A DNA stretch of 64,000 nt, from the NCBI GenBank assembly GCA_003152315.1, contig PLZV01000025.1, positions 1-64,000 on the forward strand, written 5' to 3'. Positions within the stretch are counted from its first letter, which is position 1. Each line of letters opens with the position of its first letter. The notes below the pieces were generated by a model that searched no databases, had not been told where the DNA came from, and saw only the letters and a list, made by a program, of their open reading frames with translations. The position numbers and the translations under genes are program-made. Positions 1-64,000 of this stretch are shown piece by piece. This stretch comes from Verrucomicrobiota bacterium (GTDB taxonomy: Bacteria > Verrucomicrobiota > Verrucomicrobiia > Palsa-1439).

Positions 1-109
1 CAAGCGCGCTTTCAGAGATGACGGAGGGAGGAATGGCAGGTGCGCTCGCGGAGGCGGACAAGCGGAATCGCGGCGAACCTGTTGTCGACGAGGCGTCGTG
101 GGGGCGGAT

Positions 110-2590
110 CTACGGATGGTCGGGAACCACGGTCGTCCCACCGAGCGTGCGCGCGTGATCGACCATGTTGATGAACTCGCTACGGTAGCCGTTCGGGTCA
201 TAGCTCCGCGCGCCTTCGGCCAGTTGCAACACGAGATCACAGGACGCGCCTCCTTTGTAAGGCGAGTCGCGCAGGACCAATCCGAAGGCGGCGACCGACG
301 CGGCGAAACGGAAATCGCTGGAGGTTCCGCGCCAGGAGGTGCGCTGGTCCTTTACGGACGCAGTGAGCAGTTGGCTCGAACTGGCTTCGGGCTCCTTGTA
401 GCGCAACTTCACTGTCATCATCTCACCGTTGAAGGCCGTTTCGGGTATTGGCTGTGATTGGTATTTCAGCGGGTCAACACCCGGCGCAGCAGGCGCTTCG
501 GCGGGGATGATTTCATACAAGGCAGTCACGGCATGGCCCGCGCCAACCTCACCGGCGTCTTTGCGGTCGTTATTGAAATCCTGCGCGCGCAGTCGCCGCT
601 TTTCATAGCCGATGAGACGGTAGGACTGCACCAGCGCGGGATTGAATTCGATCTGTACCTTGGCGTCCTTGGCGACAGTGACCAGCGTGCCGCGCATCTG
701 TTCGGCGAGGACCTTGTGCGCTTCGTCGAGGCTGTCGATGTAGGCGTAGTTGCCGTTTCCCTTGTCGGCGAGTTTTTGCATGGTCGAATCCTTCAGGTTG
801 CCCATGCCGACGCCGAGAATGGTGAGAAACACGTTGCTTTTGGCCTGCTGCTGGATGAGGCGGATCAATTGACCCAGGTCGGTGATGCCGACGTTAAAAT
901 CGCCATCGGTGCACAGAATGACCCGATTCATGCCGCCCTCGATGAAGTTGCTGGTGGCTTCGCGGTAGGCGGTCTGAATGCCCGCGCCGCCGTTGGTCGA
1001 GCCACCGGCTTCGAGGCTCTCGATGACCTCGAGGATCGCTTCCTTGTCGTCGCCGCTCGTGGAAGGCAATGCGACGCGTGAATCGCCCGCGTACACGACG
1101 ATGGCGACGCGATCCCGCGGTGCGAGCTGCTCGACGAGCATTCGCAACGACTGCTTGATCAACGGTAGCTTGTTCGCATCAGCCATCGAGCCGGAGACAT
1201 CGATGAGGAATACGAGATTCATCGGTTGCGCTTTACGCGCCGGAATGTCCTTCGCCTTCAACGCAACGAGCGCGAGGCGATGCGCGGAATTCCACGGGCA
1301 CTCGGCCATCTCGACGTACAACGAGAACGGCTCGCGGCCGCGCGGCGCAGGGTAATTGTAGGGGAAGTAGTTGAGCATTTCCTCAATGCGCACGGCATCG
1401 CGCGGCGGTAGCTGACCCTGGTTCAGGAAGCGACGGATGTTCGCATATGACGCTGTATCCACATCCAGCGAGAAGGTGGAAAGCGGTTGCTGCAAGACCG
1501 TGACGAACGCGCTCTCAACAGAATGCGGGTACGACTCGGCATTGAAATAGGTGGGTGTGAGAGTTTCGACCGCGTTGCCGCGGTAGACGGTGATCGCGCC
1601 AGACGGGGCTTTGCCGGGCACCCATTGTTGTTGGGTGTCCTTCGATACGTCGTTAGGGCGATTTTGCCAGGTGTAACGGCGGTCGACGGAGAACACATTG
1701 CCACCGGTAGTGCCTGCGTGTGCTTCTTGGGGTATGCCAGAATCAAGGATGACTGGCTGAAGTTGCAGCGTTCCCGAGGGGACGGCTGGTTGCAACTGCT
1801 TGGCGTAAAGATCCCGCGCGCCGATCCCACTGGCGACACTTACACTTGATGGATTGTAGGCAAGTTTTCCCTCGTTTGCGCTGGGAGGTCTCAAGGCAAA
1901 CCGCAAGGCACCGGCGCGGTCGGCATCCTTGAGCAAATCGACGTTTTCGTGATCCGCTGAGACAGTCAATTGGCCGTTGCGCTCCGCGAGCACCAGCATG
2001 CCCTGTGAAAGGATTTGTGTAGTTTCTTGATGCGTTTTCGGGTCGGAGCGCGTCTCCAGGATATCGATGCGATCACCTGGTTTGAAAACTTGGCCGACAA
2101 CTGCACCTTGTTCCGTGCCGAGGGTGACAGTTTGTTTGCCGGGGGGAAGGGTGTAAGCCAGATTTGGGCTTTGATTGTTTTGCGCAGCGACGATTGGTGT
2201 GGTCGTCTGAATAACAGGTGTCTGGACAGTAAGAGTGTGCCGCGCCTCATTTCTTACTCTGAATTGAGGCAGTAATGCCGCAAGGACTGTGGCCGCAGCG
2301 CCGAGCGCGGCGGTCCAGCCGATGATTCGCCACCACGGGAATGCACGTGCTGGCGTTTCGGAAGAGGAGAAGCGCTCTTCGATGGCGGCGAGTTGCTCGG
2401 GATTCAGTTGCGGGCAGGACTCGGACTGCAATTCCTCGGTAACCTTGGACGTGGCGCGTCGGATCGTTTCGACTTCGCGTCGCGCGTCGTCATCGTCCTT
2501 AATCAGCGCGTCGATTTCGGCGCGTTCGGTGTCATCGAGTTCGCCCAGCGCATAGGCGGTCAGGCGTGGATCGTTGGGGTCAATCTTCAT
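110..2590 (-). CDS. Anti-sigma-like N-terminus + TM fused to VWA / YfbK-type (DUF3520-like) protein
   Basis: ORF 110..2617; likely start MKIDPNDPRLTAYALGELDDTERAEI (anti-sigma-like), TM segment WWRIIGWTAALGAAATVLAALL, VWA MIDAS LVFLIDVSGSMAD; overlaps upstream ECF sigma gene. Confidence 0.85.
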   Translation of the reverse strand: MKIDPNDPRLTAYALGELDDTERAEIDALIKDDDDARREVETIRRATSKVTEELQSESCPQLNPEQLAAIEERFSSSETPARAFPWWRIIGWTAALGAAATVLAALLPQFRVRNEARHTLTVQTPVIQTTTPIVAAQNNQSPNLAYTLPPGKQTVTLGTEQGAVVGQVFKPGDRIDILETRSDPKTHQETTQILSQGMLVLAERNGQLTVSADHENVDLLKDADRAGALRFALRPPSANEGKLAYNPSSVSVASGIGARDLYAKQLQPAVPSGTLQLQPVILDSGIPQEAHAGTTGGNVFSVDRRYTWQNRPNDVSKDTQQQWVPGKAPSGAITVYRGNAVETLTPTYFNAESYPHSVESAFVTVLQQPLSTFSLDVDTASYANIRRFLNQGQLPPRDAVRIEEMLNYFPYNYPAPRGREPFSLYVEMAECPWNSAHRLALVALKAKDIPARKAQPMNLVFLIDVSGSMADANKLPLIKQSLRMLVEQLAPRDRVAIVVYAGDSRVALPSTSGDDKEAILEVIESLEAGGSTNGGAGIQTAYREATSNFIEGGMNRVILCTDGDFNVGITDLGQLIRLIQQQAKSNVFLTILGVGMGNLKDSTMQKLADKGNGNYAYIDSLDEAHKVLAEQMRGTLVTVAKDAKVQIEFNPALVQSYRLIGYEKRRLRAQDFNNDRKDAGEVGAGHAVTALYEIIPAEAPAAPGVDPLKYQSQPIPETAFNGEMMTVKLRYKEPEASSSQLLTASVKDQRTSWRGTSSDFRFAASVAAFGLVLRDSPYKGGASCDLVLQLAEGARSYDPNGYRSEFINMVDHARTLGGTTVVPDHP

Positions 2591-3128
2591 GCGACGCTCC
2601 TTCGAGGGCCCGGACACGCTGGCGCAACGTCTTGATGCCGGTGTGGATCAGGAAACCGACGTTACTTACCGACAGGGTCGTGATCCGGCTGATTTCGCGA
2701 TAGCTGAGGTCATTCTGGAATTTCAGGCGGATCACTTCCTGTTGGTTGGCGGGCAACTCGTCGATTGCCCGCAAGATGTCCGCCGTGGTCTCGTGACGTT
2801 CGGCGGCCAGGGCGGGGGACGGATCGACGCTTTCGCGTGACGACAGATCGAACTCCGTCAGCGAGCGGGTGCGGCTTTCCTTGCGGACAACGTCGAGTGC
2901 GCGGTTGCGGCAGACGGTGAACAGCCATTCGGTGAGATGGCTGTTGAGTTTCTCGGGATGTTCGCGGCAGAGACGCAGGAAGGTGTCCTGCACCACGTCG
3001 CGGGCGCGTTCCAGATCGCCCGTGATGCGCGTGGCATACCGCAGCAACGGCCCTTCATGTAGGGCCAGTACCGACCGCATCCACTCCGCCCGATTTGGTT
3101 CGTCGCCGTGTTGCATGTCGCTCCTCAC
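2580..3128 (-). CDS. ECF-type RNA polymerase sigma factor
   Basis: ARDVVQDTFLRLCREHPEKL (region 2) and IDELPANQQEVIRLKFQNDLSYREISRITTLSVSNVGFLIHTGIKTLR (region 4). Confidence 0.9.
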   Translation of the reverse strand: MRSDMQHGDEPNRAEWMRSVLALHEGPLLRYATRITGDLERARDVVQDTFLRLCREHPEKLNSHLTEWLFTVCRNRALDVVRKESRTRSLTEFDLSSRESVDPSPALAAERHETTADILRAIDELPANQQEVIRLKFQNDLSYREISRITTLSVSNVGFLIHTGIKTLRQRVRALEGASHED

Positions 3129-3232
3129 CTAGAATAACGGGCAACCAGCGGTTTTATTAGAAGAAAAGATACCGCTGCGCTGAATGCACTCTATCCTTCA
3201 TATTTGGCGGAGGGGCAGTATAATGCGCGGCC

Positions 3233-3880
3233 ATGCAATTACTTGTCGCCTCGCGCAACAAACACAAATTGAAAGAACTCGCTGGCTTGCTGCAGGACCT
3301 GCCGTTGGAGACCGTCCCGGCATCGGGCATTCGCGGGCTGCCGGAAATCGTGGAAGACGGCGCGACGATTCGCGATAACGCGATCAAGAAGGCGGTCGAA
3401 ACGGCGCGGGTGGCGAAGAAGCTGACGCTGGCCGACGACACGGGGCTGGAGGTGGACGCTTTGAAGGGCGAGCCGGGCGTGAGGTCCGCGCGGTTCGCCG
3501 GCGAGGACGCGACGTATCACGAGAACAACAAGAAATTGCTCGAGAGGCTCAAAGGCGTGGCGTATGACAAGCGGACGGCCCGATTTCGCTGCGTGGTGGC
3601 AATTGCCGACGAGAACGGCTTGTGCGAGTGCGTGGAAGGCATCTGTAACGGGACGATCCTCGAAGCCGAGCGCGGTGGCGGCGGGTTCGGGTACGATCCG
3701 CTCTTCATCGCCGATGGCCAGACGAAGACCTTCGCGGAGCTTTCGCCGGAAGTGAAGAACCGCATCAGCCATCGCGCGAAGGCGATGCAAAAAGCATGGG
3801 CGGTGTTGTCCCGGTATCTACGCGAGCGCAGCGCGGGCGCCGATGATTCCCCGCCGCCGCCGCAGCGCGAGCGGGTATGA
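3233..3880 (+). CDS. rdgB: Non-canonical purine NTP pyrophosphatase (RdgB/HAM1 family)
   Basis: MQLLVASRNKHKLKEL, ADDTGLEVDAL, GGGGFGYDPLFI, SHRAKAM motifs. Confidence 0.93.
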   Translation: MQLLVASRNKHKLKELAGLLQDLPLETVPASGIRGLPEIVEDGATIRDNAIKKAVETARVAKKLTLADDTGLEVDALKGEPGVRSARFAGEDATYHENNKKLLERLKGVAYDKRTARFRCVVAIADENGLCECVEGICNGTILEAERGGGGFGYDPLFIADGQTKTFAELSPEVKNRISHRAKAMQKAWAVLSRYLRERSAGADDSPPPPQRERV

Positions 3881-4593
3881 AGGCCTTCATCCTGGCCGCA
3901 GGACTTGGCACGCGATTGCGTTCGCTCGGCCTGGACCTCCCCAAGGTGATGGTGCCGGTTGGCGACAAGCCGTTGCTGGAACATCATCTGGAACTTTTCA
4001 AGCGGCAGGGTATCCGCGACCTGATCGTCAACCTGCACTACCTCCCCGAGAAGATCACCGGTTACTTCGGGGATGGAAGCCGGTGCGGAGTGAAAATCAC
4101 CTACTCGCGCGAGCCGGAACTGCTGGGCACGGCGGGCGCGGTGAAGAAGATGGAACGTGAACTGCTTGACGGGACGTTCCTTGTGTTCTACGGCGACAAC
4201 CTGGTGCGGGTCGAATTCGCTCCGTTGGTCGAGTTTCATCGGGCCCGCCAGGCGCTGGCAACGGTGGCGCTGTTCGCGTCGCCTGAGCCGTGGACAGGCG
4301 GGGTGGTGGAGACGGATTCGAACGGCCGGGTGCTGCGCTTTGTCGAAAAGCCCGACCCGAAACAGGTTTCGACAAATCTCATCAGCGCTGGTATTTTTGT
4401 CATCGAACCGTCTGTGCTGGAAATGATTCCGGCGGGACAATTTTACGATTTTGGAAAGGACGTGTTTCCGAGGTTGCTGGCCGAAGGCCGGCCGGTGTAC
4501 GCGATGAAGCCCGAGGCGTACATCCAGGACGTGGGCACGCCCGAGCGGTTGGCGAAGGCGCAGCACGATTTCGAACAGGGAATGTTGAATTGA
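3877..4593 (+). CDS. Nucleotidyltransferase (sugar-1-phosphate guanylyl/uridylyltransferase, HddC-like)
   Basis: MKAFILAAGLGTRLRSLGLDLPKVMVPVGDKPLLEHHLE signature; adjacent to GHMP kinase and SIS isomerase. Confidence 0.85.
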   Translation: MKAFILAAGLGTRLRSLGLDLPKVMVPVGDKPLLEHHLELFKRQGIRDLIVNLHYLPEKITGYFGDGSRCGVKITYSREPELLGTAGAVKKMERELLDGTFLVFYGDNLVRVEFAPLVEFHRARQALATVALFASPEPWTGGVVETDSNGRVLRFVEKPDPKQVSTNLISAGIFVIEPSVLEMIPAGQFYDFGKDVFPRLLAEGRPVYAMKPEAYIQDVGTPERLAKAQHDFEQGMLN

Positions 4594-5570
4594 TCATCAC
4601 GCAGACACCGTTGCGGATTTCGCTCGCCGGCGGCGGGACGGATTTTCCCGACTTCTTTGAACAGCACGGGGGTTGCGTGGTCAGCACGGCCATCGACAAG
4701 TACGTGTACTGCATCGCCAAGGAGCGGTTCGACGACAAGATTTACGTCAACTGGACGAAGAAGGAAATCGTCGAGTCCGTCGACCAGATCGAGCACGAGC
4801 TGGTGCGCGAGGCGATGCGCAAGGTCGGGGTGCAGAAGGGGATTGAGATTTCCTTTCTCTCCGACATCCCTGCAGAAGGATCGGGGCTGGGGTCGTCGAG
4901 CAGCGTCACGGTGGGAGTGCTCAACGCGTTGTACCATCACGTTGGCGCCACGCCCACGATCGAGCAACTGGCGCGCGAGGCTTGCGAGATCGAGATTGGC
5001 ATCCTGGGCAAGCCCATCGGCGTGCAGGACCAGTACATCGCGGCGTACGGCGGATTGCGCTGCTTCGATTTTGGTCCGGGCCGGGCGGTGAAGGTCACGT
5101 CGATAAAGACAACCCGCACGGTCCTCGAAGACCTCGACAACATGTTGATGCTGTTCTATACGGGCAAGACGCGGCAGGCCTCGAGCATCCTCTCGCAGCA
5201 AAAATCCAACATCGGCGGGAAGGTCGAGGTGCTGCAGCAAATGGCGAAACAGGCGCAGCAGGTGCGGCAGTTAATCGAGGCGGCTGACATCGATGGGTTG
5301 GGCGCCATTCTGCATCAGGGCTGGGAAGCCAAGCGAAAACTCGCACAAGGCGTCAGCAGTTCGGAGCTGGACGAGATTTATGAGCGCGCCGTGAAGGCCG
5401 GGGCGCTCGGGGGCAAGATTTCCGGGGCGGGGGGCGGCGGATTTTTTCTGTTATGCGTGCCCAGTGACAAACGGCAGGCGGTGCGGCACGCCCTGGCCAA
5501 CCTGCGCGAGATGCCCTTTCGGCTGGAACGCGGCGGCAGTCGCATTGTCGTGAATATGCAAAGGTATTGA
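4590..5570 (+). CDS. GHMP kinase (D-glycero-D-manno-heptose 7-phosphate kinase, HddA-like)
   Basis: TTG start overlapping previous stop; LIITQTPLRISLAGGGTDFPDFF, EGSGLGSSSSVTVGVLNAL, GKISGAGGGGFFLL. Confidence 0.85.
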   Translation: MIITQTPLRISLAGGGTDFPDFFEQHGGCVVSTAIDKYVYCIAKERFDDKIYVNWTKKEIVESVDQIEHELVREAMRKVGVQKGIEISFLSDIPAEGSGLGSSSSVTVGVLNALYHHVGATPTIEQLAREACEIEIGILGKPIGVQDQYIAAYGGLRCFDFGPGRAVKVTSIKTTRTVLEDLDNMLMLFYTGKTRQASSILSQQKSNIGGKVEVLQQMAKQAQQVRQLIEAADIDGLGAILHQGWEAKRKLAQGVSSSELDEIYERAVKAGALGGKISGAGGGGFFLLCVPSDKRQAVRHALANLREMPFRLERGGSRIVVNMQRY

Positions 5571-6170
5571 ATGATGAAAAAGGCAGGCGATTTTGCGAAA
5601 GACTACATCAAGGGGCTGAAGGACGTGCTGGATCGCATCCCGTTGGGGCCGGTTGACGAAATCATCCAGGCCATCGAACTGGCGCAGAACAACCGGCAGC
5701 AGGTATTTGTGATCGGCAACGGCGGCAGCGCGGCGACCGCGTCGCATATGATGAACGACCTGAGCAAGGGCACGCTGGGGCACAAAGGGGATGCGCCGTG
5801 GCCGCGGTTACGCGTCATCGCGCTGACCGATAACGTCTCCTTGATGACGGCGTGGGCGAACGACACGGACTATAACCAGATCTTCAGCGAACCGCTGAAG
5901 AACCTGGCGCAACGCGGCGACCTGCTCATCGCGATCTCCGCCTCCGGCAACTCGCCCAATATCCTCGCCGCTGTTGAGGCGGCGAAACAGATCGGCGTGA
6001 AAGTGATCGGCCTGGCTGGATTCGGCGGCGGCAAGCTGGCGAAACTGGCGGACATATCCTTCGTCGTTCCCTCGGATGGATATGGTCCCGTGGAAGACGT
6101 CCACATGATCCTCGATCACATCATCACGGGTTACCTGTACGAGAAACTGAAGGAAACACATTCCCGGTAA
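5571..6170 (+). CDS. SIS-domain sedoheptulose-7-phosphate isomerase (GmhA-like)
   Basis: VFVIGNGGSAATASHMMNDLSKG, LIAISASGNSPNILAAVEAAKQIG, FVVPSDGYGPVEDVHMILDHII. Confidence 0.85.
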   Translation: MMKKAGDFAKDYIKGLKDVLDRIPLGPVDEIIQAIELAQNNRQQVFVIGNGGSAATASHMMNDLSKGTLGHKGDAPWPRLRVIALTDNVSLMTAWANDTDYNQIFSEPLKNLAQRGDLLIAISASGNSPNILAAVEAAKQIGVKVIGLAGFGGGKLAKLADISFVVPSDGYGPVEDVHMILDHIITGYLYEKLKETHSR

Positions 6171-6174
6171 GCGC

Positions 6175-7299
6175 ATGAGTAAAGGTCTGGCGCTGATTAC
6201 AGGCGGGGCGGGCTTTATCGGATCGCACACGGCGGTCGAATTGCTGCGCGTCGGCTACACGGTTCGGGTACTCGATAACCTCTCGCCGCCGGTGCACATC
6301 GGCGACGGTTCGTGGCCCGATTGGTTGTCGGCGGACGTCGAGCGCGTGGCAGGCGACGTGCGCAATCGCGAAGACTGGGCCAAGGCGCTACGGGGGGTTG
6401 ACGTCGTCATCCACCTCGCTGCCTACCAGGATTTGCTGCGGAACTTTTCCCAATTCTTCCACGTCAACTCGGTCGGCACGGCATTATTGTACGAATTGAT
6501 TGTCGCGGAAAAGTTGCCGGTGCGGAAGGTTGTTGTCGCCAGCAGCCAATTTGTCTACGGCGAGGGGCGCTACCAGTGCGCGAAAGATGGCGAGGTGTTC
6601 CCTGACGGACGCGACCCGCAGCGACTGGCCAAGGGCTTGTGGGAACCGGTTTGCCCCAAGTGCCGCGGGCCCATCAAATCGTTGCCGCTACTGGAGACAC
6701 ATGCGGGGCCGGAGAACCAGTACTCGATCTCGAAGTACTCGCAAGAATTGATGGCGGTCGCGCTGGGGCGCAATTACGGCATTCCCAGCGTCGCGCTGCG
6801 CTACTCGATCGTGCAGGGGCCGCACCAATCGTTCCGCAACGCTTACTCGGGTGTGCTGCGTATTTTCACGTTGCAGATGATGAAGGGACGACGCCCCTCG
6901 GTGTTTGAAGACGGCCAGCAGTTGCGAGATTACGTCAATGTCGGCGATGTCGCCCGCGCCAACCGGCTCGCCCTGGAAAGCGATGCCGCAAACTATGAGG
7001 TGTTTAACGTGGGTGGTGGTCGCGGCTACACCGTCGTTGAGTTTGCGCGCATCGTCGGGGAAACGCTCGGGGTGAATCTCGAGCCGAACATCAGCGGCGA
7101 GTACCGGGTTGGCGATACGCGTCACAGCGTCTCGGATATTTCCAAACTCCAGCGACTCGGCTGGCAGCCGACCAAAACCCCGCGAGACAGCGTCCGCGAT
7201 TACGTCGAGTGGATCCGCCGGCAAAAGCTGGACAAGGATTATGCGGGGGAAGCACTGACGAAGCTGCGCGAAATGGGCGTGTTGCGAAAAGCGACCTGA
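6175..7299 (+). CDS. NAD-dependent epimerase/dehydratase with CxxC insertion (dTDP-L-rhamnose 4-epimerase-like)
   Basis: ALITGGAGFIGSHTAVELL Rossmann motif; YSISKYSQE active site; inserted YQCAKDG...PVCPKCRGPI zinc-ribbon-like segment. Confidence 0.8.
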   Translation: MSKGLALITGGAGFIGSHTAVELLRVGYTVRVLDNLSPPVHIGDGSWPDWLSADVERVAGDVRNREDWAKALRGVDVVIHLAAYQDLLRNFSQFFHVNSVGTALLYELIVAEKLPVRKVVVASSQFVYGEGRYQCAKDGEVFPDGRDPQRLAKGLWEPVCPKCRGPIKSLPLLETHAGPENQYSISKYSQELMAVALGRNYGIPSVALRYSIVQGPHQSFRNAYSGVLRIFTLQMMKGRRPSVFEDGQQLRDYVNVGDVARANRLALESDAANYEVFNVGGGRGYTVVEFARIVGETLGVNLEPNISGEYRVGDTRHSVSDISKLQRLGWQPTKTPRDSVRDYVEWIRRQKLDKDYAGEALTKLREMGVLRKAT

Positions 7300-7303
7300 A
7301 CCG

Positions 7304-8059
7304 GTGATGGAAGCGCGCCCGTACCTGTCGGTCGTCATTCCCGCGTACAACGAGCGGGAGCGACTCAAGCGTTTTGTGCCCGGGATCGTCAAGTTTCTGC
7401 AATCGAAGGGGCAGTCCTTCGAAATTATCGTTGTCAACGACGGTAGTCGGGATGACACGGCGATGGTGGCGGGCGAATTGTCGAAGGAATTTCCCATGCT
7501 GCGGCTGATCGACCTCAACCCGAATCGCGGCAAAGGCGGGGCCGTGAAAGCGGGCATGCTCGACGCTCGCGGCCAGTTTGTGTTCTTCACCGATGCGGAC
7601 CAGAGCACGCCGATTACCGAGGTCGAGAAACTGCTTCCGAAATTGGAGCGCGATGGATTTGACATAGCGATTGGTTCACGGGCCGTGCCCGGCGCGCTGG
7701 TGGAACAGCCCCAAGCCTGGTATCGCGCGCTGGCCGGGAAACTTTTTGGCGTCGGGACGAAGATCTTCTGCATCCGCGGTTTTTACGACACCCAATGTGG
7801 TTTCAAAGCGATGAAGGGTGAAGTGGCGCAAAAAATTTTCCCGCAGGTAACGTCGAATTCGGCGATCTTCGATATTGAGATGCTAGTGGTGGCCACGCGA
7901 GAAGGGTATCGGATCGCCGAAGTCGCGGTGCCATGGGTGCATGATCCCGACACGCGCATCCCTTACAATATGCGTCGCGCGGTGAGTATTTGGCTCGAGC
8001 TGTTTCGCATCAACAGGGTGCAAAAAGTTTTTCGGGCGCTGAAGGCGAGAACGCATTGA
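7304..8059 (+). CDS. Glycosyltransferase family 2 (dolichyl-phosphate glucosyltransferase-like)
   Basis: YLSVVIPAYNERERL, IIVVNDGSRDDT, FFTDADQSTPI, GFYDTQCGFKAMKG. Confidence 0.85.
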   Translation: MMEARPYLSVVIPAYNERERLKRFVPGIVKFLQSKGQSFEIIVVNDGSRDDTAMVAGELSKEFPMLRLIDLNPNRGKGGAVKAGMLDARGQFVFFTDADQSTPITEVEKLLPKLERDGFDIAIGSRAVPGALVEQPQAWYRALAGKLFGVGTKIFCIRGFYDTQCGFKAMKGEVAQKIFPQVTSNSAIFDIEMLVVATREGYRIAEVAVPWVHDPDTRIPYNMRRAVSIWLELFRINRVQKVFRALKARTH

Positions 8060-9699
8060 ACAAACCACGGTCAACATCCAGCCCGCCGCTCTCCCCCAAG
8101 GCGGAATGGCTCATCGTGGCGGTGATTGTCGCGGTCGGTGCGTGGTTGCGGTTTCAACATCTGGAGCTACTGGAGTTCAAAGGCGACGAGGCATTTGCAG
8201 CGAACCGGGCGCTGGAGTTTGTTCATGGCGGCAAACTGCCGACGTCCGGGCTGATGTCGAGCGTGGGCGTTTCGAACCCGCCGCTCTTCATCTGGCTGTT
8301 GATCCCGATGTTTTTCATTACCTCGAGCATTGCGGGTGTGTGTTGCCTGATTGCCAGCCTGGGACTGGCGGCGGTGGTCGCGACCTGGTGGATTGGACGG
8401 AAATATTACGGTCCGTTAACCGGGCTGGTAGCGGCGGCATTGTTTGCGACTGCGCCGTGGGCGGTTATTTATTCCCGGAAAATCTGGGCGCAGGATTTCG
8501 TGCCGGTCTTCGCCACCGGGACGATGTGGGCGGTGCATGCGCTTATTCTCGGAAAGAAACCGAAGGCGGTGTTCTGGGTGTTGTGCCTGCCGTTGTGTGT
8601 GATCCAGATTCACTACAGCGGGTTTGCCCTGACGGCGACCGTGGTGGCCATTTTGCTGCTCCTGCGGCCGAAGATCGATTGGCGACTGGCGGTTGCCGGT
8701 GTCGGGTTGGCGCTGGCGCTGGCGGTACCCTACGTCATGGCACAACAGAAGGACAACTGGGTGGAGTGGAAGCGGATGTCGGAAGAACGCAGCAGCAGCC
8801 GCTGGGAGAAGCTTCCGTTGGGGATGACGATCAATCCGCAGAGCGGTTACCCGTTCCCGCGACGGCCGAGTGAAGCCTGGGAACACGCCCTGGCGATCAT
8901 GAATGCCGGCGAGATCGAGGACGTGCTAGGATTGAGCACCGGCAAGGAATTTGATCCCAATCGGATTTGGGTCAGCAAGGGCGCGGGACAGAACCGGTAT
9001 TTTGAGTCGTCGCTGACACTGGGTGATTGGCTGCCGGTGCTGCAGCGACTGGCGTTTCTCGCGGCCCTGGGATGGTTCTGCGTGGTGGCCGCGAAATCCG
9101 GGAAAGCCGTGTTCCGCCGCGAAGTGACGGCGGATGAGGAGTCGAAGCGGGCCTGGATTTTGGCACTGTGGTTTGTCGTGCCGCTGGGCGTCTATTTCAT
9201 CGCCGGGTTGTGGACTTATTTGTCGTACTACGTGATTCTGTACCCCATGTTCTTCCTGATCTTTGGGGCACTAAGTCAACGCGCTGTACCGGCGAAAATC
9301 CTGATGGCTGGCGTGGCGGTGTTCGTGGTGGGGAATGTGATTTTTACGCTGGACATGGATGCGTATTTGACGCGCTACGGAGGAGCCCAGGGCACGTATG
9401 GATCCGGGCTTGGCTTCAAGGAGGCGACGGCGAAATTTGTGGCGGCGCAGGCGGACACCGGGAAGCTTGTCATAGAGAACCGGCTGCTGCAGATGGACCA
9501 TTGGCAGCGCACGGAACTGGCGCAGCAGGATCTACCTTTTCTGGCGATGCAAGGTAGTCACGGAGATGTACTGGCCACCAATACCGTGGTGCTTGTTGTG
9601 GACGACAACCGGACGAGTTTCGACGCCGGTCGAGTGAACTTTGGCGGTTTGAGCACCAACTTTGGTCCGATGCGCGTTTACCTTATCAACCGGCCATGA
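8056..9699 (+). CDS. GT39/ArnT-like membrane glycosyltransferase
   Basis: Multi-TM protein; N-terminal WLRFQHLELLEFKGDEAFAANRALEF resembles PMT-family catalytic Asp loop; TTG start overlapping preceding gene. Confidence 0.7.
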   Translation: MNKPRSTSSPPLSPKAEWLIVAVIVAVGAWLRFQHLELLEFKGDEAFAANRALEFVHGGKLPTSGLMSSVGVSNPPLFIWLLIPMFFITSSIAGVCCLIASLGLAAVVATWWIGRKYYGPLTGLVAAALFATAPWAVIYSRKIWAQDFVPVFATGTMWAVHALILGKKPKAVFWVLCLPLCVIQIHYSGFALTATVVAILLLLRPKIDWRLAVAGVGLALALAVPYVMAQQKDNWVEWKRMSEERSSSRWEKLPLGMTINPQSGYPFPRRPSEAWEHALAIMNAGEIEDVLGLSTGKEFDPNRIWVSKGAGQNRYFESSLTLGDWLPVLQRLAFLAALGWFCVVAAKSGKAVFRREVTADEESKRAWILALWFVVPLGVYFIAGLWTYLSYYVILYPMFFLIFGALSQRAVPAKILMAGVAVFVVGNVIFTLDMDAYLTRYGGAQGTYGSGLGFKEATAKFVAAQADTGKLVIENRLLQMDHWQRTELAQQDLPFLAMQGSHGDVLATNTVVLVVDDNRTSFDAGRVNFGGLSTNFGPMRVYLINRP

Positions 9700-11348
9700 A
9701 ACTGCTTTTCGAGACAAAATGGGAGCGTAATGCCGCCATTGTGTTGGTGGCGTTGTGGGCGCTGCTGTTTCTCCCGAACCTGCGGACGAATCCAAACTGG
9801 TACGGCGACGAGGGTGAGTGGATGGAGAAATCCTGGACGTTCATCCACGGGACGGCACGGATCGGGCCTATCGTGGACGACTTCATTTTCCCGTACCCAT
9901 ACCCGCCGCTTTACATGATTGTGAACGGCGCGCTGCTGCGCGTGTTCGGCAACGACATCGTCGTGGGCCGCGCGCTGGGCGTGGTGACGGCGCTGGCAGC
10001 CGGGGCGCTGTTGTTTTGGATTGGGACTCGTCTTCGCGATAAACAGTTTGGCTTTCTTTGCGCGGCTGCGTTCCTGGTTTACTCCGAGGCGAACGTTAAT
10101 TTTCGTTGGGTGCGTTCCCATCCGATGTCCGGCACGTGGGCTTTGGCGTCGGTCGGGTTTTTGGTTTGTTACGTCCAGGAGAAGCGCCTGCGTGACGCGG
10201 TGTGGGCGGGGGTGTTTTGTTCGTTGGCGACGGCGACGAATTATTTCACGTACCCCCTGGTCGGGGCGGTGGTCGCGACGGTGGCGATGGTGAATTGGCG
10301 CGAATGGAAATCATCGCGTGCGTGGCGGGATGTGATCATTGCCGGTGCGCTGGCGTGCGCCTACGCGGGTCTGTTTGTCTTGTGGTACAGCGCGGCGCAC
10401 GGATGGGGGCACTTGATGACGCAGGTAGGGCGGCTGACGAGCATTGCCAACAACGAGGCGCGTCCGACCTTCGGCGGCGAGATTGGGCGATTCATTGAAA
10501 ACGTGTGGACCCTCGGTTTCAAGACGCCGACACAAGGACCGCCGATGCCGTGGTCGGGACATGATTGGTGGCTGACCGTGGCGACGATCGGTTTCGTGTT
10601 TCTTCCGACGCGTGCCTGGCGATTGCGGTTGTGGGTGCCGTTTTGGTTGTTGGTGTTGATGTACGGCGTGTTCAAGAAGCTCAACAATGTACCGTTGTTT
10701 TTCTATCCCGCGACAATCTTCCTGCCGCTCATGGCGGTGGGCTTTGCCGGAGTGCTGACGTGGGTTGGGGAGTTGGTTAAAAAGATTGCGGTAAAATCAA
10801 AGGATGCGACCGCAATGGCGGTCGCCATTCTCGTGCTTGCCGGGTTCGGCCTGCAGTCGGCTGCCGGTGCGTGGGGTCATTTCCATACTCGCATCGACAT
10901 GTGGACCCAGCAGTCCGCGACGGACGGCGAGGCGGCCATGGCTTACGTCAACGCGCACACGGCGAAGGACGACTTCGTGATTGTGCCCAAGCAGATCTAC
11001 TGGCTGGCGCGGTGCGACCGCCGCAGCATGTTGACTTTCTGCGCGCGTTACGAGGGGGTGGACAATGACATGCCCGTGCCAACGCACATTCCGACGGAGC
11101 TCTACTGGTTTGATTGCCGGCTGGAGCAGGCAAAGTTCCTCGTCCTGGAGTATGGAGTCGAGCAGCGAACACTCCCGGATGGACGAACCGGGCAGTTGCC
11201 AGTGGGCATCGATGCAGTGTATACCATCGGCCTACGGGGCGTACGCGAAGTGATCCAGCAGGTGCAACAAGAGAAGTGGCCGGTCGTGTTTCACCAGGGG
11301 GCCTATCTGGTGATGGCAAATCCGCGGATTGTAAAGGAGACGAAATAG
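9696..11348 (+). CDS. GT39-like membrane glycosyltransferase
   Basis: LPNLRTNPNWYGDEGEWMEKSWTFIHG PMT-like loop; multiple TM helices. Confidence 0.7.
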   Translation: MKLLFETKWERNAAIVLVALWALLFLPNLRTNPNWYGDEGEWMEKSWTFIHGTARIGPIVDDFIFPYPYPPLYMIVNGALLRVFGNDIVVGRALGVVTALAAGALLFWIGTRLRDKQFGFLCAAAFLVYSEANVNFRWVRSHPMSGTWALASVGFLVCYVQEKRLRDAVWAGVFCSLATATNYFTYPLVGAVVATVAMVNWREWKSSRAWRDVIIAGALACAYAGLFVLWYSAAHGWGHLMTQVGRLTSIANNEARPTFGGEIGRFIENVWTLGFKTPTQGPPMPWSGHDWWLTVATIGFVFLPTRAWRLRLWVPFWLLVLMYGVFKKLNNVPLFFYPATIFLPLMAVGFAGVLTWVGELVKKIAVKSKDATAMAVAILVLAGFGLQSAAGAWGHFHTRIDMWTQQSATDGEAAMAYVNAHTAKDDFVIVPKQIYWLARCDRRSMLTFCARYEGVDNDMPVPTHIPTELYWFDCRLEQAKFLVLEYGVEQRTLPDGRTGQLPVGIDAVYTIGLRGVREVIQQVQQEKWPVVFHQGAYLVMANPRIVKETK

Positions 11349-11349
11349 C

Positions 11350-12102
11350 GTGGCGCAGGACGAACAAGCGTTGGTTATTATTCCGACTTACAACGAGAAG
11401 GAGAACATCCACTCGATCGTCGAGCTGGTGTTGTCGCAGGTCGCGAATCTCGAAATCCTGGTAGTGGATGATAACTCGCCCGACGGCACCGCGGCCATCG
11501 TGACCGAGATGGCGCAAGCCAACCCGCGCGTGCATCTGTTGAGCCGGGCGGGGAAGCTGGGACTGGGCACGGCGTATATTGCGGGATTCAAGTGGGGCCT
11601 GGCTCGTGGTTATGCCTACCTGATCGAGATGGACGCAGATTTTTCCCACGATCCCTGCGAGATCCCGAACATGTTGAAAGCGATCCAGCAAGCGGACCTC
11701 GTTCTCGGCTCACGCTACATCGACGGCGTACGCGTCGTGAACTGGCCGCTCTCGCGCCTTTTTTTGAGCAAGGGTGCTTCTTACTATGTCCGAATCATCA
11801 CGGGTTTGCCGATCCACGACCCGACGGGAGGTTTTAAATGCTTCCGCCGAAAAGTCCTGGAGACAATTGAACTCGATAAGGTGCGAAGTAATGGCTACGC
11901 CTTCCAGATTGAGATGACGCACAAGGCATGGATGATGGGTTTCCGGGTCCGGGAGATTCCGATTACATTCGCTGACCGCTCTGCGGGGCAATCCAAAATG
12001 TCCGGACACATCGTGCGCGAAGCGCTCTGGATGGTTTGGTCGCTGGCATTTGCGCACGGATTTCGACGCAAGCCACACGCCACGTTGAAGTCCGACGCGT
12101 GA
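11350..12102 (+). CDS. Polyprenol monophosphomannose synthase (GT2)
   Basis: ALVIIPTYNEKENI, ILVVDDNSPDGTAAI, LIEMDADFSHDP, DPTGGFKCFRRKVLE. Confidence 0.9.
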   Translation: MAQDEQALVIIPTYNEKENIHSIVELVLSQVANLEILVVDDNSPDGTAAIVTEMAQANPRVHLLSRAGKLGLGTAYIAGFKWGLARGYAYLIEMDADFSHDPCEIPNMLKAIQQADLVLGSRYIDGVRVVNWPLSRLFLSKGASYYVRIITGLPIHDPTGGFKCFRRKVLETIELDKVRSNGYAFQIEMTHKAWMMGFRVREIPITFADRSAGQSKMSGHIVREALWMVWSLAFAHGFRRKPHATLKSDA

Positions 12103-12145
12103 CGATGGCGACGGCCAGCGAGGGCATGAGCCAGCCTCAAAAACC

Positions 12146-15100
12146 ATGAGCGATTCCCCAGAGCCGACCGGGACGACGGAATCCGCGCACGGGATTTCGC
12201 GCGAGCCAACACCGTTCTTCAGTGTTTGCGACAAAGTTGCGTTCACACTCGCCAGTACCGTGGCGTTCGCGGGCTATTGGTATACGTTGGCGCCCAGCGT
12301 GACGCTGGAGGATTCCGGCGGGTTCCTGACGGCGGCTTACAGCCTGGGCGTGCCGCATCCGCCGGGGTACCCGGTGTGGACGATCCTCGCATGGATTTGG
12401 CAGTGGATCATTCCGTTCGGCAGCGTCGCCCGGCGCGTGAACCTGATGTCTGCGTTTTTTGGCGCGCTCGCCGTCGGTTTCGCGGCCCTGCTGATTTCGA
12501 AGAGCGGGCGCGTGTTGGCGTCGCGGTGTGGTTTTCTGCAGCCGATCGAGAACAAGCGCGGGCTGCGCCGGATCATCCTCGCCAGTTCTGTGTCCGCGTC
12601 GCTGATCCTGGCCTTTTCGCCCGTGATGTGGTCGCAGTCGGTGATCACGGAGGTGTACGCGTTGAACGCGTTCTTCCTGATGGTGACGCTGGTGCTGCTG
12701 TATCGCTGGAGCTTCGAGACGGAACGGCGCGGACGGCTCTACCTGGCGGCGTTCCTGTGGGGCGTGAGCCTGACGAACCACCAGACGCTGGTGTTGCTGA
12801 CGGTGGCCTTCCCGACGTTTGTGTGGCTGGCGGATCGCAAGCTCGGGCGGGACGTGCTCGTCCCGATCCTGGCGGTGATTGTGCTCGGAGTCTTGAAGAT
12901 GATTGTGACCCAGAACAGTCAGTTCCATCAGGGAGGATTCTCCGCGATTTGGATTCTGGCACACGGCGTGGGCGCGGGAGTATGGTTGTACCTGCTGTGG
13001 AAGGAAAGTTCCGGGTTGCTGCTGCTGTGGCGGCAGGTGCTCGCGACTTACGCGGCGGTGATTCTCGGACTGGCGGTGTACGCTTATCTCCCGTTGTCGT
13101 CCGCAACGAATCCGCCGATGAATTGGGGTTACACACGCACGGTTGCGGGCTTCTTCCACCAGTTCACGCGCGGCCAACTCGAGAAAGTCCACACCGAGCG
13201 CACCGTGTTGCAGTTCTGGGGCCAGGTCAACATGTTCTTCGACGACCTCAAGACACAGTTCAACATCGTGTACGCCCTGATCGCCCTCGTGGCGCTGTTT
13301 TTCTATCGTGATTTGGCGCGTGAGGATCGGAACTGGTTGGTGTTCCTGTTGATTGCCTTCCTGTTCCTGGGGTTGGACTTCATTTTTCTTGCGAATCCGA
13401 GTTTCGAAAAGCAGAAGCATTTCACCGACCTGGTGTTTTTCCTACCGTGTCACTGCGTCTACGCCCTTTGGATCGGCTACGGCTTGATACTTGGAGCGGG
13501 ATATCTTTTGTCCGAGAAGCCATGGTTGCAGGGAGCGGCGCTGCCGATGGCGGTTCTGGTGTTGGCGTTGCCGATCGTGTCCGTGGCGATCAACTGGGCG
13601 GACAACGAGGAGCGCGGCCACGATTTTGGCTATCAGTTTGGCTATCGCATGTTCAAACCGGGGGGAGGTTACCCCGAGATGGAGAAGGGCGCCATTCTCT
13701 TTGGCGGCACAGATGCGGGGCGTTTTGTACCGACGTACATGATCCATGTCGAGAGCCAGGTGTCGCCGCGCGCCAGGACACAACTGGCGAAATATCCCGA
13801 GAGCGCCACGTTCGATCGTCGGGATGTTTACATCATCACCCAGAACGCGCTCGCGGATGGGAGGTACATGCATTCCGTCCGTGACCATTACGGGGCCGAC
13901 CGTCCTGACCCGAAAAGACCCGAGACATTGAAGGATCGTTCCGGTTGGCAGGGTGCGTTGTTCGATTTCGCATGGCAACATTTGGGGCGCGAGGAAGCCT
14001 ACCCGCGACAGCCAATCTGGGTTCCGGGAGAAAGCGATTTACAGATGGCATTGCAGCAGTATCTGGAAGAACTCCGCGCGCGCCCGCGGTTACCGGGCGA
14101 AGACGTGAAGGTTGAAGGGGGCCGCGTCAGCGTGCAAGGCATCGCCAGCATCATGGCGGTCAACGGCTACGTAATCCGGGAGATTTTCGCCCACAACAGG
14201 GACCAGCACACGTTTTACATCGAGGAGAGTTACGCCATCGCCTGGCTGTACCCGTACCTGGAACCGTATGGGATTATTTTGAAGATCAATCGCGATCCAC
14301 TTCCGCAACTCACCGCCGCGATGGTCGCGCGCGATCGCGCTTACTGGGACGCGCTGTTTGAGGACCTGCACCATGATCCGCGGTTCGACCGCGACGACGT
14401 GGCGGAGAAAACATTCGCCAAACTCCGCACGGTCATTGGCGGTCTCTATGCCTTCCGGCACATGGTTTCGGAAGCGGAGTATGCCTACAAACAGGCCATC
14501 GCCCTCTGTCCCGACGGCCCCGATGGAAACTTTCATCTGGCCCAGCTCTACGTTGAGGACGGACGGTTCGATGATGGGGTGGCGGTTCTTCAGGAGTACC
14601 AAAGGCACGACCGGTACAACCTGCGGATTCGTGAAGTGATCCGGGTCATCCAGGAGTTGAAGCGGCAAATGGGCGAGGAACGCGAACTGGAGCAGCAATA
14701 CGCGGCGCAGCCCGGCGACCTGCCGCTGGCGCTGCTGCTTATCGACTCCTACGCCCGGCATCAACGAACGGACGCCATCGACGAAGTTGTCACCGCGCTG
14801 GTGGCGAGCCCCGGTCTGCCCGCCGATACGTTCCTGCAACTTGCGCAGCGGTATCTTGCGCTCGGACGGCTGGATCGCGCCACCGACCTGCTGACGGTCA
14901 TGGCGCAGCGGTATCCGCAAAACGAGGTTGCCTGGTACAGTCTCGGTGTGGTGCAATGTGCGCGAAGGAATTGTGACGGAGCGGTCGCGGCGCTGGAGCA
15001 CGCACTTGCGCTCGATGGCGCGGACCATCGTCTCCTGGACACAATCCGCGGCGACCCGCGCCTGGACAATTGCCGTCAACATCCACGCTTCCAGCAGATC

Positions 15101-15169
15101 CTCGGTCATCAATCCAACCAACCGCAGTCCTCCACCATCCTGCCCGGTGGCATGACGATTACGCACTAA
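12146..15169 (+). CDS. DUF2723-type membrane protein with C-terminal TPR-like region
   Basis: GYWYTLAPSVTLEDSGGFLTAAYSLGVPHPPGYPVWTIL is characteristic of DUF2723; C-terminal helical repeats. Confidence 0.85.
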   Translation: MSDSPEPTGTTESAHGISREPTPFFSVCDKVAFTLASTVAFAGYWYTLAPSVTLEDSGGFLTAAYSLGVPHPPGYPVWTILAWIWQWIIPFGSVARRVNLMSAFFGALAVGFAALLISKSGRVLASRCGFLQPIENKRGLRRIILASSVSASLILAFSPVMWSQSVITEVYALNAFFLMVTLVLLYRWSFETERRGRLYLAAFLWGVSLTNHQTLVLLTVAFPTFVWLADRKLGRDVLVPILAVIVLGVLKMIVTQNSQFHQGGFSAIWILAHGVGAGVWLYLLWKESSGLLLLWRQVLATYAAVILGLAVYAYLPLSSATNPPMNWGYTRTVAGFFHQFTRGQLEKVHTERTVLQFWGQVNMFFDDLKTQFNIVYALIALVALFFYRDLAREDRNWLVFLLIAFLFLGLDFIFLANPSFEKQKHFTDLVFFLPCHCVYALWIGYGLILGAGYLLSEKPWLQGAALPMAVLVLALPIVSVAINWADNEERGHDFGYQFGYRMFKPGGGYPEMEKGAILFGGTDAGRFVPTYMIHVESQVSPRARTQLAKYPESATFDRRDVYIITQNALADGRYMHSVRDHYGADRPDPKRPETLKDRSGWQGALFDFAWQHLGREEAYPRQPIWVPGESDLQMALQQYLEELRARPRLPGEDVKVEGGRVSVQGIASIMAVNGYVIREIFAHNRDQHTFYIEESYAIAWLYPYLEPYGIILKINRDPLPQLTAAMVARDRAYWDALFEDLHHDPRFDRDDVAEKTFAKLRTVIGGLYAFRHMVSEAEYAYKQAIALCPDGPDGNFHLAQLYVEDGRFDDGVAVLQEYQRHDRYNLRIREVIRVIQELKRQMGEERELEQQYAAQPGDLPLALLLIDSYARHQRTDAIDEVVTALVASPGLPADTFLQLAQRYLALGRLDRATDLLTVMAQRYPQNEVAWYSLGVVQCARRNCDGAVAALEHALALDGADHRLLDTIRGDPRLDNCRQHPRFQQILGHQSNQPQSSTILPGGMTITH

Positions 15170-15242
15170 TTGCTGAGCGGCGGCGTTCTTTTTCTCTCTG
15201 GCGGAGGAACTTGGCGCGGGTATTGCTATTTTGCACAATTGA

Positions 15243-15494
15243 ATGAAGACCGGAAGAATCAACCGACCAACCCCCCTCAGCCTCGCGTTGCACGCTCTCA
15301 AAACCGCGATCCTTGAAGGGGCGACGTGGCGGTACGAGCAGTTGGTCAGCGTGGCAGTGAAAGCGGGGGCGACCGATGAGCAGATCGATCTCGTGGCGCA
15401 TGAAGCCATCGAGGCAATGTTTGCCCGGGCGGAACAGCCGATCACGCCACGCAACCTCACGCATTTGTGCGCCGCCGGCTATTTTCGTCGCTGA
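15243..15494 (+). CDS. Conserved hypothetical small protein
   Basis: 83-aa ORF with helical composition; no family recognised. Confidence 0.45.
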   Translation: MKTGRINRPTPLSLALHALKTAILEGATWRYEQLVSVAVKAGATDEQIDLVAHEAIEAMFARAEQPITPRNLTHLCAAGYFRR

Positions 15495-15838
15495 AGCGGA
15501 CTTTTTTGGACGCTTCGGCCTGAGAAGGCCGGAGCCGCTCTCCCGCACCCTGTCAATCCGCTCCTCATTATCGTCTGCTTGGAATTCATTTCGGGCTTCC
15601 GCGTACAACGGGCGGTCTCGCCCGTTGGAATTGGCGAGGTCGTACCCCAACTCCAAAGCTGACCCCACGGGAGCGTGGGAGCGACCTCAGCGTTGCGACA
15701 CCTACTGCCATCGCCGCTATTCTCGGTAATCTCCTCTCCCCTCCGGGGGAGAGGATTAAGGTGAGGGGATTCAAGGGCTCGTCGGTCGGATTCCGTCTGA
15801 GCTAACCCAAAACGAACCCAAAATCTGGCCCCCGCAGC

Positions 15839-15992
15839 GCTCAAAAAGGGTCGAATTGTGGTGTCCGGTGGGTTCGTTTTCCAAACCGAGTCGGACGAGA
15901 TGCCGCGATGTAGTTGCCGCGGCAACCGAACCCCTCAAAACAAGCCCAATTGTGGTGTCCCGGTGGGTTCGTTTTCCAAAACGAACCCACCG
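15839..15992. repeat. Direct repeat (about 45 bp, about 92-bp period) ending in a perfect 32-bp palindrome
   Basis: Two copies of CTCAAAA..AATTGTGGTGTCC(C)GGTGGGTTCGTTTTCCAAA; second copy forms CGGTGGGTTCGTTTT-CC-AAAACGAACCCACCG (15961..15992). Confidence 0.8.
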
Positions 15993-16460
15993 AAAAACTT
16001 CCCATTCCAAAGTTCTAAACCTCTGGCAGGGCGACGGATACGCTCAAAACACACCCGGAAAACGGTGGGTTCGTTTCGCAGAAACCATGTTTTTGGGGAC
16101 CCTCTTTTTCCACAAGGTTCGCTTTAAGAGCACACCTTCTTCCTTGGCCTTACTAGCATCGTTGAAAAGTGGGCGGACTTTTCGCCCTATGCTTTCCCTA
16201 TTTCAAAGAACTATACCGACTATACCCATCTCCCCACACCGTGTCCAGCAAAAACTATCCTTTAACGATATTTGCGAGACCCCCGGCTGTAGGCCGCAAG
16301 CCGAGTTCCACGGAGTCAAGATCGACGGAGCCGAGTCGGACGAGACGCCGCTGTCGTCTGCGGCAAACGCGCCAATGACTTGCCGATGGCGCAACCCTCA
16401 CGCGGTGGGGTTCGGTGTAGCCGCCTCGCTCTGTCGAGGCGTTTTCCGCCAATCCACAAA

Positions 16461-16516
16461 GCGCAATATAATGCGCCTAACGGCGGTTTTCTTCTATGAA
16501 GCGCATTATATTGCGC
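16461..16516. repeat. Perfect 16-bp inverted repeat with 24-nt spacer, each arm near-palindromic
   Basis: GCGCAATATAATGCGC (16461..16476) / GCGCATTATATTGCGC (16501..16516). Confidence 0.9.
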
Positions 16517-16804
16517 ATAATGAACGACGTAAGTATGGGGAATTCGTCGCCCTACTTCTGGCCCCCATAGCTTTGGCGAAGGCGGATCCCCCTCCCGAGC
16601 CGGACGAGTCCGCCATAGCTCGAAGAGCGACGGAGGATCGGAGGGGCAGGGGTGGGTTCCGCGCCTTGCGATATTGTAGGGCACGCGGCCCGCGTGCCGT
16701 CGTCCGCCCCTGAATTCCCCGCAACCGACCCGCCCCGCGTTCGTGCCTTCGTCTGTCGCCCGCTTCCCCAATCTCCCATCCCTCATCCTTGCCCTCTGCG
16801 CGTT

Positions 16805-16930
16805 CCCCAAAAAGCAAAAGAGCGGGAGGCATATCCCGCTCTTTTGAGACTAGAAACGCTTTTGAACCGATGTATCCGCGTGGCGGATAGGGAAGCGGTC
16901 TGCGTTATCTAACTTTGTCTTGATTCCGGC
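16805..16930 (-). ncRNA. Predicted tracrRNA of the type II CRISPR locus
   Basis: Minus strand GGAATCAAGACAAAGT pairs with crRNA repeat 5' end GCTTTGCCTTGATTCC (15/16 incl. one G-U); followed by hairpin TATCCGC-CAC-GCGGATA and 12-bp terminator stem + TTTTT. Confidence 0.85.
16816..16845 (-). terminator. Rho-independent terminator of predicted tracrRNA
   Basis: AAAAGAGCGGGA-TATGCC-TCCCGCTCTTTT then GCTTTTT on minus strand. Confidence 0.85.
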
Positions 16931-16934
16931 GGGA

Positions 16935-16964
16935 AGAGTACCAGAATCACCCCATGAGTGCCAA
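16935..16964 (-). promoter_or_regulatory. Predicted tracrRNA promoter overlapping the cas9 start codon
   Basis: Minus strand TTGGCA-N18-TACTCT with TGG extended -10; expected start about 16928 at the anti-repeat. Confidence 0.55.
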
Positions 16965-19900
16965 GCAGAATCCTCCTCCGGACCTCTCGCTCTCCTTCGA
17001 CGTGGGACACAGTTCCATAGGCTGGGCCGTTCTGCAAACGAGCCCTGATGTGGAGATCAAAGGTTGTGGTGTGGTCATCTTCCGCGCTGACGATTGTCTA
17101 GCGAGTGCGCGTCGTGGATACCGGCGACAGCGGCGTCATATTCGCAGCACACGACAGCGTATCAAGCGAATGAAGGCGCTGTTGTTGCATCTCTGCGTTT
17201 TGACGCAAGCCCAACTGGACAAGCCCGGCTGCGCGTGGCCGTGGAAGTTGGCGGGGCGTGTTCTGGCGGGTGGCAAGACGCTAACCTGGCCTGAGCTTTG
17301 GGACGTGTTGCGCTGGTACGCGCACAATCGTGGCTACGACGGTAACCGGCGGTGGAGCGCCGGTGAGGCAGCCAATGAGAAGGAAGACCAAGAGAAAGTC
17401 CAGAACGCGCATGCATTGATGAGGGAACACGATAAGCAGACAATGGCTGAGACGTTCTGTGCGGTTTGCGGCATTGATCCGATGGGGGCGAAGTGTTCTT
17501 CCAATATTGATCCAGCGAAGAGGTTCAAAGCGAAGAATGCAGCATTCCCGCGTGGAATTGTGGAAGCCGAAGTCGCTCGTCTCCTTAGAACGCACTTCGG
17601 AAAGTTAAAAGGTGTGGATGAGAAGTTCGCCACGGCGATGTTCAGCGACTGGAGGGCTCTCTCGTGCCCAGCAATCAAACTGCCAATACGGTATCAAGGC
17701 GGGTTGTTGTTCGGCCAACTTGTGCCACGCTTCGACAATCGCATCATCTCCAAGTGTCCCATTACTGGCCAGAAAGTCCCGTCGCGGAACACCCGTGAAT
17801 TTCTCAGTTACCGGTGGGGCATGTTATTGGCAAATGTACGGGTGGCGCGATTGGCCGACCGTGAGTTGAAGCCTCTTACCGTCGAGGAGCGGAAGGAACT
17901 CGACAAGCTAATGCGGGCCGAAGGTAGCATGACCGCCAAACAGTTTACAGAAGCCGTGGAGAAAGTAGCTGGATCTATCCGCCACAATCTCTCCACGATG
18001 CTGATGCACCCAGATGCCAAGGACGCGTTGGTGCTCGACGCGGTGCAGGAATGTTTGACTACGGAAAAACCAATGCCGGTCAAAGCATTGTTCGCGGCAT
18101 TACCGACACGGATCCAGAAACGAGCACGCGGTCAGTTGCGGCGCGGCCAGTCATTCACGTTCGCCGCGCTCTACGAAGCAGCGAAGCAAGCCGAGGAATT
18201 AGTGGCAGCATTCGATGCCGCCGTACAACAACAACTCGATAAGGCTGCTGGTAAGGGACGAAAGAAGGATAAGCCATTAACACGCGACGAATTGTTAGCG
18301 AAGTCGTTGTCGGTACGCAAACTCAGTGGTCGCGCTGCCTATGCGCGCCCGATTCTCGTGCAGGCGTTCGCGGAAGTGATGAATGGTAAGCATCCGAAGG
18401 AAGAAGGTGGCTGTCTATTTGTGACGGAGAAAATGCGTGAAGCGCAATTAAACCGCACGCTTGCCCAACAGACCAACAACCACCTTGTCCGGCATCGCCT
18501 GTTGATTCTCGCGCGGGTACTGAAAGACATCATCGAGGAATATGCCGGCGGCGACAAGAAACGCGTAGGCAAGATGACCATCGAAGTAAATCGCGATCTC
18601 CGCGAGATGTCCGGCAAGACTGCAAAGGAAAAGGCGCAGGATCTCGGCTTGCGGCTTGCAAACTTCAAGAGTGTCGTCAAGAAACTCGAAGAAGCGTTTG
18701 AAGGAAAACAGATTCGCATTACACCGGGATTGATTCGAAAGGCTCGCATTGCCGAGGACATAGGCTGGGTGTGCCCTTATACTGGCGAGCACTATGATGC
18801 CTTTGATCTCCTGCACAAGAATGTTGACCTCGATCACATCATTCCGCGAGCAGATCGTCCGAGTAACTCCTTAGATTCATTAGTCGTGACGTTTCCAGAA
18901 GTCAACAGAATGAAGGGGAAGCGCACGGCGCTTGCTTTTATGAAAGAGGCAGAAACAAAGCAGGTCGAAGGACTACCTCGTTTGACACTGAAGTCACTCA
19001 ACCATTTTAAGGCGGACATCGAAGCATTGCGCCCCGGTTCCGACCCGCGTAAAGCAAAAAGGCGTGGTGCGGTGACTGGACCGATTGACGATGATTTACG
19101 CCGTTGGAAACGCAAGGAGCTTTTGCTAAAGGTTGAGAAATGGGATGGTGGTGATTTTCTCCCTGCGGACTTAACCGTCACATCGCAACTGGTGCGGTTG
19201 GGCGCGCAGGCACTCAAGCGCGAGTTTATAGATTTGGAAGAACCTCCGGTGACCGTCTCGTTACCGGGTGCTGTCACCGGTGAAGTTCGCAAGGCGTGGG
19301 ATGTTCTTGGTTGTCTGAGCAAGGCGTGTCCAGAAGTACTCGATGCTGAAGGTAAAGTGAAGACCAAGACAGAAATTCGTGACATCACGCACCTGCACCA
19401 CGCTCTTGATGCGTGTGTAATCGGTTTGGCGGCGCATTTCATTCCGAATAGGGGGCGCGTGTGGGAGCTGATCACCAAGCGCAGACTAACGGCTGCTGAG
19501 CAAAGCGAACTTGTCGCCTTGAAGGTATTCACTCCAGAGTCGCATGGAGAGGTTCGGCTTAATGACTTGAAGCCGGAGCGGAAGGAGCAAATCCGCCAAC
19601 GTCTGGCCGAGAGGCGCGTTGTGCAGCATATTCCGAAGCGGATTACCGGTTTGCGTGTTGAACAAAACACCTGGCGTGTGCAAAGCATTGAGGATGGCGA
19701 TGTGACCCTTACGCAGCGCATTCGTCAGCCGGATGGGAAGCGTCCACGGAAACAGGTCATACAGCGATCTGGCAAACTTATCGGATTAGAGCCTGGTAAG
19801 TTGCAAACACTCAAAGGCGCATTGGTTATTGGCGAAAATTTCGGAGTTGCACTTGACCCGACGCCGACTGTGATTCATTTCCACAAGGTTTGGTCGCGCT

Positions 19901-20226
19901 TGCGGGAATTGAAGAAGGTAAACGGCGGCAAAATGCCACGTGTCTTGCGAAATGGTCATTTGATACGCGTGTCTGAAGGGTCGCGGGCTGGGCTCTGGCG
20001 GGTTACTTCAATCAAACAGACGGAAGCATATGGTTTGGCTCTTGATCTGGCTTATCCAGATAGTGTGGGCTTAAGTCGTCCGAATGCTCCTATATTACAA
20101 CTACAAGCTGAAGGGTTGGCGATTGTTGGCACTTCTCTGACAGGATTCGACGCGTCGGCTGTTATGTACGCTGCCATCAAGCGTCGCCCTCGCAAACTTA
20201 AAACAGAGCAATCGGAATCGTCGTAA
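16954..20226 (+). CDS. cas9: CRISPR-associated endonuclease Cas9 (type II-C-like, 1090 aa)
   Basis: RuvC-I LSFDVGHSSIGWAVL; Arg-rich bridge helix RRGYRRQRRHIRSTRQRIKRMKAL; RuvC-II MTIEVNRDL; HNH VDLDHIIPRADRPSNSLDSLVVTFPEVNRMKG; RuvC-III LHHALDACVIGLAA; followed by cas1, cas2, array. Confidence 0.97.
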   Translation: MSAKQNPPPDLSLSFDVGHSSIGWAVLQTSPDVEIKGCGVVIFRADDCLASARRGYRRQRRHIRSTRQRIKRMKALLLHLCVLTQAQLDKPGCAWPWKLAGRVLAGGKTLTWPELWDVLRWYAHNRGYDGNRRWSAGEAANEKEDQEKVQNAHALMREHDKQTMAETFCAVCGIDPMGAKCSSNIDPAKRFKAKNAAFPRGIVEAEVARLLRTHFGKLKGVDEKFATAMFSDWRALSCPAIKLPIRYQGGLLFGQLVPRFDNRIISKCPITGQKVPSRNTREFLSYRWGMLLANVRVARLADRELKPLTVEERKELDKLMRAEGSMTAKQFTEAVEKVAGSIRHNLSTMLMHPDAKDALVLDAVQECLTTEKPMPVKALFAALPTRIQKRARGQLRRGQSFTFAALYEAAKQAEELVAAFDAAVQQQLDKAAGKGRKKDKPLTRDELLAKSLSVRKLSGRAAYARPILVQAFAEVMNGKHPKEEGGCLFVTEKMREAQLNRTLAQQTNNHLVRHRLLILARVLKDIIEEYAGGDKKRVGKMTIEVNRDLREMSGKTAKEKAQDLGLRLANFKSVVKKLEEAFEGKQIRITPGLIRKARIAEDIGWVCPYTGEHYDAFDLLHKNVDLDHIIPRADRPSNSLDSLVVTFPEVNRMKGKRTALAFMKEAETKQVEGLPRLTLKSLNHFKADIEALRPGSDPRKAKRRGAVTGPIDDDLRRWKRKELLLKVEKWDGGDFLPADLTVTSQLVRLGAQALKREFIDLEEPPVTVSLPGAVTGEVRKAWDVLGCLSKACPEVLDAEGKVKTKTEIRDITHLHHALDACVIGLAAHFIPNRGRVWELITKRRLTAAEQSELVALKVFTPESHGEVRLNDLKPERKEQIRQRLAERRVVQHIPKRITGLRVEQNTWRVQSIEDGDVTLTQRIRQPDGKRPRKQVIQRSGKLIGLEPGKLQTLKGALVIGENFGVALDPTPTVIHFHKVWSRLRELKKVNGGKMPRVLRNGHLIRVSEGSRAGLWRVTSIKQTEAYGLALDLAYPDSVGLSRPNAPILQLQAEGLAIVGTSLTGFDASAVMYAAIKRRPRKLKTEQSESS

Positions 20227-20244
20227 GTCCGTAGTCATTAAAGC

Positions 20245-20260
20245 TGGCACGATTCTGGCA
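20245..20260 (+). promoter_or_regulatory. Candidate sigma54 (-24/-12) promoter upstream of cas1
   Basis: TGGCACGATTCTGGCA in the 60-bp cas9-cas1 gap; GG-N10-GC spacing; one mismatch to YTGGCACGrNNNTTGCW. Confidence 0.35.
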
Positions 20261-20286
20261 TCAATACGGCATGAGAAGTTGCGCTC

Positions 20287-21204
20287 ATGTCGTATCACAT
20301 CATTAGCATCGATAGCCCACAGTGCTCGATCAGTTGTCGCGACGGGCAGTTGACGTGTAAGTCCGCCGACGGCGAGAAGAGCGTGCCGTTGGAAGACGTC
20401 GCTTCCATTATCATCAATAGTTTCTCGGCGTCGATTCACAGCCAGTTGATCGTGGAGGCCGCGAAGCACGGTGTGGCGTTGATCATTTGTGAATCGTTCA
20501 AGCCCATCAGTCTTTTGCTGCCAGCCAATCGATCCACGGACACGCTCTTGTGTCGCGCGCAGGTTTCGTTGACCGAGGAAGTTCGGATGCAGCTTTGGCG
20601 AAAGACTTTCGACGCCAAGTGTCAGAATCAATTCTCCCTGGCTCAGCACACTGTGCCAAACGATGAACGGTTGGAGGTTCTTCGCAGTACCGCCTTCGGC
20701 AAGAAGGATCACAAGGAGGCGATCTGTGCGCGGATGTTCTGGCAAATGTTTGGTCGGAGCTTGAATAATCCTGATTTTCAGCGCGACCGCGAGAGTGGCG
20801 GGCTGAATGATTTGCTGAATTACGGTTACGCCGTGCTGCTGTCCACAATCCTGCAGAAGCTGTTTGGCGTGGGGCTTGATCCGACGTTCGGCATCTCGCA
20901 CGCTCCGCGTGAGCGCAGCACGCCGTTGGCGTATGACCTCATGGAGCCGTTTCGTCCGTGTGTGGATTGGCGAGTGTATCAGTGGGCGAAGGAACATCCC
21001 GATCCGAAGGATTGGCAGGTCAGTAAAGAGTTTCGCCAATGGGTCACCAAATTCCCCTTGCAGCGCGTGGAGTATTTGGATTTGACGCTGGAGGTGCAAG
21101 GTTGCATCGAAGGGGTCGTGCGCGGTTTTCGACGCGCCGTGTTGTATAAGCAGCCGCGACTTTATAAACCATGGACACCGAGAAATTCAAAATGGGCTGG
21201 CTAG
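20287..21204 (+). CDS. cas1: CRISPR-associated endonuclease Cas1 (type II)
   Basis: 305 aa; VPLEDVASIIINSFSASIHSQLIVEAAKHGVALIIC typical Cas1 N-terminus; DLMEPFRPCVDWRVY; between cas9 and cas2. Confidence 0.95.
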   Translation: MSYHIISIDSPQCSISCRDGQLTCKSADGEKSVPLEDVASIIINSFSASIHSQLIVEAAKHGVALIICESFKPISLLLPANRSTDTLLCRAQVSLTEEVRMQLWRKTFDAKCQNQFSLAQHTVPNDERLEVLRSTAFGKKDHKEAICARMFWQMFGRSLNNPDFQRDRESGGLNDLLNYGYAVLLSTILQKLFGVGLDPTFGISHAPRERSTPLAYDLMEPFRPCVDWRVYQWAKEHPDPKDWQVSKEFRQWVTKFPLQRVEYLDLTLEVQGCIEGVVRGFRRAVLYKQPRLYKPWTPRNSKWAG

Positions 21205-21506
21205 TCGTTGCGTTCGATCTGCCCGTGATGAGCCGGGAGCAGCGGAAACGCGCCGCCGGTTTCAGAAACTTCCTGATCGACGATGGCTACCAAATGATTC
21301 AGTACAGCGTTTATGCGCGGGCGTGCGTGACGTTTGCCCGGCAGGAGACACACTTGGGCCGGGTGAAGCAGAACCTTCCCGAAGAAGGCAGTGTCCGGGC
21401 ACTCTTTGTGACCCGCGCCCAATGGGAACGATCCTTCGTTATTCAGGGTTCCCCCGCTTCGGCAACCGAGGCGGAGGAGATGCCTGAACAAATCCAGCTT
21501 TGGTAA
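21171..21506 (+). CDS. cas2: CRISPR-associated endoribonuclease Cas2
   Basis: 111 aa; WLVVAFDLPVMSREQRKRAAGFRNFLIDDGYQMIQYSVYAR; overlaps cas1 end, abuts array. Confidence 0.95.
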   Translation: MDTEKFKMGWLVVAFDLPVMSREQRKRAAGFRNFLIDDGYQMIQYSVYARACVTFARQETHLGRVKQNLPEEGSVRALFVTRAQWERSFVIQGSPASATEAEEMPEQIQLW

Positions 21507-21537
21507 AGCCCGTATGCCGCGGGCCTTACAATCGGCC

Positions 21538-22363
21538 AGTATGCCCCCGCCGATTTAGGAATCAAGGCAAAGCCCGAACTCCACAGTGGCGAAACGGAGC
21601 GGCAGTATGCCCCCGCCGATTTAGGAATCAAGGCAAAGCGATCCCTTCGTCCACCGACATCGGTCGGGTAGTATGCCCCCGCCGATTTAGGAATCAAGGC
21701 AAAGCACGGCCATGCCGGTGCGTTCGCTCAGATGAAGTATGCCCCCGCCGATTTAGGAATCAAGGCAAAGCAAGGGCATATCGAGACACTTCAACGAGAT
21801 CAGTATGCCCCCGCCGATTTAGGAATCAAGGCAAAGCTGGCCCACGACTGGCCCGGGAACATCCGCGAGTATGCCCCCGCCGATTTAGGAATCAAGGCAA
21901 AGCATCACTCATCCCCGGGTTGGCCCGGGCAAAGTATGCCCCCGCCGATTTAGGAATCAAGGCAAAGCAACAACTCAATGATCGCGATGCTGACTGCCAG
22001 TATGCCCCCGCCGATTTAGGAATCAAGGCAAAGCAACCCAAACCCACAACCGAAAGAAAGCGCAGTATGCCCCCGCCGATTTAGGAATCAAGGCAAAGCT
22101 GGCGGCACCAGCGATTCGGTTTCCAGTCCAGTATGCCCCCGCCGATTTAGGAATCAAGGCAAAGCCGCGGTTCTTGGCGGTGGCGGATGTGCGAGAGTAT
22201 GCCCCCGCCGATTTAGGAATCAAGGCAAAGCAACAGCTCAATGATCGCGATGCTGACTGCCAGTATGCCCCCGCCGATTTAGGAATCAAGGCAAAGCTCA
22301 ACCAATGGAGCATGACGAGAGATTGCCAGTATGCCCCCGCCGATTTAGGAATCAAGGCAAAGC
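21538..22363 (-). CRISPR. CRISPR array: 13 identical 36-bp repeats, 12 spacers (29-30 bp)
   Basis: Plus-strand repeat AGTATGCCCCCGCCGATTTAGGAATCAAGGCAAAGC starting at 21538, 21604, 21670, 21736, 21802, 21868, 21933, 21999, 22064, 22130, 22196, 22262, 22328; minus orientation (GCTTTGCCTTGATTCC...GGCATACT) inferred from tracrRNA complementarity. Confidence 0.98.
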
Positions 22364-22463
22364 GCTCGGCCTGTGCCCAACGCGTGCGACTGCGGTGGGG
22401 GGCTGCGTTGTTCCGCGAATTTTTCTTGAAATGGGTGTCGGAAGGCGGTTGGCGCAACTGCGA

Positions 22464-22523
22464 CTAAAACGCGGCCTTGAGCCCCTTGCGATAACGGTCA
22501 AACGCCTTGCGGCCGGCGCGCGT
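22464..22523 (-). pseudogene. C-terminal remnant of a paralog of the HTH regulator at 23378..23674
   Basis: Minus strand reads RAGRKAFDRYRKGLKAAF*, versus RAGRTAFDRYRKGLKAAF* at the end of the intact gene; rest of gene absent. Confidence 0.75.
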
Positions 22524-22558
22524 CTCCCACGCGGATTGTTTGCCGGGCAGGGGACGGT

Positions 22559-23230
22559 TCACTGCGCGTCGAGAAATGGGAACGCGTTGGTGCCGCTTCC
22601 GTCGTCGATGTTGAAGCTGAAACCGACAAGGATGTAGCGCGCGGAGCCATCGGCATACAACACGTTGAGACCATCGGCATGGTTTTTCACGCCCGTTAGC
22701 GACTGAAAGTAGTCGGCTATCAATGAGACGTCCGCCGATGCGCCGAGGAGAACCGGCGCGCCGTCCGGCGGCCCGCGGAAAAAATAACTGCTCTGACAGG
22801 TTTGGCCGGGGACGCCGAAGTTTTGGTGGCCATACGTCGGATCGTTATAGGCGTTGACCTTGGCACTGGGGCAATAGAAGACCTTCGGATCGCCCGGTAG
22901 ATACCCTTTTCCGACGAGAGAAGCATAATGCCCGTACGCGGCGCCGTCCCAGAGAACATTGCCACTGTCGTCCGCCGTGAGCGGCATCCTTGTGTAGTCG
23001 TTGACATACATGTGGGTGGCCTGGCCGATCTGGCGCAGATTGTTGAGGCAGGTGGCGCGTCGGCCTCTCTCTCGAGAGGCCCCGAGCGTGGGCAGGAGCA
23101 GGGCCGCGAGCAGGCCGATGATGGCGATGACGACGAGCAATTCGATTAGCGTGAACGCGCAGAGACGCCGGTCGCGGCCGGCCAAACGCCCGTGAGGCAT
23201 TGAGGAAAGTTGTTTGGAGGGACGCTTCAT
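22559..23230 (-). CDS. Type II secretion-like prepilin (prepilin N-methylation protein, H-X9-DG type)
   Basis: [47 protein letters not shown]-terminal [15 protein letters not shown]. Confidence 0.9.
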
Positions 23231-23377
23231 TATTCGTAATATAGCTGACGACCCGATGTTTCGTGGATGATTTGCGCGCTGCGACCATTCAGCCTGACGA
23301 GCACTGATAATCTCACCTGTGGCATTGCTGGCAAGCCGATTCTGAGGCTTTGGCTTCGCGCCAACCGGAACGCGCTG

Positions 23378-23674
23378 CTAGAACGCGGCCTTCAGTCCCT
23401 TGCGATACCGGTCGAACGCCGTGCGGCCGGCGCGGGTCAGGCGCAGAATTGTCTGGGGGACTTTGCCGCGATACGTCTTTTCAATTTCGACGTAGCCGGC
23501 TTCCTCCAACCGAGAGAGGTGGCTGGACAGGTTGCCTTTGTTCATCTCGGTTTCGTGCAGGAGGTAAAGGAAGTCGCATTCCTCCACGGCCCCGAGCAGG
23601 ACAAAGATCATCAGCCGACCGGGTTCGTGGATGACCCGGTCCAATTCGGAAATGGCTCGCAGTTGCTCGTTCAT
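23378..23674 (-). CDS. Winged-helix transcriptional regulator
   Basis: 98 aa: ELDRVIHEPGRLMIFVLLGAVEECDFLYLLHETEMNKGNLSSHLSRLEEAGYVEIEKTYRGKVPQTILRLT. Confidence 0.85.
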   Translation of the reverse strand: MNEQLRAISELDRVIHEPGRLMIFVLLGAVEECDFLYLLHETEMNKGNLSSHLSRLEEAGYVEIEKTYRGKVPQTILRLTRAGRTAFDRYRKGLKAAF

Positions 23675-24318
23675 TCGGTTGTCGGGGCGGGCGGTTGTGT
23701 GTGCCGAATGTACAAATACAGAGTGGCCGCGCCGGACCCAAGCCACGTAAGACCAAGGAACAAACCCACAGGCCGCCCCAACTCCGCAATATCCCCGGGG
23801 CCGATGAGACCAATCGCGAGAAGCCCGAGCGCCATGAAGAATAATACCAGCCATTTCCACGGGTGGTGCCTCTCCATGCGGTAGATCCAGAACGCGTACA
23901 CCGGCACCCAGACGGCCAAGTAGCACATTCGTTGAAGGCTTATCCAATCGTGTCGCCTTGTGACTTCCATCAAGCAGACACAACCGGCCCCAAAAGCGGG
24001 GGCTGCGACGAAAGAGATCCACCGGGACTTTCTGTCACGGCGGTAGGCGACATACCCGGTGCGCGGCCAGGTAATGTGTTTCTTGATGGCTTTGGCGTTC
24101 CAGTATATGAGACCCAGCATCGCGCCCACGCCGCCGTTGAAGAGGAGCAAGAAACCGACGGGATGGTGCTTCCCGCTCCAACTCTCCGGCAGGACGCCCC
24201 ACAGGTAGCTCAGCAGGGCAAAGCCCAGCACCATCAGCCCCAGACTCATCTCGCCGGTCCCGTCGATATTGTCGTATTGCTTGGGTCGGCTCATGTAAGT
24301 TTGAAGTTCAGCTTTCAT
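23671..24318 (-). CDS. Multi-TM membrane protein co-transcribed with the HTH regulator
   Basis: Start MKAELQTYMSRPKQYDNIDGTGEMSLGLMVLGFALLSYLWGV; overlaps regulator start. Confidence 0.75.
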   Translation of the reverse strand: MKAELQTYMSRPKQYDNIDGTGEMSLGLMVLGFALLSYLWGVLPESWSGKHHPVGFLLLFNGGVGAMLGLIYWNAKAIKKHITWPRTGYVAYRRDRKSRWISFVAAPAFGAGCVCLMEVTRRHDWISLQRMCYLAVWVPVYAFWIYRMERHHPWKWLVLFFMALGLLAIGLIGPGDIAELGRPVGLFLGLTWLGSGAATLYLYIRHTQPPAPTTE

Positions 24319-24322
24319 ACAT

Positions 24323-24348
24323 ACTAGTTTGCAGCACAAACTAGTTTG
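24323..24348. promoter_or_regulatory. Operator-like palindromes upstream of the regulator operon
   Basis: ACTAGTTTG-cagca-CAAACTAGT, with perfect 12-bp palindrome CAAACTAGTTTG at 24337..24348. Confidence 0.6.
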
Positions 24349-24421
24349 TGTCAAGGTCATTTCTCGAAATATATTTGAGTGCGACCGAGCGGGAGGGGCT
24401 TTGTCGGCCGGTCTGGGTGCG

Positions 24422-25291
24422 TTACTTTCCAGCGGTCGCCGAAGTATTTTCTTCGCGGCGGAATTGCTCGAAACCGAAATCGAAAAGCGCTTTGGCATCG
24501 GTCCATTTATTCGCGCTATGCAACAGGATCAGATGTAATTCGTGGCCGTCGCGGGTGGCCGACGCGGCAAAGGTGTGCCGGGAGCGGAGCGTCCAGCCCG
24601 TCTTGGCCGGCCCCATGCCGGGATAAACGCCCAGGAGCTTGTTGTGGTTCTTCAGCGTTTGCACGGCGGCGGCGGTCCTGAGCGCAAGTCTGGGCGTCCG
24701 ACAGATTTCTCGCAATTCCGGCACCGCCATCGCGGCCTGGAAGATCTTTAACAAGTCGAGGGCGGTCGTCACCTGGCCCGGTGCGGGCAGGCCGTTCGGG
24801 TTTAGGAACAAGCTGTTGGTGCAGCCCAGCTCGCGGGCGCGGGCGTTCATCAGCGCGACAAACTTTTCCACCGAACCGCCCGTGTGCCGCGCCAGCGCCA
24901 GGGCGGAATCGTTGTCCGAGCCGATGAGGAGGGATTGCACCAGGGTCCTGACCGGGACGGTCTCCCCGGTTTGCAAGGGAATGCGGCTGGGTTCGACGAG
25001 CGTGTCGGCCTGCTCGATGACGACTTTGCCATCGAGGTGCGTTCGCTCATAGACCAGCAGCGCCGTCAGCAACTTGAGAGTGCTCGCCGGCGGCAAGGGC
25101 TCGGTGGGATTCCGGCTGAACAAGACCCTACCGCTACTGGCATCCACCAGCAGCGCGCTGCGGGCCTGCACTTGTTGGTTGAGCGACGCGAGGGAATTGG
25201 GCTGGGTTGCCGCCTCGGCCAACGGCAATTGCAGAAGCAGGAGTGCACTGGCAACAATACGGCGCATTCGGCGCCTGGTGATGGTCCCCAT
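24422..25291 (-). CDS. D-alanyl-D-alanine carboxypeptidase (DacA-like)
   Basis: RSALLVDASSGRVLFSRNPTEPLPPASTLKLLTALLVYE (SxxK), SLLIGSDNDSALALA (SxN), GPAKTGWT (KTG). Confidence 0.9.
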   Translation of the reverse strand: MGTITRRRMRRIVASALLLLQLPLAEAATQPNSLASLNQQVQARSALLVDASSGRVLFSRNPTEPLPPASTLKLLTALLVYERTHLDGKVVIEQADTLVEPSRIPLQTGETVPVRTLVQSLLIGSDNDSALALARHTGGSVEKFVALMNARARELGCTNSLFLNPNGLPAPGQVTTALDLLKIFQAAMAVPELREICRTPRLALRTAAAVQTLKNHNKLLGVYPGMGPAKTGWTLRSRHTFAASATRDGHELHLILLHSANKWTDAKALFDFGFEQFRREENTSATAGK

Positions 25292-25593
25292 CAAGATTCC
25301 GTAGCCGACTGGCCCGCCCCAGGCGCACACGCCTCTTCCAACAACCCCATGATCTTGTGGTTCTGCATCGTAGTCACCTTTGCTGATGTTACTGAATGCC
25401 GGTTGCGTTGCAAGCTCCGCCTTGTCGGGGAACGGCGTTGCGCTGCTGCATTGACGGCGAAAGTTATTCGGCCTAGAGTTGCTGTTCTTCGGGGGCCCAT
25501 GCGAGTGCGAGCGATGGCGCAACTTCGGCAAAGGGCATCGCCGGCGGTTGACAGGGCGAGTAAGATTGCAGCCGGTCAACACGGAGGGGTGAT

Positions 25594-25941
25594 ATGAAGA
25601 ACGATCCGAAACTCAAGGCGGTCGGCAAATTGGGGGTGACGCCTCACGGTGTCGTCGAGCTGATCGATTATCAGGCGGATGCCGTCGTCAGCCGTGTGAT
25701 CCTGAAAGCGAAAACGGGTACGGTGACGGTGTTTGCGTTTGATGAGGGCCAGGGGTTGAGCGAGCATACCGCGCCGTTTGATGCGTTGATACAGGTCCTG
25801 GATGGGGAGGCGGAGATCACGATTGCCGGCAAGGCTCATCCGGTTCGGGCCGGGGAGGTCATCATGATGCCCGCGAACAAGCCGCACGCGCTGAAGGCGG
25901 TGGGACGGTTCAAGATGATGCTGGTCATGATTCGATCGTGA
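25594..25941 (+). CDS. Cupin-domain protein
   Basis: EGQGLSEHTAPFDALIQVLDGEAEITIAGKAHPVRAGEVIMMPANKPHALKA. Confidence 0.85.
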   Translation: MKNDPKLKAVGKLGVTPHGVVELIDYQADAVVSRVILKAKTGTVTVFAFDEGQGLSEHTAPFDALIQVLDGEAEITIAGKAHPVRAGEVIMMPANKPHALKAVGRFKMMLVMIRS

Positions 25942-26072
25942 GCTGTCCATCGGACCGGGGAGATGTGAGATTGGGGATTGGTGATTGGAAGGGGGCGGCC
26001 AGCAGGCGATTGTCATTGTATAGCGCGGCGTCGATTGCTAGCCTGCGGGTCAACTTGAAGGGGAGAAATCTT

Positions 26073-26933
26073 ATGAGATACGCGCTCGCGTTATTGGCTG
26101 TGGTTTCCATTGTTTCAATCGCCACGCCGTCCTTTGCCGGCGACGAGGTGCTGACCAACGCCTCGATCACCGAGATGAAGAGTCTGGGGCTTGGCGACGA
26201 TGTCATTATCGGCAAAATCAAATCTTCGGCCTGCAAATTCGATACGAGCATCGCGGCGTTGAAGCAATTGAAGGACGCGAAAGTTTCCGATGCGATCATC
26301 CAGGCCATGCTCCTTGTCCTGACGCCGCCCACACCCACGGCTGCGCCAGCCGCCGCACCAACGGCCGCGGCAGCGCCGGGCGATCCGAATGATCCGAAAG
26401 CAGCGCACGTCTCCGGCATTTATCTCTACCAGGAAGTCGGCGGCAAACCGAAGATGACTCTGATGGTGCCGTCGAGAGTTCAAGAGCTTGAATCCGGTAG
26501 TGGTTGGGGCATGGCTTGGGGCGGATCGATGAAGAGCCACGCTATCCTGTCCGGGACACAAGCCGGTGTACAACTCACCGAAACCCAACCGGTGTTTTAC
26601 TTCTACTTCGACAAAAAAGAGGCAAGTCTCGGCAGTACGGACGCTTCGGCGACTTCACCCGATGATTTCGCTCTGGGAAAAATGGAGGAGCACAAAGTTC
26701 ATCACGAAATGGTGCGCAGGATCGAAGTCAGCAAGGCCAGCATGGGCGGGTATCGTGTCGGTCTAAACAAGAGCGCCATTCACACCTTTACATCCGAAAA
26801 GCTCTCGGATGGAGTTTTCAAAGTCACACCTCAGGACCTGCCACCAGGAGAATACGTCTTCGTGCAACTATTGGGCGTGCGTATGGTGAGTACGTTAAAG
26901 ATGTTTGACTTTGGGATTGCAGGCGGCAAATAA
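26073..26933 (+). CDS. Secreted hypothetical protein
   Basis: Signal peptide MRYALALLAVVSIVSIATPSFAGDE; LTNASITEMKSLGLGDDVIIGKIKSS. Confidence 0.7.
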   Translation: MRYALALLAVVSIVSIATPSFAGDEVLTNASITEMKSLGLGDDVIIGKIKSSACKFDTSIAALKQLKDAKVSDAIIQAMLLVLTPPTPTAAPAAAPTAAAAPGDPNDPKAAHVSGIYLYQEVGGKPKMTLMVPSRVQELESGSGWGMAWGGSMKSHAILSGTQAGVQLTETQPVFYFYFDKKEASLGSTDASATSPDDFALGKMEEHKVHHEMVRRIEVSKASMGGYRVGLNKSAIHTFTSEKLSDGVFKVTPQDLPPGEYVFVQLLGVRMVSTLKMFDFGIAGGK

Positions 26934-27324
26934 GGCGAAGCGGCCGCCAAGACGTTTCAGGAATTTGCGCGTAAACACACTGTGTAACCGGAAACCGTCA
27001 AGCGGTTACCACCCATTCCCCGGAACTTTAGCGAGTAAAAGTCCTGCTCAAACCCCAGGCCAATTCCGCCTGTTTCCTCAAATTAAGACACTACACCCTA
27101 ACCGCTGATTTAAAGAAAGTTGCCGACCGGTTCGGCGCGCCGATGCCGGGGGGGAGCGGTAGAAGTGAGAAGGGGGAAGGGCGGAGAAGAACGCTTGAAC
27201 GCTCAACCCCGAAAAGGATTCGGGGCGGGCTGTTCAATGCGAAAATAGTCCGCGCTTGGCAGGCGCGGCTACAGCGGAAGAAATAATTTGGGCAAGGGGG
27301 CGGACGGATGGAAGGCGGTAGACT

Positions 27325-28410
27325 GTGAACATCCATAAGGCAACTCACAAATATGAGGCCTGGCTGGAAGGTCAGGGGCCGTTGATCGCGCGCGATCTGC
27401 GCTTGAAGCATACGTTGATGAGGCAGGCGGTGTTTTCTTTCTTGCGGGCGACGTTCTACCGCTGGTGTCAGCTCTGGCCGGAGATTTGTCCCGATCTTGC
27501 CCAGGGGCCAGGGGTTCTTGGCGTGGGCGATTTGCATGTGGAGAATTTCGGGACGTGGCGCGATGGTGAGGGGCGTTTGGTGTGGGGCATCAATGACTTC
27601 GATGAGGTGGCAGTGATGCCGTACACCCTGGACCTGGTGCGGCTGGCCGCGAGCGCGCGTATGGCCATCGAAGCGGACCATCTGCGCGCCGATACGAAGG
27701 ATGCTTGTGATGCCATCCTGAGCGGTTACGGGGATGCTTTGAGGGCGGGTGGATGCCCGATTGTGCTTGGGGAAAAGTATGAGTGGTTGCGCGAACTGGC
27801 GAACAGTGAGGCCCGTGATCCGCTCAAGTTCTGGGAGAAGATGGGGCGGTTGCCCAGGCTGCGGCGGCGTGTTCCGCGTAGCGCGATCAAAGCCATCGAG
27901 AGCTTGATGCCGGATGCGGATGTGGAATACCGGGTGGCGCAGCGCAGGGCAGGGATCGGGAGTCTGGGACGCGAACGGTACACGGCGATTGCTGATTGGC
28001 GGGGGGGCAAGATTGCGCGCGAAGCCAAAGCGTTGGTGACTTCCGCTTATGCCTGGGCCATGGGTGGCAAGATCAAGCGCGAGGTCCTTTACCAGGAAGC
28101 GCTGGATCAGGCGGTTCGCTGCTGTGACCCCTTTGCGCGGGTGCGTGGTCGGTGGATTGTGCGTCGGCTGGCGCCCGATTGTTCGCGGATTGAGCTGTCG
28201 TCGTTGCCGAAGGAATGGGATGAGACACGGTTGTTTTATGAGATGGGATGGGAAACAGGCAATGTCCACTGCGGGACCGCGAAGGCCGTGACGATGATCG
28301 CGCGGGATTTGAGGAAGCGGCCGGCGAAGTGGTTGCACGATGGCGCCCGAGCGATGACGAAGGCCACCGTAAAGGACTGGCAGGAATGGAAGACGGCGCG
28401 GGGTGATTAA
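27325..28410 (+). CDS. DUF2252-family protein
   Basis: Kinase-like fold signature VGDLHVENFGTWRDGEGRLVWGINDFDEVAVMPYTLDLVRLAAS. Confidence 0.85.
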   Translation: MNIHKATHKYEAWLEGQGPLIARDLRLKHTLMRQAVFSFLRATFYRWCQLWPEICPDLAQGPGVLGVGDLHVENFGTWRDGEGRLVWGINDFDEVAVMPYTLDLVRLAASARMAIEADHLRADTKDACDAILSGYGDALRAGGCPIVLGEKYEWLRELANSEARDPLKFWEKMGRLPRLRRRVPRSAIKAIESLMPDADVEYRVAQRRAGIGSLGRERYTAIADWRGGKIAREAKALVTSAYAWAMGGKIKREVLYQEALDQAVRCCDPFARVRGRWIVRRLAPDCSRIELSSLPKEWDETRLFYEMGWETGNVHCGTAKAVTMIARDLRKRPAKWLHDGARAMTKATVKDWQEWKTARGD

Positions 28411-28598
28411 GCAGGGGGGGGAGGGAATTTGGGATTGGGGATTGCCGCGAAAACTACGTCGCGGGTTTGCCACAGACGACAGCGGCGTCTCGTCCAACTC
28501 GGCTCCGTCTGACCCGGCTTGAGATTGGAGAGCGGAAGGGGGAGCGGGCGAGTGAACGGCCCGCGATGAGCGCCCGCGGCAAAGACCACGGGGGCGAG

Positions 28599-29168
28599 TC
28601 AGGTGTGTTTGGGTTTGATGGCACCGGTGAGAACTGAATGCAACGTTTCGGGGACTTGCAGGAATTCTGCCCATTTCTGCAGGTAGATGCGGTCGAGTGT
28701 GGTTCCATTGACGGCGACGACGCCGGCGGCATCGGAGAGTTGGCGGTCGGAGGGGGTGAGCTTGTGCCAATAGAGTTTGTGCAAGATGACATCCTCGGCG
28801 GTGCAAATGTAAGCCGGTTCACCAAAGAGTGTCACGCGAAGTCGCCGCGAAAACATTTCGCGTTCGAAGGGCTGCGGCTGGAGCAACCAGAAATCAACCT
28901 TGAGGGCGGAGCGTTTGTCCAGGGCATTGAACTGGTGGGGAGGTTGGTAAGCGGCGTGGATGGCTTTATCGTCCAGATGGAAATCGCTTTTAAATTCTTC
29001 CACGAGGCGCGGGATGGCGGTGGGTGGCAGTTGAATGACGAAATCCAAATCGTGGGTGCTGCGGGGGATGCCCCAGTAGTTGCTGACCATGGAACCGGTC
29101 AGCATGTAGTCGAGTTCCGCGCGATTCAGGCGCTGGAGGCAGTCGATGAGCAACTCGCGCTCGGTCAC
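28599..29168 (-). CDS. Nucleotidyltransferase (MenT/AbiEii-like), candidate toxin
   Basis: YMLTGSMVSNYWGIPRSTHDLDFVIQL (GSxxx...DxD); GTG start directly after upstream small ORF. Confidence 0.75.
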   Translation of the reverse strand: MTERELLIDCLQRLNRAELDYMLTGSMVSNYWGIPRSTHDLDFVIQLPPTAIPRLVEEFKSDFHLDDKAIHAAYQPPHQFNALDKRSALKVDFWLLQPQPFEREMFSRRLRVTLFGEPAYICTAEDVILHKLYWHKLTPSDRQLSDAAGVVAVNGTTLDRIYLQKWAEFLQVPETLHSVLTGAIKPKHT

Positions 29169-29170
29169 GG

Positions 29171-29368
29171 TCAGGCCGCCAGTTGGAGACGGTGGTGGAG
29201 GAGTTCCTCGACTTCCGTCGCGGTGGCTTGGGGATGCTGGCGGCGGATGCCTTCGCGGGCGATGTCGCAGGCCAACTCGTGCAGGTCCAGGGCGATGGCG
29301 AGACGTTGTTCGCCGGTCATGGCGCGGTAACGTTCGATCTGCGCGATGAGTGCCTGTTGCGGGTTCAC
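29171..29368 (-). CDS. Small partner protein (candidate antitoxin)
   Basis: GTG-start 65 aa VNPQQALIAQIERYRAMTGEQRLAIALDLHELACDIAREGIRRQHPQATATEVEELLHHRL; 2 nt from nucleotidyltransferase. Confidence 0.6.
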   Translation of the reverse strand: MNPQQALIAQIERYRAMTGEQRLAIALDLHELACDIAREGIRRQHPQATATEVEELLHHRLQLAA

Positions 29369-29477
29369 GGTGTGACGGTAGCAGAAGGGTGCGGGCGCTT
29401 CAATATCGTAGTGTGATTTTGCCGAGGATGAACACTGCTGCGGTGCGACATTCGGCCGACGCGGTGGCTGATCCGGT

Positions 29478-29717
29478 TTACTTGCGGACGTTGGCGAGGA
29501 TTCGGTTGGCGATATCCTGGAAGGCGGTGGGGATGGCGCTGGTCGTTGTGGCGAAAGCAGCGGAGCCTGTTGGCTGGGTGGAGTCGTAGGTTGGGCTGGC
29601 GGGATCGTTGGCAACTTCCTGGAAGAACGTTTGGTCAACTGCACCGAGGCCGATGGTGTAAACGGTAATGCCATTCGCACGCATGCCATTAGCCCACATT
29701 TCCCGGATTCGCTTCAC
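29478..29717 (-). pseudogene. C-terminal fragment of a VWA (TadG-like) protein
   Basis: ANGMRANGITVYTIGLGAVDQTFFQEVANDPASPTYDSTQPTGSAAFATTTSAIPTAFQDIANRILANVRK aligns to C-termini of the VWA genes at 58116 and 59927. Confidence 0.75.
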
Positions 29718-29798
29718 AAGTCAATGTTAGTGACATACAGGAGCCGCATAAACAAAGGCTCTGGTCGATGTTGAAGCGACAAAAAAGCGGAGGATTCA

Positions 29799-31139
29799 AT
29801 GGGTGCAGGTAACAAACAGGCTCTGCGGGTAACTTTTGATAGTCGGGTGAAGTTGGAGTTTCATGGCTCGAACATTACCTCCGATGCGGGCCTGCTGGCC
29901 TACCGGGAACTCGATGAGGTGCTGGAACTGACCGCAAGGAGTGGTGGCCTGTTGGATGATTGGCGCACGGGGAAGAACACGCAACACTCGCTGGTGGCGC
30001 TGCTGCGCCAGTCGATCTTCAGCCGTCTGGCGGGTTACGACGACACCAATGACGCCGAACGGCTCGCGGTTGATCCGACCATGCGACATGTGGTGGGCGG
30101 GCGAGCCAGCGAACGCCATGCCGCCTCCACCAGCCAGATGGGCCGCTTCGAGACCGAGGTGTTGACGCAGCCGGGAAATCTGGCGGAGTTGACGAGGTTG
30201 TCCGGGTTATGGATTGATCAGTTACGGGAGCGCCAGCCCATGCGGGAACTCATCCTCGATTTGGATAGTTCGGTCAGCGAAACCTATGGCGCACAAGAAG
30301 GCACGGCCTACAACGGGCATTTCGACTGTACTTGCTACCACCCACTGTTCTGCTTCAATCAGTTCGGCGACGTAGAAGGTGCTCTGTTGCGGGAAGGCAA
30401 CGTCCCTAGCGCCAAAGATTGGCGGAGCGTGCTGGAGCCGGTGGTGGCACGGTATCGCCGCCAAAAGATGCCTCGTTACTTCCGAGCGGATGCGGCCTTT
30501 GCCAACCCGGAGGTGTATGAGTTCTTGGAAGCCGAAGGCTATGAATATGCCATCCGCCTGCCAGCCAACGCTGTGTTGCAGCAGGAGATCGAGCCGCTGC
30601 TGACCCGTTCGGTGGGGCGTCCCACGAACGCGCCGATGGCCTGGTATGCTGACTTTCTATATCAGGCGCAGAGTTGGGATCGCGCCCGGCGCGTGGTGGC
30701 CAAGGTGGAGTGGCACAAGGGCGAACTGTTCCCCCGCGTCGGGTTCATCGTGACCACTCTGGGCCGACCAGCCAAACGGGTGGTGCGGTTCTACAACCAG
30801 CGAGGCACGGCGGAGCAATGGATCAAGGAAGGCAAGAACGCCGTTAAATGGACCCGGCTGTCCTGTCACGACTTTGCCGACAACCAAGTGCGGTTGCAGC
30901 TATTTGTGCTGGCTTACAATCTGGGTAATTCTCTGCGTCAGGCCGTGCTGCCCCGAGCGGTGCGGCATTGGACGCTGACGACGTTGCGGGAGAAGCTGAT
31001 CAAGATCGGAGCGAAGGTGGTGCGCCATGCGCGGCAGGTGATCTTCCAGATGGCGGAAGTGGCAATCCCACGGGAATTGTTCCGAGCCATTCTGGAAGGG
31101 ATTCAGCGGTTGAGATTGCCCATGCCGCTGCCCGGGTAA
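29799..31139 (+). mobile_element. IS1380-family-like transposase CDS (446 aa); element ends not determined
   Basis: VKLEFHGSNITSDAGLLAYRELDEVL, LDLDSSVSETYGAQEGTAYNGHFDCTCYHPLFCFNQFGDVEGALLREGNV, FYNQRGTAEQWIKEGKNAVKWTRLSCHDFADNQVRLQLFVLAYNLGNSLR. Confidence 0.9.
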
Positions 31140-31804
31140 TGCTCGCCGGGCGACAAATGCGAGAAAGAAAAAGGGCAGGCGGCGATGCTTTGTTAGCGTT
31201 CGATCGAAAATCGGTGCGGAACGCAATCAAGAGCCGAAGGCATCTCCGCCGGAGTCGGGAAGCCGATCTTGGAGTCGCAAAAAGGCTTGATAGCAGTGTC
31301 CGAGGGGATAAAATGCTGATTAATGAAACTGAATGGCCCCCGATGGTCGCGGGCCGTAGGTCATATGGGAAATGTCGGCCAAGACACAACGATCACGAAT
31401 GCCAGCGGCGCCGGCCTGACTCATCTTTTTGGAAAGGCCTTCCACTTCAACCAGTTGGAACTCAAACGGGACCTCCGAAAGGTCTGCCTTCATTGGCCAG
31501 TCGCGCCGCAATCGAGAGGTATTTCACCGAAAAATGAGCTTTTGGGTGCGTCGAGGAGCACCGGCGGCCGGGCGGCCATGTCAAGGAAATCATCCCAAAC
31601 AACCCCCAAGCAACCGCCACGTAAATAATGTAAAATAAAGCTTGCAACCAAATGAGGCGATCTGGTAACTCTACTCTAGCGAGAAGAGGCACCCCGTCTG
31701 TAGGTGGAGACTTGGGCAACCAAGAGGGTGCCTTACAAGACCTAACGGTCATTGAGGGATCAGCAAGGATGGGTACGTTTATGATGGCGAGTTCTAAACG
31801 ATCT

Positions 31805-32437
31805 ATGAAAATACATTCAAAAACCATCATTGCACTGGCTGCTGGAGCGATTTTACTATCTGGCGTGCTGGGCCAAACGGCTCAAGCTGTTCTGCTGAAT
31901 GAGTCTGGCACATCGATCTTGGCTGATTCACTTGGGGCAAATACTGGACCCGAAGCGCTCCCTATTTCATGGTCGGTTGTCGAGAATGCTTCCTTAATTT
32001 ACACTTACACCTATACTGTTAACAATCCCGTCGGCGATGTTGTTCTAAATAATACTGGCACACCCACTTCAACACCTGAACCCGTTGACGCTTTTTCGGT
32101 TGGTTTCGACACCACGGCTCCGGGTGCTTTTATTACGGGAAGCCAAACTGGTGGCCTATTTGATGAGAATAATGGTACCGCCGGACTATTTTGGCTTCTT
32201 TTCTCCGTCAATCCAGGCACTAGCAGTGGGCCGTTGTCGTTTCAATCAGATCTGCCGCCGACGCTGGGCAATGCGAATGCGCAGGACGCAAACCCGCCCT
32301 CCCCGTGGTCTTCAAACCCCAATGGTCAACAAGTTCCCGTTCCTATAACTGTTCCCGAACCTGGTACGTGGGCGCTCGTTGCTATCGGAACCGGTCTCGG
32401 CGCTTTCCTTCGTGGACGCAGGCAAGCCCGCCGCTAG
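31805..32437 (+). CDS. PEP-CTERM sorting-domain protein
   Basis: Signal peptide; C-terminal VPEPGTWALVAIGTGLGAFLRGRRQARR. Confidence 0.85.
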   Translation: MKIHSKTIIALAAGAILLSGVLGQTAQAVLLNESGTSILADSLGANTGPEALPISWSVVENASLIYTYTYTVNNPVGDVVLNNTGTPTSTPEPVDAFSVGFDTTAPGAFITGSQTGGLFDENNGTAGLFWLLFSVNPGTSSGPLSFQSDLPPTLGNANAQDANPPSPWSSNPNGQQVPVPITVPEPGTWALVAIGTGLGAFLRGRRQARR

Positions 32438-32651
32438 CCCGATTTCTGACGACGGCGTATTCTTCAACAAGTGGAGAGCCAGCAGGGCGCGAGTTGTGAT
32501 CGATGAGAGGCGAGTAGCAAGTACGATTAATCTTCCATAGTTGGCTGTGGTTTCACTCTCACCCCGGTGCCGCCACCCGACTGGAGAGGATAAGCTAAAC
32601 CAACGACGAGCAAAAATTCGGCGAATGCATAAGGAGAGAGTGAAAACAGTC

Positions 32652-33473
32652 ATGAAAAAACTACCAATGGCAATAATCGCGATCAGTTTGGCCGCCGCAA
32701 TGAGCGCCAGCGCGCAGGTGACCGTCACCGTCGATGCGACCATGGCCCCGAACGCTTTTGGCTCGCCATCCTACGATACATGGGCTGCAAACGGTATTTA
32801 CGCCGTGGAAAATGGTTTGACTTCGTATGGCGCCGCTGGTCCCGCGCAATTCAATGTCACGACCAGCCCGTTGCCCGTCGCCGCCAATTTCGTGACTGGC
32901 TTCAACTCTTGGTTGGGGCAAGCGCCGGGGCCGTACGCAGGCGAACTTGGTAATCGGGCTTCTTTTGTGGCCGTGATTAACGGTAATGGCAGTTTGATAA
33001 ACATGAATAACTTCGGCATGACCATGGCCAGTAGCGACGCGGGGAATGCGCTTGGGGTTAGCTGGCCAAATAACAGTATTCTTCCGAATGACTGGACTTA
33101 CGACGCTGGCGACATCGGGCTTGTTTTCAGTAATGGCCTGAATATCAGCGGCGGGTATACGGTTGTCAATAGTGGCGACCCCGGGCAATTGGTCAATGAA
33201 ATCATCAGCATAGGAGCAGGCAACGCTTATGCTAGTTACGACACACTCGCAACGGGCGATGACGACCCTAATCTTGGTGATACCGATCAACAAATCCTCA
33301 ACTATGATATCGCGCAAGTGGGTAGTTATGACTTCACGGGCGCTGTCACGTACGGCGCCGACAGTGGCTCCGCCACGTTTAATTTCACCGCCGTTCCCGA
33401 GCCGGCCACGGTGGCGCTCGTGGGCGCGGGCCTGATGGGCATGCTGATGGTCGTCCGCCGCCGCAAGGCCTGA
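32652..33473 (+). CDS. PEP-CTERM sorting-domain protein
   Basis: Signal peptide MKKLPMAIIAISLAAAMSASAQ; C-terminal VPEPATVALVGAGLMGMLMVVRRRKA. Confidence 0.9.
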   Translation: MKKLPMAIIAISLAAAMSASAQVTVTVDATMAPNAFGSPSYDTWAANGIYAVENGLTSYGAAGPAQFNVTTSPLPVAANFVTGFNSWLGQAPGPYAGELGNRASFVAVINGNGSLINMNNFGMTMASSDAGNALGVSWPNNSILPNDWTYDAGDIGLVFSNGLNISGGYTVVNSGDPGQLVNEIISIGAGNAYASYDTLATGDDDPNLGDTDQQILNYDIAQVGSYDFTGAVTYGADSGSATFNFTAVPEPATVALVGAGLMGMLMVVRRRKA

Positions 33474-33505
33474 TCGAACTTTACCTGAGAATTGGGCATT
33501 CGGAT

Positions 33506-33529
33506 GAGCCTCGCAGAGTTGCGGGGCTC
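33506..33529 (+). terminator. Rho-independent terminator-like hairpin
   Basis: GAGCCTCGCA-GAGT-TGCGGGGCTC followed by GTTCTTTCG, 33 bp after PEP-CTERM stop. Confidence 0.6.
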
Positions 33530-33599
33530 GTTCTTTCGTAGTCAGCCACGAGTTTCCACCAACACAATGGTAGCATCGTAGGCTTTCGGATTATGGGCG

Positions 33600-34598
33600 T
33601 CAACAGCCCGATATCTGACCAACCGATTTCGATGTCCGAACCACGCCCTGCCCCTGGTCGCAAAGGGTAAACCCCCGATTAGCTGTTTGCACGGTGAGGT
33701 AGGTTGCGTCAGCCGCTACGTTGGATTGCACGAAGCCTTTCTGGGTGCCGTCGATGGCGGATTGAAACGTGGTGACTCCCGAACAACACGAGACGGTACC
33801 TCCGTTGGCCGTGCAGACTACAGTGCCATTCGTGGGGTTAAAAAAGTTGATGATAGTTCCTCCGTCGTGTCCCCCGATATTCCAGACGGTCGGTGTGCCG
33901 CCACAATTTAAGGTGGTCTGGATGATATTTCCCGCGCCATCGGTGACGAAGACCGCGACCTTCAGTGCGCTCTGACCCGGAGGGATGACAACACTTGCAT
34001 CCTGGATGAGCGCGTTTGTCAGCCCGTCTTGCGTGAAAGATGCGCCGGTATATTGGAGCGATCCGGCTGCGTTGATGATTTGCTGTTGGAAGGGCTGCGT
34101 CATTGCCACATCGACGCGGGTGGTAGTGGCAAATGTGACGAAGGCCGCTTGGTCGACGGTGTCGTTGAAGGAGTTAATGAAAGAGGTAATGGCGCCAGTC
34201 AAGGCAGCCGACAAACTGGGGCTGGCTAGTGAGCCAGATCGATCCATGACGAGTGTGAGGATCACGTTCTGATAGGACGGCTTGCGGATGCGGTAGAATC
34301 CGTTCGTGAGGAAGGCGGGCGGGGAATCGGTGTATGCGAGCGAGGTGGTGTTTGAGCCAGCATTGACTGGGGCGGCGGGTAAGTCCGCCCACAGGTCCGT
34401 GGGAGAATTGGCGAATTGAACGTGATAGGCGGTGTAGGGGGCGGTGGGCCAGGTGAGGGTGATTTGGCCGTTGGTGGTGGCCTGGATGTTGTTGATGAAG
34501 AAAGGTGTTTGGGCGCGGGCAACGGGGGACAGCGCGAGAAGAGCGATGATGCCAGGCCACAGTCTATTCATGGAGCGGAGCATTCTCCGAGCAACCAT
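33600..34598 (-). CDS. VWA-domain secreted protein, probably C-terminally truncated
   Basis: VILTLVMDRSGSLASPSL MIDAS; similarity to the VWA genes at 58-61 kb stops at YLTVQTAN, then 25 unrelated residues and a stop. Confidence 0.7.
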   Translation of the reverse strand: MVARRMLRSMNRLWPGIIALLALSPVARAQTPFFINNIQATTNGQITLTWPTAPYTAYHVQFANSPTDLWADLPAAPVNAGSNTTSLAYTDSPPAFLTNGFYRIRKPSYQNVILTLVMDRSGSLASPSLSAALTGAITSFINSFNDTVDQAAFVTFATTTRVDVAMTQPFQQQIINAAGSLQYTGASFTQDGLTNALIQDASVVIPPGQSALKVAVFVTDGAGNIIQTTLNCGGTPTVWNIGGHDGGTIINFFNPTNGTVVCTANGGTVSCCSGVTTFQSAIDGTQKGFVQSNVAADATYLTVQTANRGFTLCDQGQGVVRTSKSVGQISGC

Positions 34599-34826
34599 TG
34601 ACCGACGTTTACCAACGGGCGCTGATGATATCGTATTCAGCGGAAGATGGCAAATGCCGTTGCGGGCTTTGGTAAGCGCATCAGTCAGTGATGGTTGTAG
34701 AGTAAAATGAATTCGTCAAGAATCCAGGTCTGACGCCGTTTTCTCCGAGAAAACCATGGTCTTTCCCGAGGTTTTCTGATAGAAGCAGGATCGTAACAGA
34801 GTTCGGGCTGGGAGAGCTTAACGAGC

Positions 34827-37800
34827 ATGAGGCATCGGATTCACCGTGGCACCGCCGTAATCGTCGCACTGTGGTTGCTATCCAGTTCGCAAGTAGCCAG
34901 CGTTACTGCCAACACCCTGGATCATTTCGGTTTTGCTCCGATCATCAGCCCGCAGACGTCCACGGTACCATTTACGATTACCCTCCAGGCGCAGGATGTG
35001 ACGAATGCGCTCGTAACCGGATTTGTTGGCCCTGTCACCCTGAGCGCGACCGGAAGCAATGGATCGGAACCCCTGACGCCCACCAGCTCCGGGACATTCA
35101 GCGGAGGCGTCTGGACTGGGAACGTGACGATCAATGTGATCGACTCGAACATCGTGTTGCAAGCCTCGGATGGCGGGGGGCATACGGGATCGAGCAATCC
35201 GTTTGATACCACCTCGACTCATGTACGGGTAATCAATCTGGCGGCGTCAGACATCGGCTACGATCCATTCTCGGACAAGATTTATGCGAGCGTGGGCAGT
35301 GGCAGTTTATCGAACACCGTGACGGTGATCAATCCTGCGACGGGTGCCATCGGTTCTTCCGTGCAGGTCGGTCCTGGCCCCGGAAGGATTGCGGTTGCCG
35401 ACAATGGCCAACTACTCCATGTGGCGGTGAGTGGTCTGAATGCCGTGAAACAGGTTATGATTCCGTCGCTGACGCCCGGGTTGAGTTTCTCAACCTACAG
35501 CGGCTTGCCCCTGACGGACATGGTACCCGTGCCCGGCTCGGCGGGTTCGGTGGCTGTCGCCGTGTACCGCGCATCCGATTACGGACGAGTCGACACGATT
35601 TACGACAATGGCGTGGCGCGGGCCAATGTGGCAAATGCAGCGAATGTCATTCGATTCGGGGGAACCAACACGGTCTTGTATGGCGTGAACAACATCTTTG
35701 ATCAAGTCCACTTCGATTTTTATGCCATGAGCGTGGATGCCTCGGGTGCGACCGTTACGAGTTACGTCCCAAACCTGGTCGGGGGCTTTTATGGAGTTTA
35801 TGTTGAATATGGGGGCGGCTTGCTCTTTACCTCGTACGGCCAGATGATCGATCCAGTGGCTGGCACCGTAATCGGCGGCTTCCCGGCGAACGGACCGGTG
35901 TGGCCTGATACGAAAGCCGGTCGCGTGCTTATCCTATACGGTTCCACCCTTCAGGCGTATGACCTCACCACGTCGGCGTTGATAGGGTCCCAGACCGTGT
36001 ACGGCATGTCGGGTTCGCCGGGATATCTGATCTGGGCGGGAGCCAACCGGGTCGCGTTTGAAACAAGCGCTGGCGAGGTATTCATCGTTGATACCGGCCT
36101 CGTCCCGTCAGGGGGGCCTGCCGACCTGGCGCTGATCGGATCCGATTTTCCGAACCCTGTCGACATTGGCAGCAATCTCACGCATTCGATCACCATCACC
36201 AACCTGGGTCCGAATACCGCGACGAATGTCCTGGTATTGGAGACCCTGCCTGCCAACAATATACTGGTGTCTGCCACAGCTTCGCAGGGCAGTTGCACAC
36301 AAGACGCGGGTGTGGTGAGATGTTCGCTGGGGTCGATCAATAGCGGCGCCGCAGCGACGGCGAACATTGTCGTGCAAGCTACCAAGGCAGGTCCCGTTCA
36401 GACTGTAACCGTGGTGACCTCGGATACGACCGATTCCACCTTGACCAATAATGTCGTGACCAACCTGACGACGGTCGGGTTTATACCCGCATCGGACAGC
36501 GTGAACGTTCTCAACTTGACGACCAGCGACCTTATTTACGACACGCACTCCGCACGATTGTACGCCAGCATTCCCGATGGCGTCACGGGGGGGATTAGCA
36601 ACAGCGTTGCGGCAATCGACCCGATGACAGGGTTGGTGGGGCAACAAGCATTCGTTGGTGAAGGGCCGGGGAAGCTTGCGGTGGCTGACAACGGTCAGTA
36701 TCTATACGTGGGCCTGACTGGCACAAACCTGGTTGCCAGACTCGATTTACCTTCGATGACGACCGGACTCGTGTTTAGTCTCGGAACCAATCAGTCGGCC
36801 GGGGCCCGATACGTTGACGACATGGTGGTCTTGTCGGGCTCGTCGGGTTCCGTGGCCATTACCCTGACGAACTCCTGCTGCTCCCCCGCTTATGATGGCG
36901 TGGTGGTTTTCGACAACGGTATTCCACGCTCAACGGTAATCCCGCCGGGTATCGGACCTGACACCCTGGCGTTGAGCGGCACAAGCACCGTGCTGTATGG
37001 ACACGATAACGAGTCTCCCCTGCATGGCTTTTATACAATGAACGTCAGCGGTTCGGGCATGACCGTTACGTCGGATGTGCCCGATCTGCCCAATGCCTCT
37101 TGCGACATCGCTTTCGATGGCGGCTTGATTTTCACCAGCACGGGCGCGGTCATTCAACCGACCAATAGCACGCAGACCACCCCGTTTCCAGCGAGCGGTC
37201 TGGTCTGTCCTGACCTGGCCGATGGCCGGGTGTTCTTCCTCAATGGGTCGACACTGCAGGCATTCGATCCATACACCCATCTCCAGATCGGTTCGGTGCC
37301 AGTGTCCGGAATATCGGGTGCGACTGCCGGTCTGGTTCGTTGGGGCGCCGACGGTTTGGCTTTCACCACCAGTGGCGGGCAAGTGTTTGTATTACGGACA
37401 TCCTTGATTCCGTCGGGATCGGTCGCCGACCTCTCCGTCCAAGCTCTCGCGTCACCGACCCCGGGGGAAATGGGGATCGCCATGACCAACAGTGTTACCG
37501 TGACGAACAGTGGCCCAGCCGACGCAGCCAATGTCGTGGTGCTGGACAGTTTGCCTGCGGGCGTATCTTTTAACTCCGCTGTTTCGTCCCAGGGAAGTTG
37601 CACGCTGAGTAACGGTCTTGTCGTCTGCAACCTCGGCACGGTGGCCGCCGGTGCGTCGGCATCGACGACAATCAGCTTCACACCTTCCATCGGGACCATG
37701 CCAACGAACGTGCTCACGAGTACTGTTCTCGTCACATCTGCCGCATCCGAGCCGAACTTTGCCAACAATTCCACATCATTGGTTATGACGGTGGTCCTTG

Positions 37801-40800
37801 ACAGCGTCGGGGATGGAATACCGGATTGGTGGCGATTGCAATATTTCGGCAGCGCCAACACGACGAACCCGAATTCGTGCGCCACCTGTGACTTCGATGG
37901 CGATGGTTTCAACAACCTGCAGGAATTTCAGGCAGGCACCAACCCGGGGAATACCAACTCGTACCCGATCAATTGGCCGGTGTTGGTCGTGTCGAACGTG
38001 TTCAGTGGGTTGAGCAATCCGACCGTGGTCACCCACGCGGGTGACGGGAGCGGCAGGCTTTTCGTCTGCGAACGGATTGGCAGGGTTCGCGTTGCGAACC
38101 GCGGCATTCTTTCGCCTACGGCATTTTTGGACATCCGGACACGAGTGAAGACGAGTGACATCGAGCAAGGCCTGCTCGGCCTGGCCTTCCCGCCCGGCTT
38201 TACGATCACCAACAGTCATTTCTACGTCACGTACACGGATTCTTCGAACAACCTGGTGGTGTCCCGTTTCTTTGTCACGACAAACTCCAACGTGGTCAAT
38301 GCGGCGACGGAGCAGCGGGTCCTGACGGTGCCCAAGCCTTACACCAACCATAACGGAGGCCAGTTGGCGTTCGGGCCGGATGGCTATTTGTATGTGGGAA
38401 TTGGCGACGGGGGAAGCGAAGGAGATCCGCTGAACAACGGGCAGACCACGACGAACCTGCTTGGCAAGATATTGCGGATCGACACTGAGGGAACCAACCA
38501 GACCTACGGCATACCGCCGACGAACCCATTCGTGGGCAATGCTTCCTATCTCCCGGAAATCTGGGCCTACGGTCTCCGCAATCCATGGCGGTTCTCTTTT
38601 GACCGGCTGACGGGAGACCTCTACATCGGCGACGTGGGCCAGAACACTTACGAAGAGATTGACTTCCAGAGCGCGAGAGATCCGGGCGGCGAGAATTACG
38701 GCTGGCGGTGGTTTGAAGGGAATCATCCGTACAATCTGCCGCTGGGCGCCAACACGAATAACCTGACCTGGCCGATTATCGAATACTCTCACGCCAATGG
38801 TTGTGCCGTGATCGGGGGCTACGTCTATCGTGGTTCGGCGTACCCGCGAATGTACGGGATTTATTTCTTTGGGGACTACTGCAACGGGGCGATCCGGGGG
38901 CTGATCAGCCAGTCTGGGTTTACGAATCAGTTGTACAGCCTCAACGACTCGATCTCCTCGTTTGGGGAAGATGATGCCGGGAACGTGTACGTCTCGCGCT
39001 TTAACTCGGGCCTGATCTCCCAAATCCAGGACACGGGCGCGGCCTACACGCCCGTGATCGCTCCCAGTGGAGGCACCTACCCATCCAACGTGCTCGCCAC
39101 CGTGACCTGCAACGAAGCAGGAGCCATCATCCATTACACGACCAATGGAGTCGACCCGACGCAGAGCGATCCAACGATCCAGTCCGGCGGTTTGATTCCG
39201 ATCAACTCGACGCTCTTGCTGAAGGCTCGAGCCTTCAAGGCGGGCCTGAATCCGAGCCCGGTTGCTTCCGCGAATTACGTGCTGGCGGTGACAGCGCCCA
39301 CGTTCAGTCCGCCGGCAGGCACCATTACCAGGGGCACAACGATCACGATCACTACGGTGACTCCAGGAGCCACCATCCTCTACACGCTCGATGGCACTGA
39401 TCCGACGCCGTCATCCCCGGTGTACACTCCACCCTTGGTGATCAATGGCAGTGTCACCCTCAAGGCGAAGGGAGTGAAGACTGGATACAGCGACAGTTCG
39501 ATCAGCAGCGTCTCGTATTCACTGCCCTCTTCAGCGACACCACAATTCAGTCCATCCCAGGGACCCATCACAAACGGTACGCAGGTCACCATCACTTCCG
39601 GCACATACGGAGTGACGATCCATTACACGTTGGACGGTACGTCTCCGACCTCCTCTTCACCTGTGTACACGGGTCCGTTGCTCCTTTCCGGAAACGTCAC
39701 TCTGATGGCGATGACAGCCAGTCCTGATTACCAGGACGGTGCAATCCAAAGCGCATTCTTCGGATCGATACAATACGAGAACACCCTGGTAAGCACCCTG
39801 GCAGGGAGCGGGCAGGCGGGATTCAGCAATGGGCCGGGAATCTCTGCTCAATTCTACTATCCGCAAGGCATCTGCAACGACGGTTTGGGCAACCTCTACG
39901 TGGCCGACAGCGATAATAACCGGATTCGAAAGGTTTCGCCGTCGGGGTTCGTAACAACGCTCGCGGGAACCGGCGTGGCCGGAAACCAAAGTGGCCCGGG
40001 GGCGACCGCACAATTTGATCGACCCGTCGGCACCTGTGTTGATTCGGCTGGAAACGTCTATGTGGCGGACGCCAACAACCTCGCGATCCGGAAAATCAGT
40101 ACTGCGGGGACAGTATCGACAGTCGCCGGCGCCGGCGTATGGGGCTATTTGGATGGTCCGGCATTGACGGCCCAATTCAGCAATCTTGGCCTGATGACCA
40201 TTGACGGGGCGGGCACGCTTTACATCAGCGAGGTCGCCCGCATTCGGGAGATGAGCACGAACGCAATCGTGAGCACCCTGGCGGGCACCGGCACGGACAG
40301 TCCAGAAGGGTGGAGTCAGAATGTCGGCATCAGTGTTGACGGCTCGGGGAATGTCTTTGCGGCCATCGGTTACGGCACAATTTTGGAAGTCAGCCCGGCG
40401 GGAGTGGTGCAACTTTTCGCGGGCAAACCGTTTGCTGGTATCAACACGCAGGCCTACGCGGACGGGCCTCGTCTCTCCGCGCAATTTCTCGGGCCCGCCG
40501 CCACGGCGGTGGACAAACTGGGGAATTTGTACGTCGCGGATGGCAACTACATCCGCAAGATCAGCCCCAGTGGACTCGTCACTACTCTCGCCGGGAACGG
40601 GCAGAGCGGTAGCACGGATGGTCCTGGATGGCAGGCAGAGTTCAATGGTCCGTATGGGATTTGCGTCGACGCGGAGGGCAACGTCTATGCCGCTGACAGG
40701 AACAACCAGAAAATCCGGAAGATCGTCCAACTTGGCTGGGACGGGGATGGTGACGGCATTCCCGATGCTTGGACTCAGTTGTATTTTGGGCATCCGTATG

Positions 40801-41147
40801 GTCAGACGAATGATCTTTCCTGCGCGACTTGTGACGCCGATGGGGATGGCATGAACAATCTGCAAGAATTCCTGGCGGGGACCGATCCAACGAATAGCGG
40901 TTCGGCCTTTGGCATTATCAGCATCGCGCTTCAAGGTAACGACGTGCTGGTGACCTGGAGGACGGGGATGGGCAAGACCAATGCGCTGCAGGCTACTGCC
41001 GGTACCGTTGACGGGGCTTACGGTACGAACGCCTCCGCGGATCTGTTCATCGTCACCAACACCGTTGGCATCACGACCAACTATCTCGACCTTGGCGGTG
41101 CCACGAACACGCCGGCGCGGTACTATCGCGTGCGGTTGGTGCCGTAG
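34827..41147 (+). CDS. Giant secreted mosaic protein (2106 aa): DUF11-like repeats, GSDH-like domain, CHB_HEX_C-like and NHL repeats, Ca-binding motifs
   Basis: VTNSGPADAANVVVLDSLPAGV (DUF11); GDGSGRLFVCERIGRVRV...GDVGQNTYEEIDF (sugar dehydrogenase-like); TILYTLDGTDPTPSSPVYTPPL repeats; GNLYVADSDNNRIRKVSPSG NHL repeats; DGDGIPDAW...DADGDGMNNLQEFLAGTDPT. Confidence 0.88.
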   Translation: MRHRIHRGTAVIVALWLLSSSQVASVTANTLDHFGFAPIISPQTSTVPFTITLQAQDVTNALVTGFVGPVTLSATGSNGSEPLTPTSSGTFSGGVWTGNVTINVIDSNIVLQASDGGGHTGSSNPFDTTSTHVRVINLAASDIGYDPFSDKIYASVGSGSLSNTVTVINPATGAIGSSVQVGPGPGRIAVADNGQLLHVAVSGLNAVKQVMIPSLTPGLSFSTYSGLPLTDMVPVPGSAGSVAVAVYRASDYGRVDTIYDNGVARANVANAANVIRFGGTNTVLYGVNNIFDQVHFDFYAMSVDASGATVTSYVPNLVGGFYGVYVEYGGGLLFTSYGQMIDPVAGTVIGGFPANGPVWPDTKAGRVLILYGSTLQAYDLTTSALIGSQTVYGMSGSPGYLIWAGANRVAFETSAGEVFIVDTGLVPSGGPADLALIGSDFPNPVDIGSNLTHSITITNLGPNTATNVLVLETLPANNILVSATASQGSCTQDAGVVRCSLGSINSGAAATANIVVQATKAGPVQTVTVVTSDTTDSTLTNNVVTNLTTVGFIPASDSVNVLNLTTSDLIYDTHSARLYASIPDGVTGGISNSVAAIDPMTGLVGQQAFVGEGPGKLAVADNGQYLYVGLTGTNLVARLDLPSMTTGLVFSLGTNQSAGARYVDDMVVLSGSSGSVAITLTNSCCSPAYDGVVVFDNGIPRSTVIPPGIGPDTLALSGTSTVLYGHDNESPLHGFYTMNVSGSGMTVTSDVPDLPNASCDIAFDGGLIFTSTGAVIQPTNSTQTTPFPASGLVCPDLADGRVFFLNGSTLQAFDPYTHLQIGSVPVSGISGATAGLVRWGADGLAFTTSGGQVFVLRTSLIPSGSVADLSVQALASPTPGEMGIAMTNSVTVTNSGPADAANVVVLDSLPAGVSFNSAVSSQGSCTLSNGLVVCNLGTVAAGASASTTISFTPSIGTMPTNVLTSTVLVTSAASEPNFANNSTSLVMTVVLDSVGDGIPDWWRLQYFGSANTTNPNSCATCDFDGDGFNNLQEFQAGTNPGNTNSYPINWPVLVVSNVFSGLSNPTVVTHAGDGSGRLFVCERIGRVRVANRGILSPTAFLDIRTRVKTSDIEQGLLGLAFPPGFTITNSHFYVTYTDSSNNLVVSRFFVTTNSNVVNAATEQRVLTVPKPYTNHNGGQLAFGPDGYLYVGIGDGGSEGDPLNNGQTTTNLLGKILRIDTEGTNQTYGIPPTNPFVGNASYLPEIWAYGLRNPWRFSFDRLTGDLYIGDVGQNTYEEIDFQSARDPGGENYGWRWFEGNHPYNLPLGANTNNLTWPIIEYSHANGCAVIGGYVYRGSAYPRMYGIYFFGDYCNGAIRGLISQSGFTNQLYSLNDSISSFGEDDAGNVYVSRFNSGLISQIQDTGAAYTPVIAPSGGTYPSNVLATVTCNEAGAIIHYTTNGVDPTQSDPTIQSGGLIPINSTLLLKARAFKAGLNPSPVASANYVLAVTAPTFSPPAGTITRGTTITITTVTPGATILYTLDGTDPTPSSPVYTPPLVINGSVTLKAKGVKTGYSDSSISSVSYSLPSSATPQFSPSQGPITNGTQVTITSGTYGVTIHYTLDGTSPTSSSPVYTGPLLLSGNVTLMAMTASPDYQDGAIQSAFFGSIQYENTLVSTLAGSGQAGFSNGPGISAQFYYPQGICNDGLGNLYVADSDNNRIRKVSPSGFVTTLAGTGVAGNQSGPGATAQFDRPVGTCVDSAGNVYVADANNLAIRKISTAGTVSTVAGAGVWGYLDGPALTAQFSNLGLMTIDGAGTLYISEVARIREMSTNAIVSTLAGTGTDSPEGWSQNVGISVDGSGNVFAAIGYGTILEVSPAGVVQLFAGKPFAGINTQAYADGPRLSAQFLGPAATAVDKLGNLYVADGNYIRKISPSGLVTTLAGNGQSGSTDGPGWQAEFNGPYGICVDAEGNVYAADRNNQKIRKIVQLGWDGDGDGIPDAWTQLYFGHPYGQTNDLSCATCDADGDGMNNLQEFLAGTDPTNSGSAFGIISIALQGNDVLVTWRTGMGKTNALQATAGTVDGAYGTNASADLFIVTNTVGITTNYLDLGGATNTPARYYRVRLVP

Positions 41148-41727
41148 GCTGGGCCGGGGATTTGGGATTGCCGCGACAACCACATCGCCGCGTATTGCGC
41201 AAGCAGTGCTGTGGTCTGTTTTTTTTACAGATGTACCCTTAATAAGGCCAATGTTCATGGGCATTTTGGAGAAAAGCTTCCAAACCTTCCATACCCTGCG
41301 AAGTGCGCTCACTGGTCTTTGGAGGTTGGGGTAGAGTGGACGCGTGAAAAGGAATGTGAGCAACACGAAGGGCACGAAGGAGACACGAAGCAGACACGAA
41401 GGGGACGGAGTGTGCACGATCCGCCTTCGCCAAGGCTTCGGCGCGACAGGGGGGAAGGGGCAGGATTGGGAATTCGAGGGGGGAAAATGGGGCGCGGAGG
41501 GAGTGGGGGCGTTTGAGATGGCTAGCGACGGTGAAACACGTCTAAGGACAGCTAACGACGTGTTAGATTTTTTGGGGGTTGAAAATGGGACCACAATATA
41601 TGGTGGTTTTGGCGAGGGGGACGAAGTGGCGGAGGGAGGCCAATGTTGCTTGACGGGGTGGGGGGTGCGTGGTAGCGTCGCCCGCACTTTAGCCCAGAGA
41701 AGGAACCACATTACCCACAAGGAACTC

Positions 41728-42810
41728 ATGAAGAGCCGCGCAGTTCTCGCCACTTTTGTCATTGCCGTCACGCTCGTTTGCCGGACGTTCGCGGCGGACA
41801 AGCCAAAGGCCGCTGTTCAAACCAACGCTCCCGTTGCGGCCGTCACGGCGACCGCTCCCAAGACTGGCGAAGTCGTGGCGCGCGTCAATGGCACGGAAAT
41901 CAACCGCAAGGAACTCGATGCGGCGGTGCAGGCGTTTACGTTCCAGATGGCTCGCCGTGGCCGCCCCCTTCCGCCGGGCCAGGGCGCGACGGTGGAACGC
42001 GACATCCTGGATGAGTTGATTGGCCGTGAACTGTTGCGGCAGGAAGGCAGCAAGCATATTCCCGCGGATATTGACAAGAAGGTGAAGGATCAGATTGATC
42101 TGGTGACGACGCAGGTTGGCGGCGAAGAGCAACTCAAGAAAACACTCGCGGACACCGGCATCACGCCCGACGAGTACGCCAAGCGGGTCCGCGACAACGT
42201 GATCATTCGCGAGGCGATCGAGAGCGTCGTCGACAAGGAAGTCAAAATCGCCCCCGAGGAGATCCGGGCGTTTTACGATAAGAATCCCGACCAATTCAAA
42301 CAGCCGGAAACGGTTCGCGCCAGCCACGTCCTCATCCACTGCGCACCCACTGCGACCGACGAAGTGAAGAAGGAGAAGCGCACGCAGATTGACAGCGTGC
42401 GTGCGCTGGTCAAGAGCGGTGAGAAATTCGCGGATGTGGCCAAGAAGTTTTCCGAGGACCCAGGCAGCGCCCAGAACGGCGGCGATCTCGGGTTTTTCGG
42501 GCGTGGCCAGATGGTGCCGGAATTTGACGCGGCGGCGTTTTCGCTGAAAACAAACGAAATCAGTGACGTCATCACCACGCAGTATGGGTACCACGTCCTG
42601 TTGGTCACGGACCGCAAACCGGCGCAGACCGTCCCCTTCGATCAGGTGAAGGTCGATCTCGCGCAGTTTTTGAAGCAGCGCAAGGGCAACGATATCACGC
42701 GCGACCAGGTCGCCAGTCTGCGCAAAGCGGCGAAGGTTGAGATTCTCGTGCCGGAGCCGCCGCCCGCGCCGGTCGTCGAAACCGCGCCCGTGCAAGCCCC
42801 AAAGAAGTGA
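41728..42810 (+). CDS. Parvulin-type peptidyl-prolyl isomerase (PpiC/SurA-like)
   Basis: Signal peptide; ASHVLIHCAPTATDEVKKEKRTQIDSVRALVKSGEKFADVAKKFSEDPGSAQNGGDLGFFGRGQMVPEFDAAAF. Confidence 0.92.
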   Translation: MKSRAVLATFVIAVTLVCRTFAADKPKAAVQTNAPVAAVTATAPKTGEVVARVNGTEINRKELDAAVQAFTFQMARRGRPLPPGQGATVERDILDELIGRELLRQEGSKHIPADIDKKVKDQIDLVTTQVGGEEQLKKTLADTGITPDEYAKRVRDNVIIREAIESVVDKEVKIAPEEIRAFYDKNPDQFKQPETVRASHVLIHCAPTATDEVKKEKRTQIDSVRALVKSGEKFADVAKKFSEDPGSAQNGGDLGFFGRGQMVPEFDAAAFSLKTNEISDVITTQYGYHVLLVTDRKPAQTVPFDQVKVDLAQFLKQRKGNDITRDQVASLRKAAKVEILVPEPPPAPVVETAPVQAPKK

Positions 42811-42844
42811 CGACGGGCGTTTCGCCCGAATCCGACGGTACCGT

Positions 42845-42875
42845 GCGATTGACGCGGCCTGCGGAAGTTTCGTTG
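42845..42875 (+). promoter_or_regulatory. Promoter-like repeated motif, copy 1
   Basis: GCGATTGACGCGGCCTGCGGAAGTTTCGTTG, upstream of PEP-CTERM gene. Confidence 0.45.
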
Positions 42876-43033
42876 AATAGTTTTGCGAGACGCACCTATT
42901 GTCTTTGGCAATTCAGTTGAATTCATCCAGAGATTTACCTTGCTTTCGGAAGGCCTGAAGGTTTACAAGGATGGCTGGCGGGTGAATTTCCAAAGCGAGT
43001 TTGGAAATCACAAAAAACTCGGGGGATCCAATC

Positions 43034-43801
43034 ATGAAGAATACCTTGCTAAGGTTTTTCATCACGTGTGCCTTGTTTGTTGCCGGTTCCGTTGAAGCGC
43101 AGATCTTGACCATCAACCCTGTAAGCTCATACGGCACCATCACGTTTAACGACGTCAATTCTCTCAACCCCAGTCTCCTTCCCGGCAGCACGTATAGCCA
43201 GGGCTCGAGCCCGTGGACTGGCGCACCCGTGTCTTTGTCCCAGACGGACCCGACCACGCTGGATTTTGCCAACGGTATTCTGGATGCCAGCACTTACGGC
43301 CCTTTCAGTTACCCGATCCTTTTGAACAATATTACGCTGACACAACCGAGCGTTAACACCGGCTTCGCCCAGCTGAATGTCCAATTTGGCGTCCAATACC
43401 AGATTGGCGCCGGCGGGTTGTCGGCGGCGCCCGTGCAATACCCAAACTTCCTGATCAGCGGCACGGTTCAGCCGCCGTCCACCAGTTACGCCTCGATTTC
43501 CGGCTACATCAACTACTTTGCCATTAACGCCGCGGGAGTCGGCAGTCTCGTTGACACCGTGAATTATAACTGGCTCTACAACACCCCGGGCCCGTTCAGC
43601 GGTATTTCCGTCTCGGGTTCTCCCGTCAATCCGCTCCTGAGCGCCATTGGTCCCAATTCCACGCTGGTGGTCACGGGCAGCCTTACGTTCGTGGTCGATC
43701 CGGCCAGCATTACGGTGCAGACCGTTCCCGAACCGGCCTCGCAAGCGCTGGCGGTCGTGGCACTGGTGGGCTTGGCGGCGGTTTGCCGACGACGAAAATA
43801 G
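43034..43801 (+). CDS. PEP-CTERM sorting-domain protein
   Basis: Signal peptide MKNTLLRFFITCALFVAGSVEAQ; C-terminal VPEPASQALAVVALVGLAAVCRRRK. Confidence 0.88.
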   Translation: MKNTLLRFFITCALFVAGSVEAQILTINPVSSYGTITFNDVNSLNPSLLPGSTYSQGSSPWTGAPVSLSQTDPTTLDFANGILDASTYGPFSYPILLNNITLTQPSVNTGFAQLNVQFGVQYQIGAGGLSAAPVQYPNFLISGTVQPPSTSYASISGYINYFAINAAGVGSLVDTVNYNWLYNTPGPFSGISVSGSPVNPLLSAIGPNSTLVVTGSLTFVVDPASITVQTVPEPASQALAVVALVGLAAVCRRRK

Positions 43802-43823
43802 GGAGCATCCGTTTCCGATTCAG

Positions 43824-43864
43824 AGAGCCGCTCGACCGATGGGTCGACGGCTCTTTGGTTTTTG
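43824..43864 (+). terminator. Rho-independent terminator
   Basis: AGAGCCG(c)TCGACC-gat-GGTCGACGGCTCT (approx.) followed by TTGGTTTTT, just after PEP-CTERM stop. Confidence 0.7.
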
Positions 43865-43953
43865 AGAACTGTTGGCGTCTCGCTGGCTCGGCTCCGCGAG
43901 CTGCTGAACCCGTCCGTGACGCTGGATCTATCCCTCGTGGATCGTCTTGCCAT

Positions 43954-43984
43954 GCGATTGACGCCGACGGCGGAAGTTTCATAG
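43954..43984 (+). promoter_or_regulatory. Promoter-like repeated motif, copy 2
   Basis: GCGATTGACGCCGACGGCGGAAGTTTCATAG. Confidence 0.45.
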
Positions 43985-44232
43985 GTCAAACCTGTGAAAC
44001 GCCCTATGTTGGACAAACACAGCCCGGCGTGGACAAAATGCGGTTTTTGGGGGTGTCTCTACGGGGCAACTGTCCGCCTAAAATGCCCCAAATGCCCTAT
44101 GCTGGACACCACGGGTTGCCCCAGCGGCTGCCCCAGATGCCGCGCAAGTTTTGGTAACTTACGCCGCGCCTTGCTGCTCCCTTGACAATGAAAGTCACTC
44201 GCGCTATTGGTGTGAACGAAAGGAGTATTGTG

Positions 44233-44472
44233 ATGCAAATTTTACAAAAACGAGAAGGGATGGCTTCGCCCGAAGGCATCGACGGAATCATTTTTGATTT
44301 TGAAAAGGGACACGTTGTGGTTCTTCGCGACCTTATTAAGGGACAGCCACAAGCAACCGTCGAGCAAGCGGCTTCGCAACTTTTGACGCGTGCTTTGGAA
44401 AGAGGGGAACCGACAAAGTTATTGACGCTGAATGAGGAGCAATTCAAGCAGATTATGAGGTTGGGGCGCTGA
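44233..44472 (+). CDS. Small conserved hypothetical protein
   Basis: AAAGGAG RBS then MQILQKREGMASPEGIDGIIFDFEKGHVVVLRDLIKG... Confidence 0.55.
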   Translation: MQILQKREGMASPEGIDGIIFDFEKGHVVVLRDLIKGQPQATVEQAASQLLTRALERGEPTKLLTLNEEQFKQIMRLGR

Positions 44473-44657
44473 TTGTCGCATGGCTGAATGGTGCTGCCCC
44501 AACGCCCGCGTCCCCGCGCTCCGTCACTGGTGGGTCGATGTCCCGAACCCGATGCTGTTGCCCGACGCGCCCAAAGAGGAACCAGAAGCGACCACAGAAT
44601 CACCGCCGCCTGTTGTGCCGGATGCGTTTTGGTATCGCTCGTCACCACAGCCCGTAA

Positions 44658-45266
44658 CTACTTAACCTCTTTACCGTGAAATGTGATCGGGTGTGCGACC
44701 GCTGGCTTGTCGTGAATCTGCATTGCATTGATGGCTTCTTCGATGACTGCTTCCGCCTGTTCAATTTCTTTCCAGTTAGCGGCAAGTTCCTCGCCTTCTT
44801 CTCTTGTGCGTTGCCCATCGTGCATAATCATTCCGCGATACGAAGCCGCATGGATGGCTACATTGAAAGCCGTCTGCACTTCGGGCGAGAGATAGAACTT
44901 GTTTTGGATAAACCAAACTTCGCACTTGTGGGCTTCTGCCATAATTTCTCTGCCGCTGTTCGCCTTGTGCAACAAATCTTGCCACAGTTGAAATGCCATT
45001 TGGTGAGCCGCTAGTCTTTCCCGCAATGTCTCTTTCCGCGCGGCGTGTCCGTCTTTCGCAGTTTCTTCCGCGTCGGTGATCTTTGGCGTGTCGTGGAGTT
45101 TGGCGCGGTTTCTGAATCTCTCCGAAAAGTAAACGAAAGCGAGGGCGGAAACAGTAGACGCAACAATGCAAAGAATGGATTGCCACCACCGGAAAGAATA
45201 TCCTTCGCGCGCCGCTTGGGTGATGATGTCTTGAATCTGTTGTGGTGTTAGCCCGTCGGCAAGCAT
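44658..45266 (-). CDS. Hypothetical protein with one TM helix
   Basis: 202-aa ORF; WWQSILCIVASTVSALAFVYFSERF. Confidence 0.6.
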   Translation of the reverse strand: MLADGLTPQQIQDIITQAAREGYSFRWWQSILCIVASTVSALAFVYFSERFRNRAKLHDTPKITDAEETAKDGHAARKETLRERLAAHQMAFQLWQDLLHKANSGREIMAEAHKCEVWFIQNKFYLSPEVQTAFNVAIHAASYRGMIMHDGQRTREEGEELAANWKEIEQAEAVIEEAINAMQIHDKPAVAHPITFHGKEVK

Positions 45267-45268
45267 GA

Positions 45269-45496
45269 CTATTGCCTTTCAAACGGCAGCCATATCCGTT
45301 TGTGTTCCGGGAAATTCACTCGGTTGACTCCGTTGGTTTGCAGTACATACACCACGCCAGTTTTTGAGTCGAACACCGTATCTAGTGTCCCTTCAATTCG
45401 CAGTTGGTAACGACCTGCGGGATTGGAATTGCGACCCGCTAAGAACGCGGCAATCGCTACAGCCACGAGAAGGATTGCACACCAGAATTGCTTCAT
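45269..45496 (-). CDS. Hypothetical membrane-anchored small protein
   Basis: MKQFWCAILLVAVAIAAFLAGRN; 2 bp upstream of next gene. Confidence 0.5.
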   Translation of the reverse strand: MKQFWCAILLVAVAIAAFLAGRNSNPAGRYQLRIEGTLDTVFDSKTGVVYVLQTNGVNRVNFPEHKRIWLPFERQ

Positions 45497-45704
45497 GCGG
45501 CGGATGGTACAGCGGCAGGAACGCCGAATCAAGCTGCGCTATTGCTGGCCCGACTGCTGCGTTGTCAGTCTAAGGAGTCGACGCTTTACAATTCACAAAT
45601 CATACTTGTGTTGGTGGAAAGGCGTATGACTTGTACCAATCGGCTTTCGAGCTAGGTTTCGCGAGTGATAGCGGGTTCTCGGCGGGGACCAATGATTTCG
45701 CCTC

Positions 45705-45735
45705 GCGGTTGACGCGAACGGTGGAAGTTTCATAG
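45705..45735 (+). promoter_or_regulatory. Promoter-like repeated motif, copy 3
   Basis: GCGGTTGACGCGAACGGTGGAAGTTTCATAG; TTGACG-N18-TAGACT, 16 bp upstream of CNNM ORF. Confidence 0.5.
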
Positions 45736-45751
45736 ACTTGCGCCGGCCCTC

Positions 45752-47011
45752 ATGTTCACGATTACGCTGCTTCTCGAACTGCTCGCACTGGGAGGACTCC
45801 TGGTTCTGTCGGCATTTTTTTCGGGGACCGAGATCGCCCTGTTCTCGCTCAGCAAACTGCAACTCCGCCGCTTGCGCCAGGAACATCCGGCCCAGGGCCA
45901 GATTATCAGCGAGCTTCTCGACCAGCCGCATCGATTGCTCTCGACCATTCTCTTCGGCAACACCGTCGCCAACGTCGGCGCCGCCATCCTCGGTTACTCG
46001 ATCTTGCAGACGCTCGTCCCGCGACATGCGGAGGCGGTCGCCGTGCCGGTGATGACCGTGGTGATTCTTCTTTGCGGCGAGGTCACACCGAAGACCCTGG
46101 TCATTCGCAGCGCCGAGTTCTTCGCCGTCCATCTCGCGCGGCCCATCCGTTGGACGGTCGTCTCAACCTCCCAACTCCGCCGCACGACCGAGGGGGTGTC
46201 CGCGTGGATCGTCCAGCGTATCGAGCGGTTGCCTTACTTTTCAGCGCAGAAGGTGCGCTCTGCTGCGCCGACGGAAGACGAGTACCGCACATTGCTCAGC
46301 GCCAGCGAGCGCGCCGGGGTTGTTCGCAAGGAAGAACGCTATATGGTCAACAAAATCCTCGCGCTGGAAAAAATGCAGGTGAAGGAAATCATGACTCCGC
46401 GTGTGGACATGCAGTGTGTTGAGGATATGCTCCAACCTGACGAGATGGCCGTGGCCTTGCGCCGCATCAAACACCGCCGTGTGCCCATCATCCATGAAAC
46501 GCCCGACACCGTCGAGGGGATCCTCAAGGTCAAAGACTTCCTGGTCAATCCGCGGCGCGAGCTCGACGAAGTCGTGGAGTTGCCGAATTTTGTCCCCGAA
46601 ACGATGTCCGTTGCGAAGCTGTTGAAGAACTTTCGCAAACAGGAGCATCCCGTGGCCATTGTGGTCGACGAGTACGGTGGCACGCAAGGGATGGTCACAC
46701 TGGAAGATGTTCTCGAGGAGATCGTCGGCGAGATTGAAGACGAATTCGACAAGAGCGAGATCATGGTGCAGAAGCTCGACGAGCGCCGCTACCTCATCAA
46801 CGGCAAGGCGCGGCTGGAACTCGTCAACGAGCAGTGCGGACTGGTGCTGCAAGCGCCTGACGTCGAGACCATCGCTGGCTGGGTGATCGCGCAACTCGGG
46901 GCATTGCCAAAGGAGGGCGAACAAGTGTCTGTCGAGAACGTTCGCGCCACCGCCCGCAAAGTCCTGAAGAATCGCGTCGGCGAAGTCTTGTTGGAGGTCG
47001 AGGGACGCTGA
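45752..47011 (+). CDS. CNNM/CBS-domain transporter-like protein (HlyC/CorC family)
   Basis: GTEIALFSLSKLQLRRL, VKEIMTPRVDMQCVE, AIVVDEYGGTQGMVTLEDVLEEIVGEIEDEFD. Confidence 0.92.
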   Translation: MFTITLLLELLALGGLLVLSAFFSGTEIALFSLSKLQLRRLRQEHPAQGQIISELLDQPHRLLSTILFGNTVANVGAAILGYSILQTLVPRHAEAVAVPVMTVVILLCGEVTPKTLVIRSAEFFAVHLARPIRWTVVSTSQLRRTTEGVSAWIVQRIERLPYFSAQKVRSAAPTEDEYRTLLSASERAGVVRKEERYMVNKILALEKMQVKEIMTPRVDMQCVEDMLQPDEMAVALRRIKHRRVPIIHETPDTVEGILKVKDFLVNPRRELDEVVELPNFVPETMSVAKLLKNFRKQEHPVAIVVDEYGGTQGMVTLEDVLEEIVGEIEDEFDKSEIMVQKLDERRYLINGKARLELVNEQCGLVLQAPDVETIAGWVIAQLGALPKEGEQVSVENVRATARKVLKNRVGEVLLEVEGR

Positions 47012-47012
47012 C

Positions 47013-47996
47013 ATGGGCGCTTTCAACTATCTCGTGATCATGGTCGTGGGCATCTTGGGCTCGGCGTTCTTTGCGGGCGCGGAAACGGGGCTGATTTCCC
47101 TAAACCGTGTCCGCCTGCGCCACGAGGTCGAGCGCAAGAGCCGCCGCGCGATCATCCTGAACGGGTTCGTCGAAAACACCGAACGCTTGCTGGGCACGAC
47201 ACTGTTCGGTACCAACCTCGCCAACGTGATGGTCGGTGTCTACGCCTCGGTGCTCGCGACGCGCCTTTTTAACATCGATAACTTCTGGCTCGACTTCGCC
47301 GCGACGATCGTCGCCTCGGCATTCCTGCTGGTGATCGGTGAAATTGTCCCCAAAACGCTCTTTCGCCATTATTCGCACCGTCTCTGCATGACCATTGCCG
47401 ACGCGCTGAACGCGACGGCGTGGCTGTTTGCCCCGCTCGTGGCCCTGCTCGGGTTTGTGATGCGCGCGGTCGTTCGTCTTAGCGGCGGCGCCGAGGCGCC
47501 GAAAAGTTTCTTTGTCACTCGCGAGGAATTGAAACACCTCGCCAAGGAGGGGGAAGCGGGCGGCGCACTCAGCGCGGAGGAACGCAAGATGATTGACGGC
47601 GTTTTCGATTTCCCCTACAAGACGGTCTACGACATTATGTTGCCGCTCGCGCGGGCCGTTACGGTCGTGCGCGATACGCCGGTGAAGAATCTGCTCGAGG
47701 TTTCGGAGCGCACCGGCTTCGCCCGCTTTCCCGTCGGCGAGGGTGACCGAATTGTCGGCATCGTCAACGTCTACGAGATCCTCTTTGACAATGCCGCTAG
47801 CGACGGCAAAACCGCTGGACAACTCATGCAAAAGCCGCAGTTCGTGCTCTCCACAGAGCGCGTCAACCGCGTCCTCCCCGTCCTGCGCGCCGGCCGTCGT
47901 CCCATCAGCATCGTTATTAACCCCGAAGGCAAGCACGTAGGCATCCTCACCATCGAGGACATCGTCGAAGAAATCGTCGGCGAGGTGGAGGGGTGA
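47013..47996 (+). CDS. CNNM/CBS-domain transporter-like protein, second copy
   Basis: FFAGAETGLISLNRVRLRHEVE, VYDIMLPLARAVTV, HVGILTIEDIVEEIVGEVEG. Confidence 0.9.
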   Translation: MGAFNYLVIMVVGILGSAFFAGAETGLISLNRVRLRHEVERKSRRAIILNGFVENTERLLGTTLFGTNLANVMVGVYASVLATRLFNIDNFWLDFAATIVASAFLLVIGEIVPKTLFRHYSHRLCMTIADALNATAWLFAPLVALLGFVMRAVVRLSGGAEAPKSFFVTREELKHLAKEGEAGGALSAEERKMIDGVFDFPYKTVYDIMLPLARAVTVVRDTPVKNLLEVSERTGFARFPVGEGDRIVGIVNVYEILFDNAASDGKTAGQLMQKPQFVLSTERVNRVLPVLRAGRRPISIVINPEGKHVGILTIEDIVEEIVGEVEG

Positions 47997-48012
47997 GGAC
48001 GCCGCGAAAGAG

Positions 48013-48831
48013 GTGGAGTATATGAAACTTGGCAAACGGTTCATGGTAAAGCCACACACGCGGTTGCGGCTGGGCGAGTTCGACCCGGATGACACCGCGG
48101 GCTTCGAGAAGGGCGGCGAAGCCCATGCCCGCCTGGAGAAGAACATCTCCCGTATGGAGGACTTACAGTATCGGCTGTACGCCGAAAGCCGGCATGCCCT
48201 ATTGATCATCTTGCAGGGGATGGATGCCAGTGGCAAGGACGGGACCGTGCGGCATGTGATGTCCGGGCTGAATCCGCAAGGCTGCCGCGTGACCTCTTTC
48301 AAGGTGCCCTCCGCCGAGGAGGCCAGCCACGATTTTCTCTGGCGCATCCACCAGGCGGTGCCCGCGCACGGCCAAATCGGCATCTTCAACCGCTCGCATT
48401 ATGAGGACGTACTGGTGGTTCGCGTGCACCAGCTTGTGCCGAAATCCGTCTGGTCGGCGCGTTACGACCAGATCAACGCGTTCGAGAAACTGCTGGACGA
48501 AAACGGCGTAACGATCCTGAAATTCTTCCTACACATCAGCAAGGAGGAGCAGAAAGAGCGACTGGAAGAGCGTCTCCAGGATTCGGCCAGGAACTGGAAG
48601 ATCAGTCCCGCAGATCTCAAGGAGCGCGAACATTGGGACGATTACGTGAAGGCCTATGAGACGGTCTTGAGTCGATGTAGCACGTCCGCAGTCCCTTGGT
48701 ATGTCATCCCGTCGAACAAGAAATGGTTCCGCAACCTCGCGGTCTCCCAGATTATTGTCGAGACGCTCGAACAAATGAACCCGAAGATACCCAAGGCCAC
48801 CTTCGATATCTCAAAACTCAGGGTGAGATAG
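48013..48831 (+). CDS. PPK2-family polyphosphate kinase/phosphotransferase
   Basis: [52 protein letters not shown]. Confidence 0.92.
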
Positions 48832-48950
48832 TATTGGGGACGCATTCCGCCCTCGATGTGAGTCACCGGTCGTTTCGATTGCTACTCGGAATCGTGTTCG
48901 CGACCTTCATTCTGGATTCTGGGTTGCTGGTGCGGTATCATTCCGCGCTC

Positions 48951-49709
48951 ATGCTGGCGAAACGCATTATACCCTGTCTGGACGTGGACCGTGGACGTGT
49001 GGTGAAGGGCACAAAGTTCCTGAACCTGCGCGACGCGGGCGATCCGGTTGAGTGCGCGAAGGAATATGACCGTCAACGCGCGGACGAACTGGTGTTCCTC
49101 GATATCACGGCGAGTTCCGAGAACCGCGCGACGATGATCGACGTAGTGGAACGGACCGCCAGCGAGTGCTTCATGCCGTTGACGGTTGGCGGCGGAATTC
49201 GCAACGTGGATGACATTCGCGCGATGCTCAAGGCGGGCGCGGACAAAACGAGTTTGAACACGGCCGCTGTGCAAAATCCCGAGGTAGTGCGCGCCGGTGC
49301 GGAACGGTTTGGCTCGCAGTGCATCGTCATCGCCATCGACGCCAAGCGAGCCAGCACGGGACATTGGGAAGTGTACACGCATGGTGGTCGCAAGCCGACC
49401 GGCCTTGATGCGGTGAAGTGGGCACAACGCGTGGAGGTCCTCGGCGCCGGTGAAATCCTGTTGACCAGCATGGACGCCGATGGGACAAAGGCGGGGTACG
49501 ATGTGGCATTAACCCGCGCCATCAGCGAAGCGGTGCACATTCCCGTCATCGCCAGCGGCGGCGCGGGCAAGCTCGATCACATGGTGGAGGTGTTGACGGA
49601 AGGGAAGGCGGATGCGGTTTTGGCCGCTTCGGTTTTCCATTTTGGTGAGTACACCGTCAGTGATGTGAAACAGTTTTTGCAGGAGAAGGGCATTTGTGTG
49701 CGATTATGA
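48951..49709 (+). CDS. hisF: Imidazole glycerol phosphate synthase subunit HisF
   Basis: [56 protein letters not shown]. Confidence 0.95.
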
Positions 49710-49765
49710 AAGTCTACGGGAGGAAATGACACGCGCTCAACGAGCCGTCCGCGACAAGCAAGAGC

Positions 49766-51202
49766 ATGTTTACTCCGTCGAAAGCTGAGTTTCTGGAATG
49801 CGCGAAACGCGGGAACTTGATCCCCGTGTATCGCGAAATTATTGCCGACGCGGAAACGCCCGTGTCCGCTTATCAAAAGTTGCTCAAGACGGGGCCATCG
49901 TTTCTGTTGGAGTCCGTGGAGGGCGGGGAGCGTATCGGCCGCTACTCGTTTATCGGCACGAACCCGAGCACGGTCATCCGCGTTGCCCAACGCAGTGGTG
50001 ACGACGCCCTGCGCGCCGTGGAATTGGAAATGTCCAAGTACAAACCTGTCACCTTGCCGGGTTTGCCGCGGTTCACCGGCGGGGCGGTCGGATTTCTCGG
50101 CTACGAATACATCCACCAGATCGAGCCGAGTGTTCCGCGTCCGCAGCGTGACGACCTTGGCACGCCGACGCTCTGTTTCATGATTACGGACACGATCCTG
50201 ATCTTCGATCGTGTCAGCCAGACCATCAAGATCGTCGCCAACGCCCACGTGGAAGGCGATGCCACGCACGCCTACACACGCGCCTGCTCACAGATTGATC
50301 GTCTTCTGGCGCAACTCGCGCAGCCTCTGGCCTCGCCGCCGTTGGAATTTCAGAAAGATGCACCCGATGTTCCGGTCGAATCGAACATGACGACGGAGCG
50401 TTATGCCGGAATGGTGGCGCAGGCCCAGGAATACATCAAGGCGGGTGACATCATCCAGGTGGTGCTGGCTCAACGGTTCCAGACGGCCCTGACATCCTCG
50501 GCCCTCGATGTTTATCGGGCCCTGCGTTCCGTCAATCCGTCACCATACATGTTTCTCCTCGACTTCGGAGATTTCCAGCTTGTGGGCGCGTCGCCGGAAG
50601 TGCACGTGCGCTGCGAAGACGGCAAGGTTGAGATTCGTCCCATCGCAGGGACGCGCTGGCGCGGTAAAACGCCCGAGGAGGACGAGCGCTTGGCGAAGGA
50701 TTTGCTGGCGGATGAAAAGGAACGCGCCGAGCACCTGATGCTCGTGGACCTCGCGCGTAATGATATCGGACGCGTCTGCGATTTTGGCAGTGTGCGGGTG
50801 CCTGAATTCATGGTGATCGAGAAATACTCGCACGTCATGCACATCGTCAGCGGCGTGGAAGGGAAACTGCAAAAGGGCCGCTCCTCATACGATCTGATGC
50901 GCGCGACGTTCCCCGCGGGGACAGTTAGCGGCGCGCCGAAGATTCGTGCGATGCAAATCATCTGCGAGCAGGAGCAAACGCAACGTGGACCCTATGCGGG
51001 CGCGGTGGGTTACTTCAGCTTCAACGGCAACGTTGATAGCTGTATCACGTTGCGGACGGCGTTGCTGAAAGACGGGGTCGCCTATGTCCAGGCCGGCGGC
51101 GGCATCGTGGCGGATAGCGACCCCAAGTATGAGTTTCAGGAAACTGTCAACAAGTCCAAGGCGATGCTCAAGGCCATCGCGCTGGCCCAGACGTTTCGGT
51201 GA
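49766..51202 (+). CDS. trpE: Anthranilate synthase component I
   Basis: PSPYMFLLDFGDFQLVGASPEVHVR, RPIAGTRWRGKTPEED, TFPAGTVSGAPKIRAMQII. Confidence 0.93.
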   Translation: MFTPSKAEFLECAKRGNLIPVYREIIADAETPVSAYQKLLKTGPSFLLESVEGGERIGRYSFIGTNPSTVIRVAQRSGDDALRAVELEMSKYKPVTLPGLPRFTGGAVGFLGYEYIHQIEPSVPRPQRDDLGTPTLCFMITDTILIFDRVSQTIKIVANAHVEGDATHAYTRACSQIDRLLAQLAQPLASPPLEFQKDAPDVPVESNMTTERYAGMVAQAQEYIKAGDIIQVVLAQRFQTALTSSALDVYRALRSVNPSPYMFLLDFGDFQLVGASPEVHVRCEDGKVEIRPIAGTRWRGKTPEEDERLAKDLLADEKERAEHLMLVDLARNDIGRVCDFGSVRVPEFMVIEKYSHVMHIVSGVEGKLQKGRSSYDLMRATFPAGTVSGAPKIRAMQIICEQEQTQRGPYAGAVGYFSFNGNVDSCITLRTALLKDGVAYVQAGGGIVADSDPKYEFQETVNKSKAMLKAIALAQTFR

Positions 51203-51261
51203 AGTACGCCGGCGGAAGCCGGCAACAACGAAAGCCGTAATTAACTGAAGGAGGTCTTGCC

Positions 51262-51534
51262 ATGAGTGAAGTAACGCAGAACATCGGTTGGGCCGTGGTC
51301 TTCTCGTTTGTTGGTGGGGTCGTAGGCATCGTACTGGTGCTGGCTTCTTCACTGGTGCTGCCGCGACTGATCGAGCGCATGACGCCGAACATCGACGAAG
51401 AAAAGGAAATTGCGCGCGGCAACCTGGCCGTGGCGCAGTACTTCGGACGGATTGCGGCGGCGAGCATCATCGGCATGAGCATTGTCGTGGGCGCAGCCGT
51501 CCTCGCTGGCGTCATCGCCGCATTGCACGGATAA
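51262..51534 (+). CDS. DUF350-like small membrane protein
   Basis: 90 aa; LIERMTPNIDEEKEIARGNLAVAQYFGRIAAASIIGMSIVVGAAV. Confidence 0.65.
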   Translation: MSEVTQNIGWAVVFSFVGGVVGIVLVLASSLVLPRLIERMTPNIDEEKEIARGNLAVAQYFGRIAAASIIGMSIVVGAAVLAGVIAALHG

Positions 51535-51558
51535 CGGCGGGGCTGGACTCGTCCGGTC

Positions 51559-53694
51559 ATGAAAACCCTCACGTCTATTGCATTAGCCTTGTGCTTTGCT
51601 GCTGCCCCGGTTTGGGCGCGTGGCGGCGGCGGGTGTTTCGAGGAAGGCACGCCGATCCTCACTCCCAACGGTGAAGTTCCCATCGAACAACTGCGCGTCG
51701 GTGACGTTGTGATTGGTGGACGGGTGGAGGCGATTATCTGTGTCGAGCCCGAGGAGTATCTCGATGTTGGCAACGGCGTCCGCGTCACGGCCGAGCATCC
51801 TTTTCAAATCTCGCCCGGGGTCTTCCGGGTGGCTGATCGGGTGTTCCCGACTGCGCCGCGAGTCCGCGCACAGCATCCTGCGTACAATCTGCTCGTCAGC
51901 CCGAGTGGTACCTATATCGCGGGTGGCTTTGTCGTCCATAACAAAGGCTGCTTTCTGCCGGACACACCGATATTGCGCGCGGACGACACCGAAGTGCCGA
52001 TTCATGAGATTCGCACGGGCGACAAACTGCTTGCGTTCACGGCTGATGGGCAAGTCGTCCGTACCAGTGTGCGCAACATCGTGACCCACGAAGTGGACGA
52101 GTATCTCGAAGTGGCGACGGAACGCGCCGTCTTGCGTGTCACGGTGGAACATCCATTTTATGTGGGCGAGGGGACATTCAAGACACTTGAGGCACTCAAT
52201 GTTGGCGACAGCGTGTACGCTTACGACGGACACGGCCTGAGCGCCCAACAAATCGTAAGCATTGTGCACGTGCACGCGCGTACCCATGTTTACAATTTGC
52301 AGACCGACGCGCCGAACACTTTTTTCGCGAATGGCGTGGCCGTCCATAATAAAGGTGGTGGGGGAGGCGGGGGCGGATTTGGCGGTGGGGGATTTGGTTT
52401 TCATTCCGGTTCCGGAGGAGGTTCGGGTAGTGCGCCGACCGTCTTTCTCATTGTCGTGGGCGTTTTCGTGGTGATCGTGCTCATTCAGCACTTCAATCAA
52501 GGGGGTGACGATCAAGGGGGTGAGGATGATAACCTCGATTTCGTGAACAGCCCGAGCGCGGTTGCGCAAAAAGCCACGAAGACGAGCAAGTTGCTGGAGT
52601 TCATTGCGAAGGTCGATCCGTCTTTCAAGGAGGAGGCCCTCCAACAACGGGCAACGGAGACGTTTATGGAGTTGCAGAAATGCTGGCAAGCCCGCGAGTA
52701 CGGACCCATGCAGGCACTGTTGATGCCGGATTTATATACCGCACACTGTGCGCAATTGCAGGGATTACGCCGCGATCATGAGATCAACATGATTGAGAAT
52801 CTACGGGTCGAGCACGTGGATATTGTAAATGTACGCTACACGCACGAGGAGAATGAGTGCGAGTTCACGGCGTTAATCACAGCGCATGCGCGGGATTATT
52901 ACGTGGATGATCGTGACAGTCATATCCTGCGCGGGGACGAGGCATCGGCGCAGTTTCAGGAGTTTTGGACATTTCAGCGGCAGGATGGTGCGTGGCTGTT
53001 GCGTGAGATTGAGCAGACGCGTGAGTCGGACAAGCTGAAGGAGGAGAATTTCTTCGAGCAGTTCACGGACAAGGGGGTTGAGCAGGTGTATGGCAAGGCG
53101 GCAGGCCAGGAAGGCCCCGCGGGTCCATGGCTGGAAAAGTCGGTGGAAACAAAGGCCACCCGCATCGAACGGTTGTTGAACTTCCTGGCGCAGACGGACA
53201 AGCTTTGGGACCGGCAGGCGATGCTGGAGCGGGCGCGACAGGTTTTCACGGATGTTATGCTGGCGCGGGAAGCGGGCGATCCGACGGCGGTAAAGGATGA
53301 TGAGCTATTTCCCGCAGCGGGAGTGGATTTGCGCCAGCAAATCACCAAACAGCGGACCGCCGGGCCGAGCATCGAGTATCGCAACTTGTGCGTCCGAAAG
53401 GCGGAACTCATTCTCGTGCGCAACTTCGCGGACAATTCACACGACGAATATACCGTACGGATTAGCGCGCACGCGCAAAAAATCATCAAGCGGGGTGGGG
53501 TGGCTATCAGTCAGGACGAATTCGTCACACCGTTCATGGAATACTGGACGTTTGGGCGACTCGATGGTCAGTGGAAGCTTAAGGAAGTGCTGCCACCATC
53601 GCGGGGTGAAGAAGCCGTCCGCCAGGAGAATCTTGATGAGGACAGCAACGCCGCGCAGCTTCAATGGTACTACCAGCAAAGCCGCGCGACGTGA
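51559..53694 (+). CDS. Secreted/membrane protein: two tandem Hint (intein-like) domains + Gly-rich linker + TM + two Tim44-like domains
   Basis: CFEEGTPILTPNGEVPIEQLRVGDVV...VTAEHPF...GGFVVHN|KG then CFLPDTPILRADDTEVPIHEIRTGDKLL...VTVEHPF...GVAVHN|KG; GGGGFGGGGFGF; TM VFLIVVGVFVVIVLI; two Tim44-like segments. Confidence 0.88.
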   Translation: MKTLTSIALALCFAAAPVWARGGGGCFEEGTPILTPNGEVPIEQLRVGDVVIGGRVEAIICVEPEEYLDVGNGVRVTAEHPFQISPGVFRVADRVFPTAPRVRAQHPAYNLLVSPSGTYIAGGFVVHNKGCFLPDTPILRADDTEVPIHEIRTGDKLLAFTADGQVVRTSVRNIVTHEVDEYLEVATERAVLRVTVEHPFYVGEGTFKTLEALNVGDSVYAYDGHGLSAQQIVSIVHVHARTHVYNLQTDAPNTFFANGVAVHNKGGGGGGGGFGGGGFGFHSGSGGGSGSAPTVFLIVVGVFVVIVLIQHFNQGGDDQGGEDDNLDFVNSPSAVAQKATKTSKLLEFIAKVDPSFKEEALQQRATETFMELQKCWQAREYGPMQALLMPDLYTAHCAQLQGLRRDHEINMIENLRVEHVDIVNVRYTHEENECEFTALITAHARDYYVDDRDSHILRGDEASAQFQEFWTFQRQDGAWLLREIEQTRESDKLKEENFFEQFTDKGVEQVYGKAAGQEGPAGPWLEKSVETKATRIERLLNFLAQTDKLWDRQAMLERARQVFTDVMLAREAGDPTAVKDDELFPAAGVDLRQQITKQRTAGPSIEYRNLCVRKAELILVRNFADNSHDEYTVRISAHAQKIIKRGGVAISQDEFVTPFMEYWTFGRLDGQWKLKEVLPPSRGEEAVRQENLDEDSNAAQLQWYYQQSRAT

Positions 53695-53709
53695 GCGAAG
53701 CGTCACTTC

Positions 53710-55065
53710 TCAATGATTTTGGTCGAGCCAGCGGCGAATGCCGTAGGCCGAGGGAGAATTCGGGTCGAGCCGAAGGAAGATTTGGTATTGGGTGATGGCG
53801 TCGTCGATGTAGCCCTGCTGCTGCAGCAGGAGCCCATAGTTGCAATGGGCATCCGCATAGTTCGGGTTGGCGATAAGCGCCAGTTCGTAATTCTCCATCG
53901 CCCGCTCGATCTGACCGGAATTACCGTAGATGATGCCGAGGTTGTAGTACGCCTTGGCGAATGTCGGGTCGGCGGCAATGGCCTTGGTGTAAGCGGCAAT
54001 GGCTGCGGCCGACTGATTCGGTGGGTACTTTACGCCTTCGTTGTAGTAGGCGGTCGCTTTCGCGCGGTTACCGGGCTTGAGCACCTTGACGGCAACGGGC
54101 GTGCGCACTTTTTTGACCGGCGCTGGCGGTGGAGGCGGTGACGAAACCGCTGGCGCAGCAATGGACGGCGTGGGAGGCAGAACCACTGGTTTCGGCAGCG
54201 CGGTCTCTGGTGGCGGTGCTGCGGGCTTGGGCGCCGGCGCGACTTCGGCAGTGGGAGGTGCCGGCGACTCCGGAGGCTTGGCCGGCTTTGCTGGCAATTC
54301 GGTCGCACGCACGGATGGCTTTGCCGCAGCAGCCAATTCCTGATTGATTTGCAGCATGGCAAGACGAACGTCCTCGCGTGGCGGGGACTTGGGGAGCAGA
54401 TCGAGGTACTTTTCGTAGTGCGCGAGCGCTTCCTTCTTCTGGGCGAGTTGGTGATTTTCCAGGGACGCAAGATTCAGGTAGGTCGTGGCAAACTTTGGAT
54501 CGGCGGCGATGGCCTGCTCGAAGTAATGCTTGGATTGGGGAAACTCGCGTTTACGGGCGGCGACGATGCCGAGGCAGTTGAACGTGTCGGCGGAACTCGG
54601 ATTGGATTGCAGGTGGCGCTTGAACGACTCCTCCGCCTGGCCCCACGCCGAGACGCGCATATAGGCAAGGCCGAGTTGGTAGTGGACGTCCGCAGGCGCG
54701 GAACCGCCCTGAGCCACTTGGCGAAGATTCACCACGGCATCGCCAGCCTGCCCCTGTTCGAGTTGTGCGAGCGCGAGGTTGTAATGTGCCGGAAGGTAGT
54801 TGGGATCGAGTCTCACGGCGTCCTGTAGGTTTGCCAAACCCGCTGCCGTTTCGCCTTCCCTGAGGCGGCAGACGCCGAGGAAATTCAACGCGAGCGCATT
54901 GGTCTGCATGGAGGCCAGGGCCTGATCGAAGCAAGGGATGGCCTTGTCGAACTTGTCCTCCTTGTAATACGCGATCCCTTTGGCGAACGCATCTTCGCCG
55001 GTGGATTTACGACCGCAGCCGGAAGCGAGCGCGGCGAGCAAGGCGAGACAGAAAATTATTCTCAT
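53710..55065 (-). CDS. TPR-repeat lipoprotein
   Basis: Lipobox LLAALASGCGRK; repeated TPR motifs (AIPCFDQALASMQTNALALNFLGVC; ITQYQIFLRLDPNSPSAYGI). Confidence 0.88.
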   Translation of the reverse strand: MRIIFCLALLAALASGCGRKSTGEDAFAKGIAYYKEDKFDKAIPCFDQALASMQTNALALNFLGVCRLREGETAAGLANLQDAVRLDPNYLPAHYNLALAQLEQGQAGDAVVNLRQVAQGGSAPADVHYQLGLAYMRVSAWGQAEESFKRHLQSNPSSADTFNCLGIVAARKREFPQSKHYFEQAIAADPKFATTYLNLASLENHQLAQKKEALAHYEKYLDLLPKSPPREDVRLAMLQINQELAAAAKPSVRATELPAKPAKPPESPAPPTAEVAPAPKPAAPPPETALPKPVVLPPTPSIAAPAVSSPPPPPAPVKKVRTPVAVKVLKPGNRAKATAYYNEGVKYPPNQSAAAIAAYTKAIAADPTFAKAYYNLGIIYGNSGQIERAMENYELALIANPNYADAHCNYGLLLQQQGYIDDAITQYQIFLRLDPNSPSAYGIRRWLDQNH

Positions 55066-55136
55066 CGAGAAGTCCATGCAAAACGTGACAAACAATCCGG
55101 TGCATCTTATAATCGCGCCCGGATTTCGCAACTAAA

Positions 55137-55676
55137 ATGACCGAATGGGACATTCAATCTCGCGGCGATGCCTGCACGACTTGTCAGAAGCCGTTCGTGG
55201 ACAAGGAGGCTTATCACACGCTTTTGAGCCTCGATGCGACCGGCTACGCGCGGCGTGACCTGTGCGGCGTTTGCTTTGCGAGCACGTCGCGGGACGGCAT
55301 TATTTCCTATTGGCAGGGCGAATACAAACTGCCGCCACCACCTCCGCCCGAGGCGATCCAGAAGGAAACAGCGGAAACACTATTGAGAAAACTGGTCGAA
55401 TCGACGGATCCGTCGCATGCGGCAGCGCGCTATATCCTCGCAGTGATGTTGGAGCGGAAGCGGATTCTCAAGCACCGCGACACAGTACACGAAGAAGATG
55501 GCAATGATTTGCTCGTGTACGAACATGCGCGCACGGGCGAGTCGTTTACCTTGCCCGATCCGCATTTGCGGCTGGATCAACTGGCGCACGTCCAGGAGGA
55601 AGTGGCCGCGTTGTTGCAACCGACCGCTGGAAGCGCCAAGGCTGAGCCCGTGAATGGGCCCAGCCCTGGCGTGTGA
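55137..55676 (+). CDS. Conserved hypothetical protein with zinc-ribbon-like Cys motifs
   Basis: DACTTCQKPF ... RRDLCGVCFAS. Confidence 0.7.
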   Translation: MTEWDIQSRGDACTTCQKPFVDKEAYHTLLSLDATGYARRDLCGVCFASTSRDGIISYWQGEYKLPPPPPPEAIQKETAETLLRKLVESTDPSHAAARYILAVMLERKRILKHRDTVHEEDGNDLLVYEHARTGESFTLPDPHLRLDQLAHVQEEVAALLQPTAGSAKAEPVNGPSPGV

Positions 55677-55687
55677 ACCAATTGGCC

Positions 55688-55800
55688 GTTAGCTGACCTT
55701 CATTTCGATCTGCGTCGGGTTGGCATCTTCGGTCTTCGGCAGGTTGACGTGCTAGCACGCCGTCCTTCGGGACGAGCTGACCCGCGACCTTGACACTCCG
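55688..55800 (-). pseudogene. Hsp20 (small heat-shock protein) C-terminal remnant, frameshifted
   Basis: Minus strand VKVAGQLVPKDGVL... (frame 1) then HVNLPKTEDANPTQIEMKVS* (another frame), matching an Hsp20 ACD end/tail. Confidence 0.6.
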
Positions 55801-55848
55801 CAGCGTGTGCGATAGACATAAGGGCCATTTCGGGCAAACCATTCAGGT

Positions 55849-55924
55849 GGCTAGGTAGCTCAGCTGGTAGAGCACTGCACTGAAAATGCAGGTGTCGGCG
55901 GTTCGATCCCGTCCCTAGCCACCA
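55849..55924 (+). tRNA. tRNA-Phe (GAA), CCA encoded
   Basis: GGCTAGGTAGCTCAGCTGGTAGAGCACTGCACTGAAAATGCAGGTGTCGGCGGTTCGATCCCGTCCCTAGCCACCA; cloverleaf pairing and CTGAAAA anticodon loop. Confidence 0.97.
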
Positions 55925-56034
55925 GTTTTTTCTTGCCGCGCCGCCGCGAAGGAAGCAGCGGAACTTGCTGGATTACTCCAATCCGGTAGTCGCCACTTGC
56001 CACGGGCGAATTCGGCCCGTACACTGGCGCAACC

Positions 56035-56670
56035 GTGCCATCCACTGAATTGACCTGCGGTGCAGAAAATCCGGCATCTCCCGTCAGTCCCTCGGTGCTT
56101 TATACGCCGGCCAACTGGTTTGAGCCGTTGGATTGGAGAAGGGTTTTTGCCGCGGAGTGGCCCATCGAGATCGATTTGGGCTGCGGCAAAGGATCGTTCC
56201 TGTTTTGGGCGGCGCGTACGCAGCCGCAGCGGAATTTTGTGGGTGTGGATCGATTGCTGCGACGCTTGCGGCGGGTGGACCGCAAAGCGGTGCGGGCCGG
56301 CCTGCAGAACCTGCGTCTCCTGCGCATTGAATCGACCTACTTAGTTTCAAAACTTATCCCCGACCATTCGGTTTCGACATATCATGTTTTGTTCCCCGAT
56401 CCATGGCCGAAGCGGAGGCATCACGGACGGCGACTTATTTGTGCGCCATTCCTTGCGGATGTGCGTCGCACGTTGGCAGTCGGCGGCATTGTCAACTGTG
56501 CCACCGATCACGAAGAGTACTTCGAATGGATCCAACGCGAGTTCCAGAAGGACGGCGGGTTTGTTCAAAGCCAGCCAGTGACTTTGCCAGAGGAGGCATC
56601 GACTGACTTTGAGCGTAAGTTTGTCGCGGCGGGGAAGAAAGTCTATCGTAGCCGATGGCAAAAGCGGTAG
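56035..56670 (+). CDS. trmB: tRNA (guanine-N7-)-methyltransferase
   Basis: IEIDLGCGKGSFLFWAA, VLFPDPWPKRRHHGRRLI. Confidence 0.93.
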   Translation: MPSTELTCGAENPASPVSPSVLYTPANWFEPLDWRRVFAAEWPIEIDLGCGKGSFLFWAARTQPQRNFVGVDRLLRRLRRVDRKAVRAGLQNLRLLRIESTYLVSKLIPDHSVSTYHVLFPDPWPKRRHHGRRLICAPFLADVRRTLAVGGIVNCATDHEEYFEWIQREFQKDGGFVQSQPVTLPEEASTDFERKFVAAGKKVYRSRWQKR

Positions 56671-57029
56671 CGAGCGCCGGCGGGGCTGATGAGATGAGAA
56701 GATTTCGCCGAATTGAAAAAAAACTTGCGGATCTGCAAGTAACGCGATGTTTAGGCAGCTTTACATTTTTCGGACATATCTGTTCACAGCTTGAACAACG
56801 GAGGTTGGTAGGCAGCTTTCTTGCTATCAAAATGCCGAAATAGCCAAAAAAGGAGCGTACCAGGGTCTTGCCTGTCAAATCTTGACCTGCAAGGCAGGAG
56901 GCTAATGGCCGTTGGGGTAAACTGGCCCCACATCAAGGAGAACAGGCACGGAAAATGCGTTCTGGACAGATGTAACTTGTGTGTTACGCTCGGGTACTAG
57001 CATCGTGAACCAGAATAGGGGCAGCGAAT

Positions 57030-57530
57030 ATGAAACAGTCATCTGGTGGCAAAGTAACAAATCTCGGTCAGGCCCTTCGGTCGCGCAGTGGACAATCACT
57101 CATCGAATTTGCCCTGGTGGCCCCGCTGTTTTTCCTTCTCGTTTTCGGTATCACGGATTTTGGACGGCTATTCTTTACGCAGGAGACCCTGCAATTTGCG
57201 TTGCGGGAAGCGGGCCGGTACGCCGTGACAGGCCAGCACAAGCCCGATCTGAAGAACGGGGGCAATCTTTCACGGGTGGCCTCAATCAAGGCAATCGCCC
57301 AACAAAATGCGATCGGCATGATCACCGACCCGAACAGCATCGTCGTTAGTAGCGGTGGCGTGAACAACTTTGCGGGGGGGCCCGGTGATACCGTTCTCGT
57401 ATCCTTGACGACGAACCTGAAGCTGATCACTCCCATGATCGGGAGATTTTTCGGGCCGAGCCAGACCTACACGTTTACCGTCCAGACGACATTTCGAAAC
57501 GAGCCGTTCGACTTCAGCCAGACGAACTAG
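57030..57530 (+). CDS. TadE-like pilus assembly protein
   Basis: SGQSLIEFALVAPLFFLLVFGITDFGRLFFTQETL. Confidence 0.9.
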   Translation: MKQSSGGKVTNLGQALRSRSGQSLIEFALVAPLFFLLVFGITDFGRLFFTQETLQFALREAGRYAVTGQHKPDLKNGGNLSRVASIKAIAQQNAIGMITDPNSIVVSSGGVNNFAGGPGDTVLVSLTTNLKLITPMIGRFFGPSQTYTFTVQTTFRNEPFDFSQTN

Positions 57531-57539
57531 GAGGCAACG

Positions 57540-58088
57540 ATGAATTCCCTGCGCAACTGGGTATCGAGAAGTCGGGAGCAATCCGGCCAGGCATTGATCG
57601 AATTCATGTTCGTTGCCTTTATCTTGCTCTTTATGCTGTTCGGCATGATTGATTTCTGCCGCGCGATTTCCACCCGCCAGGTGCTGATCAACCTGTCACG
57701 CGAAGGGGCCAACCTGGCGGCGCGCGGAACTGGAGATACCCCCAACGCAGTGATCTCAAACGCGATTTCCGCCGTGATCGCCGGGGCCGCTCCCCTCAAC
57801 ATGGCCACCAACGGGCTGGTGATCATCACGGCGGTGTTCAATAACAATGGCGCTTACGTGGTCACCAACCAGGTCATCGAGGGAGGGCTCTCCAACTCGG
57901 TCAGCAAGGTCGCCCCGAATGGCCTTGGGAGCACGCCCAATATGCCCGCCACGGCGGTGCCGATTCCCCAATCGAACCAGACCATGTTCGTGAGTGAAGT
58001 GTTCTACAGCTACAAACCGGCGACCCCGATTGGCAAACTGTTGAACTTCAATATGACCAACGCGCTTTACGATGCGGCGTTTTTTTAG
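57540..58088 (+). CDS. TadE-like pilus assembly protein
   Basis: SGQALIEFMFVAFILLFMLFGMIDFCRAISTRQVLINLSREGANLAARG. Confidence 0.9.
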   Translation: MNSLRNWVSRSREQSGQALIEFMFVAFILLFMLFGMIDFCRAISTRQVLINLSREGANLAARGTGDTPNAVISNAISAVIAGAAPLNMATNGLVIITAVFNNNGAYVVTNQVIEGGLSNSVSKVAPNGLGSTPNMPATAVPIPQSNQTMFVSEVFYSYKPATPIGKLLNFNMTNALYDAAFF

Positions 58089-58115
58089 GTCTTGATGAAT
58101 TGCGAGGTCAGTGCG

Positions 58116-59321
58116 ATGCGAAGGAAATCCGCCCATACCACCCGTGGCGAGCGGGGACAGACTCTGTTGATGTTCCTGCTTTTCATGATTGTCTTGATCA
58201 TTTTTATCGGCCTCGGCGTCGATCTTGGGTTTGCCTATATCACCCGGGCCAGGCTGTCGAAAGCGGTGGATTCCGCCTGTTTGACGGGAGTACGTAACCT
58301 ATTGAATGGCCAGCCTGCGGCCGCTGACGCGGCCCGCGCCGCGTTTTCCATCAACTACGGCACCTCTGGTCGCGATGTCGCGCCGCCCACTGTCACTGTG
58401 ACCTTCAACACGGTCAACAACAATACTGTGGTCGACGTCGGGGCGACCGTTTCTATCAACACCTATTTCATTCGGGTTCTGCCCCTATGGAAGACGCTGG
58501 CGGTAGGTTCCACAGCTGAGGCCACGCGCGCCGACGTCATCATGTCGTTGGTGCTGGACATTTCTGGATCCATGAACGGCGATGGCGGAATTGCCGGCTT
58601 AAAGATCGCGGTCCCCGACTTTGTCAATCAGTTTAGCGATGCTAATGATCGGGTGGCCATGGTCACCTTTTCGTGTGGGGCAACTACTCCCGTTCCTATG
58701 ACGCGTCCTTTTAGGGCGACCATCGACACAGCGGTTCAGAGTTTGAATGGTATTAGCTGGACCTGTTCGGAGCGAGGTCTGACCAATGGGCTTGTGCAAA
58801 ACCAAGGCACGCCAATCGTGGCGGGCGAAAACGTCATCAAGGTGATCGTGTTCTTTACGGACGGCCTGGCAAATACCTGGTATTGGCCGGGGTTCAATTG
58901 CGGACCGCTGGACATGGGTCCCGATAAGACGCTGTACGATCCGAACACGCTGTGCGACTCGAAGAGTTGCACCGTACCCGCGACGATTGCGGGTCTGAGC
59001 GGCACGGTTAACACCGGCAACCAGTGCAGCGACATGTATGCCGAGGCAGAAGCGCGTGCGCGCGCTGTGGCAAGTCTGGCACGGTCCGAAGGTAACATTG
59101 TCTATGCCATCGGATTTGGCGATCCAATAAATGGTCCTAAAGAGTGCGGGCATCCTCCGTTGAACATCGCCTTCCTCAAGGCGCTTGCCAACACTCCGGA
59201 TAGCACATACTACGACAGCACCCAGCCATCTGGCGACATTGCGATCGGCTCCGACGCATCGGATATAGACCAACTCTTTCAGACGATCGCGTCCAAGATC
59301 CTGTTGCGGCTGAGCAAGTAG
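58116..59321 (+). CDS. TadG-like VWA protein
   Basis: GERGQTLLMFLLFMIVLIIFIGLGVDLGFAYITRARLSKAVDSA; MIDAS LVLDISGSMNGD. Confidence 0.9.
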   Translation: MRRKSAHTTRGERGQTLLMFLLFMIVLIIFIGLGVDLGFAYITRARLSKAVDSACLTGVRNLLNGQPAAADAARAAFSINYGTSGRDVAPPTVTVTFNTVNNNTVVDVGATVSINTYFIRVLPLWKTLAVGSTAEATRADVIMSLVLDISGSMNGDGGIAGLKIAVPDFVNQFSDANDRVAMVTFSCGATTPVPMTRPFRATIDTAVQSLNGISWTCSERGLTNGLVQNQGTPIVAGENVIKVIVFFTDGLANTWYWPGFNCGPLDMGPDKTLYDPNTLCDSKSCTVPATIAGLSGTVNTGNQCSDMYAEAEARARAVASLARSEGNIVYAIGFGDPINGPKECGHPPLNIAFLKALANTPDSTYYDSTQPSGDIAIGSDASDIDQLFQTIASKILLRLSK

Positions 59322-59926
59322 GCATACTTAGGAGTGGTCAGCTTTTCTCGCAGTCAAACTGGTTTTCCAGACTTGAATCCATCCTCTCCCATTTCGCTGC
59401 GCTTCACCGGCCCGGTGGTTGGTTCTGGACGCGGCGTTCCAAAAGAAGTACGATTGACTGGGTTCTTTGAAGGGGAAGAGAGTGGCTGAAAAACATGTAT
59501 TCTGCGAAACGAACCCGAATTGCTTTCGCGTAAACATACATGTATCTAGTTGAGCGAAATAGACTTATGTAGTTTGAGTGTGGGGACGCATTCGGGTTCG
59601 TTTGCCGCAAAAACCGCATCGCGGTGCTTGCCACGGGAGTACGGGTGTGGCGTTTGCTGCGGAAATACAACGTGCAGCGTCTCGTCTAACTCGGCTCGCC
59701 TCGCGGCCTACAAAAGGAGTTGCACCGACCGTTACTATTCCACCTGACCGCGAGATTTTCTGTCTGCCAAGCTTCGGCTGGCCCCGCACAATCGGGATGG
59801 TGGCAGTGTCAAGATGCGCCCTTCTCTGGATGGAAACTGTTTGGCAAGAACCCCGCTCATCTGCTACTATAGCACCCAGTGGCATTATCTCAGATCGCTC
59901 GGGGGAGACGAGAGGTGAAAAGCGCC

Positions 59927-61234
59927 ATGCCAAATCGTGCTGGCCGGGTCAGGGACTCGGGCCAGGTCATGGTGCTTTTCGTGCTCCTGATGGTTGTGCT
60001 GATCCTGTTCATCGGACTCGGCATCGATCTGGGCTTCTCCTACATCACGCGGGCAAACTTATCGAAGGCAGTTGACGCCGCTGCCTTGTTGGGCGCCAGC
60101 AGTCTTTCCGGTGGGACAAATAACGCCCAGGCAGTGGCCCTCAGCGCGTTCGATCTGAACTATGGCGTCTCCAGTCGCGACGCCGCGGATCCCCACGTCG
60201 ACGTCCAGATCTTCAATGATGTCAACGGAAACCAGGTAGTGCACGTCACGGCGACGGTCAGCATCAACACCTTTTTCATCCGTGTCCTGCCGCAGTGGAC
60301 CACGCTTGAAGTGGGATCGGATGCGGAAGCCACGCGCGCCAACGTCGTCATGACGCTGGTGCTGGACTGTTCCGGATCGATGGACCAGTCGAGGGGGGCC
60401 CCGCCAGTGGGAAATGGTACCGGCAGCGGCGGCGGCCAGTATCTTCCTGGTGCCGTCACGGCCTTCATCAACAATTTTGACGACAAACACGATCAGGCGG
60501 CAGTGGTTAGCTTCTCAACGATCCAGTCGAATGCTTTCTATGGAGGAACGCAATCACAGCCAAAGCCAACACAGCCATTCAAGAGCCAAGTCATCGATGC
60601 AGTTAATGCCTTCGGTTGGCAGGGCTACACGTTTTCACAGGGTGGTTTGACCAACGGGCTGGTCATGGAAAACAACGCCACGATTCCGGCCAATGAAAGC
60701 GTCGTCAAGGTCGTCGTCTTCTGCACGGACGGTCGAGCGAATGTCATCCAGGACACTTTCAACTGTCCACCGTCGACCACTATGAATTATGGAGGAAAGG
60801 ACTCGTGTAACGGCGACGGTGTCCACTTTTTCGACTCGATTACCGGTGCTCCTCTTCCTAACTGCGATGTGACAGTGGATGGCGGAGTACCGCCCTGCTG
60901 TGAGGGAGCATCTGGGTATCCATCTTCGATATCATCGGGATCAATACAGCCCTTTATCTGCACAAATGTTACTGCTGAGTCACAGTTCCGAGCTGTCCAG
61001 GTGGCGAATGAGATGAGGGGAGACGGGATAATCGTCTATTCAATCGGTGTGGGCAGCGGATTGACTCCGGATCTTGGTTTTCTCAACTTTCTCCAGCAGG
61101 TTGCCAATGATCCGGCGTTGAAGGGAACGCCGACACACTTCGACGGGGAGGCCGTGGTTGCCAACGACCCATCCCAACTCAGTGTGGTTTTCCAGCAGAT
61201 TGCGTCCAAGATCCTGTTTCGGCTGACCAAGTAA
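59927..61234 (+). CDS. TadG-like VWA protein, paralog
   Basis: DSGQVMVLFVLLMVVLILFIGLGIDLGFSYITRANLSKAVDAA; MIDAS LVLDCSGSMDQ. Confidence 0.9.
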   Translation: MPNRAGRVRDSGQVMVLFVLLMVVLILFIGLGIDLGFSYITRANLSKAVDAAALLGASSLSGGTNNAQAVALSAFDLNYGVSSRDAADPHVDVQIFNDVNGNQVVHVTATVSINTFFIRVLPQWTTLEVGSDAEATRANVVMTLVLDCSGSMDQSRGAPPVGNGTGSGGGQYLPGAVTAFINNFDDKHDQAAVVSFSTIQSNAFYGGTQSQPKPTQPFKSQVIDAVNAFGWQGYTFSQGGLTNGLVMENNATIPANESVVKVVVFCTDGRANVIQDTFNCPPSTTMNYGGKDSCNGDGVHFFDSITGAPLPNCDVTVDGGVPPCCEGASGYPSSISSGSIQPFICTNVTAESQFRAVQVANEMRGDGIIVYSIGVGSGLTPDLGFLNFLQQVANDPALKGTPTHFDGEAVVANDPSQLSVVFQQIASKILFRLTK

Positions 61235-61270
61235 GCCGTCCCTCCAAGGGAACGGGAAGTGGATGGGGCA

Positions 61271-61759
61271 CTAAACGCGGCGTGAGGGCTCTTCAAATAC
61301 GTCGCACGAATCGTCCGTAACTTCACTGCCGAGATCGATGGGGATTTGCGGCTCCCCGCGCGCCTGTTCCAGCACGGCGGCAATTTGTTTGACAGCGCCG
61401 GCGGAGTAGAAACGCACCAGGCCGAGCGTCGTCTTCGGTCCGAACACCGTCATGAGCATCGCCTCGTCGTTGATAGCCGACATGAGGATATGCGATTGCC
61501 GGCCTTGTTGGTGCAACGCGGAGAACTCGGTTTCCCCCACGCGCCGGGCCACCTCGCGAGTTGCCGCAAAACTGCCCGCCGCCAGCGCCGAGAGTATCGT
61601 CGGGTCGATGGTGTCGGGGATTTCACCGTGCTGGCTGAGGATCGAGCCGCCGCGTTCGATAATCAGCACGAACGACGCTTCGGATTTCTCCAGAAAGTCT
61701 TCCAGCGCCTTGAGGAGGCCCCCCGCCGCTTGAATCGTCAGGATTGGCATTGCGTGCAT
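61271..61759 (-). CDS. Roadblock/LC7-domain protein (MglB-like)
   Basis: GLLKALEDFLEKSEASFVLIIERGGSILSQHGEIPDTIDPTILSALAAGSFAATREVAR. Confidence 0.85.
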   Translation of the reverse strand: MHAMPILTIQAAGGLLKALEDFLEKSEASFVLIIERGGSILSQHGEIPDTIDPTILSALAAGSFAATREVARRVGETEFSALHQQGRQSHILMSAINDEAMLMTVFGPKTTLGLVRFYSAGAVKQIAAVLEQARGEPQIPIDLGSEVTDDSCDVFEEPSRRV

Positions 61760-61790
61760 GTCGGTCGCTTGTGATCACCTGGTTGCTGGA

Positions 61791-62474
61791 TCAGCGGCGG
61801 GCCGCCGCGGCGGCGATTCCCGAAAGGGCCGTCGTGGCCGACGACGTCGCGCTGCGCTGTTGTTGTTTGGTCGCGGCTGTCTCGTTTTCGCGCGCGAATT
61901 TCTGTAACAGGAGCCGTGAGATCGCGTTGAGAGTGGCGAACACGCCCTGACCGGAGGTGGCGATGCCAACGAAGCTCGGCACGCGGACCTTGCGGTTATT
62001 GAGAACGAAATCGAGGTAGTGCACCGGCGCGGGATTCCCGAGGTCGCGTTTGTTATATTGGACCACGTAGGGGATTTGGTCGAGGCTCGTGCCCTGGCGC
62101 ACGAGGTTCTCTTCAAGGTTCTTGAAGCTTTCGATGTTCTCTTCCATCTTGTCCCACTGTGAATCCGCGACGAACACAACGCCATCGACACTCCGCAGGA
62201 CAAGCTGGCGCGTGGCGTTATAGATGACCTGGCCTGGCACCGTGTACAGCTGGAACTTGGTCTTGAAGCCCTTGACGACCACGGCGTTCAGCGGCAGGAA
62301 GTCGAAGAACAGCGTGCGGTCCGCGGCGGTCGCCAGCGAGACGAGCTCACCCTTGTGCGCTTCGGCCACCTGGCTGTGGATATAGGTCAGGTTGGTCGTC
62401 TTGCCGCACAGCGCGGGCCCGTAGTAGACGATCTTGAATTGTATTTCTTTGTTGACGTAGTTGATGATCGACAT
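61791..62474 (-). CDS. MglA-like small Ras-type GTPase
   Basis: KIVYYGPALCGKTTNLTYIHSQV (P-loop), LYTVPGQVIYNATRQLVLRSVDGVVFVADS, VVQYNKRDL. Confidence 0.92.
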   Translation of the reverse strand: MSIINYVNKEIQFKIVYYGPALCGKTTNLTYIHSQVAEAHKGELVSLATAADRTLFFDFLPLNAVVVKGFKTKFQLYTVPGQVIYNATRQLVLRSVDGVVFVADSQWDKMEENIESFKNLEENLVRQGTSLDQIPYVVQYNKRDLGNPAPVHYLDFVLNNRKVRVPSFVGIATSGQGVFATLNAISRLLLQKFARENETAATKQQQRSATSSATTALSGIAAAAARR

Positions 62475-62486
62475 GACTGGGGCTCC

Positions 62487-63965
62487 TTACACAACGGCCC
62501 GCTGACGACACAGCGGGGCAAGTTCCTGGCTGATGCGCTCGCAACGGCGCAACAGCGCTTTGCTGAAGTGACGGTTATCGTGGATGACTACGAGGAAAAT
62601 ATCGCCTGCGCGGAAAATGCTGAGTGGTTGCTGATCGGTGAACACTGACAGACGAGTGACCTCTCCCACGCGCAACTCCTTCGTGTAGGTACCCACTTTG
62701 TTGAACAATTCCGGAGCGAACACACTGATGGTTTCCTGGTCCAGGTGCGGCGGCAATTGGCCTGTCACAAACACGCCGTCCGACATCGCGAGAATGCAGC
62801 CCGCGACTCCCTCGAGTTGGCTCGTGAGTCGCACTACGTCCTGCAGTGTGAGTTCTTCGTTGTGCTCGACTCCGAGCAGGCGGTTGAGTCCACGTCTCGC
62901 CGGGCCGGCCAACGCGCGAAACGCCTTGCGGCTGATGCCGGGAATTCCGTGCAAGACTTCCAACGATTGGAATCCGCCGCGGGCATTGCGGGATTCGATG
63001 ATTCGCTGAGCGGCGACAGGACCAACGCCTTCGATACTGGCCAATTCTTCCACCGTGCAGGAATTGAGACGTGCCAGGAGTGAATTCGGAGTCAGAGCCG
63101 AGCTCGATACGGGTGCTGTCGGGGGTGCCACCTGTACCTCGTGTACGACTTCGTCGGCCGGTGCTTCCACCACAGGTGCTGGTGTCTCGGCAACAGGCAC
63201 CGGCGTCTCAACAAAAGTGGGGGTAGGACTGATTACCGGTGTAACTGTCTCCACGATCGGAGCAATGTTCACCGGTTCGGCGGATGCGGTAATCGGCTCG
63301 GGTGTTTGGACGAACACCGATGGTTGTTGCGTCCCTGCCGGCGCGGTTTCCGCGATCGGCGCGTTGGACTGTTGTTCCGCAGGCGCGGACACTTCGGCCA
63401 CGGGTTCTACCTGCGCAACCACTGACTCAATGTCTGGTTCCGACTGGGGTGCGGGTTCAGCGGCTATTGGCTCTACGACGGCGGATTTCTCCGCGAAGAT
63501 GGACAGGCCCTCGTCTTCAAGCGTGCTGGACGTGAACTCGATTGGTGCGGGCGTGGTTTCCGCCGCGATCGACGCGGGCACGAACTCGGGTTGCACCGGC
63601 TCGGGAGCGCGGACTTCGACGGGAGCGGGCGTGGAAGATTTTTCTGTGAACGGAGTAGGGATCTCGCTGTCGCTGAAATCGATCTCCTGCAATTCCGAGG
63701 AGTTCGACTGACTGACGAAGAGATTGGGCGGCAGTTGTGTGACGATCTCCTGCAACGCAATCGGTATGGTCTCATCGGAAATTTGGGGCAGCGGCGAAGC
63801 CAGGATACCGCGCGGCATCAGGCCCACAGCAACGCCCAAGGGCAGGCGGACCCGCGCGATCTTCAATTGCGGCAACACCAGGTCGGACGGCAACGCGATG
63901 CGCGAATCCAGATCGATGCGCCGCCACAGGTCGGTGCGCGGGCAGACGAAATACTGATCCGGCAT
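62487..63965 (-). CDS. Proline-rich scaffold with HhH (ComEA-like) and C-terminal roadblock-like domain
   Basis: SCTVEELASIEGVGPVAAQRIIESRNARGGFQSLEVLHGIPGISRKAFRAL (HhH); LTLQDVVRLTSQLEGVAGCILAMSDGVFVTGQLP... (roadblock-like). Confidence 0.8.
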   Translation of the reverse strand: MPDQYFVCPRTDLWRRIDLDSRIALPSDLVLPQLKIARVRLPLGVAVGLMPRGILASPLPQISDETIPIALQEIVTQLPPNLFVSQSNSSELQEIDFSDSEIPTPFTEKSSTPAPVEVRAPEPVQPEFVPASIAAETTPAPIEFTSSTLEDEGLSIFAEKSAVVEPIAAEPAPQSEPDIESVVAQVEPVAEVSAPAEQQSNAPIAETAPAGTQQPSVFVQTPEPITASAEPVNIAPIVETVTPVISPTPTFVETPVPVAETPAPVVEAPADEVVHEVQVAPPTAPVSSSALTPNSLLARLNSCTVEELASIEGVGPVAAQRIIESRNARGGFQSLEVLHGIPGISRKAFRALAGPARRGLNRLLGVEHNEELTLQDVVRLTSQLEGVAGCILAMSDGVFVTGQLPPHLDQETISVFAPELFNKVGTYTKELRVGEVTRLSVFTDQQPLSIFRAGDIFLVVIHDNRHFSKALLRRCERISQELAPLCRQRAVV

Positions 63966-64000
63966 GACAGCGACGAGGCTCCGTAGACTGACGGTAATCT

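Follow-up and report, generated by a model that had tools for sequence, protein, structure and literature searches.

The stretch of 64,000 nucleotides analysed here (the window), which comes from an uncultured member of the Verrucomicrobiota, very probably carries a complete type II-C CRISPR-Cas9 system, and one that, judging from its sequence, probably works. Type II-C is marked by an array that runs against the cas genes and by a minimal gene set (PMC3936727, PMC4607530). The locus contains cas9, cas1 and cas2 only; its Cas9 has both RuvC and HNH nuclease regions, a predicted tracrRNA with an anti-repeat is backed by covariation, and the direction of the array, as set by that anti-repeat, is opposite to that of the cas genes. 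An earlier note, made from the letters alone, had called the locus type II-C-like; its gene content, the family models, the structural neighbours of its Cas9 and the orientation of its array all speak for this reading. The locus belongs to a Verrucomicrobiota branch of type II-C that is widespread but, in the literature examined, little characterised; it is complete and open to testing, its guide RNA parts being defined well enough for an assay. Its features are as follows.

16809-16933 (approximate), minus strand: predicted tracrRNA, made of anti-repeat, three-helix core and terminator, divergent from cas9
16815-16846, minus strand: intrinsic terminator of the tracrRNA, a 13-pair stem followed by CTTTTT
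16852-16913, minus strand: three nested helices forming the tracrRNA core, a match to covariance model R1 at 86.3 bits
16935-16964, minus strand: weak sigma-70-like promoter candidate for the tracrRNA, TTGGCA-18-TACTCT (8/12), overlapping the first cas9 codons
16954-20226, plus strand: cas9, 1090 aa (ORF call, family models, alignment and structural model)
18676-19176, plus strand: divergent HNH/linker block of cas9, residues ~575-741
19966-20223, plus strand: divergent C-terminal (PAM-side) end of cas9, residues ~1005-1090
20287-21204, plus strand: cas1, type II, 305 aa (family models)
21171-21506, plus strand: cas2, 111 aa (family models)
21507-21537, no strand: gap of 31 nt separating cas2 from the array and containing a short inverted repeat, a possible leader or terminator
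21538-22363, crRNA sense minus: CRISPR array of 13 repeats and 12 spacers

Cas genes and type assignment

The earlier note had described a full-length 1090-aa Cas9 followed by cas1 and cas2, with neither cas4 nor csn2. All three genes lie where it had placed them, cas1 starting 60 bases after the end of cas9 and overlapping the cas2 reading frame, and neither cas4 nor csn2 was found between or adjoining the locus genes; the start it gave for the locus, 16805, extends over the tracrRNA terminator. The genome has a single copy of cas1. In NCBIfam, Cas9 scored 182 bits against TIGR01865 (cut-off 100), Cas1 166.7 bits against the type II Cas1 model TIGR03639 (cut-off 120) and Cas2 63.7 bits against TIGR01573 (cut-off 24.5). 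Pfam and PADLOC assignments agreed with these, and the HNH_4 match of Cas9 reached 54 bits.

The RuvC-I sequence SFDVGHSSIGWAV and the HNH sequence DLDHIIPRADRPSNSLDSLVV quoted in the earlier note are indeed in their places in Cas9, as is the RuvC-III motif HLHHALDA. The catalytic residues D16, E544, H816 and D819 of RuvC and H628 and N651 of HNH were invariant across 17 aligned Cas9s; we take them to be the equivalents of D10, E762, H983, D986, H840 and N863 of SpCas9, respectively. An AlphaFold model of the unbound protein, folded from the alignment of 17 sequences, had a mean pLDDT of 77.9 and a pTM of 0.53. Its top Foldseek neighbour was Nme1Cas9 (E 8.5e-25), with many other Cas9s also matched; the TM-score was modest (~0.47), as expected since the model is unbound and was folded from so few sequences. 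A sequence search of the PDB returned distant Cas9s only (best E 9.3e-10), which bears out the suggestion that this Cas9 differs from the commonly used orthologs.

We looked at whether the protein could instead be a II-D Cas9 (Cas9d) or another Cas9 outside II-C, which we consider extremely improbable. The Cas9d model did give a partial match of 114.9 bits; however, its cut-off is 375, far above that score, whereas the general Cas9 and type II Cas1 models pass theirs, and the structural neighbours of the protein are Nme1, St1 and Sau Cas9. Membership of II-D is thus disfavoured by the score. Like the type II-C system of Neisseria meningitidis, to which Nme1Cas9 belongs, the locus has cas9, cas1 and cas2 only, an array opposite to the cas genes and a Cas9 of ~1,080-1,090 aa. 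In contrast, the two proteins share only ~15% identity in the structural alignment, and the tracrRNA of the window has a nested three-helix core of its own family, adjoining cas9 and divergent from it.

The predicted tracrRNA and the array

The tracrRNA, which the earlier note had only predicted to exist, could now be placed on the minus strand. A scan for repeat-pairing sequence gave the anti-repeat CCGGAATCAAGACAAAGT, which lies on the minus strand with its 5' end at ~16929, 25 bases upstream of the cas9 start. In minus-strand reading the repeat begins with GCTTTGCCTTGATTCC, and the anti-repeat pairs with this sequence at 15 of 16 positions. Because chance matches of 15/16 are not uncommon in 64 kb once G-T pairs are counted, the argument for the tracrRNA rests on its conserved place and on covariation. 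An anti-repeat was found beside cas9 in 20 loci, forming a duplex with the same C-A mismatch.

The R1 match to the core was the sole one in the window and the sole one in the genome; a search of the window with Rfam gave no tracrRNA match at the gathering score. When the core was aligned in 17 sequences, 93.1% of the cells were paired and 9 pairs showed two-sided changes. The covariation score was 0.328, compared with 0.158 in shuffles, none of which equalled it, and with at most 0.083 when slid. The fold of the window itself served as the template for the core structure, a choice that tilts the result somewhat towards this structure, but further loci speak against this bias as the cause of the covariation: R1 matched the core in five loci that are absent from its alignment (L076, L078, L079, L080 and L081). 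Two more matches (L015 and L020) were copies of loci in the alignment, and one Cas9 locus of the family (L077) gave no R1 match. Across 57 genomes R1 matched only six (G000, G001, G003, G021, G035 and G037), precisely those of the 57 in which this Cas9 family is present at E < 1e-100; others, such as G004, G020, G024 and G053, have distant Cas9s only, at E ~1e-4.

A hairpin similar to the terminator closes most related tracrRNAs. As to the promoter, five relatives (L004, L034, L037, L038 and L040) have a strong sigma-70-like match (10-11/12) at the same place, ending 4-6 nt before the anti-repeat, so that the tracrRNA probably starts near the anti-repeat. The window's own candidates are weak, and a standard promoter scan at its threshold found no promoter in the window. 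Since the anti-repeat pairs with the minus-strand repeat, the array would be transcribed opposite to the cas genes.

The repeat is 36 nt long and reads AGTATGCCCCCGCCGATTTAGGAATCAAGGCAAAGC on the plus strand; its 13 copies, which had been said to look identical, are exactly so, and the spacers measure 29-30 nt. Spacers 7 and 11 (21969-21998 and 22232-22261) are near-duplicates, one base apart, so that the spacers are not quite all different. The differing base lies 5 bases from the PAM-side end in crRNA sense, and the pair was perhaps acquired from a phage and its escape variant. A −10-like promoter at the 3' end of each repeat is a frequent, though not universal, trait of type II-C. In crRNA sense, the hexamers that close the family's repeats resemble a −10 sequence (TATAAT, TACAAT, CACAAT, among others), as has been described for type II-C repeats (PMC4607530). 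The repeat of the window ends in CATACT, which matches at 4 of 6 positions, compared with stronger matches in relatives; transcription of its crRNAs from the repeat ends is offered as a suggestion only. The gap between cas2 and the array measured 31 nt in all five loci compared (the window, L001, L003, L011 and L012), and the short inverted repeat directly follows the cas2 stop in these loci, imperfectly in L012 as judged by eye. Short repeated stretches with 'ggtgggttcgttttccaaa' were also seen by eye in non-coding sequence at 15860-15990, upstream of the locus.

A known family and two divergent blocks of Cas9

The earlier note had left aside whether this Cas9 is new to databases: it is a new sequence from a known family, with relatives at 50-72% identity in many Verrucomicrobiota genomes. 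Twelve related loci were found in GTDB contigs; at E ≤ 0.001 matches came from 20 of 141 relatives, with distant Cas9s at the weak end, and at E 1e-20 from 21 of 388 genomes across the phylum. No relative of this Cas9 was found among viral contigs and plasmids. The family (L001-L012 and L034-L040, including Akkermansia genomes) is uncharacterised; its members have Cas9s 38-72% identical to that of the window, the same tracrRNA core at the same place and repeats sharing the end TCAAGGCAAA(G/A)C; where the locus sequence examined extends to cas1 and cas2, the genes follow in the same order. One of them, L001, is labelled Desulfocapsa, and its 5.5-kb contig may be misbinned. Four others (L037-L040, genus g9), which from their sequence we take to be Akkermansia, have the same layout and Cas9s 38-43% identical to that of the window. 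The Amuc_2008-2010 system of Akkermansia muciniphila is of the same phylum and type; the paper on it states that completeness and function of the systems it covers are not clear (PMC8262928), and our literature search found no characterised Cas9 from Akkermansia or Verrucomicrobiota.

The nearest relative, L012, belongs to the same genus, and its Cas9, Cas1 and Cas2 are 72%, 90% and 92% identical to those of the window, respectively. It has an identical repeat, different spacers and a near-identical tracrRNA core, but no flanking genes in common with the window, meaning that the locus moved or was gained separately. Another genome of the same genus as the window (G002) gave no family match.

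Compared in blocks of 50 residues, the Cas9s of the window and L012 are mostly 70-94% identical (63% at residues 151-200 and 58% at 401-450). Identity falls to 49-62% in residues 601-750, to 37% in 1001-1050 and to 27% in 1051-1090, so that in its HNH/linker and C-terminal blocks the Cas9 of the window departs from that of its nearest relative, while L012 itself stays close to several other relatives there. Among 384 genomes of the class, the best match was 60% for the HNH block of the window and 47% for the end block. These data point to a tentative reading in which the Cas9 of the window would be a mosaic that took its HNH/linker and PAM-side end from unsampled relatives and kept its RuvC frame and guide RNA, with a PAM unlike that of its nearest relative, which shares its repeat and has an almost identical tracrRNA. 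The other reading is that the blocks result from fast evolution along one lineage and not from module exchange, which is a real possibility, short of probable. The edges of the blocks are sharp, with 14 of 15 residues identical just before residue 575 and 15 of 15 at 771-785, which argues for exchange. The window and L012 group together in trees built from the N-terminal and RuvC-III parts (100/99 and 100/97), whereas the HNH tree places L012 with L003 and L004 (100/97), a grouping that the N-terminal part rejects (p 9.6e-5) and the RuvC-III part rejects marginally (p 0.052). However, the window lies on a long branch of the HNH tree, as fast evolution would have it, and AU tests on the HNH block did not clearly reject the pair of window and L012 (p 0.052 for 17 rows and 0.145 for 27), the groups for these tests having been chosen after the trees were seen. 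Altogether, the results suggest module exchange within the family and make it likely in the case of L012, and fast change is possible for the window. Exchange as such would not be new, because shuffling of Cas9 has been reported in type II-C loci (PMC12669027). As a pair, the window and L012, alike in repeat and tracrRNA core but not in the HNH part and ends of Cas9, would serve as a natural experiment for tracing the PAM to one part of the protein.

Proposed working and the search for spacer targets

From the intact genes, the uniform array and the pairing tracrRNA we infer an active Cas9. The tracrRNA would start near the anti-repeat and be transcribed away from cas9, and crRNAs would arise from the minus strand, perhaps from the −10-like repeat ends as in Neisseria and Campylobacter. 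The two RNAs would pair and load into Cas9, and the guided protein would cut matching DNA where a PAM adjoins the protospacer on its 3' side. New spacers would be inserted by Cas1 and Cas2, probably at the cas2 end of the array. This last point is probable and not sure, because the degenerate repeats of L006, L009 and L037 lie at the end far from cas2, whereas those of L012 lie at the end close to it.

A locus that is structurally complete but inactive, for instance because changes in the HNH or PAM-interacting parts block cutting, seems to us very unlikely. It is true that the HNH/linker and C-terminal blocks diverge from those of every relative sampled, and that the array is modest, its 12 spacers being without identifiable target. 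However, H628 and N651 of the HNH site are kept and the cas9 frame is open; identical repeats point to recent upkeep, and the near-duplicate spacers suggest real acquisition. A probably working system is thus the reading we retain.

When the spacers were searched against phage records, no protospacer was found for any of them, and seven spacers searched by exact match gave none in viral contigs, where one pattern covered the near-duplicate pair and four were 26-nt ends. The genome itself held no full-length self-match, and the 384 genomes of the class gave weak matches, again mostly to a sigma-54 motif. This motif also accounts for the sole match among plasmids, that of spacer 5 (21838-21867), which we rejected as a real target since the match falls on the conserved DWPGNIRE codons of sigma-54 regulators; this spacer reads as that motif and matches many such genes at ~90%. 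Without a protospacer no PAM can be given.

Two large proteins were noted elsewhere in the window. The first (51559-53694, 711 aa) shows Hint/intein-like matches close to the N-terminus, followed further along by a Tim44-like domain, and the second (34827-41147, 2106 aa) has DUF11, glucose/sorbosone dehydrogenase, Fn3-associated and NHL repeat matches.

Follow-up and report, generated by a model that had tools for sequence, protein, structure and literature searches.

Bacterial intein-like (BIL) domains, a branch of the Hint superfamily, are mostly known as variable one-offs whose benefit is unclear. Thioester formation at their first cysteine (Cys1) and cyclisation of their terminal asparagine are established BIL and intein chemistry. 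BILs without a nucleophile at the residue following the domain (+1) cleave, and some of them also splice (PMC5874633, PMC7664689); A-type BILs are among those able to splice without it (PMC5874633). In Tetrahymena, BIL2, in which an RGG motif precedes Cys1, has been reported to splice with formation of an isopeptide bond between a lysine epsilon-amine and a C-terminus (PMC8616854, PMC9200820). Here we describe bacterial Tim44-like proteins that carry tandem Hint domains, each followed almost without exception by lysine.

Organization of the locus

The window, that is, the whole stretch of 64,000 nucleotides analyzed here, contains an ORF at 51559-53694 (forward strand, as for its parts and for the adjacent 90-aa gene described below) encoding a protein of 711 aa, with the order MKTLTSIALALCFAAAPVWA-RGGGG-Hint alpha-KG-Hint beta-KGGGGGGGGFGGGGFGF...-TM-Tim44-Tim44. 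The signal peptide (residues 1-20, 51559-51618), read from the sequence, is predicted to be cleaved between VWA and RGGGG, and the family pattern before the first Hint is likewise Ala or Gly followed by RGGGG. RGGGG itself (residues 21-25, 51619-51633) is invariant in 45/45 aligned alpha-beta proteins and would represent the entire N-extein once the signal peptide is removed. Hint alpha (C26-N128, 103 aa, 51634-51942) and Hint beta (C131-N264, 134 aa, 51949-52350) are separated by a Lys-Gly linker (51943-51948) that provides the Lys+1 of Hint alpha, so that both blocks sit between VWA-RGGGG and KGGGGGGGGFGGGGFGF. The Lys+1 of Hint beta (K265) opens a Gly-rich segment (residues 265-291, 52351-52431), which is followed by a single transmembrane (TM) segment (about residues 292-309, 52432-52485, hydropathy 2.86) and by two Tim44-like domains at 52594-53016 (PF04280, E 1e-19) and 53188-53586 (E 1.1e-7). 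Across these two stretches the Tim44 profile scored 95.3 bits against a Pfam cut-off of 29.6 (E 4.9e-27); the score for the NCBIfam model Tim44_TimA_adap (NF033779), 61.8 bits, was under its curated cut-off of 80. When the window's own genome was searched by family, this was the single gene combining Hint and Tim44.

Positive-inside statistics for 69 proteins revealed a charge bias around the TM segment, with 3.4 Lys/Arg after it versus 1.6 before it (48 proteins versus 13). Taken with the signal peptide, these charges indicate that the Hints are to be expected on the outer side of the membrane and the Tim44 domains on the inner side.

A gene for a small membrane protein of 90 aa (51262-51534), itself about 60 bases downstream of a trpE-like gene, ends 24 bases before the start of the 711-aa ORF. 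This protein resembles a half-length DUF350, its Pfam match (2.3e-5) falling slightly under the cut-off and those of its homologues (3.1e-7 and 6e-7) over it. In 70 of the 80 related loci a homologue of this gene adjoins the Tim44 gene, upstream in nearly all, and most of the ten loci without such a neighbour begin at a contig end. LemA (PF04011, E 4e-58) lies directly upstream of the DUF350-like gene in about 17 loci, mostly deltaproteobacterial; the row LemA, DUF350-like, Hint-Tim44 was observed in L013, L028, L030-L032, L035, L037, L045, L052, L053, L055-L059 and L067. Elsewhere in the window we noted two successive membrane proteins resembling the CNNM/CBS type (HlyC/CorC-like, 45752-47996) and two neighbouring ORFs resembling TadE/TadG-type pilus proteins (GQSLIEFALVAP... 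and GQALIEFMFVAF..., 57030-58088).

Identity and fold of the Hint domains

A sequence-only reading of this DNA had proposed tandem Hint/intein-like domains inserted in the Gly-rich segment ahead of a membrane anchor and two Tim44 domains. The ORF and its Pfam matches agree with that layout, and profiles, AlphaFold and Foldseek all identified the two blocks as Hint or BIL. Not among the points of that reading were the near-constant Lys+1, the DUF350-like neighbouring gene, the range of one to four Hint copies and the wide occurrence of the family. Hint alpha carries the motifs CFEEGTPIL...TAEHPF...VVHN before KG, and Hint beta CFLPDTPIL...TVEHPF...AVHN before KG. Pfam retrieved Hint_2 (1.5e-12), PT-HINT (7e-11) and Hint (1.6e-9) on the 711-aa protein, the NCBIfam models intein_Nterm and intein_Cterm were both over their cut-offs, and the solved sequences closest to the blocks were the BIL domains 2lwy and 6tmm/6y75 (Tetrahymena BIL2). 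Structure prediction, which the same reading had suggested as a check, yielded a Hint fold for residues 21-266 when modelled with 45 natural sequences (pLDDT 90.6, pTM 0.82). The top Foldseek matches to this model were BIL2 (6y75, E 8e-11) and inteins, with a target-normalised TM of 0.85 for 2lwy. Hint alpha modelled alone (pLDDT 93.2, pTM 0.84) matched 6y75, 2lwy (query TM 0.77) and the Vint domain 8r2c (2.2 A), and the matches of the two models together spanned BIL, intein, hedgehog and Vint structures. Based on these AlphaFold models and Foldseek matches, both blocks are assigned to the Hint superfamily.

The domains themselves are of a known kind, the A-type BIL, sharing Cys1, the block-B TxxH and the C-terminal HisAsn and having no Cys, Ser or Thr at +1 (Lys in 151 and Met in 1 of 152). 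Hint alpha of the window is 29 aa shorter than most of its relatives (103 versus 132 aa) and keeps every catalytic motif (Cys1, TAEH, VHN). Block-F His is absent from Hint alpha. The shortening in the window's genus corresponds to the loss of two short stretches; other shortened alphas, of 113 aa, were seen in L015 and L033.

Three other identities were considered and rejected. A canonical (class 1) intein does not fit a lysine at +1 or insertion in a variable Gly-rich segment. The protein has no toxin domain, as a polymorphic toxin would, and a Gly-rich run, a TM segment and two Tim44 domains come after its Hints. A mobile element was discounted given the lack of a homing endonuclease and the conserved order of the Hints. 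Searches of plasmids and phages found unrelated Hints only.

Distribution and history of the family

A scan of GTDB genomes retrieved 255 stretches coding for relatives, the best 80 of which were analyzed as loci. The shared architecture is signal peptide-(R)GGGG-(Cys...HisAsn-Lys-Gly)n-Gly-rich-TM-Tim44x2, with n ranging from 1 to 4. It is kept in L002, of the same genus, at 86% and in L003, from a different family of the class, at 61%, and recurs at dozens of loci spanning about a dozen phyla, so that chance does not account for it. Among these best 80 of 255 are Verrucomicrobia, Lentisphaerae, Kiritimatiellaeota, Planctomycetes, Deltaproteobacteria/Desulfobacterota, Myxococcota, Nitrospirae, Elusimicrobia, Riflebacteria, Sumerlaeota, Auribacterota and Legionella; many loci are metagenome bins, so that single placements may be wrong, and Legionella includes named strains. 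Among sampled genomes the family is sparse, occurring in at least about 7 of the 388 from the window's phylum and at least 5 of the 45 from Legionella, figures that are lower bounds because the fast first look used for them found the window's Hint once and missed it once. Legionella species (L022, L042, L049 and L063) have family members with two or three Hints and, as a distinct protein, an ordinary Tim44 of about 300 aa. In L035 and L055, four Hints (alpha, beta, gamma, gamma) follow one another in one protein. We found this architecture undescribed in the open papers searched for Tim44 together with Hint, intein or DUF350; within that literature, we found no precedent for the array, its host and partner, its spread across phyla and, most notably, the Lys+1 rule.

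Phylogenetic analysis placed 46/46 alpha Hints in one clade (support 0.98), 59/61 beta Hints in a second (0.80) and 44/45 gamma Hints in a third (0.90), with control Hints outside those of the family (0.77). A recent duplication of a single Hint was rejected, as alpha, beta and gamma are separate lineages. Since they form separate clades and sister proteins differ in Hint number, the array is, on the evidence of the tree, the product of old duplications followed by gain and loss of members.

That deletion of the Hints would restore a Gly-rich Tim44-like protein, as the earlier reading had also suggested, has a natural counterpart: a search for homologues with differing Hint numbers, which that reading had proposed, turned up relatives with 1-4 Hints and with none. 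A Hint-less pair from Elusimicrobia (L082 and L084) is nested among one-Hint relatives and retains the rest of the gene and its partner, which is most simply read as natural loss of the Hint. Within the phylum, more distant Tim44 proteins without a Hint have the order signal peptide-A, then RAGGGG...-TM-Tim44. Because these Hint-less relatives show the R-Gly-rich site empty, the insertion site is, by this comparison, the Gly-rich run directly after the signal peptide, in line with the guess of the sequence-only reading. In a genome of the same genus (G001) the gene was absent after trpE, on a contig that ends 480 bases further.

Conserved residues and the lysine at +1

The motif set comprised 152 complete Hints from 73 proteins; L036, L051, L061, L080 and further loci that are cut or frameshifted have no complete Hints and were excluded from the counts. 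Cys1, the block-B His of TxxH and the terminal HisAsn are present in 152/152 Hints, a set whose selection demanded Cys and HN, yet no uncut, unsplit domain call lacked either; the block-B Thr is conserved at 95-100%. The flanks are almost as strict. The residue at -1 is Gly in 150/152 (one Ser, one unknown), at +1 Lys in 151/152 (one Met) and at +2 Gly in 152/152. Lys+1 occupies 79/79 internal junctions and 72/73 last junctions. Over positions +2 to +20 beyond the last junction, Lys accounts for 0.5% of residues. In control Hints from other proteins of the window's phylum and of Legionella's phylum, Lys+1 was found in about 2 of 25, the other +1 residues being D, Q, G, C, N, S, A, V or T. The sole two control Hints with Lys+1 (L104 and L199, without Tim44) lie in frames that both end within a few residues. 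The one Met at +1 (L071, a single junction reading VVHN then MGG) offers a naturally occurring test of the Lys+1 idea. The 152 Hints share ancestry and their counts are not independent, yet the three lineages are widely diverged and have kept the lysine.

The constraint on Lys+1 looks chemical, since the residue is also fixed at internal junctions, where an excised dipeptide would be discarded. Its presence at every internal junction favours a chemical role and not just one in shaping the final N-terminus.

Proposed mechanism and alternative explanations

It is very probable that the Hints carry out autocatalysis of some kind. The autoprocessing proposed by the sequence-only reading gains support from the strict Cys1, TxxH and HN in 152 domains. 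Its 'release at the cell surface' would be limited to N-terminal fragments if, as predicted, the Hints are outside and the Tim44 domains inside. More specifically, we tentatively favour self-removal of the Hint array with joining through Lys+1, to which we give somewhat less than an even chance. In this mechanism, the signal peptide would export the protein, placing the Hint array on the outer and the Tim44 pair on the inner side of the membrane, and each Hint would act as an A-type BIL-like autoprocessing domain. Cys1, aided by the block-B Thr/His, would convert the preceding Gly-Cys bond to a Gly-thioester, the terminal His-Asn would cyclise and cut the Asn-Lys bond, and we infer that the amine of Lys+1 (the alpha-amine after cleavage, or the side-chain epsilon-amine) would accept the Gly acyl group. 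The Hints would then leave and the short Gly blocks be joined via lysines (RGGGG-KG-KGGGG...), giving as end product a Gly-rich tether resembling that of the Hint-less relatives. The retention of Lys+1 while the three Hint lineages diverged supports such joining, as does the plain Gly-rich tether of relatives with an empty site. Shortened and without block-F His, Hint alpha of the window could be slower or limited to cleavage.

The main rival, cleavage without ligation, seems rather unlikely to us but deserves to be set out. The last Hint would cut between Asn and Lys, freeing the Hints and creating a new Lys-GGGG N-terminus on the membrane-bound Tim44 protein, with the array serving as a delay or maturation switch. 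Such an N-terminus would mimic the Arg-(Ala)-GGGG left by signal peptidase in Hint-less relatives, and Lys+1 could be kept instead for a basic N-terminus after cleavage. Lysine is no canonical +1 nucleophile, and characterised BILs usually cleave instead of splicing (PMC7664689), which also counts against joining. However, cleavage by itself leaves unexplained both the fixation of Lys+1 at 79/79 internal junctions and the invariance of Cys1 and TxxH, which are needed just for the N-terminal reaction. That the Hints have lost their reactivity and are kept as structural or binding domains is highly improbable: the shortened alpha of the window's genus would suit this explanation, but Cys1, the block-B His and HisAsn are fully invariant in 152 domains across about a dozen phyla.

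The Gly-thioesters might alternatively be passed to amines of other molecules such as proteins or peptidoglycan, which would fix RGGGG to them or tie the protein to the envelope. The BIL2 precedent (reported to dispense ubiquitin-like domains), the RGG-Cys1 motif, the invariant RGGGG and the conserved membrane partner all speak for such a transfer platform, but after signal peptide removal the donor would be just a five-residue peptide, and we regard this as improbable. Compatible with either splicing or cleavage, and quite unlikely in our view, is the possibility that the Hints are selfish or neutral, intein-like insertions tolerated by a Gly-rich loop without benefit to the host. The sporadic distribution noted above, changes in copy number and clean loss would be expected of such insertions, but there is neither room for nor trace of a homing endonuclease, the order of alpha, beta and gamma is preserved, and these lineages accompany the host gene and its DUF350-like partner.

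A widespread bacterial class of Hints, in which Lys+1 is the acyl acceptor and Gly-Lys bonds (possibly epsilon-isopeptide) form without Cys/Ser/Thr, ATP or another enzyme, and whose tandem arrays build, on the outer side of the membrane, a Gly-Lys tether that is branched or spliced, would parallel in bacteria the chemistry reported for Tetrahymena BIL2; we consider this reading unlikely. A Lys+1 ligating Hint, if true, would be a useful tool for protein engineering. With a conserved partner gene, a fixed site, arrays that can be counted and relatives whose site is naturally empty, this host protein makes the putative benefit of a BIL directly testable, as well as whether lysine can act as a +1 acceptor.

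Comparison with known systems

Like the A-type BILs, for example that of C. thermocellum (2lwy), the Hints of this family have the fold, Cys1, TxxH, a block F of YN(L/F) and the terminal HisAsn, have no Cys/Ser/Thr at +1 and are inserted in a non-conserved region. They differ in the near-invariant Lys+1 followed by Gly, in the near-invariant Gly at -1 and in forming tandem arrays of 1-4 at one site in one protein family. PT-HINT (PF07591) of polymorphic toxins resembles Hint beta in a profile score over the cut-off and a HisAsn end; in contrast, Tim44 domains and a TM segment, not a toxin, follow the family Hints, and control PT-HINTs are variable at +1. The host proteins are similar to bacterial Tim44-like/TimA-type proteins in their Tim44 domains, signal peptide or TM segment and Gly/Ser-rich segment, and in the Hint-less members of that group analyzed here the Hint site is empty. 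BIL2 of Tetrahymena BUBL1 (6y75, 6tmm) is the best solved fold match and shares the (R)GG before Cys1. Its reported acyl acceptor is a lysine in the downstream ubiquitin-like domain, whereas the candidate here is Lys+1, and it is eukaryotic, zinc-controlled and flanked by ubiquitin-like domains instead of Gly-rich segments. The family has the RGG-like motif and a Lys+1 that would suit a lysine-conjugating BIL of the BUBL type, and the corresponding reaction is putative.
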